The notes beneath the pieces are model-generated. The model was not told the origin of the DNA. It searched no databases and worked only from the letters and a program-made list of their open reading frames with translations. DNA of 64,000 nucleotides from Pomphorhynchus laevis. Taxonomy: Eukaryota; Acanthocephala; Palaeacanthocephala; Echinorhynchida; Pomphorhynchidae. The stretch is from positions 99,985 to 163,984 of the forward strand of contig WNNJ02001500.1 of the NCBI GenBank assembly GCA_012934845.2, in the 5' to 3' direction. The translations under genes were made by a program, and so were the position numbers. This document shows, one piece after another, positions 1 through 64,000 of this stretch; positions within the stretch are counted from its first letter, which is position 1, and each line of letters opens with the position of its first letter.

Positions 1-470
1 GCACAAACTCGCTCGCTTGGCACTTGAAATAGACAGACCGAACACAAGTCGTTTCTTGAAATATGCTTCACTAAAAAGAGTATCAAATTGATTAACATCT
101 CGTCCACTTGATGATGACAAACTTCATTTGACTACAACGGAATTTCGTGATGCAATGATTGAGGTACGACTGGAACTCATCTAAGATAGCCAAGAAATGT
201 ATATGCGGGAAAGATTTAAATACTTTTCATGCATTGTCATACAAGACAGATGGTTTATTAACCATACGTCACAAATTCGCGATCTTGTATCAACGGTACT
301 CACATATGTGTGTTCTGGGGTCGCCACTGTGTCAAGTCTATCTGGCGGTTCTGATACAATAAGTTTTGACAATGATACGACAACTCGAAGACCAGACGCG
401 TGTAGTGGTATTGTGTGCGGTGGTAGACTAGAGCGTACGCGTTTTTGATCTATTTGAGAGTAGCCACTGT
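1..470 (+). pseudogene. C-terminal fragment of REL-endonuclease LINE (copy 0)
   Basis: This is a broken end of the same retroelement family found at 894-3,760 and 9,240-12,575. Frames around 105-165 read RPLDDDKLHLTTTEFRDAM, matching the segment just before the zinc-binding region in the other copies. The frame at 159-362 then reads CICGKDLNTFH followed by ALSYK, where the other copies have C-x-C-x7-H-x3-C; the last Cys has become Tyr here. A third frame near 380-450 carries a RPD-type motif, comparable to the first acidic position of the REL nuclease core. Several frameshifts separate these pieces, so it is dead. The element continues off the left edge. The family assignment rests on similarity to the other copies in this window and on the known CCHC plus RPD...D signature of REL nucleases in R2/NeSL-like retrotransposons. 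Confidence 0.6.
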
Positions 471-744
471 TGTATTAAATAATAATACTTGAAAAAATTT
501 CTTTTATATTTCATCAAATATGTGATATTTTATAAGGTTTTATCTTAGATGTATTTAAGCGTTTCCTATTAGTCAGCTTACAAAAGTAAGCATTTGAGTC
601 ATTGTATAACGAATTGTAAATTTTATTTTTATTGTTATTATTATAACACCTTATTGTTATATTATAACACATTTTTTATTAAAAAAATAATAATATTGTC
701 GAAATAAAAAAATTATAACACCCTACTGTAACCTTAAACACACA
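471..744. other. AT-rich spacer
   Basis: Very A/T-rich, with short direct repeats around TTATTATAACACCTTATTG. I see no coding frame, RNA gene or transposon terminus. Confidence 0.5.
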
Positions 745-858
745 ATACAATACACTTGGATTACAATACACTTGGATTTCAATACACTTGGATTACAATA
801 CACTTGGATTACAATACACTTGGATTACAATACACTTGGATTACAATACACTTGGATT
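745..858 (+). repeat. 16-bp tandem array upstream of a retroelement ORF
   Basis: About seven copies of a 16-bp unit, CACTTGGATTACAATA, run in tandem with one or two substituted units (GGATTTC in place of GGATTAC). The array ends about 36 bp before the ATG at 894 that opens the Cys-rich ORF of the adjacent retroelement. A 5'-leader repeat array is a known promoter layout in some LINEs; that role here is inference from position only. Confidence 0.85.
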
Positions 859-893
859 TCATACAATCATTAGACAAAATAACCAGTATATAA

Positions 894-1379
894 ATGACTA
901 GGAGAATGCCGAATGGTATTCCCTCATCCAGCGTCAAATGCTGCAACTGCAACACATTGGCAGCTAAATGCATACGATGCAAGTGCGCTAAAGCTGAAAA
1001 GTCATGCTTTAATTGTTCAGCCCCTAATTGCTCACGCAAATCAGCGCTAGACTCGAATCAATCACCCATCGTGACAAACGAGCTGCCAATTCCTCCGCAA
1101 CTGATAGCCAACAATATAGACCTTAACGATGACATGCCAGCGACTATCGTAGATGAAATCAGAACTAGTCCGTTACACCACGAAAACCAAACAGTGACAC
1201 CGATGAACATTGACGAAATATACCCTGTGGTCATCCAATGGCGACCAAATCTATTTACCCTTCCCAAATGCAACGCCAGTCATACGTTTGTAGCAGCACT
1301 CGCCGATTTATACGTAAAGGCATCAATTGAAGAAATTCACGATCCGTCCTTCTTAAAAAAGGCCACGGTGATCTCTTAA
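894..1379 (+). CDS. Cys-rich N-terminal domain of REL-endonuclease LINE (copy 1)
   Basis: This 161-codon frame has a dense cysteine cluster near its start (residues about 16-50: CCNC, then KC, CKC, SC and NC at short spacings). The rest is an acidic, otherwise unremarkable stretch. A similar but not identical Cys cluster occurs at 33,640-33,870. In retroelements such clusters usually bind zinc and nucleic acid, so a template or target binding role is likely but inferred. The ATG at 894 follows the 16-bp repeat array and is the first Met before the cluster. The frame stops at 1,379, but recognisable coding continues in other frames downstream, so this is the 5' part of a damaged polyprotein and not a separate gene. 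Confidence 0.5.
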   Translation: MTRRMPNGIPSSSVKCCNCNTLAAKCIRCKCAKAEKSCFNCSAPNCSRKSALDSNQSPIVTNELPIPPQLIANNIDLNDDMPATIVDEIRTSPLHHENQTVTPMNIDEIYPVVIQWRPNLFTLPKCNASHTFVAALADLYVKASIEEIHDPSFLKKATVIS

Positions 1380-3780
1380 TGCGTACTGCAACGAGTCCCT
1401 ACTACAAAGGTGTCTCTCATTCGCAAAACTATAGAGAGACGTCTAGCTTTATGGGAGAAAAAGAAGTACGACGCATTGTTCCATGAAGCGAAACACTTTA
1501 AGTTGGGACTAACTCATTACGTTCCCCTCGAGAAAACTGATTGAATAAGTCGTTATTGTAAAATTTTGACTGCAGGGAAAGTGGCCGCTTCCACATCAGT
1601 ACTAGACGATAAGTCATCATCCACAGTCCTGAGCCCAGACAAAAATGCGCACGGTAGATCAGTAAAATCATGGCTACACAATATCCATCTCTTCGCAAAA
1701 GTTCCACCACCAGAAATATTGTTATCGTCACAATTTCCTGGTTCAATAATGCATCACGCAAGCAGATTTTATGTTTTGGACGAAACTTGTATCATCTCCG
1801 CATGTGAACGAACTAAAGGTAGTGCAGGGCCCTCTGGACTTGTTCAACATTTTGGCAGAACATACTTACACGTTTTGGTTCACAGTCTCAAACTTTAGCA
1901 AAAGCTCTCACTCGCTTCGCGATTCGCATTGCTACCGAATCTGTACCAGCCAAAACGTTAGAAGCATTCACGTGTTGCCGTCTCATAGCCCTCAAAATGA
2001 AAGTGGGGGAATACGCCCAATCGGGGGTGTGCGACACTGCAAGAAGAATAATTAGTAAAGCGATTCTTATGTTTGTTCGCGACGACATTCAAGACGTCAC
2101 GGGAACAGTTCAAACAGCTACAGGGCAAAAGTGTGGGGCCGAATACGCGGTACACTCACTCCGAAAAACATATAACGCAAATCAAAAGGCCGCCTTCTCA
2201 CAATAGATGCAACAAACGCCTTCAATTCCGTAAACAGACAAGTCGCCCTCCACAACCTTGACCTTGTATGCCCGTTACTGTCATGCGTTATGCATAACCT
2301 ATATCAAGAGCCTACAACGCTCACTCTTGGTTTAGACTGCTTACTATCAGAAGAGGGATTTACCCAAGGCGACACTAGTAACAGAAGGACCAAAGTACGG
2401 TTACGTTGTCAATGCAGTGAAATCACAACTCTTATCTCACCATCCTCGGAGCATTGAGCAGCTCCCAACGACTGACATCAAGATTAGATGTGATGACATA
2501 CGTATTCTTGGATCCGCGGTAAGTTCCGTCGACTACGAAGCAGTTAATGTCGAGCAATATGTAGTTACTTTGCAAAATCTAATTAAACGTTTTGTCGACG
2601 TGGCGAAAATCGACCCACAAGTTGCATACTCGGGCTTGACACATGCAATACAAGCAAAATGGACCTATATCACACGGACTATCCAGTGTTACGAGGCGTA
2701 CCTAAGAACTTAAGGAGTGTTTTTCTCAATGAAATTACTTGATGGTCGATTGAAAATGGATAGAAAACGATACTGATGTCTCATCTAAAAATGGGCGGGT
2801 TGAGAATATTTGATACGGCACTAATTGCTCAAACAGACTACGAATCCTCAAAGACAATCAGTGCCACATAGGACTTCGATTTAATCGGATAAGCATTGAG
2901 AAACTTACAATCAAAAACGATCGATCAAATTACGGCGCGACGTAAAAACATTCATCATATAGGCTGTCAGAGGCACTTTACCTTATGGACACCGTTGTTC
3001 TGACACCTGTCAATCATGCTCAGAGAGACGGAGCATCTTCATGGCTCAGCGCTATCCCACTGAAAAACGAACCCTTTTGTATGTCATCAAGGGAGTTCAC
3101 ATATGCCATTTCCGCTCGCTATGGGCAAACCCCAAGTGACTTGATCGACAAATCATGCTCTTGTGGTGAACAAAATTACTGTGAGCCACGCACTCTCATG
3201 CAGATTGGGAGGATTACCGTCAATCAGACACGACTCCGTCCGATATGAAATTTAAAAAGAAATATCCACCATTTACCGTGATGTAGTAATAGAACCAAAC
3301 CTACTACCGGTCCCTGACACCCTAAAATTTGTCGCAACATTAACAAGTCGAGCTGCCGGGGCAAGGCTGGACATATCTTTTTTGGGTATGGGGAACGAGC
3401 GATTAAAGCAGACGTTCTTTGACGTCAACGTGTTTAACATCTTTGCTCAGTCGTTTGTCAACCGATCAGTGGACGCATCCTTCCAGCACAATGAATCACG
3501 CAAACACGCCAAATATTCAGAAAGAATTAAAGCGATCGATCGCAGCAGGTTCATTCCGCTAATTTTCTCCTCTTCTGGTTGCATTACGAAAGATACAGGC
3601 ACCTTGTTCAGACGAATCGCATCAGTTCGCACACAACGAGGTATTACGAAATATGCGCATGTCATCACAAACATCAAACGCCGCGTTTCCTTTGAAATTG
3701 CTCGAACAGCATATGCCTGCCTTCAAAGTCCAAGAGGAAACAGAGAAGGCAGCACATAAGATAGTGAACGCCTTGTTTTA
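1380..3780 (+). pseudogene. RT and REL-endonuclease region of LINE copy 1, broken
   Basis: The frame at 1,997-2,206 carries the finger/palm entry of the RT (ARRIISKAILMFVRDDIQ, then TGQKCGAEYAVHSLRK). The region 2,200-2,270 reads DATNAF-like motif A in shifted frames, and 2,350-2,375 reads EEGFTQGD (motif B). The next recognisable block, 2,385-2,710, starts directly at the thumb-side GPKYGYVVNAVKSQ, so the segment that should hold the catalytic A/DD box has been lost by deletion. The REL part follows at 2,985-3,248 (GASSWLS, then CSCGEQ with the downstream His/Cys disrupted) and 3,382-3,759 (FFDVNVFNIFAQS, KHAKYSERI, PLIFSSSG). At least five frameshifts are visible. The element ends near 3,780, where A/T-rich DNA begins. 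It cannot encode an active polymerase. Confidence 0.7.
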
Positions 3781-4172
3781 AAAATCAACTACAACTTTGA
3801 CAGTGAAAGTTATGTATGGACCATTTGCAGGAACCCCCTTGTAAATTATTATAATAACACAAAATTATAAAAAATATAACACCCTTATATTTTTAATAAA
3901 TATAATAGTGTAATATTTTTAATAAATATTCAAAGATTTTATTACATTTTAACATAAACTATAGTTTCGTGAATTGCAGAAACGCGAACCTTTTCTTGTA
4001 TAGAGATAAAAAATAAATATTTGCACCATTTACAGGCCCATTTGCGGGAATCATTTCTTGTATAGAGATTAAAAAATAAATATTAAAAATTATTTAGACC
4101 CTTTTGATAGCATTTTCCTCTTAATTCACCATCTTTATAAATTCCAGATTATGATCATTTATTTTATCAAAA
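3781..4172. other. AT-rich spacer with short internal duplication
   Basis: The stretch TTTCTTGTATAGAGAT plus following A-rich sequence occurs twice, at about 3,990 and 4,050. A short motif close to CCATTTGCGGGAA appears at about 3,820 and 4,037, and again at 17,773. No gene is seen. Confidence 0.5.
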
Positions 4173-4634
4173 TTAAGACTTTTGCAATTGCATTGTTTTT
4201 ATAATGTTTCTAATTTCATCGTTATATTTCGCTTCAAATTCTTTATTATAATTACAAAGTTTTCGTCCTAATGGCGGTAACACTTTATACCTTATTTTAG
4301 GAATATATTTACTTAAATCTGACCCTATTATTTCTTTACTTTTAGAATTATTTAAAAGTCTACCTATATTTATATTGTCTATACATTTATTAATGAAGTT
4401 TAGGGTTAGTGCATATTTTTTATTGTTATTATTAACATTTATTGTCCGATTATAGTATTTTATATTACAATAACTGTCTGTTATACAACTTAACTGGTCA
4501 TAATCGTTAATTAATTTTTGATTTATTGAACAAATGATATCTTTAGAAAAACTTCTCATATTTACATAAAGATCTTTTAGCTTATTATCTCTTAAAAGTT
4601 CTTTTAATATTTCTAATTGTTCACTTATATACAT
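4173..4634 (-). CDS. Pre-RT segment of a Penelope-like element
   Basis: This 153-aa frame lies directly downstream, in the same orientation, of the GIY-YIG nuclease frame at 4,655-5,050. It is Lys/Asn-rich, with a recognisable run of NFINKCIDNINIGRLLN, then YKVLPPLGRKLCNYNKE near residues 75-135. From memory of the family, PLE proteins with permuted domains have a segment of this form (a F-x-NK-x-D block, then Y...NYN) just before the reverse transcriptase. The frame stops at 4,173 without reaching RT motifs, so the element is truncated. The RT of a comparable element lies at 24,406-27,793. Confidence is moderate because the motif match was made by eye. Confidence 0.45.
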   Translation of the reverse strand: MYISEQLEILKELLRDNKLKDLYVNMRSFSKDIICSINQKLINDYDQLSCITDSYCNIKYYNRTINVNNNNKKYALTLNFINKCIDNINIGRLLNNSKSKEIIGSDLSKYIPKIRYKVLPPLGRKLCNYNKEFEAKYNDEIRNIIKTMQLQKS

Positions 4635-4654
4635 ATCTTTTTAAATATCTTTAA

Positions 4655-5190
4655 CTATACTTTCTTATTCCTTTTATCACCATGACTTCTTGGTTTGCGT
4701 TTAACCGGATTATTATAATATAGTTGTTTATTATGTATTATACTACTTCTGCCAATTCCTTGTACCACGTCATTCAATCCTAATGGGTACATGGAATTAA
4801 GCGTTTTAATCCAAAAATCTTCTTTTTCTAATAGTTTTTGATTTAATATTGAAATGTTTTCTTCGATAATATGTTCTAAAATAAATAATTTACAGTTTTT
4901 AATATCATGTCCTATTAATCTCATATGTTTATGAAATATAGTTTGACTATTATGCTGTATATTATATATGTGTTGCCTAAACCTAGTTTTTAACATTTGA
5001 TATGTTTTTCCTATATATTGCAATCCACATGTACATTGTATTAGATACACTACACCTGCGGTATTGCAGTTACAATTATTATAAATATTTAATGAAAAAC
5101 ATTTGTTTGTTCTATTACTTACAAAGCAATTATTATTTGAAACATCAAACTTTATTTTTTTTCTGTTACATTTATAAGATCTAAATTAAT
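4655..5190 (-). CDS. GIY-YIG endonuclease domain of a Penelope-like element
   Basis: GIY-YIG nucleases of PLEs nick target DNA to prime reverse transcription. The core is clear: VVYLIQCTCG (GIY strand), QYIGKT (YIG strand), then LKTRFRQH with the conserved Arg, followed by HMRLIGH and LEHIIEEN with candidate catalytic Glu residues. The Met-initiated frame spans 4,655-5,050, but the frame is open up to about 5,190 and includes a Cys-rich lead (CFVSNRTNKC, NNCNCN), so the true domain starts upstream of that Met. A zinc-binding CxC just before the GIY strand is typical of PLE nucleases. The following frame at 4,173-4,634 looks like the segment preceding an RT, so the nuclease may be N-terminal here and not C-terminal. 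No RT is attached, so this is a partial copy. Confidence 0.75.
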
Positions 5191-5330
5191 AAGTTATTAA
5201 AAAACGTGGGCTTTCTATGTTTCCGATCTTACGTGTTTTCAATCAATTAACTATAAAATATCATAAATTTAAAATATCATATGATAAAAATTATTTAAAA
5301 TATAGGATAAAAATATATTTTAAATTTTTT

Positions 5331-5422
5331 TTTAAAATATCATAAATTATTAATAACTATAACTAAAAAAATTAATGGAAATTAATTTAGTTATAGTTAT
5401 TAATAATTTATGATATTTTAAA
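5331..5422. repeat. Perfect AT-rich foldback hairpin
   Basis: An arm of about 35 bp (ATATCATAAATTATTAATAA and flanks, 5,331-5,367) is repeated as its exact reverse complement at about 5,386-5,422, separated by roughly 18 bp. It lies in the A/T-rich gap between the PLE fragment and the EF-hand gene. It could be a tiny foldback transposon, a 3'-end structure or chance in A/T-rich DNA; the arm length argues against chance. Confidence 0.8.
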
Positions 5423-5566
5423 ATATTTTTTTTTCGTTTATAGGAAAAAATTAGATATTTCGACTGTTACGGTTGATATCAACGAATTATCATAAAATCA
5501 CAAACAAAACGAATGCGAAAAATGTATTGGTTTTTAAATTATATACATACAATGGAAAATAACATT

Positions 5567-6238
5567 TTATTTATTTGATATCGGTTCATCACGTCGTTCA
5601 CAGAACAACAAATGTAAGCGTAGATCTATAAAACTTTCGGATATCGACACTTCTCTAAGAAATTCATCTTTATAAATGTTTTGTTCTTTATGCAAATCCA
5701 TATTCTTAACGACGGTCATGGTACTCCACTTGGCTCGTTTGCTATTTAAATACAGTCCATTTGCCGCATATAAAAATTTAATAACTTTTGGTAGACAATG
5801 CAATTCTAGAACGTCGTCCCCATTTTCGTCATACAGTTCAAAAATCATCTCAGCCATGTTTGAATACGTTTTCGCTCTCATTATTAAGAAAAACATAAAG
5901 AACTTTTTAAAATTGATATACGATCGATTTTTTTCTTTGAGTTCTTTAAATAAATACTTCATCGTATGCCGTTGATTATAAAAATAGTTGCTTTGATTAT
6001 TACCAATAAAGCAATCTTTATAATATTGCTTAAAGGCTGACCAAAAAAGAAAATTGTTGTTCGCATATTTGTTGTAAACGGCAAGCTGACTTTCCACTGT
6101 ACTTATATCAACATCATTTTGTACAGCAATCAGTCTTTTATCTGTATGGCTTGTTGATCTTCTATCACTCCGACTGTCTTGACTCCTCAGAAAACACTGT
6201 CTGCATTGACCCATCGGGTCATCACGCAATACCAACAA
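5567..6238 (-). CDS. EF-hand calcium-binding protein, neuronal calcium sensor/calcineurin-B-like
   Basis: This intact single-exon frame of 223 aa resembles the four-EF-hand sensors of the calmodulin superfamily. Residues 137-148 form an EF loop (DENGDDVLELHC) after the helix MIFELY; D137, N139, D141 and E145 are in liganding positions, but position 12 is Cys instead of Glu. Residues 181-192 (DLHKEQNIYKDE) form another loop, with D181, H183, E185, N187 and E192, followed by FLRE as in the last hand of recoverin-type proteins. The N-terminal half is more divergent and no clear hand is visible there. A second Met at residue 9 (codon at 6,214) begins MGQCRQC, a plausible lipid-anchored start, and may be the real N-terminus. 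The gene stands alone among transposons and keeps an open frame, so it is probably expressed. The exact family is uncertain. Confidence 0.6.
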   Translation of the reverse strand: MLVLRDDPMGQCRQCFLRSQDSRSDRRSTSHTDKRLIAVQNDVDISTVESQLAVYNKYANNNFLFWSAFKQYYKDCFIGNNQSNYFYNQRHTMKYLFKELKEKNRSYINFKKFFMFFLIMRAKTYSNMAEMIFELYDENGDDVLELHCLPKVIKFLYAANGLYLNSKRAKWSTMTVVKNMDLHKEQNIYKDEFLREVSISESFIDLRLHLLFCERRDEPISNK

Positions 6239-7486
6239 ATATTGACCTTAATATAGATCCGATTTCTTTCCTGTGTAATCAGTTGCTTGTCGATAAATTG
6301 TCGATAAAAGTCAGAAAATCATTACTGAATAGCGATAAGATAAAATATTATAAGTTTAAGACACCGGGGTAAGTTAACGCAAACGTAACTTAATCCTCTA
6401 TTAATTCTCCGTTTTTGTTAATCAAACACAAGCACATAAAAATGACCCTTAAGGTAAACCTCCTTAAATTTCGTGTCACGATGCTCATTTACGTTGCAGA
6501 TGCTCAAAAATTATATGTGTAGAGTGTAATTAAATAACAGTCGTTTTGATTACTACAAATATTATTACAGAAAACGATGAATACAACGTGATCGTTAGAC
6601 GAAATTAGTTAGAAAAAACGTAAAGTGGTTACTGGAAAATTAAAAAAAAGTATATGTGTCTATAAGAATTAGTATAATATTTTTCTGCTTAAATATAACT
6701 ATAAAATCATACACTTACAATAAAATAATTTAAAATACATAATTTTCGTAATTATAAAAATTAAAAATGTTAGAAAATTTTTATATTTTTGTTATATTGC
6801 ACGTAAATACATTTATTTTTGGTCACTGCATTTATTTAGAGAATTACCGGAATGTCTAAAAGTAAAAATATTTTTTCTAAGTTCAGTTTCTTAGCAATAA
6901 ATATGGATTGAAATCAATTGTAGGCAGCTTTGAATCCTGGGCGGCAGTGTCAAGAAATTTTTCCGATATGTTTTTACTATATCCACGGATCCTGTATGTA
7001 GACGGATTAGGCCATTTTTAATCGGTTATAATCTAGTTTTAAAAGCTTTATTGCTTCTTCACGAGTAAAACCTTTTTGATGGATTATCTTGTTTAGATCT
7101 ACCCTATTATCTGCTTGCATTAAAGGGTTGTTCATTTGCTCGTCAAGTTACGAGCCTTCAGTGCTCCAAATTATGCAAGGCTTCGAAGAATGTAGTGCAC
7201 ATCAATAGAGAATTTTAGAGAATATATCGAGTTTAATGACTAAACCAACTTTTAGAAAATGCGAAAATAAACCATGGAAGCTCTCCGATAATGAGAATCA
7301 TCTAAATTCTCGCATTTCTCTCTTTAAGTAATTTTCATATTTTCCTCGTTACGTTACGATCCAGATTTTGTGGATTTGTCATCAATCCAAATAAATTCAC
7401 TTATATCGTTAAATAGTCTTAAATAGTTAAATAGACAAATTAAATAGTCTTTCTATTGTCTTGCTCATTTTTGGACGTATTTTTTA
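6239..7486. other. Intergenic region with possible coding remnants
   Basis: Mostly A/T-rich. Two short minus-strand stretches read like protein: about 7,020-7,145 (DLNKIIHQKGFTREEAIKLL) and about 6,890-7,000 (GYSKNISEKFLDTAAQDSK, ending in a stop). I cannot join them with convincing splice sites and recognise no family. They could be exons of an unidentified gene or remnants of a retroelement. Confidence 0.3.
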
Positions 7487-8494
7487 TTGTTTTTTATTAG
7501 GTGCTTTATTTCCACGTGGTTGGAGATATGGTATTGTCAAAGTACTTTATATTATAAAGGTAAAAACAATCCAGAATCAGAAAACTCCTATCGTGAAATT
7601 ACATTTCTGAATCATTGCTATAAATTTTTAACACACGTTATTGCTTTCAGATTAATTCAACATTGTCATGATTCTCTCCCAGAAGAGCAGTATAGTTTTC
7701 GACCTAATAGATCAACGACATATGCAATAAACACTGCCAAACGACCTATAATAAACACATTTCAACAACATCGATCTATTTATGTTAGTTTTATTGATTT
7801 CCAAAAAGCTTTCGATTCAGTTGATTCGTGGTATCCAACGTCCTTAATTATTCACTATCTTCATTGCTGATCGTCGTATTATTTGCGGACGATCTTGCAA
7901 TTATCTCTAAATCTATTTCCAATGACCAAGTAGCTTTACACTCGTTCTCATCGTTCTGTTTTACTAATCGTATTCGAATGAATCGTGGAAAGTCTAAGAT
8001 AATTAAATTTCGTAGAGAAGGTCGACTAAGTCGATCTGACATTATATGCTGTCAAGACGCTCCGCTCGATTTTGAATCGAAATATCTGTATCTCGGAATG
8101 TTAATCACATCTAGATGGTCTTTTTCTCAACATTTTGAACTTAAATGTGAAAAATTGTGAAGGCAACATCTGGACTGTCCGAACTAGGCAAATTATCTTT
8201 TGAGGCTGGGTTACGATATTTTTATATAATGCTGTTTCCAAGACTACAATATGGACTAGCTTGTATCTGGGTAGACTTGACTTCAGAAAACTTTTACCAG
8301 TTAGATAAGTGCCTGTCAAGATTTATAAAAAGGTTGGTAGGCGACATCCAAAAGTTTCATCCACGGTTGTTCAAGTTCTAGCAAGGCTGCCTCCTTTATC
8401 AGTTTCATTGCAGAAAGAGATGAATCTTCCTTTGACTGATGGTTTTCTTAAAAATCTAAATTTATTCTACGGCCAAGTACTTAAACTTGATTAG
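7487..8494 (+). pseudogene. LINE reverse transcriptase fragment
   Basis: The frame at 7,487-7,870 reads QYSFRPNRSTTYAINTAKR, then VSFIDFQKAFDSVD (motif A). It is followed abruptly by VVLFADDLAIISKS (motif C) in another frame from about 7,866, so the sequence between motifs A and C, including motif B, has been deleted. Thumb-like sequence continues as SKYLYLGMLITSRWSFSQHFELKCEKL, and after a further shift as LPRLQYGLACIW-type residues (8,157-8,381). There is no endonuclease domain, so the copy is 5'-truncated. The clade cannot be assigned safely; it is not the same family as the 13,940 or 17,973 LINEs. It cannot encode an active enzyme. Confidence 0.65.
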
Positions 8495-9239
8495 GATATC
8501 TATCAGACACCCTTTCTTCTTCAAACAACTTAGCATAGTCCTCTTGCAAGTAAGCGCACTGTAATTTGATGAGTATTGCTTGATGGATATTACCACAAGT
8601 TCTGTAAAAAGGAAGAATCATCTATAAACGATCATCAACTTGTGTGTGCTATTTTTGCAACACATGATCATCACTCTTACATGTATTTTTTGTGCTCATT
8701 TATCATGCTTATCTTTAAAAACAATAGATACGCTGAGGTGGGTTAGGCATATTCCGGCTGACTGTGCGTACCTTTGTCACGTAAAATCAGTTGAGTCATT
8801 CAATGAAATTTATTCATATCAAGAAATAGGAATAAAAATAATGCTCGTTTTATTGGCTTACTATGATTTTCACTGTACTGACTATATTATTTTATAATCT
8901 TAACTGTTTTTACACCAAATAGGTACATATAATTATGTAATTATTAAGAAAGTTTTGATTTGTAGGGTTAAGTATTTAGCTACAAACTTTACTGCAACAT
9001 GTGACTCACTGAATCAATTAAAATTATTGAAATTATTAAATGTTCTTTTAATCACTGATTAAAAGTTTAACATCTTACAATAATATAGCATACACACGTG
9101 GCTTTCGAATTTGAGTGAGTTGTAGGTTAAAAGATTCTTGGTTATAACTACTAACAATAAAATACATAATTTATTCGAGCAAAGCTAAAAGTATCAATTA
9201 ACTGATTACAAATTATTTATTGTTTATTATTATTTGTAA
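8495..9239. other. AT-rich spacer
   Basis: No recognisable coding frame, repeat array or RNA gene. One open frame at 8,640-8,897 has the composition of chance sequence and no motif. Confidence 0.4.
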
Positions 9240-10670
9240 CATGTATTCGGAGGATCCTATGATGATAGGATACGATATGATATTGTCTCGCGAATGGTTC
9301 ACACAGGGTGATCCTCTGTCTATGGTTGCATTCGCGGTTTCTACAATTCCTATAATATTGGGTTTGAAGGAGGCCTTTCCGTCTGTCCAACATATGTGAT
9401 ATGCAGATGATGTATCTTGCATTAGGGAGGCGGGTGTTCTTTACCAATATTTTGAAATGATATAGGACATTAGTCCGTATTATGTTTTTTACATCAATAC
9501 TCAGAAATGCCAGTTATTCTCTCGCTCTAATAATGATATAGCAAGGTCAATATTTGCGGGTAGTGAAATTCTAGTTTCACACCTAGGCGCTGAAGTTCTT
9601 GGGTGTCCAATCGGATATGACGACTATGAGCGGAAATGGGTGGAACATAAGGTTGATAAATGGAGTAAGATGGTTAGACGCCCTTCGGAAATATCCGAAA
9701 CGTGTGCTCAACAGACGTATCTAGCTTTCATCTTTGCGTTACAACATAAATGGACATGGAATTGGTCTAAAAAATGTGTTTACCTTTATTAAATGGATAC
9801 GTAGGACAAGAATTACTTGAGAAACAAATACTGGTAAATATCGGAATTCGGGGTGAAAAGAAGATTTTTAACGATTTAAAACACAGTAAGATTATTGCAG
9901 AACTGGATAATTACACAAAAAATGCCTTAATTCATGCATCAGAAAAAGGCGCATCAACCTGGTTATCTTGAAGGATTAGCGAAGATAGGCAGTATTGTCT
10001 AAATAATAATCAGTTTTATGATGGGATTGCCGCTAGATATGGATGGCAATTAAAAGACGCTCCGACAAAATGTGTTTGTGGAGAACTTAACAACGTATCG
10101 CACACACTATCTTGCAAAACAGGAGGATTTACAATTGTTCGACATAATGTGATGCGCGACATTATTGCAGGTATGCTATCTGCAACATGTAAGGCTATTG
10201 AAATTGAGCCGGTCCTACTTCCTGTTGAGTCTTCTTACAATTTTGATAGAATAACAACGTGTAAGGATATGAATGCACGCCTTGATGTTGCATGCAGTGG
10301 TTTGTACGGGGATTCGACAGAGCGGTCTTTTCTAGACATTTGCGTTTATAACGTTCATGCTCCATCGTATGCCAATCGAAGCCCTCGTAGTTTGTTTGAG
10401 TATCATCACAACAGAAAGCAGGCCAAATATTTAGAGCGAGTATCTAGGGTCGATCGTGCTTCATTTATTCCGGTTATTTTTTCATCGTCTGGCGGAATCA
10501 GTAGAGTGTCACATGCATTGCTTAAGAGAATAGCGTCAATACAGGCTTTAAGAGGGAACAATAACTACAGTGATTGTATCGCTACGTCACGTCAAAAGAT
10601 CGGGTTTGGTCTAATAAAATCAAATTCTATGTGTTTTCGATGCCGTCGTCAGAGGTCTGAAGATATATAG
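9240..10670 (+). pseudogene. REL-endonuclease LINE, copy 2 (RT palm to C-terminus)
   Basis: The reading begins inside the RT: WFTQGDPLSMVAFAVSTIP (motif B, about 9,295-9,350), then YADDVSC (motif C, about 9,398-9,420). Thumb sequence follows to about 9,770, then KGASTWLS at 9,940 and a Tyr-rich block. The frame at 10,149-10,670 holds most of the REL nuclease, and the zinc-binding CVCGELNNVSHTLSC lies just upstream at about 10,070-10,115. Within the final frame, MNARLDVACSG and FLDICVYN supply the two acidic positions and KQAKYLERV a conserved basic block. In-frame stops and shifts break the upstream half. It is clearly diverged from copy 3 next door, so the two are separate insertions and not a tandem duplication. 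Confidence 0.7.
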
Positions 10671-10784
10671 TTAGAATGTATTTATAATGATGTCAAACTT
10701 TTTGTCTAATATTTGACTATTTGATTTGTCTTGTGTTCAATGTAATTTTGTGTAATAAATATTTTCTTTCAAAAAAAATTATTA

Positions 10785-11670
10785 CATTATTATTAGACAA
10801 GCCGCTCTCCATAACCTTAAATTTATATGCCCGTCTTTGTCGTGCGTTATACATAATCTGTACCAGAAGCCTTCAGTCTTAGCACTCGGTAGCGACAACC
10901 TGCTTTCCGAGGAGGGTTTTACGCAGGGCGACCCATTTGCAATGTCATGATTTTCTCTAGCCTCTTTACTGCTAATAGACAAAATTCGACGGACCGTTCC
11001 AGGTGTGCAACAAGTTTGGTTTGCCGACGACGCGAATTTTGTTGGTTGCCCAAGCAAAATCAAAGAAGTATGGGAAGTTCTTTAATCAGACGGCCCAAAG
11101 TACAATTATTTCGTCAACCCGAGCAAGTCGCAAATACTATCGCACCATCGCCTACATGCTGACCAGCTACTGTCACCAGACATAAAGATATTTTATGACG
11201 GAATGAGGGTGCTTGGATCTGCAGTCGGTACACCCAAATATGAAGCAGCGGAACTCAGCAAACGTGTGGATGCATGGGCAACATTACTAAGCTGTCTAGG
11301 TGAGGTCGCAAAAATCGACCCACACGTAGCCTATGCAGGACTAACACACGCCATACAAGCAAAGTGAATTTATACCACAAGAACAATGAAGTGCGACAAT
11401 GCTCTTTTAAAAGGCATATCTGAGCAATTGAATAAAGAGCTCCTGAGCATCATAACAGGATTGCCAATCGAAAATGAATGGGAAACCATCGTGACATCCA
11501 CTCTAGGTGTGGGTGGTCTAGGAGTTTACGACCCCTCCCTAACCGCTCGTTCAAACTACGATCTCTCACAATCAATTAGCAACACCTACGAGTTGGGAAT
11601 TACCGGACAGGCTTTGCGCGACATGCAAACAAATCAAACAGCTAGCGACATGTCGTGATAATATACAAAA
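10785..11670 (+). pseudogene. REL-endonuclease LINE, copy 3, RT part
   Basis: Starting mid-RT, the sequence reads QAALHNLKFICPSLSC, then EEGFTQGDPFAMS (motif B, about 10,908-10,945), and WFADDANFVGCPSK (motif C, about 11,020-11,060). The thumb KYNYFVNPSKSQILSHH and RVLGSAVGTPKYEA follow. The frame at 11,386-11,658 (LLKGISEQLNKELLSIITGLP, then LGVGGLGVYDPS) is the linker to the REL domain. A few frameshifts and an in-frame TGA (about 11,367) interrupt it. The fingers and N-terminus are missing, so the copy is 5'-truncated at about 10,785, as is usual for LINE insertions. Confidence 0.7.
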
Positions 11671-11677
11671 CAAACGG

Positions 11678-12574
11678 TTGTCAGATGCCCTTCTCAAAAT
11701 GGATATAGTTGCCCAGACCGCAACCAAACATGCTCGAAGAGAAGGCGCATCATTGTGGCTAAGTGCCCTGCCCCTAAAAACTGAAAAATTCTATCTGTCT
11801 TCAAGGGAGTTCAGAGACGCTATCTCAGCACGCTATGGACAAACCCCGTCAGACCTGATCGGCAGAGCATGCCCATGTGGCGAACAACTCTCGCTGGGGC
11901 ACGGATTTTCATGTCCAGAAGGTGGATTGCCATCTATTCGGCATGACTCCGTCCGGGACGAAATTGCCAGGGAATTTACGTCAATCAGTCGTGACGTTGA
12001 GTTTGAACCAGTGCTGCAACCTGTTCCAGACAACTTACATCTCGACACGGCAACAACATGTGGTGATTATGATGCCCGACTTGATATATCCTGCCTTGGC
12101 TTAGGAAACGAGCGATTCGAGCGGACGTTCTTCGACGTCAACGTATTTAATATTTTTGCTCAGTCGTACGTCAGCTGGCCAGTCGATCCAGCATTTGACT
12201 ACAATGTGTCACGAAAAAATGCCAAATATCTAGAAAGGGTGACGAAAGTAGAGCACGTTAAATTCATTCCGCTGATATTTTCTTCGTCAGGTGGTATGGG
12301 AAAGGAGTCGCACGCCTTGGTAAAGCGGATAGCAACGGCAAAAGCGCAAAGGGGTATTATTGAATACGCGCATGCCGTGACACACTTAAAGCGTCGCATC
12401 TCATTCATAATAGCCCGATCGGCCTCCGCATGCCTCAGAAGCGCGCGATCACAATCAAAAATCAAACAATTCGCAAACCAAAGCGCCCGAACAACCGTGG
12501 ATACTTGTGGTGAACTCGGAAAAACAATCAGATGGCGCGACGAAGAATGTGGCGAACTTTGCCAATTGCAATAA
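11678..12574 (+). CDS. REL-type endonuclease domain of LINE copy 3
   Basis: This 298-aa open frame is the best-preserved example of the nuclease in the window. It has GASLWLSALPLK at about residue 23, then a C-x-C-x7-H-x3-C zinc ligand set (C65, C67, H75, C79), SIRHD at 86-90, RLD (D136) and FFD (D153) as candidate nuclease acidic residues, and KYLERV plus PLIFSSSGG further on. This order (CCHC, then an acidic-pair core) is the known layout of the restriction-like endonuclease of R2/NeSL/CRE-group retrotransposons, which cleaves target DNA during target-primed reverse transcription. The frame is separated from the RT by stops near 11,655-11,675, so it is unlikely to be made as part of a polyprotein. 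Its length and open state suggest a fairly recent insertion. Confidence 0.65.
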   Translation: MSDALLKMDIVAQTATKHARREGASLWLSALPLKTEKFYLSSREFRDAISARYGQTPSDLIGRACPCGEQLSLGHGFSCPEGGLPSIRHDSVRDEIAREFTSISRDVEFEPVLQPVPDNLHLDTATTCGDYDARLDISCLGLGNERFERTFFDVNVFNIFAQSYVSWPVDPAFDYNVSRKNAKYLERVTKVEHVKFIPLIFSSSGGMGKESHALVKRIATAKAQRGIIEYAHAVTHLKRRISFIIARSASACLRSARSQSKIKQFANQSARTTVDTCGELGKTIRWRDEECGELCQLQ

Positions 12575-12599
12575 TTATATATATTTATATATAATTTGA

Positions 12600-13821
12600 C
12601 ATCGTCGATCACTGCTTTTGACATCGTCGATCACTTGATTCTACTACATCGCCTTCGTCATGATTATGGCTTCTCTTTACCCACTGTATCGTGGTTTTCT
12701 TCATATCTGTCAAACCGTACATTTCGCGTCTTATTCTAACTCTTCTCTCGCCCATCCTTCATCCATCCCGACCGGTGTTCCACAAGGCTCCGTATTAAGC
12801 CCCATGCTTTTCTCTCTTCTTCTCGGTGACGTGTCTTCGATTTCTCATAAATTTAACTTCAATGTTATGCAATATGCTGATGACATTCTCATCTATGCTC
12901 ACGCACCTGCTTATCGTATTCATGATCTTAGTGTTTCTGTTTCCAGCTGTCTTGTCTCAATTTCCAACCATCTTTCTTCCCTTCGCCTTTCTCTGAATCC
13001 TGATAAATCTAAAATTATGTGGATCCTACCTCGAAGCTTCGGCGTAGAACCTCCTTCCGTATCACTAAATTCTACAATTCTTCCTATCGTTGATAATCTC
13101 GTTTTCCTAGGCTTTCATTTCGACAACCGACTTTCACTTAAACCTTTCGTTAGTGATAAAGTACGTTAATCTACCTTGATACTCCGCAATCTCCGTCAAG
13201 TTCGTAGATTGATCGATTTCCCTTCTTGTATGACTCTCATATCTTCTCTTCTTTTCTCAAGACTTGATTACTGTCTTAGTCTATTTTTCAACTCACCTAA
13301 ATCCAATCTTCTTCCTTTACAACGCATCATCAACGCTGCCGTTCGAGTTCTCCTCCGTCTTCGTCGTTTTGATCATACATCCCACTATCTTGTTTCTCTT
13401 GATTGGCCTACCATTTATTGTCGTGTTCAAATTCGTCTTCTTATCATTGCTTTTCGCCTTATAACTTATCATACCCCTTCATTTCTCAACCTTCCTTTTC
13501 TCGACAATTCTCGTACTGTGTATTGTGCTCTGCGTTCCCGTAATTCCCTTCTTTTACATGTCCCAATCTACTCTACCTCTTTTGGCTTCCGCTCCTTCGT
13601 TGTGGCTGCTCCTCTCTTGTGGAATCAACTGCCTATTCATATCCGCCAATCAACATCTATGCCGTACTTCAAACGCCAAATCCAATTCTTTTTCAACAAT
13701 TAACTAATTACCTGTGATCTTTGATGTTCTTTTTTTGTTTGTTAGTGCTCATGTAAGCGTGCATTTTGCACGCATTTGCCACGTTAAATAAATTATTGTA
13801 AATAAATAAATAAATAAAGAT
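12600..13821 (+). pseudogene. CR1/L2-like LINE, 5'-truncated
   Basis: The reading starts at motif A (TAFDIVDHLILLHRLRHDYG) and continues with PTGVPQGSVLSPMLFSLLLGD (motif B, about 12,770) and MQYADDILIYA (motif C, about 12,868). After a stop at 13,169 the thumb and C-terminal part follow at 13,176-13,703, ending FGFRSFVVAAPLLWNQLPIH and a short Arg/Phe tail, which is the usual C-terminus of CR1/L2-clade proteins. The 3' end is a (TAAA)n-type tail at about 13,785-13,820. One stop splits RT from the C-terminal domain and the endonuclease is absent. A closely related 5' half (endonuclease through motif A) is present twice in the arms of the large palindrome, at 52,560-54,518 and 57,964-59,830. 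Confidence 0.75.
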
Positions 13822-13939
13822 TTTCTTAATACTAAATAAACATTCCCCGATGGGGGAGACAATAAGGAAGAAAAATTACAGAAAAGAAAAGTAGTCAAAG
13901 TAACATAACTTCACTAACTTCTTCAGGTCTCCTCCATGT

Positions 13940-16411
13940 TTATAGCTCTAGGGGAATCTGATCCCTAGAACCGATCCAGCACGCCGCCTTACGAGTGAAC
14001 CACCCGGGGTCTGCCACCCCCCGAAGGATCCACTCGCGACGGACGATGTCAGGTAAGCGGGACACGAGTAGCTTCAAGAACATTAGTCTTTGCTCAGGGG
14101 GACGTCCTCTCGAGAAGAAGACTAACCCCGAAATAGCCCAGGTGCCCCAAAGGCGCACCTGAGTTACCTCCTTTAATGACAGATGTTGGGCCCGTTTCAG
14201 GGCCCATCTAGCTCTCTTCAGGATACGTTTAAGTCTATCCAGGTCAGACTTGGCCGACCAGTTCACGGTCACAGTGAACCCAAGGTATCTTACTCGACTA
14301 GTGAAGGAGGGGATTTGGTCGTTGGGCATAATGGAGGATAAGGCAGAGATTGCTAATCTCTTAAGCTTTTTCCTCGTCGCAGGGGCGCCATGAAAAACTA
14401 CCACCTGCGATTTGGCGGAGTTTACAATAAGATTGGACTGGGGAAGCTGGTCTTTTAATCTTAAAAAGAATTGGCTGATGTCGGAGACTACGTCTTTGCA
14501 CCTACGTCCAGTGAATAGGGCTGTGGTATCATCAGCATATACCACAAGACGTTTTTCACGTTTGAAAATTTTGAAAAGTTGTATGGAGGCAGCAAGATAT
14601 AAGATAGGAGAAAGTGGGGAGCCTTGAGGCACTCCTGTAATGGGGTAGAACTGACTCGCATCAGGGTCGTCTTCATAGTAGAACCGCTTGGTATACAGCA
14701 GTATCTCCACCCTGTTAACAATTCTCGCAGGCAACCCTAAGGACCTAAGAGAAGAGATAACGAAGGGAATGGAGATACGGTCAAATGCAGCCGAAAAGTC
14801 TAAGAAAACAGCCACAACTAATTGATGACGGTTCTCCCGACAGAACTGCTGCACCTCACATACTGCAGAATGTACCGAGCGCCCTTTAACGAACCCATGA
14901 AAACCAGGTGGGATTAAGTGATGCCTAGTTAAATGGTCGCGGATTCTACGCGCAAGCGCTTTTTCGTAGATCGAAACGAGGGAATTTTGTATCGAGATGG
15001 GCCGCAGGTCTTTTGGAGAGCGAACAGGATTTCTCTTATGGATAAAAATTCTCTTACTAATATTGATGCCTGCTACATCAGAAGGTGATGCTAAAAGCAT
15101 GGTGACGGCCACTTCTCTCCTTTGATCGGCAGTCAGAAGCTGACAGACCCGAGAAGAGAGTGGAGCGATGGTTTTGGAGGTGCCCGGAAGAGGCCCCCAG
15201 GCGTTGAGAATCTCAGGAACTGAGACATCCCTACTCCTGAAGTCTCCCCAAGGCGGGATTGGTTGCGGTGATTGCGTGGCTCCATAATTATGTAGGGCTA
15301 GTGACTCTTCCAAAACTTTATCCAGACCGATACTGCCTATCCAACCAGAAGCTCTCTCCTTCCAAGAGACAGACTTCTCTTTCTTGAATATCTTCCAGAA
15401 GGAAGACCGGGCTGGATTAAGGGAAGCAATGCTAGCCCTATCCTTACCCAGCTGGAACCTATATCTAGTGCTCCAGTATTCTTTCGAGAGAACCTGACGC
15501 GCAGAAGCAGAGAGATTGGGTGAATGAAGCAGGTGTGCAAGGGTCTTGAGTTTAGTCGGAGTGGGGCAATAAATTCTACCTTTATAGGTAATTGATAAAA
15601 TCCCGGTAGCTTGCGAAGAGAGGTAGGTATTAAATTCGGTCAGACTCTCATTCCCTATTCGGGGGAAGCGGCTGATAGCTGCCTGGAAGACTGCCACTCT
15701 GATTGGATCAAAGCAGAATCTCCGGCGAAGCAGCGTATCCTCCTCAATCCGCCAACGAATAAGGTCATGAGAGGTGGTCAGATGTTGACGCGACTGTTCA
15801 GTACAGAAGGGCTTAAGCAGCCACCTCTCATGAATCAGTAGAAGGTCGAGGAGTGAGTTTGTTGTTGAGCAATGAAAGGTGGGGGATGGTGGTTTGTGAA
15901 TGAAGTACCGGTTCCTGGCTCTGCGGTGTGCAGCATTAATCCAACGACCAGTTCTGTCGTTGAAATCGCCTAGTATCATGTCGTAGCCGCTGTCAAGGAT
16001 ATTATCCAGGATGTCCCGATTCTTGTGAATCTCCCCTGGACGAATATAGACATTGGCCAGACTGAAGCGTTTACCGTTCTTACAGAGTGAAACTACCAAA
16101 CAAGACAGGGCTGGACAAGAATAATTTAATAGGAGGGACGATCTTAAGGAGCATTTAACTAGGGTCAAGAGTCCTTGAGATGAAGAGGAGTGAGGCGGGG
16201 TTATATAAGGAGTAAAGTCTGAACAGATGTGCTTAGGGATAAATCGAGTAATGTCCTCGGGTCGACGGATAGACCGCGTCTCCTGAAGGACTATAACATC
16301 AGCATCTCGGCCTGAGAGAAGTCTAAGGGCAGAAGCTCCTCCCGAATTCCACTGAACGATGTTCAGCGAAAAAGGGTCACCGTTACCAGACATTGTGTTT
16401 AATCGGTTCAC
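13940..16411 (-). CDS. LINE ORF2: AP-endonuclease-like domain plus reverse transcriptase
   Basis: ORF2 makes the nick at the target and copies the element RNA. The 823-aa frame starts with an exonuclease III-like endonuclease: N22 in VQWNSGG, E44 in LQETRS, Y122 in VYIRPGE, the GDFN box at 148-151, and a final T-S-H-D (213-216) where the family usually has S-D-H. The RT follows: PPGFHGFVKGRSVHSA (about 501-516), FLDFSAAFD (motif A, 536-544), TGVPQGSPLSP (motif B, 592-602), VYADDTTAL (motif C, YADD at 625-628). There is no RNase H domain. Met7 (MSGNGDPFSLN) is the more likely start, because related copies begin a few residues before PFSLN. The frame begins 18 bp after the ORF1 stop, so it may be translated by reinitiation. 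All key RT residues are present. Confidence 0.88.
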   Translation of the reverse strand: MNRLNTMSGNGDPFSLNIVQWNSGGASALRLLSGRDADVIVLQETRSIRRPEDITRFIPKHICSDFTPYITPPHSSSSQGLLTLVKCSLRSSLLLNYSCPALSCLVVSLCKNGKRFSLANVYIRPGEIHKNRDILDNILDSGYDMILGDFNDRTGRWINAAHRRARNRYFIHKPPSPTFHCSTTNSLLDLLLIHERWLLKPFCTEQSRQHLTTSHDLIRWRIEEDTLLRRRFCFDPIRVAVFQAAISRFPRIGNESLTEFNTYLSSQATGILSITYKGRIYCPTPTKLKTLAHLLHSPNLSASARQVLSKEYWSTRYRFQLGKDRASIASLNPARSSFWKIFKKEKSVSWKERASGWIGSIGLDKVLEESLALHNYGATQSPQPIPPWGDFRSRDVSVPEILNAWGPLPGTSKTIAPLSSRVCQLLTADQRREVAVTMLLASPSDVAGINISKRIFIHKRNPVRSPKDLRPISIQNSLVSIYEKALARRIRDHLTRHHLIPPGFHGFVKGRSVHSAVCEVQQFCRENRHQLVVAVFLDFSAAFDRISIPFVISSLRSLGLPARIVNRVEILLYTKRFYYEDDPDASQFYPITGVPQGSPLSPILYLAASIQLFKIFKREKRLVVYADDTTALFTGRRCKDVVSDISQFFLRLKDQLPQSNLIVNSAKSQVVVFHGAPATRKKLKRLAISALSSIMPNDQIPSFTSRVRYLGFTVTVNWSAKSDLDRLKRILKRARWALKRAQHLSLKEVTQVRLWGTWAISGLVFFSRGRPPEQRLMFLKLLVSRLPDIVRREWILRGVADPGWFTRKAACWIGSRDQIPLEL

Positions 16412-16428
16412 CCGGGATTACCACGCCC

Positions 16429-17691
16429 TCAGGACGTACTAGAAGTGGAGGGGTTTCCCCCAACACCACTAGACATCCTTTGGACCGGCACTTCCCCGGA
16501 GGGAATAGTATCTTCATTTTCCCTGGAAGTGAGCTTCCCTCTCATCATCTTCCCCACCTTGACAGGTGCAACCACCTTGACAGAGGATGATCTCTTCTTC
16601 GATACAGGTGTAGAGGTCGAAGTCGTTGTAGATCCTATACAGCTATTAAAGAAGGAAGAAAAATATAGGGATTGCTGCAAAAGTTGCTCCCTTATTTCTG
16701 TTAATTCCTTGGCCATTGTGCTTTGAATTGTTTTAATTATTTCGCCATCTGACATCATCCTGTCAGGAATCGCCGCAGCAGAAAATGATTTCTGTTGAAA
16801 AGTTTTCGGTTTAAATAAATCTCGGTATTCTCTGAAAATCCTACATTTGCGTGAAAAAGATGGATGAGGGCCCCCGCAGTTTATGCAGAAGGCCGAGTGT
16901 TCGCACCGGGAAGAATTCAACAAGGCCTGGCAATCATCGTCACCACATATTCCGCAGACCTTGGTTCCACTGCAGGAGGACTGCCAGTGACCCCATTGGT
17001 GGCAGACGTTACAGTGGGGATATATCATATTGTCTTCAACCAGAATTTCAAAGGAAAGATTGTAACCAAGGAAAGGGTTGGATTTAGAATTACTTAGCGT
17101 CAAGGCATTTTCGGAAGTAGTATTTGCGAAAGCAATTGGAATAATTCTTCCACTATTACTATGAATTCTTCTTGCAGAAGAGAGATTAAATTTCTTTTTT
17201 AGAAGTTCCAAATCCTCATCTTCAAGAGCATCTGGAAAATTGTTGATCTTTACGGAAGAGAAAATTTCTTTCGATTCGAGTCGCCCAATCTTGAAGAGAT
17301 TCTCACTAAAATAGGTCTTATATTCTTCCAACATACCGGAAGAGATAAATGACACTTTGAGAGTGTTCTCATAAGTGCGAACTCTATTGAACAGTATACG
17401 ATTATTGTATTTGTCTACAAAACCTCTCAAAAACTTCTTAAATAAATCCTCAGTTTTTGTGGGAGTCAAGGATGTAATGATTAACAGATTCCTTTCTTTA
17501 GGTATAGGAGAGAGAAGTTTCCCATTAACAAAACTATCAAATAAATCATTACTAACCTTTTTTGCAGTCTCATTGTTCGAACTTACCCCACCAATCTTAG
17601 AAATATCATCTTTTTTTCCAAAATCAGACGTTTTTTCATTCATTTTGCTTGAGCTGTTTACTTTCTTTGATCCTCCGGTAGCGCTACACAT
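16429..17691 (-). CDS. LINE ORF1 nucleic-acid-binding protein with zinc knuckles
   Basis: This 420-aa gag-like protein should coat the element RNA. Residues 1-60 are Ser/Lys-rich. Residues about 65-220 look like paired alpha/beta folds of the ORF1 type (LLIITSLTP; SVKINNFPD). Then come zinc knuckles: C227-x2-C230-x4-H235-x4-C240 is canonical, a modified Cys-rich stretch (CGICGDDDC to RCEH) follows, and C269-x2-C272-x3-H276-x6-C283 closes the set. Three such knuckles with this spacing are known from ORF1 of I/R1/Jockey-group LINEs. A basic, Ser-rich tail (VSKKRSSSVKVVAPVKVGKM) precedes the stop. The ATG at 17,691 is the first Met of the open frame; two related copies begin with M-S-E at a comparable place. 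Confidence 0.82.
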   Translation of the reverse strand: MCSATGGSKKVNSSSKMNEKTSDFGKKDDISKIGGVSSNNETAKKVSNDLFDSFVNGKLLSPIPKERNLLIITSLTPTKTEDLFKKFLRGFVDKYNNRILFNRVRTYENTLKVSFISSGMLEEYKTYFSENLFKIGRLESKEIFSSVKINNFPDALEDEDLELLKKKFNLSSARRIHSNSGRIIPIAFANTTSENALTLSNSKSNPFLGYNLSFEILVEDNMIYPHCNVCHQWGHWQSSCSGTKVCGICGDDDCQALLNSSRCEHSAFCINCGGPHPSFSRKCRIFREYRDLFKPKTFQQKSFSAAAIPDRMMSDGEIIKTIQSTMAKELTEIREQLLQQSLYFSSFFNSCIGSTTTSTSTPVSKKRSSSVKVVAPVKVGKMMRGKLTSRENEDTIPSGEVPVQRMSSGVGGNPSTSSTS

Positions 17692-17760
17692 TTTTGAATT
17701 CCTTTTGAGACTTTATTGAATTATTGTATTATTATTATATATAAACAAATTACCGCTTAA

Positions 17761-17972
17761 TCGTCTAGTGGGCCCATTTGCGGGAACTCCTTTTTTGTAA
17801 ATTTATCAAATAAATTATTACGTAAAAAATATTATTATTACTAGAATGTCAGCGAGCGTAGCTCAATAGACACCTTCACAATTTAAAATATAAAAAGGAA
17901 ATTAACAACAAAGTAATTAAAAATTAGTCAGTTTCTTCAAAGTAGATACAAATTCATGTCTGTTTGTTTGCT
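17761..17972. other. Spacer between two minus-strand LINEs
   Basis: A/T-rich, with the dispersed motif GGCCCATTTGCGGGAA at 17,771. No gene is seen. Confidence 0.4.
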
Positions 17973-19523
17973 TTACCACTTCCGCCGGTAAACTGTTCCA
18001 AGCACGCACTGCAAAATTAATGTTTCTTTTTTACACCAGTGTTTACTTTGTAACATAAGTGGATGACCACGTAATCTTGAGTCATTTCGCGTACGAAATA
18101 GACTTCTAACGGGATTCTCAGGATTGCTCATCGCCCGCCACACTACAACCAGGTCATTTAGTGCTCGAAGTGAAGATAATGAGGGCATATTAAGGCGACT
18201 TAACCGTTCCTTATAAGTAAGGTTATGAAGGCCCGCTACCCGTTTAGAAGAACGTCGCAATACCTGTTCAATACGAAACTCTTCCGATTTGTTAACTAGG
18301 TATGAAGCTGGAGAACAATAGTTAAGAACACTTGAACAGAGAGTAGTGAATAAAAGTTTAAATGACTCAATTTCTAATTTACTAAAACATCTAGAAATCA
18401 TACCAGAAATTCGAGTTGCTCTAGCACATATTTGCTCTGTATTTTTCCTAGTGCCTAGATCATCCGAAACGACGACGCCCAAGTCTCTATATTGACGAAC
18501 CATAGGAATTGGTTGTAAGTTAATTGAGTAGCTGGTTGTCGAAAACTTATTACCTATGTGCATGTATGCACATTTTGTCACATTAATACTTAAACAGTTC
18601 TCAGCTGACCAATACGTCAATGTATCGAGATCAGACTGTAACATTTGTCGGTCAAGGTCATTAACAACACAGCGATAGACCTTAAGATCATCGGCGTACA
18701 ACAACGTTTTTGACAGCAGTAATGATGGGAGTTCGTTAATATATATTAAATAAAATTGGTCCTAAAATCGATCCTTGTGGTACACCACTACATATAGAAG
18801 TCCAATCTGACAAAGTTTAACTTTGACTGCTGCAGTTCTATTTAATAAATACGCGTGAATCCAATTAACAATTACAGAATCAAAGCGAAGTTCTATAAGT
18901 TTGCCAATAAGTATATCATGATTGATTGTATCGAAAGTACGCGAGAAGTTCACGAATACAACGTCGGTGTTGACACCGGCATCAAAAGCACTGGACCAAT
19001 CATCTCTAGCAATTAGAAGATTTGAGCATGTTGATCTATTTGAACGGAATCCATGTTGGGCAGGATGTAAAAGATTATTTATCAAAATATGGCGATTGAT
19101 GTGTAACAAAATCAAACGCTCTAATACCTTACAGCAAATACATGTCAGACTAACTGGTCTAAAATTGCTGGCGCATGACCTATCACCTTTTTTATATACA
19201 GGGCAAACTATCAATTTTAGCCAGTCGAGGGGAATCTTTGATTTGCATAAGGAAAATATGAATATTCGATGTAGTGGACCGCAAATGTGGGATGCTAATT
19301 CTCTAAGTAGGATGGATGGCAATCCGTTAGGGCCAGCAGAATGACACCGTTTTAATCGTCGAAGTTGCTCATATACATGAGCGATAGAAATATGTGACGT
19401 CAAGTTAGATGATTTATTATGATGATGAAAGGTGCCGTGTACAGTAACTGATTCATCTATTCTAGGAAAGAATGTCTCTACAAATGTATTAGCGACCATT
19501 GTTCCCGCCACTGTTCCTCCCAC
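17973..19523 (-). pseudogene. Jockey/CR1-type LINE reverse transcriptase, 5'-truncated
   Basis: The frame at 19,523-18,762 reads LRRLKRCHSAGPNGLPSILL, then DWLKLIVCPVYKKGD, FRPVSLTCICCKVLERL and GFRSNRSTCSNLL, with motif A altered to VFVNFSRTFDTINHDIL (the catalytic Asp is replaced by Asn). After a frameshift at about 18,705-18,765, which removes the QG of motif B, the second frame (18,704-17,973) has LLYADDLKVYR (motif C), RDLGVVVSDDL, and the C-terminal LWRSSKRVAGL-like and Arg-rich regions ending RRKW. The pattern is that of Jockey/CR1 clade proteins. The endonuclease is missing. Changed motif A and the frameshift make it inactive. The truncated 5' end abuts the plus-strand LINE beginning near 19,530. 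Confidence 0.75.
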
Positions 19524-19529
19524 CCCAAT

Positions 19530-21820
19530 AAAAAAGATGACCCCGTGACTTTTGGTGCAATTGCGGGTAGAATGACTGACAACGACATCATCAGGTTAGT
19601 CGACTTCACGAGACAAGCACTCGTCAAGCAATTGAAGAACTTGATCCAAAAACAGCTTGCCTTATTTTTTCACTTCTCCAGTAATCGCCGACCTTCCGGT
19701 CCTGAAGGAATCAAAGAAAAGAGGAGCATCCTCACAAAGAGTTCCCCCTCTTAAGATCGGGAAAATGTTAAAATCTAAGGCCGAAGATACAGCCGTCGCA
19801 CTTATGGGAAATGAAGATAATGCCAGTGGGCAAGTGTTTCCCTAGTATGGGCTTGTGGTGGAAAGGGCGACCTTTCCGCCCCTAGCTCTGTATAGGTCAA
19901 AGCAATCCCAAGCAGCTAATCTAATGCAATGCAAAGTACTCGTGAACCTTTTTTACTGAATATCCTTCAGTGGAATTTGCGAGGTGTTTCTGCCCTTAGA
20001 GTTCTATCCGGTAGAGACGCAGATGTTATAGTCTTTAGGGAGACGCGGTCTATCCGTCTCCACCTGGACATTACTCGATTCAAACCTAAGCACATTTATT
20101 CCCACTATACTCCGAACATAACCCCACCTCACTCTTTTTCGTCTCAAGGTCTTCTCATCCTAGTTAAATGCTCCTTAAGATCATCCATCCTGCTAAACTA
20201 CTGTTATCCAGCCCTCTCTTGTTTAGCTGTATCACTTTGTAAGAACGGGAAGCGTATCAGTATAGCCAGTATCTACATTAGACCAGGGGAAATTCACAAG
20301 AACCGTGAGCTTCTGGACCGTGTTTTGGCAGAGTCGCTATCCCTACATAATTATGGAGTCACTCTATCTCCTTAACCAATATCGCCTCGGGGCGACTTCA
20401 GGAGCAGTGACTTATCTGTCACAGATATCCTAAACTCCTGGGGGCCATTTCCAGGCACTTACAAATACCACGCGCCACTCTCCACTCGGGTCTGTCACCT
20501 TTTGACAGACAGTCAGAGAAATGAGGTCGCCATTACTATGCTATTAGCATCCCCGTCCGATGTTGCTGGCAGTAATATCAGCCGTCGTGTTTTTATGCCA
20601 AAAAAATCGATTTCAAGCCCTAAAGATCTGCGGCCTATCTCAATTCAAAACTCCCTCATCTCCATTTACGAAAAAGCGCTTGCGCGTAAAATCCGCGACC
20701 ATCTAAGTAGGCGAAATTTAATCCCACCAGGTTTTCATGGGTGCGTAAAAGATCGCTCGGTCCATACAGCAATAGATGAAGTACATCAGTTTTGACAAGA
20801 TGACAGTCATGAGCTTGCTGTTGCTGTTTTTATTGATTTTTCTGCTGCATTTGACCACATTTCCATTCCTTATGTTATCTCTGCTCTCAGGTCCTTTGAG
20901 TTACCGGCGAGAATTGTTAACAAGGTAGAAATATTGTTATATACCAAGCGATTCTTCTATGAATACGACCCTGATGCATGTCAGTTCTACCCTATTACAG
21001 GTGTGCCCCAAGGATACTCACTTTATCCAATCTCGTATCTTGCTGCCTCCATTGAACTTTACAAAAACTAAGCGCGACCAACATCTTGTGGTATACGCTG
21101 ATGATACTACAGCCCTGTTCTCTGGACGCAGGCGCAAAGATGTAATCTCTGACATCAGCCGTTTCTTTTTAAGATTAAAAGATCAGTGACCCATATTCTA
21201 TTTTATTTTAAACTCCTCCAAATCGCAGGTGATTGTCTTTCATGGCGCTTTTGCGGCAAAGAAAAAATAAAGAGATTAGCACTCTCAGTTCGTTCTTCCA
21301 TATTAACTTATCAACCACTCCCTACCTTCACAAGTCAAGTAAAATACCCGGGGTTTACCATTACGGTGAACTGGTCAGCGAAAGCTGACCTGGATAGACT
21401 GAAACGTATTCTAAAGAGAGCTAGGTGGGCCCTGAAACGGGCTCAGCATCTGTCATTGAATGGAAAACTCAAGTGCGCCTCTGGGGTACTTGGGCTATCT
21501 CGGGATTAGTCTTATTTTCGAGAGGACATCCCCCAGAGCAAAGACTAAGGTTTCTCAAGCTCCTCATTTCGCGATTACCGAGCATAGTTAGCCTTGATTG
21601 AACTCTTCGGGGCGGGTGAAATACCCCGGGTTGTTCAGTTGGAAAACGGCGTGTTGGATTGGCTGAATGGCTCAGATCTTTCTGGACTTGAGGCTGTGAT
21701 AATATCATGAAGACTGAACATTTTGATTTTCCTTGTCGGTCGTGAAATGTTGTTTTTCGACTATCTTTTTTGTTATTTTAGTGGTAAAGTTTTTAATTGA
21801 GAAAATCCTTATTATTATTT
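19530..21820 (+). pseudogene. Broken relative of the intact LINE, with internal deletion
   Basis: The C-terminal part of ORF1 is present at 19,545-19,845 (VDFTRQALVKQLKNL, then VPPLKIGKMLKSK). ORF2 starts at 19,929 (PFLLNILQWNLRG; E in FRETRS) and keeps the endonuclease only to IHKNRELLD. There the frame jumps directly to RVLAESLSLHNYG, skipping the rest of the endonuclease and about 230 residues of the intact ORF2. RT blocks continue at 20,502-20,795 and in broken frames to 21,550 (YADDTTALFSGR at about 21,090). A 3' end with a TTATTATTATT tail lies near 21,810. Stops and shifts make it non-functional. Confidence 0.8.
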
Positions 21821-21899
21821 TTATACAGTTATTGGTAGTGCATGTAGCTGGCGTTCCTATTTTGTATTTCAGTGACGTAGTTTCACTACGTACGTAATC

Positions 21900-22142
21900 T
21901 TATAATGGCATAATGACACATGATTTACATCGGGGTCGTTTGCAAGGTTGACATTGATTTCGTCGATTAATGTAACCAGTCGCATTATATAATATTAGTC
22001 TGCTAGTTATATCGCGTATTTTGCTTGAGTTTTTTAAAATACCATTGGAGGTGATCCATTTAGCGGAATAACCTGGTTCCGATTTGCTTCTGTCTCTGCA
22101 ACCATTCGACCCTATCTTTTTCCAGCTTTCCACCTTCTCCAA
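21900..22142 (-). pseudogene. Possible Penelope-like element fragment (Cys-rich linker)
   Basis: The 80-aa minus-strand frame ends RDITSRLILYNATGY then CQPCKRPRCKSC. A hydrophobic-basic lead followed by PC-x4-RC-x2-C is typical of the linker between RT and GIY-YIG nuclease in canonical PLEs. No RT or nuclease is attached on either side, so this is at most a fragment. The assignment is by motif alone and could be wrong. Confidence 0.35.
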
Positions 22143-23040
22143 ACGCTTTTCTCTTTGGCGGTATAATTTTCTTACTTTATCTTCTCTTCTTGTTGATTTT
22201 CTACAAAATAAGGAACAAGTGGAGGGTGAAAGTAGAGTAATGCTCGCTGTTTATAATTTTAGCGCTTAAATGTTCCTCGCCAGATGTTAGAGTTTTGTCT
22301 CAAAAATGTAATTTTTGAATTATGTAATTTAAATTATTTTTCAATTTTAATCACAATATTTTACATTATTACTATTATAAAACGTTCAATGTGTAATAGA
22401 TTTGAATAAAAAATTCAGATTGAGGTATTTTCGAAATTTCTGCATCCAAAACTGACTAAACATTTTAGGGTGTTAATATAAAATTTCGAGTTATTTTGAA
22501 TTTAAATTAAAATTTTTACTAAAAAATTAAATTTAACTTAAAATTGCTAAAACGTCTCAAACCGATATGATATTTATTTCTGGGATAATATTAGAGAGAA
22601 CTGTTGTCCAACTTTTATAAGTTTTGCTTATGAAATGTTGTTTTTATTAGATTTTTAATTTTTTAATAAATTTTTTAAATTTCTCTAAATTTTTTAATAA
22701 AAAATTAAATCGATTTTTCCCGCAACTAGAAGCTCTTCAATAAAAATACTTGACGTGTAAAACAGTGTCACTAAAATCAATATTTTGCAAACATACATTT
22801 GTAAACAGCAAAAATACGGCTAATTGGAAAGGCCCGATATATCAAAGGATCCCGAAGAGTTACAAATAAAAATCATTGAAATGTCTAAGATTATATTCTG
22901 AAATTCCAATAAGACAATAGGGACGATTCCATTTAAATGTCTGAGATGTCTGAGAAATTGAAATGTCTGAGATGAAATTCTGAAATCCCAGTTTGAAACA
23001 GGGACGATCCCATTTAAATTTGGAAAAGGGCGATGTAATA
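22143..23040. other. AT-rich region with a tandem duplication
   Basis: Two imperfect copies of a unit of about 80 bp occur at about 22,870-22,940 and 22,955-23,025. Both contain TTCTGAAAT and end AGGGACGATNCCATTTAAAT. Otherwise I see no gene. Confidence 0.5.
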
Positions 23041-23190
23041 TTCACGGTTAATGTTTAGTTAGATACCGTATTTTTCCGGTTCTCAAATTTTGCATAATGA
23101 AAGGTATCAGTAAGATACGTACTGCTTATTAGGATTTTAACCGAAGATAATTATTTTTCGAGATATTTAATTTTTAATTTTTCTAGAAAA
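23041..23190 (+). repeat. Dispersed repeat R, copy 1
   Basis: This A/T-rich block contains TCTCAAATTTTGCATAA, AAGGTATCAGTAAGATACGT and ATATTTAATTTTTAATTT. Related copies occur at about 28,240-28,385 (plus), 28,455-28,585 (plus, more diverged) and 28,728-28,860 (minus). There is no coding content. It is a local transposon-derived or foldback repeat of unknown class. Confidence 0.7.
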
Positions 23191-23239
23191 TAAAAATAAA
23201 AATTTAAATATGTAGTGCTCTCCACTTTATCTCCACAGA

Positions 23240-24085
23240 AAGTGGATTGACATCACTTAATCGAGACGGATTATCGGTAGGAAGAATCGTGGCAAGGAGC
23301 GGGGGAAAGCTGAAACACCAGCATCAAGACGGACTTGAGGAGAAGATAAATGAGAGGCTCAACATTAGAGATGATAATACACCTAACGCGAGAAGGAAAT
23401 CGCTTACGTGCAAATGGAGGAATCACGGGAGTAGTCGGAAGTGGACCAAATACTCGAAGATCAGCAGGAACATACCAGGAGAGCAATAAAATTGTATAGA
23501 CCAGTGCAATGGGGTACAATATGAGATGTGGTTCGCTGACAAACTTATAGTTACAGGATTGAAATATGATATATTGTGACGATAAATACGCCGCGAGGAC
23601 GATGAAAGAAGGACATTTGAAGTGATTAAAGGTGACTGAGAAGACGGTGGAAAGATATATGGGAAAATAGATGACATTGACGTCAAATCTTCAGCTGAAT
23701 CAGGTGTTACTATCGGATCAAGTAGAGGTAATTGAATCGTAGACGTTGAAGTTTGTTAGATATAAGACAAATAAATTTTTCGTTTGTCATTTTATCTTAT
23801 ATGTCATTGCAGCTCGTTAATTAACATTTTCAAATATTTTACTAAAGTAGAAAGTGTTATGCAAGGCAACAGTAAATGAATAATAATCCTAAATAAACGA
23901 CAAGCTTATAAAACCGAGAATTGTAATCTTTCAATTCTTCATTTTGCCAATATTTATATTTATTCAAATTAATGACTTCTTTGAGAAAACTTTTTGATGT
24001 CAGGTTCTATCATAGTGACTCTTATAGTTTCACCTGGTCCTCTAAACGCTCATCTGTCAAATGTGCTCTCAGCTGTGCTCTCAGC
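23240..24085 (+). repeat. Dispersed repeat S, left copy
   Basis: This block is repeated in inverted orientation at about 28,925-29,510. Shared landmarks include GTGACTCTTATAGTTTCACC against its complement, CACCTGGTCCTCTAAACGCT, and the region around CGCTTACGT with GGAGGAATCACGG. Identity by eye is roughly 80% or more. One short frame, SLRKLFDVRFYHSDSYSFTW (about 23,975-24,035), is kept in both copies. No known domain is recognised. Confidence 0.65.
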
Positions 24086-24405
24086 TGTAATCTAAGATAA
24101 AAATTTGGAAAGATTATATATTTGATAATTCTATCAAAAGGGTATAAATATAGATTAATGCAGTTAAATGCGTTCGAAACGTCTATCTGTAAAATTGCTG
24201 GATTCGTAGCCTCTTGGAATAATTCTGATATTGAGTGCACTGCGGCTTCGACACAATAAAAATTAATAACAATGAAAATAAAATTTACAATTCTTATATA
24301 ATAACTTAAATGCTTACTTAGGTAAGCTGATTAATAGAGATAGCTAAAATACATCAAAGATTAAATATTTATTAAGATTATATATTTGATAAAATTAAAA
24401 ATAAA

Positions 24406-25264
24406 ATGAAAATAACAAACAATTATAAAAGGAAAGATAAAATTAATAAAGATATGTATAAAGAACTTACTAAATTAAAGGATAACTATATAATAACAAC
24501 TATTGATAAAGCTAGTAATAACTTTGTCTTCATATGCAAAAAGCTTTATTATGATATACTAATGAAAGAGGTTAATTCTAATGATTTAAATGTAAATCCA
24601 ACATATGAACGTAGTGAGTTGAGTTTAGAAACAATTATTACAAGTCACTGTTCTATAATGGATAAAAAGGGTATAAAGGTTGAATTAGATAATAAAACTA
24701 TACCTATATTATATTGGAATCCAAAATTACATAAAAATCCAATAAAACCTAGGTTCATATGTAGTGCGTTTAAATGTACATTAAAACCACTTTCTGTCTA
24801 TATGAATAAAATACTTAAAGTAATTAAAGCACATTTTAAAAAATATTGCAAGGTAATCGAAATTAATACTGGTATAAAACACTATTTCAGTATTAATTCT
24901 ACAAAAGAATTTTTAGAACAGACAAAAGGAATAAATTTTCAAAATATAAATACATACGATTTTAGTACGCTTTATACAAATCTAGATTTAGTAGATATTA
25001 AAGAAGCGTTAGTAAAATTAATTAACCTTATATTCGGAAAAAGATATACATATATATGTTATAATAATTATAACGCCTATCTAACAAAAATTAAACCATC
25101 AAATAAATATAAATATATGGATAAAATTGAATTAATAGAATCCTTAAATATTTTGATAAATCAAAATTATTTAAAAGTAGGGACATCTATATTTAGACAA
25201 GTAAAAGGTGTTTCAATGGGTGGTAATAGTAGCCCAATTATAGCTGACTTGTTTTTAAGCTTTA
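24406..25264 (+). pseudogene. PLE reverse transcriptase, N-terminal part
   Basis: The reading frame carries YIITTIDKASNNFVFICKK (finger entry typical of PLE RTs), PILYWNPKLHKNP and PRFICSAFKCTLKPL, then NTYDFSTLYTNLD (motif A) and RQVKGVSMGGNSSPIIADLFLSF (motif B). PLE RTs are related to telomerase and copy the element RNA at exposed 3' ends. Codon use is very A/T-rich, like the flanking DNA, unlike the LINE ORFs. The frame is broken at 25,264 by the transposon. If the transposon and one TA are removed, the frame continues directly into the 27,253 block, so the insertion alone separates them; no other stop is seen in this half. Confidence 0.8.
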
Positions 25265-25274
25265 CAGAGGTTTT

Positions 25275-25450
25275 CATTATTATAGATCACTTTTCCCATT
25301 ATTATAGATCACTTTTCCCATTATTATAGATCACTTTTCCCATTATTATAGATCACTTTTCCCATTATTATAGATCATTTTTCCCATTATTATAGATCAC
25401 TTTTCTCATTATTATAGATCACTTTTCCCATTATTATAGATCACTTTTCT
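25275..25450 (+). repeat. 22-bp tandem array, left terminus of the transposon
   Basis: Eight consecutive units of CATTATTATAGATCAC plus TTTTCC. Unit 5 has T in place of C in GATCAC, and units 6 and 8 end TTTTCT. The array begins directly after the 10-bp outer end sequence. Confidence 0.95.
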
Positions 25451-25486
25451 CATTATTATTTTTATAGTTTAAAAAAATTACCCCAT

Positions 25487-26577
25487 ATGGAATTCCTTTT
25501 TGATCAAGAAAGTGATGAATTAGAAAAAGAAGATAATGAAAACTCAATACCCAACGAGGGCGATCTATTGGAAAGAAAGATAAAACAATCTATTACAAAG
25601 AATACAATAGAATGCTTTTTGGGTCTTCTAGGCAATAATTACAAAATAAAAGACATGGCCCCTGTGCTCAATCTTTCGATAGTTACTATAAGAAGGATAT
25701 ATAAAAGGTATCTTGCAGGGGATTACGTTGATTTATCAACATTTAAAACTGCTGGTCAAAAAAATCAGATACTAGAAAAGACCATAGTCATGAGAAAAAT
25801 ATTATAGCATCAGAACTTGCTCTAAACCCTTGTACGACACTAAAAGCAATGAGTGAGAAACTTTTGATACATAACCCCGTCGGTTGTTATTCAACATCTA
25901 AAGTATCACGCATAATCAAGGACATGGATTATTCAAGAAAGTCCTTGACTTTAATTCCTATTAATAGAAATAGTAATGAAAACAAAAACGTAAGAGCTCA
26001 GTATGCAGCCTCTTTATCTAATATTGATGACAATCAGCTTATTTTTTTAGATGAAACGGGTTTTAATTTACACACCTATCAGAATTATGGATACTCCCCA
26101 AAAAACACGAAATGTTACATCAATGTACCTAATGGTAAGGGAACGAATATATCTGTACTGTGTGCAATTACTAATCAAGGAATACTCGCATTTAAAGTCA
26201 AGGTGGGAAGTTTTAAGTCCGTTGATATGGTAGACTTCATTGATACGCAACTGCCACAGCTAAACCAAAATGAACGAAAATATATCGTTATGGACAATGC
26301 CTCCATACATAAAACAGCTACCGTGAAAGCATCTCTTGCTCGTCGTAATTATATTCATAAGCTTCTACCTCCCTATTCTCCTCAATTGAATCCGATAGAG
26401 GAATTTTTCTCGTCGTTCAAGTCAAGAGTCAAACAACAAAATACTTCTTCTAATAGTGAAGAGCTTATCGGTAAGATTAATAGTGTGCTTATAGAAGGAG
26501 AATTCAGGTTGGAGGGTTATTACAATCATATGCGTATTTGGGTTGAAAAGGCAGCTGCAAGAATTGATTTCATTTGA
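25487..26577 (+). pseudogene. Tc1/mariner-type DDE transposase (one frameshift)
   Basis: The enzyme cuts and rejoins transposon ends. The first frame (25,487-25,807) is the DNA-binding half: acidic N-terminus, then a helix-turn-helix (ECFLGLLGNNYKIKDMAPVL, SIVTIRRIYKRY). A one-base shift near 25,790-25,800 moves coding to the frame that yields 25,849-26,577. That frame has the catalytic domain: D68 in FLDETGF, D149 in VMDNASIH, and E184 in YSPQLNPIEEFF, with exactly 34 residues between the second and third, the Tc1-like DD34E spacing. The combined length of about 360 aa is normal. All three catalytic residues remain, so only the frameshift inactivates it. It is the only gene in the transposon. 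Confidence 0.88.
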
Positions 26578-26821
26578 AATAAACATTTTTTGTATTTTAA
26601 TAAACATAAAAAAAAACAAATAAAGTAATAAATAACACATACTATTACCTGTGATTAAAGTGAGCGTTCTATCTTGCGCAGTTTAGATTTGTGTTTATGG
26701 ATATATTATATTTGTTATCTAAAACTATAATAATATGTGTCGTAGTCTTCTAAAACCAAGATCACCATCATAATGCAATATTGCTCCTGATCCCTCCATC
26801 ACCTCATCTAGGGGTCATCAC

Positions 26822-26866
26822 CTTGCATCTAGGGGTCACATCTAGGATGTGACCCCTAGATGCAAG
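26822..26866. repeat. Perfect 20-bp hairpin inside the transposon
   Basis: CTTGCATCTAGGGGTCACAT (26,822-26,841) is followed by a 5-nt loop and then its exact reverse complement at 26,847-26,866. A partial third copy of the arm, CATCTAGGGGTCA, lies just upstream (about 26,806). It sits between the transposase stop and the right array. Function unknown. Confidence 0.9.
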
Positions 26867-27000
26867 ATACATAATAATAGACACTTTGATAATATGTATT
26901 AGTATGTTAAGCTAAATGTAAGGAATGTTATATTAAAATAATATCAATCATGATCATAATATCAATATATATGAGACATCTGTGCGACAAAATAATAATG

Positions 27001-27242
27001 GGAAAAGTGATCTATAATAATGAGAAAGGTGATCTATAATAATGGGAAAAGTGATCTATAATAATGAGAAAAGTGATCTATAATAATGGGAAAAGTGATC
27101 TATAATAATGAGAAAAGTGATCTATAATAATGGGAAAAATGATCTATAATAATGGGAAAAGTGATCTATAATAATGGGAAAAGTGATCTATAATAATGGG
27201 AAAAGTGATCTATAATAATGGGAAAAGTGATCTATAATAATG
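27001..27242 (-). repeat. 22-bp tandem array, right terminus of the transposon
   Basis: Eleven units of the reverse complement of the left array. Counted inward from the right end, the variant order matches the left array for eight units (four standard, one variant in GATCAC, then alternating end variants). Three extra units lie on the inner side. Confidence 0.95.
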
Positions 27243-27252
27243 AAAACCTCTG

Positions 27253-27793
27253 TATAGAATATGAATTTGTTCATAACTGTGTAAAAACTAAATCTAAACA
27301 ATATAAATATATGAAATATATGTTTCGATACATTGATGATATATGTGTATTTAATTCTAATAATTTTTATTCAATTAGTGAGCACATTTATCCAGAAAGC
27401 CTTATTCTTAACAAAACCAATATTAATGATAAAGAAGGTGTATATCTAGATATGAACATTAAATTAACATTAACTAAAACTACTATTAATTTATATCGTA
27501 AAGATGACATATTTAAATTTACAAGAAACATATTTTTGCATGAGCATTCATGCATACCATATAATATAAAATATAATACATTAAATAATGAAATTTTAAG
27601 AATTGCAACAATATGTAATGATATTGGCTTTCTTCAAAATCATTTAAATAATTTAATAGATACATATTTTAAACTAGGTTACTATAAAAATAACATCAAG
27701 CAGAAAATAGTAAAATATATAAATCAACACAATAATATAAAGAATAAATTTAAACTCTTAAGTGGCAAATTTTTATGGATGGATAATAAATAA
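27253..27793 (+). pseudogene. PLE reverse transcriptase, C-terminal part
   Basis: From the right TA the frame reads IEYEFVHNC, then MFRYIDDICVFN, which is motif C (YIDD) of a PLE RT. It goes on with YLDMNIKLTLTKT and the thumb-like IPYNIKYNTLNNEILRIATIC, ending LLSGKFLWMDNK before a stop. The alternative Met-started reading from 27,218 is only transposon array translated by chance. No GIY-YIG domain follows. In PLEs with the nuclease at the N-terminus the protein would end here, which fits the fragment at 4,173-5,190. Confidence 0.8.
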
Positions 27794-27804
27794 TATACTT
27801 TGCA

Positions 27805-27950
27805 TTAGAATAAGATACTAGATAGTTATTTCAAAGGAAATACATCATTAGCATGTATTTGGCCCCGCTGCTATGTTGGGTAGTGCAGTTAGGGGCCGAA
27901 ACCTGATAGTATAGCAGTTCCTCCTGATGACCTCTAATTCTTATTCTGAT
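27805..27950 (+). ncRNA. Candidate structured RNA downstream of the PLE
   Basis: The outer stem AGAATAAGA (about 27,807) pairs with TCTTATTCT (about 27,940). Inside are GGCCCC pairing with GGGGCC (about 27,862 and 27,893), and CTGCTAT pairing with ATAGCAG (about 27,869 and 27,914). The boxes GAAAC and CTGATGA, both conserved in hammerhead ribozymes, are present at about 27,898 and 27,928. PLEs are known to carry hammerhead ribozymes, but the order and spacing here do not match a standard hammerhead, so I call only a structured element. Confidence 0.3.
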
Positions 27951-28169
27951 ACAACGTCTGTTATTTATTAGTCAATTCATAAAAATGACGTTTATTTTAA
28001 ATTTTATTTTTTATTTTTTATTTTTATTTTTATTTTTAACTTGATTTAAATTATAGAAAATCTAAAAACAATTATTAATTTTATTATTTAATTATTAAAT
28101 TTTGATTTAGCATTATTATGTTTTGTTTATTTTATAATTATATAACAATACGTAGACTCAGTTAGCTGA

Positions 28170-28935
28170 TTTAATTTGTTGAAAAGCAGCAAATCAGTCA
28201 GTACGCATGCTTACAAATGAAAAGGACGAAAATATTTAGTTAAATAACGTCTTATTCCTATTCTCAAATTTTGCATAACGGAAGGTATTAGTAAGATGCG
28301 TACGTGCTTATTAGGCTTTTAACCGAGGATAATCATATTTCGAGATATTTAATTTTTAATTTGTTTAGAAAAAATTTGGAATTGATTATGGAATGAATTA
28401 ATGACTAGAAGTCATTAAGTCATCATCTTCTAGTCTGGTAATTTTATTTAAATTTGGAAAATAATAGGGATGTTTAGTTAGATACCTCTTTTCAGGTTAT
28501 CAAATTTTGAATATTTAAAGGTATTAGTATGATACGTACTGCTTATTCGGATTTTAACCAAGGATAATCATTAATCACAATTTATTAAATAAAAATAAAA
28601 ATCTTTTAAAAACCACATTTCATAATCAAAACTTATAAAAGTTTGACAAAAACATTGTACCGTCTGATATTATCCCTGACATAATTATCAGATCGGTTTA
28701 AGACCAAATTTTAAGTTAAATTTAAATTTAAATTTTTTCTAAACAAATTAAAAATTAAATATCTCGAAATATGATTATCCTCGGTTAAAAGCCTAATAAG
28801 CACGTACGCATCTTACTAATACCTTCCGTTATGCAAAATTTGAGAATAGGAATAAGACGTTATTTAACTAAATATTTTCGTCCTTTTCATTTGTAAGCAT
28901 GCGTACTGACTGATTTGCTGCTTTTCAACAAATTA
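28170..28935. repeat. Inverted repeat (repeat R, paired copies)
   Basis: An arm at about 28,170-28,385 is repeated as its reverse complement at about 28,725-28,935, with a spacer of roughly 340 bp that itself holds a third, diverged direct copy (28,455-28,585). Landmarks are CAGTCAGTACGCATGCTTAC and its complement GTAAGCATGCGTACTGACTG. The arms look almost identical by eye. Confidence 0.8.
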
Positions 28936-29510
28936 CAGCTGAGAGCACATTTGACAGATGAGCGTTTAGAGGACCAGGTGAAACTATAAGAGCCACTATG
29001 ATAGAACCTGACATCAAAAAGTTTTCTCAAAGAAGCAAAATCAAAGAAGTCATTAATTTGAATAAATATTAGCAAAATGAAAAATTGAAAGATTACAATT
29101 CTCGGTTTTATAAGCTTGTCGTTTATCTAAGGATTATTATTCATTTACTGTTGCCTTGCATAACACTTCCTACTTTAGTAAAATATTTGAAAATGCAGAT
29201 TTGATGTCAACGTCCTTTCATCTGCCCATATATCTTTCCTCTATCTTCTCAGCCAGTTCCACCACTCCCAATGTCATTCTTACATCGTCATCGCGGCGTA
29301 TTTATCGTCCTAATATATCATATTCTAGTCTAGTGGCCATATCTTTCTCACCTAACAATACCTATCATTGTACCCCAGTGCACTCGTCTATATACTTTTA
29401 TCGCTCTTTTACTTCTGCTCATACTGATCTCCGAGTATTTGACCCTCTACTTCCGTGACTCCTCCATTTCTACGTAAGCGATTTTTTAATAAATTACTGA
29501 GCGGCAATGG
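28925..29510 (-). repeat. Dispersed repeat S, right inverted copy
   Basis: Inverted counterpart of 23,240-24,085. It directly continues the right arm of the R inverted repeat. Short plus-strand open frames here (29,156-29,458) show no domain and are not supported as genes. Confidence 0.65.
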
Positions 29511-29824
29511 CGTTTAAGATAATGACACGCAAAACACTCCTTTGTTTAATGCGGCCTATGAGGAACGATGAATTGTATAGTGGCCTTCCTGAACACATAG
29601 GTTTTCATCCCTGGGCTAGAACAATGATCAAGATCCTTTTTTATTCAGATTTGACATGTTGTACTAATGGGAGCTTTATTAAGCAATCTACAAAACATAA
29701 TAATAAGTTAGTGTTCTTAACATATGTCATTCTTCTCCACTACGTAGTCATCCAAATACTTGGGTATTTGTCGCCGTATTCGGTTGCTGCGAAATACATC
29801 GACACGTATCTTGGACATTCTTAT

Positions 29825-30178
29825 TCAAATTGAACTGGTGATCACGTGTATCATGATGACCTTCGACAAGTCCTCAGTATGTTGATCGTCTGGAGTACAT
29901 ATAGTGAATTCTTTGTTGATCGGATCAGGACTGGTATTTAGTTGGATTTCGTTCCTTTCCGTGTATGTCTCTTCATCCGTATTAAACGCGTCCATATAGT
30001 TATGAACCCTACCATGAAACATATCACATGGTTCATGATCCTTGATACACGGAGCAAGTTGTTTAGTCAACACCGGCGATTCGCGTACATCACTTAAGCG
30101 GACGAGGGCGTAATATGGACTGCCATTAATGAGATAGACCCTCTCCACTAAAGGATCGTACTTGCTCGTGCGATTTTG
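29825..30178 (-). pseudogene. Gypsy polyprotein C-terminal tail
   Basis: This frame continues after the integrase with KYDPLVERVYLINGSPYYAL, then a Glu/Asp-rich stretch. The first part resembles the short beta-barrel found after the integrase core in Gypsy elements. The frame is offset from the integrase frame by a shift near 30,150-30,180. No catalytic residue lies here. Confidence 0.45.
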
Positions 30179-30882
30179 TTACTTCAATAGCACGGGACCT
30201 GAAGAAAGTAGCCATGTCGGAACACTCCATCCAGTATAGGAACGGCGTTGGAATCTCATTAACCTTTCGTGATGAGTTTCTCCTGTTTGAGTACATAGGA
30301 GAAAACGAATTGATTGAAGTGCACTTGAAAGGGAACTTTCCCAATGCTCGATGGGCAGTCGACGAGTTCGAAGATCAAGTTTGATGCTTCTCCACAGAAT
30401 TCCGTTATATCCCTCCACCTGACCATTGCCAGTGGGGTTGTAAGGTGTGCTTCTGCTACAGGCAACACCGTTTCTGCATAAATAATCAGATAATTCGCGG
30501 GACATGAACGATGTTCCCCTATCGGAATGTACAAACGAGGGTGTACCGAATAGTGCGAATATCTGACTCAGACACTTTAGCACTGTTTTGGTCGACAAAT
30601 AGGGACAAGCGAAGCCAAATGGGAACCGCGAGAATTCGTCCACCATTACAAGCAAATAACGATTTCTAGAAGTTGATGACATGAGTACCTTAAAATCGAT
30701 TGATATTCTTTCAAATGGTTGCGTAACCTTAGAGAAATGGCAGTAGGACGATGGAATGACGGTCGAATTTTAGCACACACCGCACAGTCCCCCACTACGC
30801 GCTTAACTTCATCGGTCGAGAATGGCAGGTTGCATGAGCGGACAAAGTGTGCCAATCGTGTAATACCAGGATGACATAGGGT
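30179..30882 (-). pseudogene. Gypsy integrase (HHCC zinc finger and DDE core)
   Basis: The zinc-binding part reads HDTLCH (H-x4-H, about 30,865-30,882) and later CAVC (C-x2-C, about 30,765). The core follows after a frameshift near 30,700: SIDFKVLM supplies the first Asp, VHSDRGTSF the second, and GNGQVEGYNG the Glu, giving a complete DDE set. The Met-started frame 30,682-30,179 covers only the later part of the core. The enzyme would insert the element DNA. The frameshift between finger and core disables this copy. Confidence 0.75.
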
Positions 30883-31376
30883 ATCATGAATTAAACGTAA
30901 CTGAGATATAGACTTTTAATTGCCGCACAACTCACTCTAGACATTGCGTCTGCTAAAATGTTATCATCTCCACGACGATACGTAATGTGAAATTTAAACG
31001 GGGCCAATTCTAATTTCCATCGGATTAATTTTTCGTTCCGTATGCGACTTCGATTATTTGAGTAAACGAACGCCACGCTTCGTTGATCTGTTATAATTTC
31101 AAAATGACGACCCAATAAGTAATTTCTCCAATGTTTAATACTCTCCACTATAGCTAGAGCCTCCTTCTCTATAGCGGCGTAATGCTTAGCTCCATCGTGT
31201 AAGGTTCTAGAGAAAAATGCAACTGGTCGGTTTTCCTGTATCAACACTGCCGCGATATATAAATCCGATGCATCTGTCTGGACTTTAAAAATTTTTTGTT
31301 CATCGATGTTAGCCATTGTTGCCTTCTTAGACAATTTTTTGTCTGGGATCATTGAATGCCTGTAACGCATCGTCAC
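30883..31376 (-). pseudogene. Gypsy RNase H domain
   Basis: The frame carries KVQTDASDLYIAAVLIQ (first Asp), AIEKEALAIVESIKHWR (Glu), ITDQRSVAFV (Asp; usually TDHRSL) and NILADAMSRV (last Asp), in the usual order. RNase H removes template RNA during reverse transcription. It overlaps the RT frame by a shift around 31,330-31,376, so RT and RNase H are no longer fused. Confidence 0.78.
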
Positions 31377-32043
31377 ATAATGGAAACGAATCGGATATTA
31401 TAAGCGGTCGAATTTTCTCAGAGAAACTACAAAGCAACCTGGAATAGTGCGCAAACAACCCGAGTACCCGCTTCTTTTCAGTTGACGTAGACGGTGGTTT
31501 CATATCTTTGAAGACTTGTATGCGATCATTGTCTGGTCGTATCTCGCCGAAAGTAATGACATAACCTAACAGGTTAATTTGTTGTTTCCGAATTTCGGAT
31601 TTATCTGCATTGATGGTCATACCGTATTTGCGAATAACATTCGGGAAGTCGCGCAGATTACGATCATAATCTTCAGCTGAGTGGCCACATATTATCACGT
31701 CGTCTAGATAGGCGAATACATCCTTGATGCTCTGTTCAGCCATGATGCTGTCAATTATTCTCTGAAAGACTGCTGGGGAATTGGTTAATCCGCATGGAAC
31801 ACGACAAAACTGGTACAGTCGTCCTGCAGCTTTAAACTCGGTGTACATACGTTCATCAGGATAAATTGGCAATTGGTAATACGCTGATTGTAAATCGAAC
31901 TTACTAAACACTCTATAACCAGCGACGTTATGTACAATGGTATCTATTCGAGGCAATGGGTAGGCGTCTAGAGGTGTGAATTTGTTTATAGTTTGTGCAT
32001 AATTCACGACCAGCATAAGTTTCCCTCGTGGACTCTGCACCAC
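31327..32043 (-). pseudogene. Gypsy reverse transcriptase
   Basis: Motifs in order: NKFTPLDAYPLPRID (entry), VFSKFDLQSAYYQLPI (motif A), FCRVPCGLTNSPAVFQR (motif B) and VFAYLDDVIICG (motif C, YLDD), then YGMTINADKSE and INLLGYVI. It is a typical Ty3/Gypsy RT of about 238 residues, lacking the very N-terminal fingers. The preceding frame 32,079-32,645 stops before it joins, so the polyprotein is broken between protease and RT. Confidence 0.82.
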
Positions 32044-32078
32044 AAGAACTTAGGCCATCCATGGTGATCAACTGGGCT

Positions 32079-32765
32079 CTATAATATTCTCTTTAAGCAT
32101 CCGATCAACTTTGTTTGAATAAATCGAATATCCTCGGAACTGTATTGTCTTGATCTGATGGCTACAAGTTCACAATTGGTTACCAACGACGCAACCAACC
32201 GAGGTGGATCGACCTTCATCCGTGATAAGGCATTGAGATACAATGGACCGTTGTTACCTTTAAAGTCCATTGTAACGGACTCGTAATTCGACATAAATGG
32301 ATGACCAAGTATGACGTCGTAACTGAGGTCAGGTAAACAGATCAGGCGTATATCATTTTTGTTGCCGTTTGGAAGTTGAACGGTAGCAGAGCAGTAGCAA
32401 ACAACCGTTGATGTTTGACCTTTCGTCACCATAGACACCGTTTCTCTACATGGTGTAAAATTGAGCTTGAGCCGATTCACGAGCTTGAAGTCGATAAAGT
32501 TCTCGGAGCTGCCAGTGTCGAAAAGTGCAACCACATCACTACCGTTTACTTTGATGGCTTGTTCGGCTATATGAAGACCATGTTTACCCATAGATTTGAG
32601 CAGCACTGTTGTCAAACGCGAATCTTTATGATGACTGTCAATCATGTTGATACGAGATTTCTGTTTTGGTTTCGAGCGACATACTTTGGAAAAATGTCCA
32701 ACTTTACCGCACCCATTACATGTGCTATTACGCGCAGGACATGCCGATCTAGCGTGCCACCCTCG
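32079..32765 (-). pseudogene. Gypsy gag zinc knuckle and aspartic protease
   Basis: Upstream of the first Met at 32,645 the same frame reads CNGCGKVGHFSKVC, a canonical C-x2-C-x4-H-x4-C knuckle (about 32,690-32,735). The protease follows, with ALFDTGSSENFID as the active-site loop and DVILGHPFM as the second conserved block. Retroviral-type proteases act as dimers to cut the polyprotein. The Met at 32,645 is therefore internal to an original gag-pol frame. Confidence 0.75.
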
Positions 32766-32768
32766 CCC

Positions 32769-33511
32769 TCAAAAAAAAACAAACCTTCGTTGTGCAGCGA
32801 GAACGGCAGAATCATTTGTTGAGTGATTCTGTTCTCGACCTTCATCATCCGCATAGACAGCGTTAATCTGAACATCTCGCAATGATTGACTTTGAGAATA
32901 GCTGGCGGAATGAAGTTGAGCCATTTCCCGAGCTCTCGCTTTTGAATATGTGTCATCAAGATTGAAGTCACTGCATTCTAGAAGTCGTTGTCGTATGAAA
33001 GACGATTGAAGACCTGCCAAGAATGCATCGCGCATCATCAGACTCTTATGTTCAAGTGCTGAGACTGCTTTGAAGGTGCATTTCATACTTAGGGTTTCCA
33101 GCGAATCAATGAATTGTTCGATTGATTGCATATTTGTCTTTCTACATGTGCTTAATTTATGTAGCGCGAAGACCTCGTTTCGGGGCTTTACGTATAGCTG
33201 TTCCAATCGATTCATTGCTGAGTTGAACGACTCACATTCGCATATATATATCGATAGACCATCAGACTGACATGATTAACCAACACCTCCAATCGATCGT
33301 TTGCTTGAAGCTCTGTCATCGATTTCAAATATTTCGAAAAGCGACGTTTCCAGTGCGCCCAGAGCAACGGAGCGTCCACATCGTTGGGCTGTGTTGCCAG
33401 AGCTTCCGGTTTGAAAATCTTGTCCATTAACAATTGTTCAATAAATTGTACTAACGGGAGCTTTATTAAACAATCTACAAAAACATAATAATAATTTAGT
33501 GTTCTTAACAT
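32769..33511 (-). pseudogene. Gypsy gag
   Basis: Two overlapping frames (33,511-33,212 and 33,215-32,769) cover a gag-like protein: WAHWKRRFSKYLKSM near the N-terminus, then QSIEQFIDSLETLSMKC and LMMRDAFLAGLQSSFIRQRL, and YSKAREMA-like helices. The DALVAGL-like block before a zinc knuckle is characteristic of Gypsy capsids. Frameshifts at about 33,215 and 32,770 break it. Confidence 0.6.
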
Positions 33512-33639
33512 ATGTTACATTTATAACTTAGGTTCTTGTGTAATTTTAAAAAATAAAATTTATTTTATGAAATATTATTTGTGTTAAAAGTTATTATTAT
33601 TAAACTGATTACAATCAATTTCACATTGCTATTCCCTGT

Positions 33640-33870
33640 GGTTTCGTACGAACGATTTCAACCCTATTCGTGATAGTGTTCAACAGCTACAGACAAATGA
33701 ACTTGTTATGGTCCGAGGAAAGCCATCAAACACTTTGTGCCTCAATTGTAATGTATCAGCAGCTCGTTGTGAAACTTTCTCATGCATCAAAGTGGGCAAA
33801 CAGTGTATCACATTGTACCACGAATTAGAACCCAAATTTGACAAGCTTTACTCAAATATCTAGAATACAA
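33640..33870 (+). pseudogene. Cys-rich N-terminal fragment related to the REL LINE
   Basis: The frame reads LVMVRGKPSNTLCLNCN, then ARCETFSCIKVGKQC, a Cys spacing close to that at 905-1,020 in LINE copy 1. It stops near 33,860, where an LTR-like repeat begins. No RT or nuclease of this family is attached. The match is by Cys pattern, so confidence is limited. Confidence 0.4.
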
Positions 33871-33890
33871 ATACAGTAAGGTTCATATAT
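33812..33890 (+). repeat. LTR-like repeat T, partial copy
   Basis: It contains ACCACGAATTAGAACCCAAA and CTTTACTCAAATATCT, repeated at 35,038-35,105 (plus) and in part, inverted, at about 34,680-34,715. Confidence 0.7.
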
Positions 33891-34544
33891 TTTCCATAAG
33901 TAAAGTATTCACCCCACAGTAAAGAAGTAAAGAAGTAAATCTTCAAGAAGTAAACCTTCACCCCACCACAGTCACGAAAGTACGGTGGAGGCTTTCGAGA
34001 TCTACTTCTGTAAATCTGACTTGGGATCGTTGCGTTGTCATGCACTGAGTTTTGTAATTGGTGTTAATCCTCTTCGTTATTATTTTCTCTTTCGTCATTG
34101 TTTAATGCAGAGTCTTTGTCGGTCACAGTGTCGATCGTTCGAGGCTTATGTGTATCCTTATTTAGGTGTTCAATATTAGTTTTATCATGTGCCGTCGAGC
34201 TAGATGACGTGTAGAAATGTAAGTTTCTCGTCTATCATTTAATCGAACAAGGGCATAATGTGGATTACCGAACACTATTCACACTTATTCGTTAGGCGAC
34301 TCGAATTTGTTCAACTTGCTAAAGCGTCTTATAAGAACGATTTTATTGGAGTCAACCAATCGGGTAATTGAAAACTGTCAAATGATTTGCGAGGGAAACT
34401 GAACAAACGACTATAAAGAGTTTCATTTGTGCTTACACAAAGGAGCGAACAGATAGCATTGATACTTTATGCTAGGACTTGTTGTCAACAGTGTGTTTGA
34501 AAACCCAGGATGTGTAATCGAAGTGTAATAGTTTTCCATTACTA

Positions 34545-34715
34545 AAGACCGAAGTTTATTTGTTGATTGCCTCTTATCTGACCCTTTGTAACTGTTTTTT
34601 GTTGCCTCTTTTTGGTGTATTTAAGAAATTCTTTATTATTATACTTTACTTATTAAAAACATGATCCTTGCTGTATTTGTATTCCAGATATTTGAGTAAA
34701 GCCGGTCAAATTATA
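34545..34715 (-). repeat. LTR-like repeat T, inverted copy
   Basis: This is the reverse complement of about 35,065-35,230, including GAAGTTTATTTGTTGATTGC and TACTTATTAAAAACATGATC. A (TTATA)n run follows at 34,715-34,732. Confidence 0.75.
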
Positions 34716-34760
34716 TTATATTATATTATATCCGTTTAAGCGTTTCACTTGGCTATTCCC

Positions 34761-35003
34761 TCAAGAATTGTAAGGAGCTGAATGCGTTAGCACAATTCCA
34801 AAGTCAGACAAAAACGTCTGGAAATGTTTAGATGAAAATGCAGGACCATTATCACAATGTACATTCTTTGAATATCCGAATATGTTGAAGATCTGAACTA
34901 AACATTTGTCGGCGGTCGCGGAAGATATATCTGTTGATTTTTCTGAAAGGATTATATCAGTTATTATTCGCTGGAATGCGTCAACCGCAGTGGTAAAGTA
35001 CAA
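34761..35003 (-). pseudogene. LTR-retrotransposon integrase fragment
   Basis: The 80-aa frame reads CLVQIFNIFGYSKNVHCDNG and PAFSSKHFQTFLSDFGIVLT, ending HSAPYNS. This is the second-Asp region of a Gypsy-like integrase core (FG-x3-x-HCDNGPAF). It is distinct in sequence from the integrase at 30,179. It lies between the two inverted T repeats. Confidence 0.65.
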
Positions 35004-35034
35004 TATTTGAGTAAATTATAAAATATTTGAGTAA

Positions 35035-35230
35035 ATTGTACCACGAATTAGAACCCAAATTTGACAGGCTTTACTCAAATATCTGGAATACAAATACAGT
35101 AAGGATCATGTTTTTAATAAGTAAAGTATAATAATAAAGAATTTCTTAAATACACCAAAAAGAGGCAACAAAAAACAGTTACAAAGGGTCAGATAAGAGG
35201 CAATCAACAAATAAACTTCGGTCTTCAGTA
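35035..35230 (+). repeat. LTR-like repeat T, longest copy
   Basis: Matches 33,812-33,890 directly at its start and 34,545-34,715 in inverted orientation over most of its length. It forms an inverted pair around the integrase fragment at 34,761. Confidence 0.75.
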
Positions 35231-35249
35231 AATCACCAAATCACTTCAT

Positions 35250-38200
35250 TAAACAGTCTTCCTACTTTGGCCTAAGCTTCAGGAGGATCTGAGCCTTCAA
35301 CCGATCCAACACGCCGCCTACGACTGTACCACCCGGAATCTTTCACCCTCCGAAGAATTTAATCGGCGCGTACTATGCTGGGTAAACGAGAGACGATGAG
35401 CTTAAGAAACCTTAGACTTGGCTCTGGGGCACGTCTTCTAGAAAAGAAGACTAATCCTAAGGTAGCCCAAGTGCTCCAAAGGCGCACCTGGGTTTTCCCT
35501 TTCAATGGGAGATGCTGAGCCCGTTTCAGGGCCCACCTAGCTTTCTTCGGGATACGTTTGAGTCTATCCAGGTCAGCTTTTGCCTTCCAGTTCACCGTAA
35601 CGGTGAACCTCAGGTATTTTACTCAACTTGTGACGGTATGGATTGGTTCAGAGGCCAATCCATATGAAGGAGAGTGCAGAGAGTGCTAATCTCTTAAGTT
35701 TCTGCTTTGTAGCAGGGGTGCCGTGAAATACTATCACCTGCGATTTAGCGGAGTTCAAAATAAGATTGGATTTGGGTAACTGGTCTTTTAATCTTAAAAA
35801 GAAGCGGCTAATGTCAGAGACTACGTCTTTGCACCTATGTCCAGTAAACAGGGCTGTGATGTCATCGGCATACACCACTAGACGTTGTTCTCGTTTAAAT
35901 TCTTAGAATAGGTTAATAGTAGCAGTATGATATAAGATAGGAGAAATTGGGAATCCCTTAGGCACACCTGTAATAGGGTAGAACTGACGTGCATCAGGGC
36001 CGTCTTCATAATAAAACGCTAGAGGTACAGCAGGATCTTCACACTGTTCACAATTATCGCAAGCAACCCGAGGGACCTGAGAGAAGAGATCACAAACAGA
36101 ATGGAGATGCGGTCAAATGCAGCAGAAAAGTCTAGGAAAACAACCACAACTAGACGATGGCTATTCTCCCGACAAAATTGATCTACCTCACCAACTGCTG
36201 AATGGACCGAGCGACCTTTGACGAACCCGTGAAAACCTGGAGGGATCAAATTACGCCTACTTAAATGATCGCGGATTTTACGCGCAAGCGCTTTTTCGTA
36301 AATCGATACGAGGGCATTTTGAATCGAGATGGGTCGCAGATCTTAAGGACATAAGCAAGATTTTTTCTTAGGCATAAAAACACGCTTACAAATATTGATG
36401 CCTGCTACACCGGATGGGGATGCTAAAAGCATTGTAACGGCCACCTCTCTTCTCTGAGCAGCTGTCAAAAGCTGACAGACCCGAGAGGAGAGTGGAGCGA
36501 ATGATTTGGAGGTGCCCGAAGTGGACCCTAAGAGTTGAGAATATCAGTAACAGATATATTCCTACTTCTGAAGTTACCCCAAGGCTGGATTGGTTGAGTT
36601 GATTGCGTGCCTTCGTAGTTGTGTAAGGCTAGTGACTCCTCTAAAACTTTGTCAATACTTACATTAGCTATCCAACCCAATGCCCTATCCTTCCAACAAA
36701 CAAACTTTTCCTTCTTGAAAATCTTCCAAAAGGAAGAATGAGAAGGGTTAATGCGAGCAATGATTGCCCTGTCCCTACCCAGCTGGAACCTATATCTAGT
36801 ACTTCAGTATTCATTCTAGAGGGCCTGTCTGGCGGAAGCGAGATATATGGGAGGTTAAGCAATTTCGCTAGGACCTTGAGTTTCGTCGGAGTCGGATTGT
36901 ATATACGATTTTTATAGATAGTCGATAGAATTGCGGAAGCTTGCGAAAAGAGGTAGTTATTAAAATCGCTCAGACTCTCATTTCCAATTCTAGGAAAGAG
37001 GTGGATAGCCGCTTGAAAGAAGGCCACTCTGATCGGATCAAAGTGAAACCTTCGAAGCAACATATTCTCCTCAATCCTCCAACAAATTAGGTCATAAGAG
37101 GTGATAATTGCTGCCGCGATTGCTCCGTGCCGAGTGGTTTAAGCAACCACATCGTGTGAAGCAGTAAAATGTCGAGGATATAATTACTTGATGTGCAATG
37201 AAAGGTGGGGGACAGTGGTTTGTAAATAAAGTAATCGTTTCTAGCTCTGCGAAGTGTTGCGTTGATCCAACGACCAGTTCTGTCGTTGAAGTCCCCAAGT
37301 ATTATGCCATAACCGCCGTCAATAATACTATCCAGGAGGTCACGATTCTTGTGGATCTCCCCTGGACGCATGTAGACATTGGCTAGACAGAGGCGTTTGC
37401 CGTTATTACTGAGTGAAATTACCAGACAAGACTGGGCTGGACATGAGTCATTTAGCAGGAGGGAGGACCTTAATGAGCACTTAACTAAGGTCAAGAGTCT
37501 TTGATATGAACAAGAGTGAGGTGGTTATGTAGTGAGTATAGTGGGAACATATATGCTTTGGAATAAATCGAGTAATGTCCTGGGGAAAACGGATATACCG
37601 AGTCTCCTGAAGGACTATTACACCTGCATCTCTACCAGATAGAAGTCTAAGAGCATAAGCACCTCCCGAATTCCACCGAAGGATATTCAGTGAAAAAGGC
37701 TCACGAGTACTCTGCATTGTGATAGATTAGTTGGATTAAAGGATTTTCTACCTAGACATAGCTAGGTGCAGGAGGGTTGCCCTCTCCGCCACTTGCCTTG
37801 CTCGGGGTCGGTACTTGCCCCTGGGCAGCATCTTCATTTCCTCTTCGCTATCTGCCCCTAATCAGTTTTCCTATCTTGATGGGGGGGACAAAATTGGCCG
37901 AAGCCCCTCTCTTCTTTGACTCCGAAACTACGGAAGTGACTGAGACATATGAATTCGTGCCAAATGCATTCAGGACCGTGAGAACTAACTTTTCCATTCT
38001 TCTATAAGTTATTTCGTTTTTGTCGTCAATTGTGCGAATAATGTCTGAATCATCCATCCGCGAAGCAGCAGCCTGTACAAAGGACTGGGAAGGTTGAGTA
38101 GGTTTAATGAAAAGGTTTCTGTATTGTCTGAAGACACTGCATTTCCTGCCCCAGACCGGATAGCTGCCCCGCAGTTCGAGCAGGATGGGGGCACACAACG

Positions 38201-38952
38201 GTTGTTCGATGTAAGAGAATTGCAGCAAATAGAACTGCAAACCCCGCATGTAGGGGTCCCACTGCAGCTGGAGGCTTAGTGCCCTATTTGTGACACCGGC
38301 TGCAGTGGGGATAAGTCAACTCGTCTCTTTCAGTTATGCCAAAACGTATATTAAACCCCATGAATGGATTAGATGATGGCTTCGCCAAGCATTCTGCTAC
38401 ATCCACCGGAGCGGACCATAAGCCAACCGGAATAGGGGAGCCATCCCTACCCACTATTGGCCTAAAATTCGTAATCTTAAAGGTTGACATGAGTGAATCT
38501 ACATCCTCCTTATTCAAAGCGCAAGGAAGGTTCGTAATTTTTAAAGAAGCGAGTATGGGCTTGAATGAAAGTTGGCCATAATCAGCTAGGTTAGCGAAAA
38601 AATATTCCGAATACTACTTAGCGAGATCGGCTGTGACGAAATACACGTTCACCTCGAAAGGGTGAAGTTTCACCGAGTTAAAAAGAATTCTATTTAGAAG
38701 TAGCTTAGTAAAGGATCTCAAAAATACATTGTAATATTCGTGACTTTCAATTGGTCGTATTACTTTTATAATTACCAAGTTCTTCAATTTTGGGATGGGG
38801 GAAGTGCCTCCCCATCACTAGATGACAAAAAAAACATTACTGCCCTTATTGTTAGATCGTTGAGAAGCAGAACTTACTTGAACATTTATATCTTTGGCTT
38901 GAATTTCGTTGAATTTAGCAGGAACATAGGAATCTTTTGAAAGCTCCGACAT
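35250..38952 (-). pseudogene. Broken relative of the intact LINE (minus)
   Basis: ORF1 begins MSELSKDSYVPAKF at 38,952 and continues through PIPKLKNLVIIKVI and KITNFRPIV to TYPHCSRCHK (zinc knuckle start, about 38,290), with shifts. ORF2 begins at 37,717 (PFSLNILRWNSGG; LQETRYIR), with the endonuclease GDFNDRTGRW at about 37,275-37,305, and its SHD motif altered to S-Y-D near 37,095. RT pieces follow: PPGFHGFVKGRSVHSA (36,240), FLDFSAAFDRIS, VYADDITALF (35,870) and the C-terminus to about 35,300. Many frameshifts. It faces the plus-strand copy at 39,378-42,990 head to head. Confidence 0.82.
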
Positions 38953-39062
38953 GTTTGAATATAGCAGTAAGTAAAGTAAGCTCCGACAGATGAATATAGC
39001 AGTAAGCTCCGGCTATTTGAATATAGCAGTAAGCTCCGACAGATGAATATAGCAGTAATTAA
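38937..39062. repeat. Tandem repeat in the LINE 5' leader
   Basis: About four units of roughly 26-34 bp sharing AGCTCCGACAGATGAATATA and GCAGTA lie immediately upstream of the minus-strand ORF1 start at 38,952. The first codons of ORF1 (ATGTCGGAGC on the minus strand) match the unit, so the array seems to have grown from the start region. Confidence 0.8.
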
Positions 39063-39377
39063 AGTATCATAACATATATGTAGAGCACAAGGTATCTACA
39101 ACATAATGAGGATTGATTTACCAAAAGCTTATGTGACGTCGGTCACTTCTTAAATCATAATGCGACATAGTTGCGTAAATAATGAAAATTTTCAACAAAT
39201 TGAAACTATGCAGAATAACCCTTCAACTTTGAGTATGGGCGGCACATCATCAAGAAAATTGATGAGCTATTGTAATTTTATACAAAATATACAAAATAGT
39301 ATTTCTTTGGAAACCAAACTCATTTTCTCTGCCATATTGTAAAGCCTGTAATCGTTTCATAGATATCAAAGATATTT

Positions 39378-40403
39378 TATGTCGGAGCGTTCAAAGAACT
39401 CAATGAAAACTAATTTTCTTGCCAATGCAATAAACGAGGTAAGTGGAGATTTAGCTTCTCTTGAATATATTTCGGAGGGGGAACTCCCCCGGTACCAAAA
39501 TTATCCAACCTCGTGATTATCAGACTTTTGGTGCCTCTGGAAAGGCAGAACATGTTCAATGTTTTTATAAGGGGCTTTGCCGATCGATTTAAAAAAGGAT
39601 ATTGTTCAATGCGATTAAATATTATGAATCTGAGATTAAAATCTCATTTTGCACTCCTGATCTGGCAATGTCGTACGTCGACTACTTTAAAAAAGAGCAT
39701 TCGGAACAAGGTATAATTGCTTCCAAACCAATCCTGGCAACAATAAAGATAAATAACATGCCCACATACATTTCAGAACAAGATATATCAGCCCTAGAAA
39801 CTGATTACAAAATCTCTAACGTGCGCTTTATAAAAGGGATTAAAGGCTTCCCCATTCCCGTGGCGTTCTGCAATGCCCCGGTTGATGAAGCTCTAAAACT
39901 ATCGATTTCGACATGCAATCCTTTTATGGGGTATAATTTGAGATTTTCAATAATCGAAACCGACTCACTAACGTACCCTCACTGCAACAATTGCCATCAG
40001 TGGGGGCATTGGTCTGCTGGCTGTTCTCTACCCCATAAGTGCGGCGTGTGTGGTACAACTGCTATACATCCTGAGAAGTGCGAAAATAAGCCATTTTAGC
40101 ATCAGGCATCAATGATTCAACTTGAAAAATTGGTCCAAAAATTGGTGGGTCAATTAGCGGAATCCTTCCGTTCTCCTCCTTCTGGGAAGACTAACAATAT
40201 TAAGAAGCCACCAAAATCTAAGAAACGAAACGGGTCAGCGCTGAGCACAGCTGCTCTGAAGCTTGCTTGGAAGGATTCGATCTGGGCTATGGCTAACGAG
40301 GGAAATGAAGATATCGCCCGTGGGCAAGCGACTCCATTTGTCGTGACGGGAAGCGGTAAAGGCGACCTTTCCGCCTCTAGTTGCGACTAGGTGGAGGGCG
40401 TCC
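39378..40403 (+). pseudogene. LINE ORF1, frameshifted copy
   Basis: The frame starts MSERSKNSMKTNFLANAIN at 39,378, shifts near 39,490 (in a run of C) to VPKLSNLVIIRLLVPLERQ, and shifts again near 39,600 into the frame ending at 40,099. That frame includes YPHCNNCHQWGHWSAGC (canonical zinc knuckle) and CGVCG. A stop at about 40,099 removes the last knuckle, but the basic tail continues to 40,390. It is clearly homologous to the intact ORF1 at 16,429-17,691. Confidence 0.8.
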
Positions 40404-40424
40404 CACTTCGGTAACACTTACGCA

Positions 40425-42990
40425 ATGGGAAGTAATCAAGGGCCTTTTTCACTGAATATCCTTCAGTGGAATTCGGGAGGTGCTTCCGCCCTTAGCCTTC
40501 TATCTGGTAGAGATGCAGATGTTATAGTCCTTCAGGAGACGCGGTCTATCCGTCTCCCCCAGGATATTACTCGATTTATCCCTAAGCACATATACACCCA
40601 CTTTACTCCTTACATAACCCCCCCTCACTCCTCTTCATCTCAAGGTCTTTTAACCCTAGTAAAAAGCTCATTAAGATCATCCCTCCTATTAAACTACTCT
40701 TGTCCAGCCCTATCTTGTTTAGCTATATCACTTTGTAAGAACGGTAAGCGTATAAGCATAGCCAATGTCTATATTCGGCCAGGAGAAATTCACAAGAACC
40801 GTGACCTCCTGGATCAAATATTGGGGAGCGGTTATGACATGTTACTTGGTGACTTCAACGACAGAACTGGTCGTTGGATTAATGCAGCACTCCGAAGAGC
40901 AAGGATCGACTATCTTATTCATAAACCACCTTCCCCAACCTTTCATTGCTTTACAACAAATTCTCTCCTCGACATATTACTGCTACATAAGATGTGGTTG
41001 TTGAAACCCATTTGCACCGAGCAGTCGCGTCAACAACAGACCACCTCTCATGACCTAATTCGCTGGAGGCTAGAGGACGATACGTTGCTTAGAAGGTTTC
41101 ACTTTGACCCTATTAGAGTGGTCTTCTTTCAGGCAGCTATCCAACTCGTCCCCAGAATTAGAATTGAGAGTTTGACCGAATTTAACTCCTACCTCTCATC
41201 GCAAGCTACCGCGATCCTTTCGACTACCTATAAAGGTCGAATATACAATCCTACTCCAACAAAGCTCAAGGTCCTAGCTAAAATGTTACACCTTTCCAAT
41301 CTCTCTGTTTCTGCCAGACAGATCCTCTCGAATGAATATTGGAGCTCTAGATATAGGCTCCAGCTGAGCAGGGATAGGGCAAGCATTGCTCACCTAAACC
41401 CTTCTCAGGCTTCCTTCTGGAAGATATTCAAGAAGGAGAAGTTTGTCTGCTGGAAGGATAGAGCCTTGGTTTGGATTGGTAGCATAGGCCTTGACAAAGT
41501 TTTAGAGGAGTCACTTTCCTTACATAATTATGGAGCCACTCAATCTCCCCAACCAATCCCGCCTTGGTGTGACTTCAGGAGTAGGGACTTATCTGTTACA
41601 GATATCCTTAACTCCTGGGGATCACTCCCGGGCACCTCCAAATCCCACGCGCCACTCACCACTCGTGTCTGTCAGCTTTTGACATACAGTCAGAGAAAGG
41701 AGGTCGCCATCACAATGATATTAGCCTCCCCGTCTGACATAGCGGACATCAACATCAGCCGTCGAGTTATTTTACCTAAAAAGAGATTAATCACTTGTCC
41801 AAAAGATCTGCGGCCTATCTAGATTCAAAACGCCCTCATATCCATCTACGAGAAAGCGCTTGCGCGTAGAATTTGCGTTCATTTATGTAGGTGTAATTTG
41901 ATCCCACTGAGTTTTTCATGGGTTTGTCAAAGGGCGCTCGGTCCATTTTAGCAATTGGTGAGGTGCATCAGTTTTGTCAGGATAATAGTCATCAGCTTGC
42001 TGTGGCTGTTTTTCTTGATTTTTCAGCTGCATTTGACCGGATCTCCATTCCCTTCGTTATCTCCTCTCTCAGGTCCCTCGGGTTGCCTGCGAGAATTGTT
42101 AACAGGGTGGAGATATTGTTGTACACCAAGCGGTTCTACTATGAAGACGACCCTGATGCGCGTCAGTTCTACCCTATTACGGGTGTACCTCAAGGATCCT
42201 CACTTTCTCCTATCTTATATCTTGCTGCATCCATTGTACTATTCAAGAATTTTAAACGTGATTAACATCTAGTGGTATATGCTGATGATACCACAGCCTT
42301 GTTCTCTGGACGCAGGTGCAAAGATGTAATCTCTGACATTAGCCGTTTCTTTTTAAGATTAACAGATCAGTTGCCCCCATCCAATCTTATTTAAAACTTC
42401 TCTAAATCGCTGGTGGCAGTCTTTAATTGCGTTCCTGTCACCAAATAGAAACTTAAGAGACTAGCACTCTCTGCACTCTCCTCCATTTTGCAGCATCAAC
42501 CACTCCCCATCTTCACGAGTCGAGTAAAATATCTGGGGTTCACCGTTACGGTGAATTGGTCGGCGAAAGCTGACCTGGATAGACTTAAACGTATCCTGAA
42601 GAAAGCTAGGTGGGCTCTGAAACGGTCTCAGCATCTGTCATTGAATGGGATTACCCAAGTGCGCCTCTGGGGTACTTGGGCTATCTCGGGATTAGTCTTC
42701 TTCTCACGAGGACGTCCCCCAGAACAAAGACTAAGGTTTCTCAAGCTCCTCATCTCGAGATTACCAACCATAGTCCGCCTTGACTGGACTCTTAGTGGTG
42801 TGAGAGACCCCGAATGGTTCAGTCAGAGGACGGCGCGCTGGTGCGGCCGAGGGGCTCAGATCCCTCTGGACCTGAGGCCGTGAATATAAGTTGAAGATTT
42901 CAAAATACTTGTCGTGAACGGCTTCTATTTAAAGTTGTCTTTTGCATGTTTTTGTTTCTTAAGTTTTTATCGGTTGTATAGTTATTAATA
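40425..42990 (+). pseudogene. LINE ORF2, nearly full-length but interrupted
   Basis: The frame is open from 40,425 to 41,822: QWNSGGASALSLLSGRDADV, LQETRS, VYIRPGEIHK, GDFNDRTGRW and TTSHDLIRW, through the linker to CPKDLRPI, where a TAG replaces a Ser codon. RT continues with FLDFSAAFDRIS and TGVPQGSSLSP (41,918-42,265), a stop after FKRD, VYADDTTALFS in another frame (about 42,270), then the C-terminus at 42,488-42,883. The 3' end near 42,990 has a TTACTTACTT tail. Only a handful of changes separate it from the intact copy, so it is a relatively young insertion. Confidence 0.85.
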
Positions 42991-43192
42991 AAACCCTTAC
43001 TTACTTAAAGATATTTCACGGTAAAATAAAGTTATACGTAAAATGTAAGGAGAAGAGATTGCACTCAAAGAAATAACGGTGATGTGCCGATTATTGCTCA
43101 ACGCATAGGTAATAAATATCTTCATTAAAAAATATTGATATTTTGTTATTGTCATTTCTCCTTTTATTAAATAAATAGCGAGCAATTCATTA

Positions 43193-43715
43193 CTTTGTGC
43201 GGGTCAAAAGAAGGTATCGAATTAGTTGTACGAGATATGCTTGAAACCTTTATTAATTTGCACTCGTCCAGTTTACTTCTAATTGATGCACAGAATGAAT
43301 TTAATAGAATTAGCTTCCCTTAATATAAGTATGTCATGCTTTAACGCGATTGCTGCAGAATACGTATAGTTTAGATCATATCTTAGCTATTTACGATGAT
43401 TATATGCTATCAAATGAGGGTTTCACCAAATGGAATCATTCGGCTATGGTAGCCTTTGCGGCAGCAACAATACCCTAATGCATTGAATAGACGAGCTGCA
43501 TCGTCAAATAAAACAGCCTTGGTATGCAGATGATGTATCTTCTGCTTGTTCACACAGGAATGCTTATGCTTATTTCAAGTCGTTGCAATCTATAAGGTCG
43601 CAATATGAGTTTCATGCTAATATCAACAAGTATACAGCCATGGTCAATGCCAACATTATCTTTGAATGTGCATTACTTGCTATCTTAGGGATTCATGGGG
43701 TCTCTAACGGTATAG
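43193..43715 (+). pseudogene. REL-endonuclease LINE, RT fragment
   Basis: Reading across frames gives LCAGQKEGIELVVRDML and LLLIDAQNEFNR (motif A region), then NEGFTKWNHSAMVAFAAATIP (motif B with the QGD changed to KWN), and WYADDVSSACSHRNAYAYF (motif C). The order and residues match copies 1-3 at the left of the window. It is closed at both ends, with many stops. Confidence 0.65.
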
Positions 43716-43855
43716 AATAAAATAACAAAATAAGTGGACTCATGCATCAAAAACATGTAAGTGTTAATGTGAATGGTTTTCTTCCCTAGAAAATTTTCTT
43801 CATAAATAAAACGTGTTTTAGATATAAAAATATACACGATATCATACAAACAACG

Positions 43856-43935
43856 ATCTATACAACGATTTTACAACGATCTATACGACGATTTTACAAC
43901 GATCTATACGACGATCATACAGCGATCAAACAACG
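43856..43935. repeat. Degenerate 22-bp tandem repeat
   Basis: Three to four units resembling ACAACGATCTATACGACGAT, the last diverged. It lies just outside the left end of the CAF1 palindrome. Confidence 0.75.
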
Positions 43936-43944
43936 TTTTGAGAA

Positions 43945-46900
43945 CATAAGCTTAAAACTCTTCGTCTTCTGGTTTTGACGGCGAATATTGTGAAGTGGTA
44001 TTCGTTGGATTAAATGTACATGTGTTGTTTACGACTTCTTTTAAATATATTTGATGATGCTGAATGGTGTACTCTGTAAAAATCCGTTTAGGCGCATACA
44101 TTGCGCAATTACCCAAGCTGAATATATGTCCATTAAATCTGTCTATATCGATTGTATTGTGGAAATACATCTAAATATAATATATTAATATAGACGTTAA
44201 AATAATATAGTTTCATTCTAAAATGATTACAATTAAATTTAAATTTACTTGTTCAAAATTTATTTGTAATTTAGTTTATTTACTTGATGATAAGTAAATA
44301 ATTTAGATATCAATAAGTCACTAGACGATTAAATGTAAATGTAATCTGGAATTATGGTTCAATGCTCGTAACCTAATATATAGAAGTCTAATTTGCACCT
44401 TTTTAATATTAACAATCGAGATATTGAGGAATTTGTCTGTTTTAAGAAACTTATTGATTCTAATATTTAAATATTCAAAAGAAAAGTATAGAATAATAAA
44501 AAAACATATATAGAAATTCTAAAGGTATTAACATTTTTAGACTATTTTGATTTCCTATCGATGATCTATTAAATATCATTAGTTTAATTGAAAACCTATA
44601 TGAATATCAATTTTTTAATGAATTATATCTTAATCTAGTTGCGTATCATTGTATTTTAAGTTACTTATAACAGTTGGGACATATTGTTTTGATAATTGAT
44701 TAGTTACCTTCTTTATTCGGAAGAATACTTGTCCAGATAATAAACTATCGCTTCCAAACTGATGTGATTGTCCAATTCTCGGTATCTAAATCACTTAATA
44801 TTTATACATTCTAAAATTAAAGTTAACCTACGTTTAACTGCCTTGCAACATTCTTTAACCCACCGTGCAAGTTTTCACAGCTTTTCATCAAGTATTTGAT
44901 ATCAAAAACGATCGGAAAATATACTTTTAGTAAATTGAAAAATTCATTATCGGTTTCTGGCAATGCTGCATTTGTAAGCATTTTTGTTAAATATCCAAAA
45001 TCACTGCCACTACAATTATAAATTACTTTTAAAATGATTCAAGATAACACAATATTCTTACCCGTGAAATGCTATAAATACCACAGAATCCGAAAATAAC
45101 GCACCTGATGTTGTTAGCAGATATGCAAAATCAAACGGATCTATGCCGTCATCTATAAGCAGCGTAAAATCAATGCCTGCATTTGACAATAATTCGATTG
45201 ACTCTTGTGCATACATGTCTTCTCTAAGTAAAAGGATATATTTAAAAAATATATATTTATTGAATATCAATGATTTTTTATAAACAACATTTACAAAGAA
45301 AATTTAATAAATTTTCTTTATTTTATTTATAAAATAAAGAAAATTGTATAATAAATACAATTGTATTATAAATTTCATAATAAATAAACTGAAAATCTAT
45401 AGCTGTTTTGTGAATGTGAAATCGAAAAAATAACTGATTTATAACTTATCTGAAATGTTAAATTGCAAATCATGAACGTACATTACAACATCAAAATTAC
45501 AATTTTATATTTTTCAAATATTTTAATGTTATCATTTATTTACTGCACCAAATATGTAGCTTTACAGAAGTGAACTAGTTTGTTACAAAATAGATTTTCA
45601 GTCTATTTTAGCACTAAACACTGATGACTAAAATATGAATTTATAGTATACAATTTTCTTTATTTTATAAATAAAATGAACTTTGTAAATGTTGTTTATA
45701 AAAAATCATTGATATTCAATAAATATATATTTTTTAAATATATCCTTTTACTTAGAGAAGACATGTATGCACAAGAGTCAATCGACCTATTGTCAAATGC
45801 AGGCATTGATTTTACGCTGCTTATAGATGACGGCATAGATCCTTTTGATTTTGCATACCTGCTAACCACATCTCGTGCGTTATTTTCGGATTCTGTGGTA
45901 TTTATAGCATTTCACGGGTAAGAATATTGTGTTATCTTGAATCATTTTAAAAGTAATTTATAATTGTAGTGGCAGTGATTTTGGATATTTAACAAAAATG
46001 CTTACAAATGCAGCATTGCCAGAAACCGATAATGAATTTTTCAATTTACTAAAAGTATATTTTCCGATCGTTTTTGATATCAAATACTTGATGAAAAGCT
46101 GTGAAAACTTGCACGGTGGGTTACAGAATGTTGCAAGGCAGTTAAACGTAGGTAAACTTAAATTTTAGAATGTATAAATATTTAGTGATTTAGATACCGA
46201 GAATTGGACAATCACATCAGTCTGGAAGCGATAGTTTATTATCTGGACAAGTATTCTTCCGAATAAAGAAGGTAACTAATCAATTATCAAAACAATATGT
46301 CCCAACTGTTATAAGTAACTTAAAATACAATGATACGCAACTAGATTAAGATATAATTCATTAAAAAATTGATATTCATATAGGTTTTCAATTAAACTAA
46401 AGATATTTAATAGATCATCGATAGGAAATCAAAATAGTCTAAAAATGTTAATACCTTTAGAATTTCTATATATGTTTTTTTATTATTCTATACTTTTCTT
46501 TTGAATATTTAAATATTAGAATCAATAAGTTTCTTAAAACAGACAAATTCCTCAATATCTCGATTGTTAATATTAAAAAGGTGCAAATTAGACTTCTATA
46601 TATTAGGTTACGAGCATTGAACCATAATTCCAGATTACATTTACATTTAATCGTCTAGTGACTTATTGATATCTAAATTATTTACTTATCATCAAGTAAA
46701 TAAACTAAATTACAAATAAATTTTGAACAAGCAAATTTAAATTTAATTGTAATCATTTTAGAATGAAACTATATTATTTTAATGTCTATATTAATATATT
46801 ATATTTAGATGTATTTCCACAATACAATCGATATAGACAGATTTAATGGACATATATTCAGCTTGGGTAATTGCGCAATGTATGCGCCTAAACGGATTTT

Positions 46901-47030
46901 TACAGAGTACACCATTCAGCATCATCAACAATACTTAAAAGAAGTCGTAGCCACCGGATGTACATTCAATCCAACTGATAACACTTCACAAAAATCGTCT
47001 TCAATAACAGAAGAAGAAGAGTTTGAAGCT
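43945..47030. repeat. Palindrome with two inverted CAF1 copies
   Basis: Left arm about 43,945-45,350 and right arm about 45,650-47,030 are reverse complements, including introns and intergenic DNA. Paired coordinates sum to 90,979 across the exons (45,058 with 45,921; 44,170 with 46,809). The non-matching centre is about 300 bp. Differences are scattered single bases. Confidence 0.93.
43952..45223 (-). pseudogene. CAF1/CNOT7-like deadenylase, 5'-truncated, left copy
   Basis: CNOT7/CAF1 is the DEDD-type 3'-5' exonuclease of the CCR4-NOT complex that shortens mRNA poly(A) tails. Four exons are visible on the minus strand: 45,223-45,062 (EDMYAQESIELLSNAG), 45,009-44,832 (GSDFGYLTKMLTN, FDIKYLMKSCENLHGG), 44,785-44,708 (IPRIGQSHQFGSDSLLSG) and 44,170-43,952 (MYFHNTIDIDRFNGHIFSLG). 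GT-AG junctions fit and phases agree. The nuclease Asp in SDFGYL and in GSDSLL and the preceding His are kept, but the exons encoding about the first 96 residues, with the catalytic D-x-E pair, are absent. A GAA-to-TAA change gives an earlier stop than in the right copy. Probably non-catalytic or dead. Confidence 0.82.
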
Positions 47031-47069
47031 CATCGAAGAAAGGTTATTGAATTCTACATGAAAAAGTGA
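45756..47069 (+). pseudogene. CAF1/CNOT7-like deadenylase, 5'-truncated, right copy
   Basis: Mirror of the left copy, with exons 45,756-45,917, 45,970-46,147, 46,194-46,271 and 46,809-47,069. Introns are 52, 46 and 537 bp, all GT-AG. The spliced reading keeps the CAF1 order: EDMYAQESIDLLSNAG, IAFHGGSDFGYL (third catalytic Asp), FPIVFDIKYLMKSC, RIGQSHQSGSDSLLSG (His and last Asp), and FFRIKKMYFHNTID. The C-terminus is an acidic, basic-ended tail (EEEEFEAHRRKVIEFYMKK). Exon 1-type sequence with the first Asp and Glu is not found upstream: the palindrome centre intervenes. Exon A begins with an acceptor (TTACTTAG), so a missing upstream exon is expected. The upstream Met at 45,676 lies in intron-like DNA. 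Confidence 0.85.
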
Positions 47070-48040
47070 TAAGTAAGCAGATGATAACAATAATTATTAT
47101 TGAGAACTTGCGGTTAATTGTTTTGTTAACATTCAACATAAGTTTTGATTTTTTCATTTATCAATTTCAGCAAAATATGGCTTTAACTGCAGCTTATAAC
47201 TTGGGTTAATAAAATTTAGTAATTAATAAAATATTTTATGAAAATTAATTATTAAATAATAAGATTTGATCAATTTTAAAAACATATCGCACTATTTCTA
47301 GATGAAAATTTTCAATTTTATCATAAAATATATAAATATTAAAAAAATCACTATTCTCACACTCAACTTTTAGATGCGTTTTTTATTATTGAAAGAGATC
47401 AAGTAGGGAAGACAATTCATTGAGATCAAATAAAGGTATTTTGCAAATCAATATTGCCTATTTGAATTATAAGAATTTGGCAAAATCTTCGTTGTTGAAA
47501 ATTGAAATAAACGAGATAACAGCATCACAAGAGAAAAGTATACAAAGCACAAACTTATGATAACTGGTCTGTAAAAATACCAAGTGGTCATTGTGCTTTG
47601 AAGTTTGCGTAGCTGATGATTATGATAGTGATCAGCAAAATATTTTTAAGTTTACTACCGTCTTTCACAATTTACTCTTTCAGATGGTGAATATAATATT
47701 ATTTAAAAATTTGTAAAACGTTTTTGCAAATGATTTACAAATCATTTATAGATATTGTTATATACAGATCTGAAGCTTCTTTTATTAAATATGGAGTTAT
47801 TCGATGGGTTTGTGCAATCACGTTGTTAGTAATGTCATCTACAGTAGACCGTTGATGCTATTTAAAGATGGCAAGTGATATAAATTATGTAACTAACCAT
47901 ATAAAGAAAATAAATAGAATGGTAACTCACTGAATGAAGAGGCTTTAATAAATAAAAAAAATAAAGAAAATTAAAATTTTAGATGTTTTATAACGTGCAC
48001 AACCCAATTGTAGGTATTTTCACTGTTTTTGAATAGCTTG
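47070..48040. other. AT-rich spacer, 3' flank of CAF1
   Basis: Contains AATAAA-type signals at about 47,208 and 47,223 that could serve the right CAF1 copy. No other gene or repeat is recognised. Confidence 0.4.
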
Positions 48041-48303
48041 TTTTATTACCGAAATTGAAATGTTATAAAGGTAAATCAGATATATTTGAAGACATACAGC
48101 TCTATTTTTAACAGAATAATCTTTATACAAATAAAGTTTATTACTATTTAAAAAAATAATATTTCTTTATTTTATACAATAGTATAAAATAAATATTGTT
48201 ATATATATTAATCAAGCTTGTTAGTAAAAACCTTGGTATGATAAAATATCGCAGGTGTATTGGATATTATAATTGACATTATTTTATTTTAGGTCAACTA
48301 CGA

Positions 48304-49600
48304 ATGCTATGCAATAATGCTGGAATGAGACACTTGAAGAAAGTATCATCGCTTGTTTATTGGGCGAAAAACTCAAAACCTGTACAAAGACAATATTATA
48401 ATTTGTACCCACTATTTATGTCGTCAAAAACTATGTTATTTTACACTGTTATAGAACGTTATATAAAATATTTTACTCAAATCTTTGATGATTATACATT
48501 AATGTTTAATTTCAAAAAATTTCAATATTTAAAGCCAATCTTTCCTAGATAATAGTCAAAATAGATATTGCAAAAAATAGACAAAAATTTAAAACTCATA
48601 CCGTTAACAAGGACAATATTGTCATTTGTAGCAACTACGTATGTCATCAAAACACCTTTTTTGAATTTAAAAGATTTAAAAATACAAGTAGCTTAGTTGT
48701 AGGAATGATAATTAATTTGTTTAAATATGATAAACATATTCATTATACACGAAATCATATATAATGTTTTGAGCAATAAAATCGTTTATTAATTTATAGA
48801 TCGTCTATAAAATTATTGAAAAATCGTTTATAAAATTTGTTACACAAACTCAAGCTAAATTTTAAGAGGTTTCAATATTCAAAGACAATCATTTCTTGAG
48901 CAAAAGTCAACATTTATATATTAAAATATAAACAGCATTAAAACATCTATAATGTTATAGCATTCTTAGATTTTATATATTTACACATGATATTTTATGC
49001 TACGTCCCTCCGTATGAAGTGTCATAATAAAGAATTCGTGTCATTAACCTGAGAAGTATTATTAACCTACTGCCGTTTTTTAACGCTGTGGAAAATAAAA
49101 ATAAATTAAATAATTACAAGGCGAGAACAAATCAAGAGGATAACAAAAGTTTGTCGAGATATGAAACAAATTTATCTCCTTACAATTAAAAATGTGCAAC
49201 ATAGCTTTGCAACCATTTTCCGCAGAATGTGCTGACAATTTTCTGATCGGTCGTGGAACTTCAAAGGAATACCCGAAATTAATTTTAAGAAATTTCAAAT
49301 ATTTAAAGACAATATTTCATAGAGTAATGGTCAACATAGGTATTGCAAAAAATAAACAACATTTAAACATATATATAATGTTATAACATTATTATATTTT
49401 TCTAGACCCACCCAGACTGATTAGTAGCGTCCTGCTGTATCAAAAGTAAGATCAATACCTGTGAGGATAATATCGTGCCACAATGGGAAAAATTTCAGCT
49501 CACAGATGCAATCAAATACAATTACATTATTATATGTTATATTTTTAAACACGATATTTTATTTTATGTCTCTCTGAATGAAGTATCATAATGAATTATA
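48304..49600 (+). repeat. Degenerate internal repeats with a short open frame
   Basis: A block containing TTTCAATATTTAAAG(A/C)CAAT and TTGCAAAAAATA recurs at about 48,515, 48,865 and 49,290. The block TATGAAGT(G/A)TCATAATAAA recurs near 49,012 and 49,580. The open frame 48,304-48,552 (82 aa, mirrored at 63,555-63,737) is in the first block; it has no recognised domain and is not kept intact in the mirror. Confidence 0.5.
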
Positions 49601-49639
49601 ACAACAACAATTTATTGACAATAAAAACAAATAATATAC

Positions 49640-51340
49640 AGACCTGAGTTCTCTTTCAGATAGCCCAAGCAGGTCTTCGGCCAGTTTCGAGATTTGATCT
49701 CTCAACCTGTACTGTGATCTTCCTCGAGGTCTCTTTCTAGAGATTCCAGCCTGGAAAACTCACCGAGGAAGGCGATCCATAGCTTATGACCGAAATGTTT
49801 TGGTCATAACCCATAGCTCATGTCCATAGATTAAGATAAGAACGAAGATTGCGTGGTAAACCGAAAGCTTCGCCCGAAGACTCAACTCCCGCTTAACCAC
49901 GACATATCTGCACAAAGAACGCATGGCTGCACAAATCCGCTTCTCAATCTTCTTGATGTTCCTACCGTCCCTTGAGAACAGTACCCGAGATACTTGAAAT
50001 CCTCCACTTCAGGAAGAACCTTTTCTCCAATCCGGATTAAGTTTGGCAACTGAATCTAAGAGTCAAACACATAGAGACAGTCTTGGAGGTAATAACCAAC
50101 ATCCCTGCCGCTTGGCATGCTATTGTAAATCGATCTAGTTGGCATTGTAAGTCGTCAGGACAAGAAGCCAGCAAAACAACGCCATCTGAAAAAAGCAGAA
50201 ATGCTATCCTGATGGAACCAAACTGAAGTCTGACATCTGTCAGAGCAGCTCGTCTCGAAATTTTGTTCATGTAAACAAGGAACACAAGTGGACACAAACG
50301 GACAACCCTGACGTAGCCAAACGACTACTGCAAATAATTCAGACTTCCTACCTCGAACACAATCACAACTCATACTTTGTTCATACAGAGAAGCGAGCTA
50401 CCCAAAGATAGTGTGGAACTTCATGCTCCTTTAGTACCTTCCAAACCTCTCTCGCGGAACTCGGTCGAACGCAATCTCCAAATCTTCAAAACACATGTAG
50501 ACCGGTTGAGAGGAACTCCCAAGACTGTTCAAGGATAGTTGACAGAGTAAAGAGCTGATCCGTAGTTCCACGACCTTGACGAAAGCCGCATTTTTCTTCT
50601 TGCAACTGTCCTTCATTCATAGGCTGTATCCTTAACTCAAGAACTCTAGCACATAGCTTTTCAGTTTAGCTAAGAAGAGTGATGCCCCTATAATTAGAAC
50701 ACACTCGTCAGTCACATTTCTTAAAAATCGGTACCACCATTCCTGTTTGCCACTCACTTGGAACCTTTCCAGACTTCAATTTAGCATTGAAGATCCGTGT
50801 TAGCCACTTTATGCCAACAACGTCGATAATCTTTAAAGCTCAGGTCAAATCTCGTCAACTCCAGAAGACTTGCCGTTACGAAGTTTTTTAACAACATCAA
50901 TGACTTCTTCCAAAGAGATGAGCTCTTTCGTTGGTTCTTAAGGCTCTACTTCTACAATAGAATTCAAATCGATCGAATTAGGGAGACTCTTAAAATGCTC
51001 TTTCCAACACAAAAATTTCTTTTATGTCAGTCAGCATAGATCACGTATTGTCATAGAGAGTTTGAGGAGTTTTCTACATTACAACACGAAGGTCCTGATC
51101 GTCCCCCAGATCATCTTTGAAGCTGACCTATAATAAAGTTCTAAGTGCTCTCCGAACTTCTCCCAAGCCGCTTTCTTCGCATCGGTAACTGCTCGAGCTG
51201 AAGCTCTCTTTGCCTTTCGCTACTTGTCTACAGCTTCCACTTATTTACCTGACAAAGTTGCCTTATAAGCCAGCTTCTTCTGTTGGACAAAATCTCTAAC
51301 TGTTAATGTCCACCAAGCAGTTCGAGTATTTGCTCCTTAA
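49640..51340 (-). pseudogene. RTE-type LINE, left-arm copy
   Basis: Reading across frames on the minus strand gives EEKCGFRQGRGTTDQLFTL (about 50,560), CFEDLEIAFDRVPRERFG (motif A, about 50,460), LRQGCPL-type motif B (about 50,320) and LLFSDGVVLLASCPDDLQ (motif C, about 50,200), in which the second Asp of ADD is Gly. The C-terminal part runs down to ATATACAGACCTGAG at 49,655. The wording of these blocks matches RTE/Expander-like LINEs known from fish and invertebrates. Many stops are shared with the mirror copy, so it was dead before the palindrome formed. Confidence 0.7.
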
Positions 51341-51644
51341 GACTTGGAATATATAGATATGTAAATATATAAAAATATGTTGGTATCTTTTTGTATCGCC
51401 AAATGCTGATTATGCCTTAAATACTTATGTTCATAATTGAACATATTTATAAATATTATTTATTATTTATGAATGTCATAATGTTAGCAACAAACACTGT
51501 TTTCAAAAATTAAAGAGTATTTCGAAATGAAATACCCTTTAAAGAGTATTTCATAAAAGAGTATTTCGAAATGAACAGTTTTGTATTATTTTATTAATTT
51601 AATAAATGAAGAGTTGAATTTTCTTCGCTTAAAGACATCTGCCT

Positions 51645-51755
51645 GATGAGTTGGAATATAGGTTCTGTTAAGAACGTGATACAGTATTTCAGTCTCATTC
51701 AGGCGGATGTGCTTCTATATCAGGAAGCGAGATCACCCGATTAATTGAAGATATT
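51645..51755 (+). pseudogene. LINE endonuclease N-terminal fragment, left arm
   Basis: Reads LMSWNIGSVKNVIQYFSL then ADVLLYQEARSP, the first two motifs (WN and QE) of an AP-endonuclease-like LINE domain. It stops soon after. Mirrored at 60,290-60,410. Confidence 0.55.
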
Positions 51756-51789
51756 TGGCAGAAAGATCGACGACTACGTTAAACAATTG

Positions 51790-52160
51790 TCTTGGCTATT
51801 ATAAATTCTTACAACTGGTTAAAATCGTTTGGTTATAAAAACTTACAATTAAAACTACTTTTATGGAGGATTAAATCGAATAAAGTCGCAGTTTTAAGAA
51901 AAAACAATTATTACAATGGACGAATTATTACAATCGGCGACGATTTTATAGGAATTACTGGGCGACGATCTAATACGAATTGATTTGCAACAAACTGTGT
52001 TTGGTGGACGATTACATCGAATAACGTTGCAAGTCCAAAGAAAAAACAACTAACTACAACATATCTCCGTACGTCTGAGCAGTGTTCATTGTTGTTCCTG
52101 TTCCGGCCTCTTGTCTTTATTTCTTGTTGCCTCTATTAAACTTTTTAAAATATATTAACG
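51790..52160 (+). repeat. Degenerate duplicated block
   Basis: A segment of about 55 bp (GATTAAATCGAATAAAGTCG and an A-rich tail) recurs about 138 bp later as GATTACATCGAATAACGTTG. Mirrored at about 59,885-60,250. Open frames here look like chance. Confidence 0.5.
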
Positions 52161-52162
52161 TG

Positions 52163-52545
52163 AACAACGTCTAGTGGTATACGCTGATGATACCACATCC
52201 CTGTTCTTTGGACGCAGGTGCAAAGACGTAGTCTCGAACAGTAGCCGATACTTTTTAAGATTAAATATCAGTTAGCCTGGTCCAATCTTATTTTAAACTT
52301 CGCCAAATCACAGGTTGTGGTCTTTTATGGCACCCCTGCAGCAAAGCAAAAACTTAAGAGATTAACACTCTCTGCCTTCTCCCCCATTTTGACTAATCAA
52401 CCACTCCCTACATTTACGAATCGAGTAAAATACCTTGGGTTCACCGCAACGGTGAACTTGACTGCGAAAATTGACTTGGATAGACTTAAACGTACTCTGA
52501 AGAGTGCTATGTGGGCCCTTAATAAGGGCCAGGTGAGCCGTCATA
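52163..52545 (+). pseudogene. Fragment of the 13,940-type LINE, left arm only
   Basis: Reads VYADDTTSLFFGRRCKD (motif C), then VVVFYGTPAAKQKLKRL and RVKYLGFTATVNLTAKIDLD. It matches ORF2 of the intact LINE from YADD on. Most of it is absent from the right arm, where only about 25 bp remain next to a deletion at about 59,850-59,870. Confidence 0.75.
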
Positions 52546-52559
52546 TCGCTTACCCTATA

Positions 52560-54518
52560 TAATTTCTCAACTCAACACTGTTCGTCTTAAAAAGCGTCGA
52601 CGCGAAGTCAGTGACAAGTCATATCGTACCAACAAAAATGAAAATGGACATTTTCGTTTGGGCCATCTAGTCCAAAAATCCGTTGGCGAACTGTCTCTCT
52701 TCCTCACCTCCTTCTCTGGCTAACAATGAAATAAAACGATCTTTTCGTCTAGCACTTCATAACACCCATTCAATTCTTCACAAAACTAACTTACTTCTCG
52801 ATATCTTCCCACAAACAATCACTAGTTCTTTTATGAAACACTGAATACTGGTATACTAATTCTGACTACCTTGCAATCCGTAATCTACGTTATTTTCGAT
52901 TTTCGCTTGTTGACTCCGCTTGCCCCATTAAATCAACAAAATCAATTTATCCTTCTAATATGACGAAATCGTCTCCTTCGCTCGTGTCTATTTGTCATTT
53001 AAAAAAATCGATTTATCCGTACCCTTCACTGCATTTGAATTGATTTTATGCAAATCATTTCATTTTCCTATTCAACTTGCAATCATCTTTCGCCCATGTT
53101 CAATTCCACCGTCTTGCCTATTTTTCAATGAACTCGCCGATCTACTATCAAACCGTTCACTTTCTTCTTTACATTTAATTGTCCTTGGTGATTTCAACAT
53201 CCATCTAGATAGCCCTTTTGATTTGGATTGCTTAAAACAGGTAAATCTTTTGTCAGATTTTAGCCTACATTTACTAGCAAACCTTTCCAAAAATCTTATT
53301 GATGTCGCTTTTGATATTTATCACTTTTTCCAACAATCTCATCGCATACGCTAACTTTACAATCTCAGATCTCGATTTTTGCGATCATTTTATCACCGCT
53401 GTTAATATCACTATCCCGATCACTCATGTTTCACCTTTCCAAGTAAAAATCAATCATGGCAACTCCTCGACCTTATTCTCTTGCGTTTCGCTATCCTTGA
53501 CTATCCACTCTTGTCGCATTTTGCAAAAATTTTTACAACTGATATATTCACACTATTCACCAATGAGCTTTCCAACATACTGCATTCTAATTTACCTCCC
53601 AGTCCCGAATTCCCAAACACTCATCGTGTACTCCTTGTTCGACTCTGACTGTAAAATTTCTACGCGCATTCTACGTCATTATGTTACAGTTTTTCTTCGT
53701 TTTCTCAAATGTGGGCACACTTCTATCTCTAGTCATCGTGATCATTGCTTAAATCTTTGACGCTCCCATCAATCTCTATAACGTGATAAATGTAAACTTT
53801 GGCAAAGCAAGATCACATCATCGTCTGATCAAGAGTATATTTAGAGAACCTTTAATTATATTCTTGCTCGCACTTCTAATGTTCCCTCCAATGATCCCCA
53901 CGAGTACTCCTCATATTTTCAGTCAAAAATCACTTCGATCATCATCTCTATCGATGTAAATAATCAATCCTCGTCTTGCCCATCATGCAAATTTCTTCCT
54001 GAGCTATTCCATCTTCTTCCTGTATCTTCTAGCGAAATCTTTAAGGTTCACCACTCTCTATACCAAATACCTTTTGCCTGCCGACCCTATCCCTACGTAT
54101 GTACTTAAATCTATTCATTACATCATACCACCGTTTCTTGCCCCCTTTTCAATCTATCTATTCATGAATGCATTTTTTCAGAGAGTTGGAAATCAACCAT
54201 CATACGTCCTCTTCCAAAGAAACCGTATCTCGATCATTTACTCTTAATCCCCTTTACAGTATGCCGTCTGGTCTAATCACTCTACTGATCTCGTTTGCCA
54301 AAAGGTATTCAGTAATCTGCTTCAAACCCGCTTAATGAAATTATGTAGTTTCGTTATCTCTCTTGACCTGTCTTCTGCTTTTGATATTGTTGATCACTCT
54401 GTTTTTCTATATTGGCTTCGTTACGACTGTGGTTTTTCAGTTCCTACTGTAGCCTGTTTCACATTTTATCTTTCCATACGCTATTTTCGTGTTCACTCAA
54501 ACTTCTCTTCATCTATAC
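52560..54518 (+). pseudogene. CR1/L2-like LINE, 5' half, left arm
   Basis: The endonuclease is at 52,992-53,354: FELILCKSFHFPIQLAIIFRP, then HLIVLGDFNIHLDSP. The RT entry is in broken frames at 54,060-54,300 (ESWKSTIIRPLPKK-like). The final frame 54,335-54,518 reads VISLDLSSAFDIVDHSVF (motif A) and ends SSSIP, exactly where motif B would begin. There the 3' end of a hAT element is attached. Related to the 3' half at 12,600-13,821. Frames are closed by many stops. Confidence 0.75.
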
Positions 54519-55080
54519 CCGTGTTTCTCAACCTTTTTTCAATCATCGCCCACTTTTGAACATTTTTTTTTAAATATCGCCCACCTTGACAGAAAAACTG
54601 TTTTAAATTTTATATAAATCTTAATATTCATGTAATAATAACAGTTGATATATGGATGTTAAAAACATAATATGTAGATCTGTATTATAAAGTTACAAGC
54701 CTCAGTTAGATTATCGATGAATAATAAATAAACCGAATTTGAAAAATAAATAAAGAAATTTAATGTATCCTTGTTTTGATGTTTTTTTACTATTTCCTCA
54801 ATTTTAGGCTTAAAGTTTGTAAGCTTCATTCTCACGTCAACCCTCGAACATATGTCTATTATCTTTCTTTAGTTATTATTTTATTTACTGTACTAAAATC
54901 ACATTTCACTAAATAAGAAGACGGAAAACACAGCAAAATATTGGTCATTTCAGTCCAAATCGTAGGATATAAAAACTTCGCCGACTGTGTCATCCATAAT
55001 CCAAATTGTCCGTCCTTTCATATTTATATTTCAATTCTTCATTGCATTAAAGATTGATAAGTTCTTCTTAAATGTTTTCT
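54519..55080 (-). pseudogene. Inverted copy of the hAT 3' part (left arm)
   Basis: Reverse complement of 57,402-57,963. It includes the hAT terminal sequence (CCGTGTTTCTCAACC at 54,519) and the dimerisation region (LLCFPSSYLVKCDFSTVNK on the minus strand, about 54,880-54,945). It ends abruptly at the palindrome apex at 55,080. Confidence 0.85.
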
Positions 55081-55615
55081 TATTTTATTGGTTATTCTAA
55101 TTTTATTTTTAATTTTATCTAATATATAAGTTTTCCAAATGTTTATCTTTGATGTATTAAAGATTTTGTACTAAACTAAATATAAAAACCTAAATTCATA
55201 GTTGCATGTGCACCCCTATGCGCATTTACATATAAACGTCGAATAAAAAGAGCAAACAAATCAGAAAAAATTGTATGTAAAATGAAAATGTTAATGAAAT
55301 TGAAGTATATTAAAGATAAGGGAGTGGTGAAGACGCTAGAAAACACGAGCAGTAGAGATTATGATACGCTGGAGAGGTAAATGCAGAATTGAAAAGTTGG
55401 CAACTAAGCTAATGTAGTTATCAACTACATTAGCTAATGAAGTCGATCAACTTACGAATGCGACGGTGGTCACTAAGAAATAATAAAGAATCTCTAACTT
55501 TGCAATGAACAAAAGGTTAGATGGAAAGGAAATCGTCCAAGTGAAAACCTTAGAAAAACATATTGTCAATGATTGGGAAAATGATCGAATCAACAGAAGA
55601 TATATGTGTAAGAAG
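55081..55615. other. Non-palindromic apex sequence outside the hAT element
   Basis: Unique sequence between the left arm and the hAT 5' end. It contains a perfect 12-bp hairpin (GCTAATGTAGTT, 3-nt loop, AACTACATTAGC) near 55,408-55,434. No gene is recognised. Confidence 0.5.
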
Positions 55616-55623
55616 GTATAAAT

Positions 55624-57963
55624 CAGGGGTTCTCAACCTGGGCGACCATATTTTCCAGGTGGGCGATTTTGTTTGTGAAAATTGGTAAAAACAGAAGAAA
55701 AATCTTAAATTTTTTGATGTAAAAGTTTAAATTTATTTCTTAAACATTTATTTTTAAATCTACACAGGATTTTAATGTTCACATTCAGGGAACTTTAACT
55801 TTTAAATGTCTTAGTCGTTTTTTTAATATAAAAAAGTCGAATTTGTTATTAATTGCATGGTAAAAAATGATTTTCGCCACTGTATTGAATTTTATTACAG
55901 TTTATATATTTCTTTCTAGTATTTTTTATAAAAATTATCCCTTACTATGACAGAAGAAAAAAAAATATGGCGCAAATACAGTGCAGAGTATTTAGCTTTT
56001 ATATTCATTGAAAGTCTTTATGAGAAAGATATTCCATTCTGTCTTTTATGTCACAAACCGTTCTCTAATGAAGCTATTAAACCTTCAAGGCTCCTCAATC
56101 ACCAGAAAAGAGTCCATGCTGAAAAATTAGATAAAGGAATTAAATATTTTCAAAAAGAAAAAGAAATTTTTGAAAAACGTCCAACTCTTACTGGTATGTT
56201 TAAAAAACAAATACTTGAAAGTTCAAAAGGACTGATTTCTTCCCATTAATTTGCTGCACTAATCTCTAAAACCTGTAGCTCGCATTCCGTTGCTGAAGCA
56301 CTATTAAAACCCGCATTTGAGATTCTTCTCAAAACAGTTTTAAAAATAGAAGATACCGAAACAATTATTAATACAATTCAACTAATCAACGATTCAATTA
56401 GAAGAAGAATAGATGAAATAGCTGAAGATGCTGAAGGACAGCTAATTGAAAAACAAAAAACTAGTAAGTTTTCTATTCAAATTGACGAATCAACTGTTAA
56501 CGATAGTAGATCCCTGATGATGTCATATGTCCGCTTTATTGATGACGATTTTCAAATACACGAAAAATGTTATTTATAAAGTATTTAAAAACAGATACAA
56601 CAGGAGCATCAATATCCGAAGTTGTTGAATCTTGGTTCGAAGAAAAACAAGTACCATTTGAAAATTTGATATAATGTGCTACTGACGGAGCCCCTGCTAT
56701 GATTGGAAGACATAAGGTGTTTATTTCATTTTTAAAGAACATTTGTCCAACAATATTAACTATCCACTGTATTATACATCGTCATAAGTTGGTGGCAACG
56801 AACATAAGTCCTATTCTTCTTTCTTCTTTAAGGCTTGTCATCCAAGTAGTAAGCAAGATAAAGACAAATTCAAAGTGTGACAGATTGTTTCAGATTTTCT
56901 GTAAAGACAATAATGAGCAATACAATAGATTACTTCTCCACACTGAAATACGATGGTTATATAAAGGTAATTGCCTTACAAGATTTGTTTGCTTATTTGA
57001 CACAATTATTTCTTTCCTGAAAGAAGAAAAGGAATTTGATAGATGAGACGAGCTGAATGCCCATAAAAACAATGTAAACTTATGGCATTTATTTTCAGAA
57101 AGCTTAATGAAATATCGCTGAAATTGCAAGGAAAACTTGTTACTCTGATCGACTGTAAGCGTACTATTAAGGCCTTTACAGAGAATATAGAAGTTTTTAA
57201 GAACAACTTATTGAAGAGAAACTTTAAAAATATGCAGGAGATGAAAAATGTAGTCTTTTCTTTCTGATCTAACTTATTCAATTATTCTAAATAATTGTCT
57301 TCTCTAAAGCATGAATTTCTTAGTAGGTTTTCGGATTTATTTTCTTTGCATATTAAGCCATGGATGATTGACCCCTTTTGCTGTGATATTGAATGTGTTT
57401 GAGAAAACATTTAAGAAGAACTTATCAATCTTTAATGCAATGAAGAATTGAAATATAAATATGAAAAGTGCGGACAATTTGGATTATGGATAACACAGTC
57501 GGCGAAGTTTTTTATCGTACGATTTGGACTGAAATGACCAATATTTTGCTGTGTTTTCCGTCTTCTTATTTAGTGAAATGTGATTTTAGTACAGTAAATA
57601 AAATAATAACTAAAGAAAGATAATAGACATATGTTCGAGGGTTGACGTGAGAATGAAGCTTACAAACTTTAAGCCTAAAATTGAGGAAATAGTAAAAAAA
57701 CATCAAAACAAGGATACATTAAATTTCTTTATTTATTTTTCAAATTCGGTTTATTTATTATTCATCGATAATCTAACTGAGGCTTGTAACTTTATAATAC
57801 AGATCTACATATTATGTTTTTAACATCCATATATCAACTGTTATTATTACATGAATATTAAGATTTATATAAAATTTAAAACAGTTTTTCTGTCAAGGTG
57901 GGCGATATTTAAAAAAAAATGTTCAAAAGTGGGCGATGATTGAAAAAAGGTTGAGAAACACGG
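55624..57963 (+). mobile_element. hAT-superfamily DNA transposon
   Basis: The left end CAGGGGTTCTCAACC is flanked by GTATAAAT (55,616-55,623). The right end is GGTTGAGAAACACGG, flanked by GTATAGAT (57,964-57,971). The 8-bp flanks agree at seven positions, fitting the 8-bp target duplication of hAT elements. The inner nine bases of the ends are exactly inverted. The size of 2,340 bp and one transposase gene are normal. The right 562 bp belong to the right palindrome arm, the rest to the unpaired loop. Confidence 0.8.
55947..57680 (+). pseudogene. hAT transposase (SCAND3/ZBED-related), degenerate
   Basis: The protein would excise and reinsert the element. The N-terminal BED-like finger is FCLLCHKPFSNEAIKPSRLL then HQKRVH (C-x2-C...H-x4-H, about 56,035-56,115). 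An in-frame TAA at 56,247 is followed by continued coding: EIAEDAEGQLIEKQKT, FSIQIDESTVND (first catalytic Asp), a shift, CATDGAPAMIGRHK (second Asp region, about 56,678), TIHCIIHRHKL, and LLLHTEIRWLYKGN (hallmark RW block). The C-terminal dimerisation block LLCFPSSYLVKCDFSTVNK lies at about 57,540-57,600. At least three disruptions. The wording resembles the hAT lineage co-opted in vertebrate SCAND3, ZBED5 and ZMYM6, but this is a transposon copy. Confidence 0.8.
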
Positions 57964-59840
57964 GTATAGATGAAGAGAAGTTTGAGTGAACACGAAAATA
58001 GCGTATGGAAAGATAAAATGTGAAACAGGCTACAGTAGGAACTGAAAAACCATAGTCGTAACGAAGCCAATATAGAAAAACAGAGTGATCAACAATATCA
58101 AAAGCAGAAGACAGGTCAAGAGAGATAACGAAACTACATAATTTCATTAAGCGGGTTTGAAGCAGATTACTGAATACCTTTTGGCAAACGAGATCAGTAG
58201 AGTGATTAGACCAGACGGCATACTGTAAAGGGGATATAAATTTGAATATGCAATGTATAGATTTACTTTATGTAACACAAGACGCTCTAGAAGTTTAGAT
58301 AAGATCGGAAGAAGAGAAAACGGGCGGTATGAAAATAAGAGTAAATGATCGAGATACGGTTTCTTTGGAAGAGGACGTATGATGGTTGATTTCCAACTCT
58401 CTGAAAAAATGCATTCATGAATAGATAGATTGAAAAGGGGGGCAAGGAACGGTGATATGATGTACTGAATAGATTTAAGTACATACGTAGGGATAGGGTC
58501 GGCAGGCAAAAGGTATTTGGTATAGAGAGTGGTGAACCTTAAATATTTCGCTAGAAGATACAGGAAGAAGATGGAATAGCTCAGGAAGAAATTTGCATGA
58601 TGAGCAAGACGAGGATTGATTATTTACATCGATAGAGATGATGATCGAAGTGATTTTTGACTGAAAATATGAGGAGTACTCGTGGGGATCATTGGAGGGA
58701 ACATTAGAAGTGCTAGCAAGAATATAATTAAAGGTTCTCCAAATATACTCTTGATCAGACGATGATGTGATCTTGCTTTGCCAAAGTTTACATTTATCAC
58801 GTTATAGAGATTGATGGGAGCGTCAAAGATTTAAGCAATGATCACGATGACTAGAGATAGAAGTGTGCCCACATTTGAGAAAACGAAGAAAAACTGTAAC
58901 ATAATGACGTAGAATGCGCGTAGAAATTTTACAGTCAGAGTCGAACAAGGAGTACACGATGAGTGTTTGGGAATTCGGGACTGGGAGGTAAATTAGAATG
59001 CAGTATGTTGGAAAGCTCATTAGTGAATAGTGTGAATATATTAGCTGTAGAATTTTTTGCAAAATGCGACAAGAGTGGATAGTCAAGGATAGCGAAACGC
59101 AAGAGAATAAGGTCGATGAGTTGCCATGATTGATTTATAGTTGGAAAGGTTGAAACATGAGTGATCGGGATAGTGATATTAACAGTGATGAGAAAATGAT
59201 CACAAAAACCAGGATCTGAGATTGTGGAGTAAGCGTATGCAATGAGACTGTTGGGAAAAGCGATAAATATCAAAAGCGCCATCAATAAGATTTTTGGAAT
59301 GGTTTGCTAGTAAATGTAGGCTAAAATCTAACAGAAGATTTACCTGTTTTAAGCAATCTAAATCAAAAGGCGATCTAGATGGATGTTGAAATCACCAAGG
59401 ACATTAAATGTAACGAAGAAAGTGAAAGGTTTGACAGTAGATCGGCGAGTTCATTGAAAAATAGGCAAGACGGTGGAATTGAACATGGGGGAAAGATGAT
59501 TGCAAATTGAATAGGAAAATGAAATGAAGATTTACATAAAATCAATTCAAATGCAATGCAGGGTACGGATAAATCGATTTTTTTTAAATGACAAATAGAT
59601 ACGAGCGAAGGAGACGATTTCGTCATATTAGAAGAATAATTTGATTTTGTTGATTCAATGGGGCAAGCGGAGTCAAGAAGCGAAAATCGAAAAGAAGGTA
59701 GATTACGGATTGCAAGGTAGTCAGAATTTGTATACGAGGATTCAGTGTGTCATAAAAGAACTAGTGATTGTTTGTGGGAAGAGATCGAGAAGTAAGTCAG
59801 TTTTGTGAAAAATTGAATTGGTGTTATGAAGTGCTAGATT
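57964..59840 (-). pseudogene. CR1/L2-like LINE, 5' half, right arm
   Basis: Mirror of 52,560-54,518 with the same truncation at SSSIP against the hAT end. The endonuclease frame is at 59,626-59,375 (FELILCKSSFHFPIQFAII), and motif A at 58,147-57,964. The GDFN box is shifted out of frame here, and bases around 58,230-58,330 include a stretch missing from the left arm. Non-functional. Confidence 0.75.
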
Positions 59841-60289
59841 TTATGAAGTGGTATCTTCAGCGTATACCACTAGACGTTGTTCATGTTAATATTTTTTAAA
59901 AAGTTTAATAGAGGCAACAAGAAATAAGGAAAAGAGGCCGGAAAATGAACAGCAATGAACACTGCTCAGACGTACGGAGATATGTTGTAGTTAGTTGTTT
60001 TTTCTTTGGACTTGCAACGTTATTCGATGTAATCGTCCACCAAACACAGTTTGTTGCAAAGCAATTCGTATTAGATCGTCGCCAAGTAATTCCTATAAAA
60101 TCGTCGCCGATTGTAATAATTCGTCCATTGTAATAATTGTGTTTTCTTAAAACTGCGACTTTATTCGATTGTATCGTCCATAAAAGTAGTTTTAATTGTA
60201 AGTTTTTATAACCAAACGATTTTAACCAGTTGTAAGAATTTATAATAGCCAAGACAATTGTTTAACGTAGTCGTCGATCTTTCTGCCAA

Positions 60290-60410
60290 ATATCTTCAAT
60301 TAATCGGGTGATCTCGCTTCCTGATATAGAAGCACATCCGCCTGAATGAGACTGAAATACTGTATCACGTTCTTAACAGAACCTATATTCCAACTCATCA
60401 GGCAGATGTC
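60290..60410 (-). pseudogene. LINE endonuclease N-terminal fragment, right arm
   Basis: Mirror of 51,645-51,755, reading MSWNIGSVKNV and VLLYQEARSP on the minus strand. Confidence 0.55.
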
Positions 60411-60699
60411 TTTAAGCGAAGAAAATTCAACTCTTCATTTATTAAATTAATAAAATAATACAAAACTGTTCATTTCGAAATACTCTTTTATGAAATACTC
60501 TTTAAAGGGTATTTCATTTCGAAATACTCTTTAATTTTTGAAAACAGTGTTTGTTGCTAACATTATGACATTCATAAATAATAAATAATATTTATAAATA
60601 TGTTCAATTATGAACATAAGTATTTAAGGCATAATCAGCATTTGGCGATACAAAAAGATACCAACATATTTTTATATATTTACATATCTATATATTCCA

Positions 60700-62405
60700 A
60701 GTCTTAAGGAGCAAATACTCGAACTGCTTGGTGGACATTAACAGTTAGAGATTTTGTCCAACAGAAGAAGCTGGCTTATAAGGCAACTTTGTCAGGTAAA
60801 TAAGTGGAAGCTGTAGACAAGTAGCGAAAGGCAAAGAGAGCTTCAGCTCGAGCAGTTACCGAAGCGAAGAAAGCGGCATGGGAGAAGTTTGGAGAGCACT
60901 TAGAACTTTATTATAGGTCAGCTTCAAAGATGATCTGGGAAGCGATCAGGTACTTCGTGTTGTAATGTAGAAAACTCCTCAAACTCTCTATGACAAGACG
61001 TGATCTATGCTGACTGACATAATAGAAATTTTTGTGTTGGAAAGAGCATTTTAGGAGTCTCCCTAATCCGATCGATTTGAATTCTATTGTAGAAGTAGAG
61101 CCTTAAGAACCAACGAAAGAGCTCATCTCTTTGGAAGAAGTCATTGATGTTGTTAAAAAACTTCGTAACGGCAAGTCTTCTGGAGTAGACGAGATTCGAC
61201 CTGAGCTTTAAATATTATCGACGTTGTTGGCATAAAGTGGCTAACACGGATCTTCAATGCTGCATTGAAGTCTGGAAAGGTTCCAAGTGAGTGGCAAACA
61301 GGAATGGTGGTACCGATTTTTAAGAAATGTGGCTGACGAGTGTGTTCTGATTATAGGGGCATCACTTTTCTTAGCTAAACTGATAAGCTATGTGCTAGAG
61401 TTCTTGAGTTAAGGATACAGCCTATGAATGAAGGACAGTTGCAAGAAGAAAAATGCGGCTTTCGTCAAGGTCGTGGAACTACGGATCAGCTCTTTACTCT
61501 GTCAACTATCCTTGAACAGTCTTGGGAGTTCCTCTCAACCGGTCTACATGTGTTTTGAAGATTTGGAGATTGCGTTCGACCGAGTTCCGCGAGAGAGGTT
61601 TGGAAGGTACTAAAGGAGCATGAAGTTCCACACTATCTTTGGGTAGCTCGCTTCTCTGTATGAACAAAGTATGAGTTGTGATTGTGTTCGAGGTAGGAAG
61701 TCTGAATTATTTGCAGTAGTCATTTGGCTACGTCAGGGTTGTCCTTTGTGTCCACTTGTGTTCCTTGTTTACATGAACAAAATTTCGAGACGAGCTGCTC
61801 TGACAGATGTCAGACTTCAGTTTGGTTCCATCAGGATAGCATTTCTGCTTTTTTCAGATGGCGTTGTTTTGCTGGCTTCTTGTCCTGACGACTTACAATG
61901 CCAACTAGATCGATTTACAATAGCATGCCAAGCGGCAGGGATGTTGGTTATTACCTCCAAGACTGTCTCTATGTGTTTGACTCTTAGATTCAGTTGCCAA
62001 ACTTAATCCGGATTGGAGAAAAGGTTCTTCCTGAAGTGGAGGATTTCAAGTATCTCGGGTACTGTTCTCAAGGGACGGTAGGAACATCAAGAAGATTGAG
62101 AAGCGGATTTGTGCAGCCATGCGTTCTTTGTGCAGATATGTCGTGGTTAAGCGGGAGTTGAGTCTTCGGGCGAAGCTTTCGGTTTACCACGCAATCTTCG
62201 TTCTTATCTTAATCTATGGACATGAGCTATGGGTTATGACCAAAACATTTCGGTCATAAGCTATGGATCGCCTTCCTCGGTGAGTTTTCCAGGCTGGAAT
62301 CTCTAGAAAGAGACCTCGAGGACGATCACGGTACATGTTGAGAGATCAAATTACGAAACTGGCCGAAGACCTGCTTGGGCTATCTGAAAGAGAACTCAGG
62401 TCTGT
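60700..62405 (+). pseudogene. RTE-type LINE, right-arm copy
   Basis: Mirror of 49,640-51,340. The frame at 61,671-62,006 is slightly better preserved than on the left: VVIWLRQGCPLCPLVFLVYMNK (motif B) runs in frame into LLFSDGVVLLASCPDDLQ (motif C with Asp-Gly). On the left the same region is split by a shift. The 5' part (61,428-61,613) reads EEKCGFRQGRGTTDQLFTL in a broken frame. The C-terminus ends near 62,400. Non-functional. Confidence 0.7.
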
Positions 62406-63554
62406 ATATTATTTGTTTTTATTATCAATAAATTGTTGTTGTTATAATTCATTATGATACTTCATTCAGAGAGACATAAAATAAAATATCGTGTTTAAAA
62501 ATATAACATATAATAATGTAATTGTATTTGATTGCATCTGTGAGCTGAAATTTTTCCCATTGTGGCACGATATTATCCTCACAGGTATTGATCTTACTTT
62601 TGATACAGCAGGACGCTACTAATCAGTCTGGGTGGGTCTAGAAAAATATAATAATGTTATAACATTATATATATGTTTAAATGTTGTTTATTTTTTGAAA
62701 TACCTATGTTTACCATTACTCTATGAAATATTGTCTTTAAATATTTAAATTTCTTAAAATTAATTTCGGGTATTCCTTTGAAGTTCCACGACCGATCAGA
62801 AAATTGTCAGCACATTCTGCGGAAAATGGTTGCAAAGCTATGTTGCACATTTTTAATTGTAAGGAGATAAATTTGTTTCATATCTCGACAAACTTTTGTT
62901 ATCCTCTTGATTTGTTCTCGTCTTGTAATTATTTAATTTATTTTTATTTTCCACAGCGTTAAAAAACGGCAGTAGGTTAATAATACTTCTCAGGTTAATG
63001 ACACGAATTCTTTATTATGACACTTCATACGGAGGGACGTAGCATAAAATATCATGTGTAAATATATAAAATCTAAGAATGCTATAACATTATAGATGTT
63101 TTAATGCTGTTTATATTTTAATATATAAATGTTGACTTTTGCTCAAGAAATGATTGTCTTTGAATATTGAAACCTCTTAAAATATATCTTGAGTTTGTGT
63201 AACAAATTTTATAAACGATTTTTCAATAAATTTTATAGACGATCTATAAATTAATAAACGATTTTATTGCTCAAAACATTATATATGATTTCGTGTATAA
63301 TGAATATGTTTATCATATTTAAACAAATTAATTATCATTCCTACAACTAAGCTACTTGTATTTTTAAATCTTTTAAATTCAAAAAAGGTGTTTTGATGAC
63401 ATACGTAGTTGCTACAAATGACAATATTGTCCTTGTTAACGGTATGAGTTTTAAATTTTTGTCTATTTTTTGCAATATCTATTTTGACTATTATCTAGGA
63501 AAGATTGGCTTTAAATATTGAAATTTTTTGAAATTAAACATTAATGTATAATCA

Positions 63555-63737
63555 TCAAAGATTTGAGTAAAATATTTTATATAACGTTCTATAACAGTGT
63601 AAATTAACAGTTTTTGACGACATAAATAGTGGGTACAAATTATAATATTGTCTTTGTACAGGTTTTGAGTTTTTCGCCCAATAAACAAGCGATGATACTT
63701 TCTTCAAGTGTCTCATTCCAGCATTATTGCATAGCAT
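63555..63737 (-). other. Mirror of the short open frame at 48,304
   Basis: Starts MLCNNAGMRHLKKVSSLVYW as on the left but is shifted by a small deletion (about 63,600), so the second half moves to an overlapping frame. Unequal preservation argues that this is not a conserved gene. Confidence 0.4.
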
Positions 63738-64000
63738 TCGTAGTTGACCTAAAATAAAATAATGTCAATTATAATATCCAATACACCTGCGATATTTTAT
63801 CATACCAAGGTTTTTACTAACAAGCTTGATTAATATATATAACAATATTTATTTTATACTATTGTATAAAATAAAGAAATATTATTTTTTTAAATAGTAA
63901 TAAACTTTATTTGTATAAAGATTATTCTGTTAAAAATAGAGCTGTATGTCTTCAAATATATCTGATTTACCTTTATAACATTTCAATTTCGGTAATAAAA

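Follow-up and report, generated by a model that had tools for sequence, protein, structure and literature searches.

Within the analysed window (64,000 nucleotides of Pomphorhynchus laevis contig WNNJ02001500.1) a transposon of 1,988 bp occupies positions 25265-27252 and is flanked on both sides by TA dinucleotides (25263..25264 and 27253..27254, neither assigned to a strand). Its left end begins with the outer decamer CAGAGGTTTT (25265..25274, plus strand), which together with the first 14 bases of the adjacent repeat is found genome-wide, and continues as an array of eight 22-bp units (25275..25450, plus strand). A leader of 36 bp, as calculated from coordinates (25451..25486, plus strand), separates this array from the ATG of the transposase. 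The coding region consists of an N-terminal part with the DNA-binding region (25487..25807, plus strand), where the frame is broken and no Pfam domain scored above cut-off, and of a second part (25849..26577, plus strand) comprising the second helical triad and a DDE_3 domain (6.9e-34) with DD34E spacing. It is followed by a 3' non-coding stretch (26578..27000, plus strand), by the inverted right array, which has 11 units of 22 bp (27001..27242, minus strand), and by the right outer decamer AAAACCTCTG (27243..27252, minus strand). The array unit of this family, hereafter family A, is CATTATTATAGATCACTTTTCC. Thus, the inverted 22-bp arrays of 8 and 11 copies between TA flanks, which the first-pass annotation had described from the letters alone, were confirmed, and the two arms of the element are inverted copies of each other over about 200 nt. 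Long terminal inverted repeats (TIRs) with internal tandem repeats place the element in the foldback structural class. An Rfam scan of the window gave no match at gathering scores.

The transposon interrupts a reading frame that we take to be a Penelope-like (PLE) reverse transcriptase, named so by motif rather than by family match, since a Pfam search of this target frame returned no match. Its 5' part (24406..25262, plus strand) and 3' part (27255..27793, plus strand) lie outside the element as its insertion target, and the frame becomes continuous across the junction once the element and one TA are removed. Flanks joined in this way (400 bases) were compared with the genome, and all 40 scored matches (the best 40 of 322 candidates) were uninterrupted at 98-100% identity, 38 of them spanning all 400 bases and two spanning 398 and 399. 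These matches are real empty sites with a single TA. They provide the vacant PLE copy, which it had been suggested to look for, and together with the continuity of the frame substantiate the proposed insertion inside a PLE-type sequence. That the element is mobile is shown by the empty site together with TA-flanked copies at many loci.

The DD34E transposase expected between the arrays is present, but in this copy it is not one open frame, being split into 25487-25807 and 25849-26577. An intact family-A transposase is encoded at two other loci by an open frame of 386 codons, giving 363 aa from the ATG. In several copies of family A and of a related family B the frame is interrupted at one common point. 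A programmed frameshift separating the N-terminal from the catalytic part was therefore considered, but it was dropped because single-open-frame copies exist in both families. Residues D189, D270 and E305 (numbering of P0001, a relative from Dictyocoela muelleri) are invariant, and D270 and E305 leave 34 residues between them. The model of P0001 has two groups of three helices besides its catalytic domain; its nearest folds in PDB are Mos1 and Sleeping Beauty, the best being full-length Mos1 chains at whole-chain TM-scores of only 0.41-0.45, and helix-turn-helix matches in Pfam stayed below cut-off. A GRPR-like motif between the helix groups is a mark of the Tc1 family proper. By eye, no GRPR-type motif was seen there in rows L049, L068 and P0001-P0006 of the transposase alignment, and in this respect the P. 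laevis rows differ from transposases of the Tc1/Tc3/Sleeping Beauty type; GRP is present in the Cucumispora row P0048. The TA duplication, the DDE_3 domain, the DD34E spacing and the model near Mos1 and Sleeping Beauty uphold the Tc1/mariner-type identity proposed at the outset and assign the element to the cut-and-paste transposons of the IS630-Tc1-mariner superfamily. Its remote relatives from viral and bacterial contigs, the named ones being prokaryotic, show identities of 22-46% over the best segment. A scan of 104 such loci for tandem repeats (period of at least 12, at least 3 copies) registered eight rows with repeats that differ in period or sequence and no matching array, which says little given the distance of these relatives.

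Further copies with the same ends, anticipated by the first-pass annotation, were found: family A is represented in the assembly by 15 two-ended copies, every one with arrays at both ends. TA is present on both sides in 12 of them, and three (L042, L043, L049) have no clean TA on both sides. Array length was compared between copies, as also proposed earlier: 29 arms contain 5-13 units each, and a single arm (C2422) has about 230. Array-less copies with only the outer 10 bp, named in advance as evidence against such ends, are absent among the 15, the smallest number of units per arm being 5, with the reservation that the end pattern used for finding copies includes 14 unit bases and could miss array-less ends. 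The end rule of family A is a TA, a CAG-initial decamer and phased 22-bp units running inward, as a rule 5-13 of them, and at the left end only a few tens of bases separate the array from the transposase ATG. The left decamer with the first 14 unit bases has 34 exact matches genome-wide. Allowing up to 3 mismatches, 484 occurrences of the unit dimer were counted in the genome against none of its reversed control, so that its occurrence is not due to chance. All 484 dimers fall inside the arrays of complete or partial family-A copies (21 stretches). Array ends are present on 21 contigs, and these include all 14 listed contigs with family-A transposase matches (stretches of 96-100%). With shifts of up to 2 allowed, 445 of 448 unit steps measured exactly 22 bp, about half of them coming from the single long array. 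The outermost unit is perfect in each of the 29 counted arms, and the inner ones vary. Higher-order periodicity in the 230-unit array was rejected, as agreement between units amounted to 0.52-0.66 at lags 1-39 with no clear peak. Two rearranged derivatives (L053 and L039) have TA and arrays at both ends and lack the right-end inner sequence, so that the decamer and array may suffice for movement, unless these copies were rearranged after insertion.

Four further families (B-E) have the same layout: a CAG decamer, an array starting from base 11 and a period of 22 bp, each with units of its own. In a by-eye comparison, 13 of the 22 unit positions were identical across the five consensus units A-E. 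In family B, 169 of 175 unit steps are exactly 22 bp (shifts up to 2 allowed), the first unit is perfect in only 11 of 14 arms, and arrays of one copy (L066) reach 20 and 36 units; those of family C go down to about 3-6 units. Counting by eye in a single copy from each of families A, B, D and E gave leader lengths of 28-42 bp. When non-coding sequence of family A was compared with five loci of families B-E, the one match, of 46 bp to L069, was located outside that element. The array design is common to at least five diverged related families, and with open transposase frames and this many parallel families, changes in the sites become directly comparable with changes in the transposase.

We consider it fairly probable that the arrays at the ends of this TA/DD34E element provide multiple transposase-binding sites and a promoter, that their units are homogenised, and that the lineage has moved sideways several times. 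The earlier suggestion that the units are putative multiple binding sites is strengthened by the fact that five families retain the 22-bp phase and a common core of the unit, although its other positions have diverged. A precedent is given by Galileo, whose transposase is described as binding sites inside its tandem-repeat TIRs (PMC3688188). In this picture the two-part helix-turn-helix region of the transposase would recognise each 22-bp unit, and, with 22 bp making about two turns, several transposase molecules would sit along the same face of the DNA in an array. Loaded arrays may help pairing of the ends, with cleavage presumably occurring only at the outer decamer. The left array probably also carries a promoter, because it adjoins the ATG, and transposase binding would in this case repress transcription. 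Changes in unit number and similarity between the arms were both observed; unequal exchange and copying between the arms might keep the units alike and alter how many there are. Now and then an array could expand out of control to satellite size, as may have happened at C2422. Wide variation in array length speaks against the loading-array model, and a single unit close to the end might suffice.

It seems unlikely that the arrays are mere by-products generated by slippage or unequal exchange, with only the outer decamer and the first unit being functional. Such an origin would agree with the variable array length, including the extreme arms at C2422 and in L066, with the short arrays of family C, and with the combination of faultless first and variable inner units in family A. 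However, no arm shorter than five units was found among the 15 two-ended family-A copies, the period is held in five diverged families despite the changed unit sequence, and the derivatives L053 and L039 retain both arrays.

The other component of the preferred reading, sideways movement of the lineage, is connected with D. muelleri, a microsporidian and intracellular parasite of amphipods. Transposases of families A, B and C are closer to proteins of this organism than to each other, the identities being 84% over 363 aa, 76% over 140 aa and 88% over 125 aa, respectively. Among its deposits of this lineage, P0001 and P0161 are recorded as Tc3 transposase and P0157 as a hypothetical protein. 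For families D and E the transposase tree contains no close D. muelleri partner. In the trees, which cover this lineage and its near relatives only, a single clade of the 10 P. laevis rows was rejected and at least 5 changes were forced, so that the gene tree conflicts with the host tree in the way that marks horizontal transfer. That families A-C are nearer to D. muelleri than to each other, together with the tree result, makes it likely that horizontal transfer between acanthocephalan and microsporidian, or their shared amphipod host, took place repeatedly. This points to repeated transposon exchange involving two parasites with the same intermediate host group. An explanation without any transfer, by which the likeness comes from DNA of a foreign organism in one of the assemblies, looks improbable. 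The parasitic lifestyle of D. muelleri makes the presence of host DNA possible, so its assembly may contain amphipod sequences, and its contigs are short (596-17,030 bp for the listed rows; those with P0001, P0157 and P0161 measure 8.8, 17 and 3.8 kb). On the other side, family A is present in many P. laevis contigs, most of the 21 being over 100 kb, and the D. muelleri proteins are too numerous and diverged (best 84-88%) for simple P. laevis contamination; even an amphipod origin of these sequences would require the element to have passed between amphipod and acanthocephalan. Taking the binding-site and transfer readings together, one can tentatively imagine an undescribed Tc1/mariner branch, which would combine phased loading-site arrays of variable length with a promoter/operator and circulate among unrelated parasites, acanthocephalan and microsporidian, that meet in amphipods, preserving its layout while unit and transposase change together.

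Diversity of microsporidian Mariner/Tc1 elements and their horizontal exchange with animals were described by Parisot et al. 2014, who placed one group outside the classic families; the covered parts of that paper make no mention of arrays, in contrast to the elements studied here (PMC4202319). Transposases of D. muelleri are the closest named proteins to families A, B and C, although they belong to another host kingdom, and they are compared here as proteins. Tc1 elements of the IR/DR type have two direct repeats per end, spaced apart. With Tc1/Tc3 and Sleeping Beauty IR/DR elements, the P. laevis transposon shares the TA duplication, the CAG start, DD34E and more than one transposase site per end (putative in the P. 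laevis element), but two separated sites are replaced in family A by 5-13 contiguous phased units.

Titles and abstract openings of the papers listed contained no description of array ends in Tc1/mariner, while such ends are already known from Galileo and Tetris; a design familiar from foldback elements of other superfamilies is here found inside Tc1/mariner. Galileo of Drosophila has long TIRs with internal tandem repeats bearing further transposase-binding sites, which are putative in our case, but according to the parts of its description considered, its transposase is of the P superfamily with a THAP domain and its most proximal binding site is about 70 bp from the end (PMC3688188). In Xenopus, miDNA4 is likewise of Tc1/mariner type and contains a satellite as one monomer or a variable array; it differs in being a MITE, whose repeat is thought to be captured and, in the portion of the report covered, is not described as paired end arrays (PMC12628747). 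This proposal makes the capture of a pre-existing host satellite conceivable for P. laevis as well, yet very improbable, because all 484 family-A unit dimers lie inside family-A copies, partial ones included, and related but different units begin at base 11 in each of the five families. Most likely the arrays belong to the transposon lineage itself. Long, internally repeated TIRs are typical of foldback elements in the published material covered (PMC4079207, PMC3573991). Classification of the present transposon as a foldback element belonging to the Mutator or P superfamily is nevertheless practically untenable; it is refuted by duplication of TA instead of 8-10 bp and by the DDE_3/DD34E transposase, whose nearest folds include Mos1 and Sleeping Beauty. 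The foldback element Tetris of Drosophila virilis, as far as the covered account goes, has 220-bp repeats, a target-site duplication of 8-10 bp and no transposase found, but its TIR tandem repeats also form longer satellite-like arrays (PMC4079207). The arm of about 230 units at C2422 represents a case of an element-borne array reaching satellite size in one copy.

The structure and mobility of the array-ended elements, the conservation of their layout and the turnover of their units are established here. The family-A element occupies positions 25265–27252, with TA read on both flanks. The outer decamer CAGAGGTTTT is outermost at each end; the left array contains 8 units of 22 bp and the right one 11 in inverted orientation, exactly as counted in the first-pass annotation, and the two arms match across ~200 nt. 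A 36-bp leader separates the left array from the transposase region, which is followed by a 3′ non-coding stretch carrying at 26797–26838 a short CTAGGGGTCA-type repeat, both tandem and palindromic. Of the earlier assignment of one DD34E transposase between the arrays, the catalytic signature stood (conserved D189, D270 and E305 in the numbering of P0001, a relative from the microsporidian Dictyocoela muelleri), while the single frame did not: in this copy the transposase region is split over two frames, the second bearing DDE_3 (Pfam, 6.9e-34). In two other family-A copies the frame is uninterrupted and 386 codons long, giving 363 aa from its first ATG.

The interrupted repeat is presumably a Penelope-like reverse transcriptase (PLE), as assigned by motifs; its frame gave no Pfam match over the cut-off. 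Once the element and one TA are removed, the flanking frame is continuous, as had been noted. A query of 400 bases of joined flanks also detected the empty sites: in all of the best 40 scored out of 322 candidates the matching place was uninterrupted, with 98–100% identity and coverage of bases 1–400 in 38 cases, 1–398 and 1–399 in the other two. These places represent unoccupied insertion sites in a high-copy repeat. Since the right array contributes an ATG, the downstream half of the PLE (27218–27793) opens as a frame within the transposon. Long inverted repeats flank the interrupted PLE (23825–24076 and 28935–29195; 101, 66 and 68 nt, 96–99%), and a further inverted pair of 206 nt (100%) lies downstream at 28172–28377 and 28730–28935. 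A retroelement integrase frame was found at 30179–30682 on the minus strand (Pfam rve, 1.6e-16).

Other copies were searched in the P. laevis assembly (249,390,268 bases, 3,242 contigs) with the decamer plus 14 unit bases, allowing up to 3 mismatches. The pattern matched 113 times (34 exactly) versus 1 for the control; because it includes unit bases, array-less ends may escape it. Listed matches with 3 mismatches were family-B ends, bar one damaged family-A end. In the 21 stretches examined, i.e. the window and 20 picked for exact or one-mismatch ends, 15 two-ended family-A copies were found, 12 of them with TA on both sides (the exceptions are L042, L043 and L049). All 14 contigs with listed family-A transposase matches were among the 21 array-end contigs. 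Internal regions of 11 long copies showed 97.8–100% identity (55 pairs), which indicates that family A is young. Two copies, L053 (856 bp) and L039 (1,480 bp), are non-autonomous derivatives: each end carries an array, and the inner sequence of the right side is of the left type. At L040 (contig C299), near a family-B copy, two family-A right ends lie 1,231 bp apart with an identical 25 bases of right flank, which suggests a tandem duplication after insertion.

The number of units varies between copies, from 5 to 13 in 29 arms up to 230 in the right arm at contig C2422. There (L052, 2869–7928) a 5-kb array lies within one family-A copy, and 229 of its 230 units fall in four variants. The dimer of adjacent units (≤3 mismatches) occurs in the whole assembly 124 times forward and 360 times in reverse, with 0 for the control, and exactly the same numbers are contained in the 21 family-A stretches; arrays bearing it abut a family-A end or sit within a family-A copy, partial copies counted. 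The unit-to-unit step, with shifts of ≤2 bases followed, was 22 bp for 445 of the 448 steps in family A (about half from the long array of C2422) and for 169 of the 175 in family B (7 copies). All 29 counted family-A arms, the C2422 right arm being left out, begin with a perfect first unit, as do 11 of the 14 arms in family B. Inner units carry recurrent variants in fixed order, and in family B much of this order is common to both arms. The window copy and L051 show, in the outer eight units of their right arm, the same succession of variants as in their left arm, with right-specific units after them; judged from this order it looks like copying between arms, and the near-identity of the two copies makes it one event.

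Among P. laevis transposase relatives, ends were examined for families A–E, and families B, C, D and E have the layout of family A, with arrays starting at base 11 in all five. Family B (7 copies examined) has ends CAGAGTATTT and unit CATTATTATAGACCCCTTTTTG, the dimer of which occurs 1,098 times in the assembly (control 0). Two copies each were examined for family C (unit CATTTTTATAGTCACCATTTTT; arrays short and less regular, with 20–22 bp periods), family D (CATTTTTATAGACACCTTTTCT) and family E (CAGTTTTATAGGCAACTTTTTT), L067 of family D and L070 of family E having one clean end only. By eye, the five consensus units are identical at 13 of 22 positions, and the leader from array to ATG measures 28–42 bp (families A, B, D and E, one copy apiece), leaving a promoter little space outside the array. 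The array would hold the promoter, repression would act there, several transposases would bind the units cooperatively, and arrays would grow through unequal exchange. The nearest tested precedent comes from Galileo: its terminal inverted repeats (TIRs) are bound by its transposase domain, which has further sites in their tandem repeats (PMC3688188). In Tetris, TIR repeats are connected with satellite arrays (PMC4079207). By titles and abstract openings among the matches listed, none described a Tc1/mariner element whose ends are arrays, the subscription literature lying mostly outside the search, and the main text of the P. laevis genome paper lacks the words mariner and satellite.

A structure model of P0001 (45-row alignment, mean pLDDT 86.5, pTM 0.57) contains two groups of three helices each, together with a domain of RNase H-like fold. 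Its best PDB matches were Mos1 complexes (E 1.8e-13, whole-chain TM 0.41–0.45), and target-normalised TM against the catalytic domains of SETMAR, Mos1 and Sleeping Beauty was 0.65–0.77; in a sequence-only PDB search Sleeping Beauty (E 0.0015) was the sole match under E 0.1.

The nearest protein to family A outside P. laevis belongs to D. muelleri (306/363 identical). Other D. muelleri proteins are close to family C (P0157, 110/125) and family B (P0161, 106/140). Family B is also close to protein P0003. Within P. laevis, identity to family B is 65% for family C, 58% for D and for E, and 54% for A; to family A, 72% is the highest value of any copy outside it among the matches listed. In a tree of 67 rows, a partial sample of relatives listed in protein searches, the 10 P. 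laevis rows (families A–E, the distant P. laevis relative P0109 excluded) require 5 changes, each forced by starred branches, and forcing them into a single clade lowers the log-likelihood by 335 units (p-AU 3e-114). In ten of the D. muelleri rows, P0157 and P0161 included, at most half of the alignment columns are filled, and in this tree neither family D nor family E has a close partner from D. muelleri. More distant relatives come from Cucumispora, Hydra and Thelohanellus. D. muelleri infects gammarids, and Cucumispora is another amphipod microsporidian. Gammarids are reported to be infected by Dictyocoela microsporidia (PMC7659068) and parasitised by P. laevis (PMC7310846). Horizontal transfer of the transposons is likely, and an amphipod may be their source; among the matches listed in searches for Dictyocoela and for transposons of P. 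laevis or of acanthocephalans, none reported such transfer. In the listed part of 151 transposase matches, many further relatives at 40–72% identity lie on many P. laevis contigs, some with open frames longer than 350 codons, and contig C2566 encodes a transposase relative.
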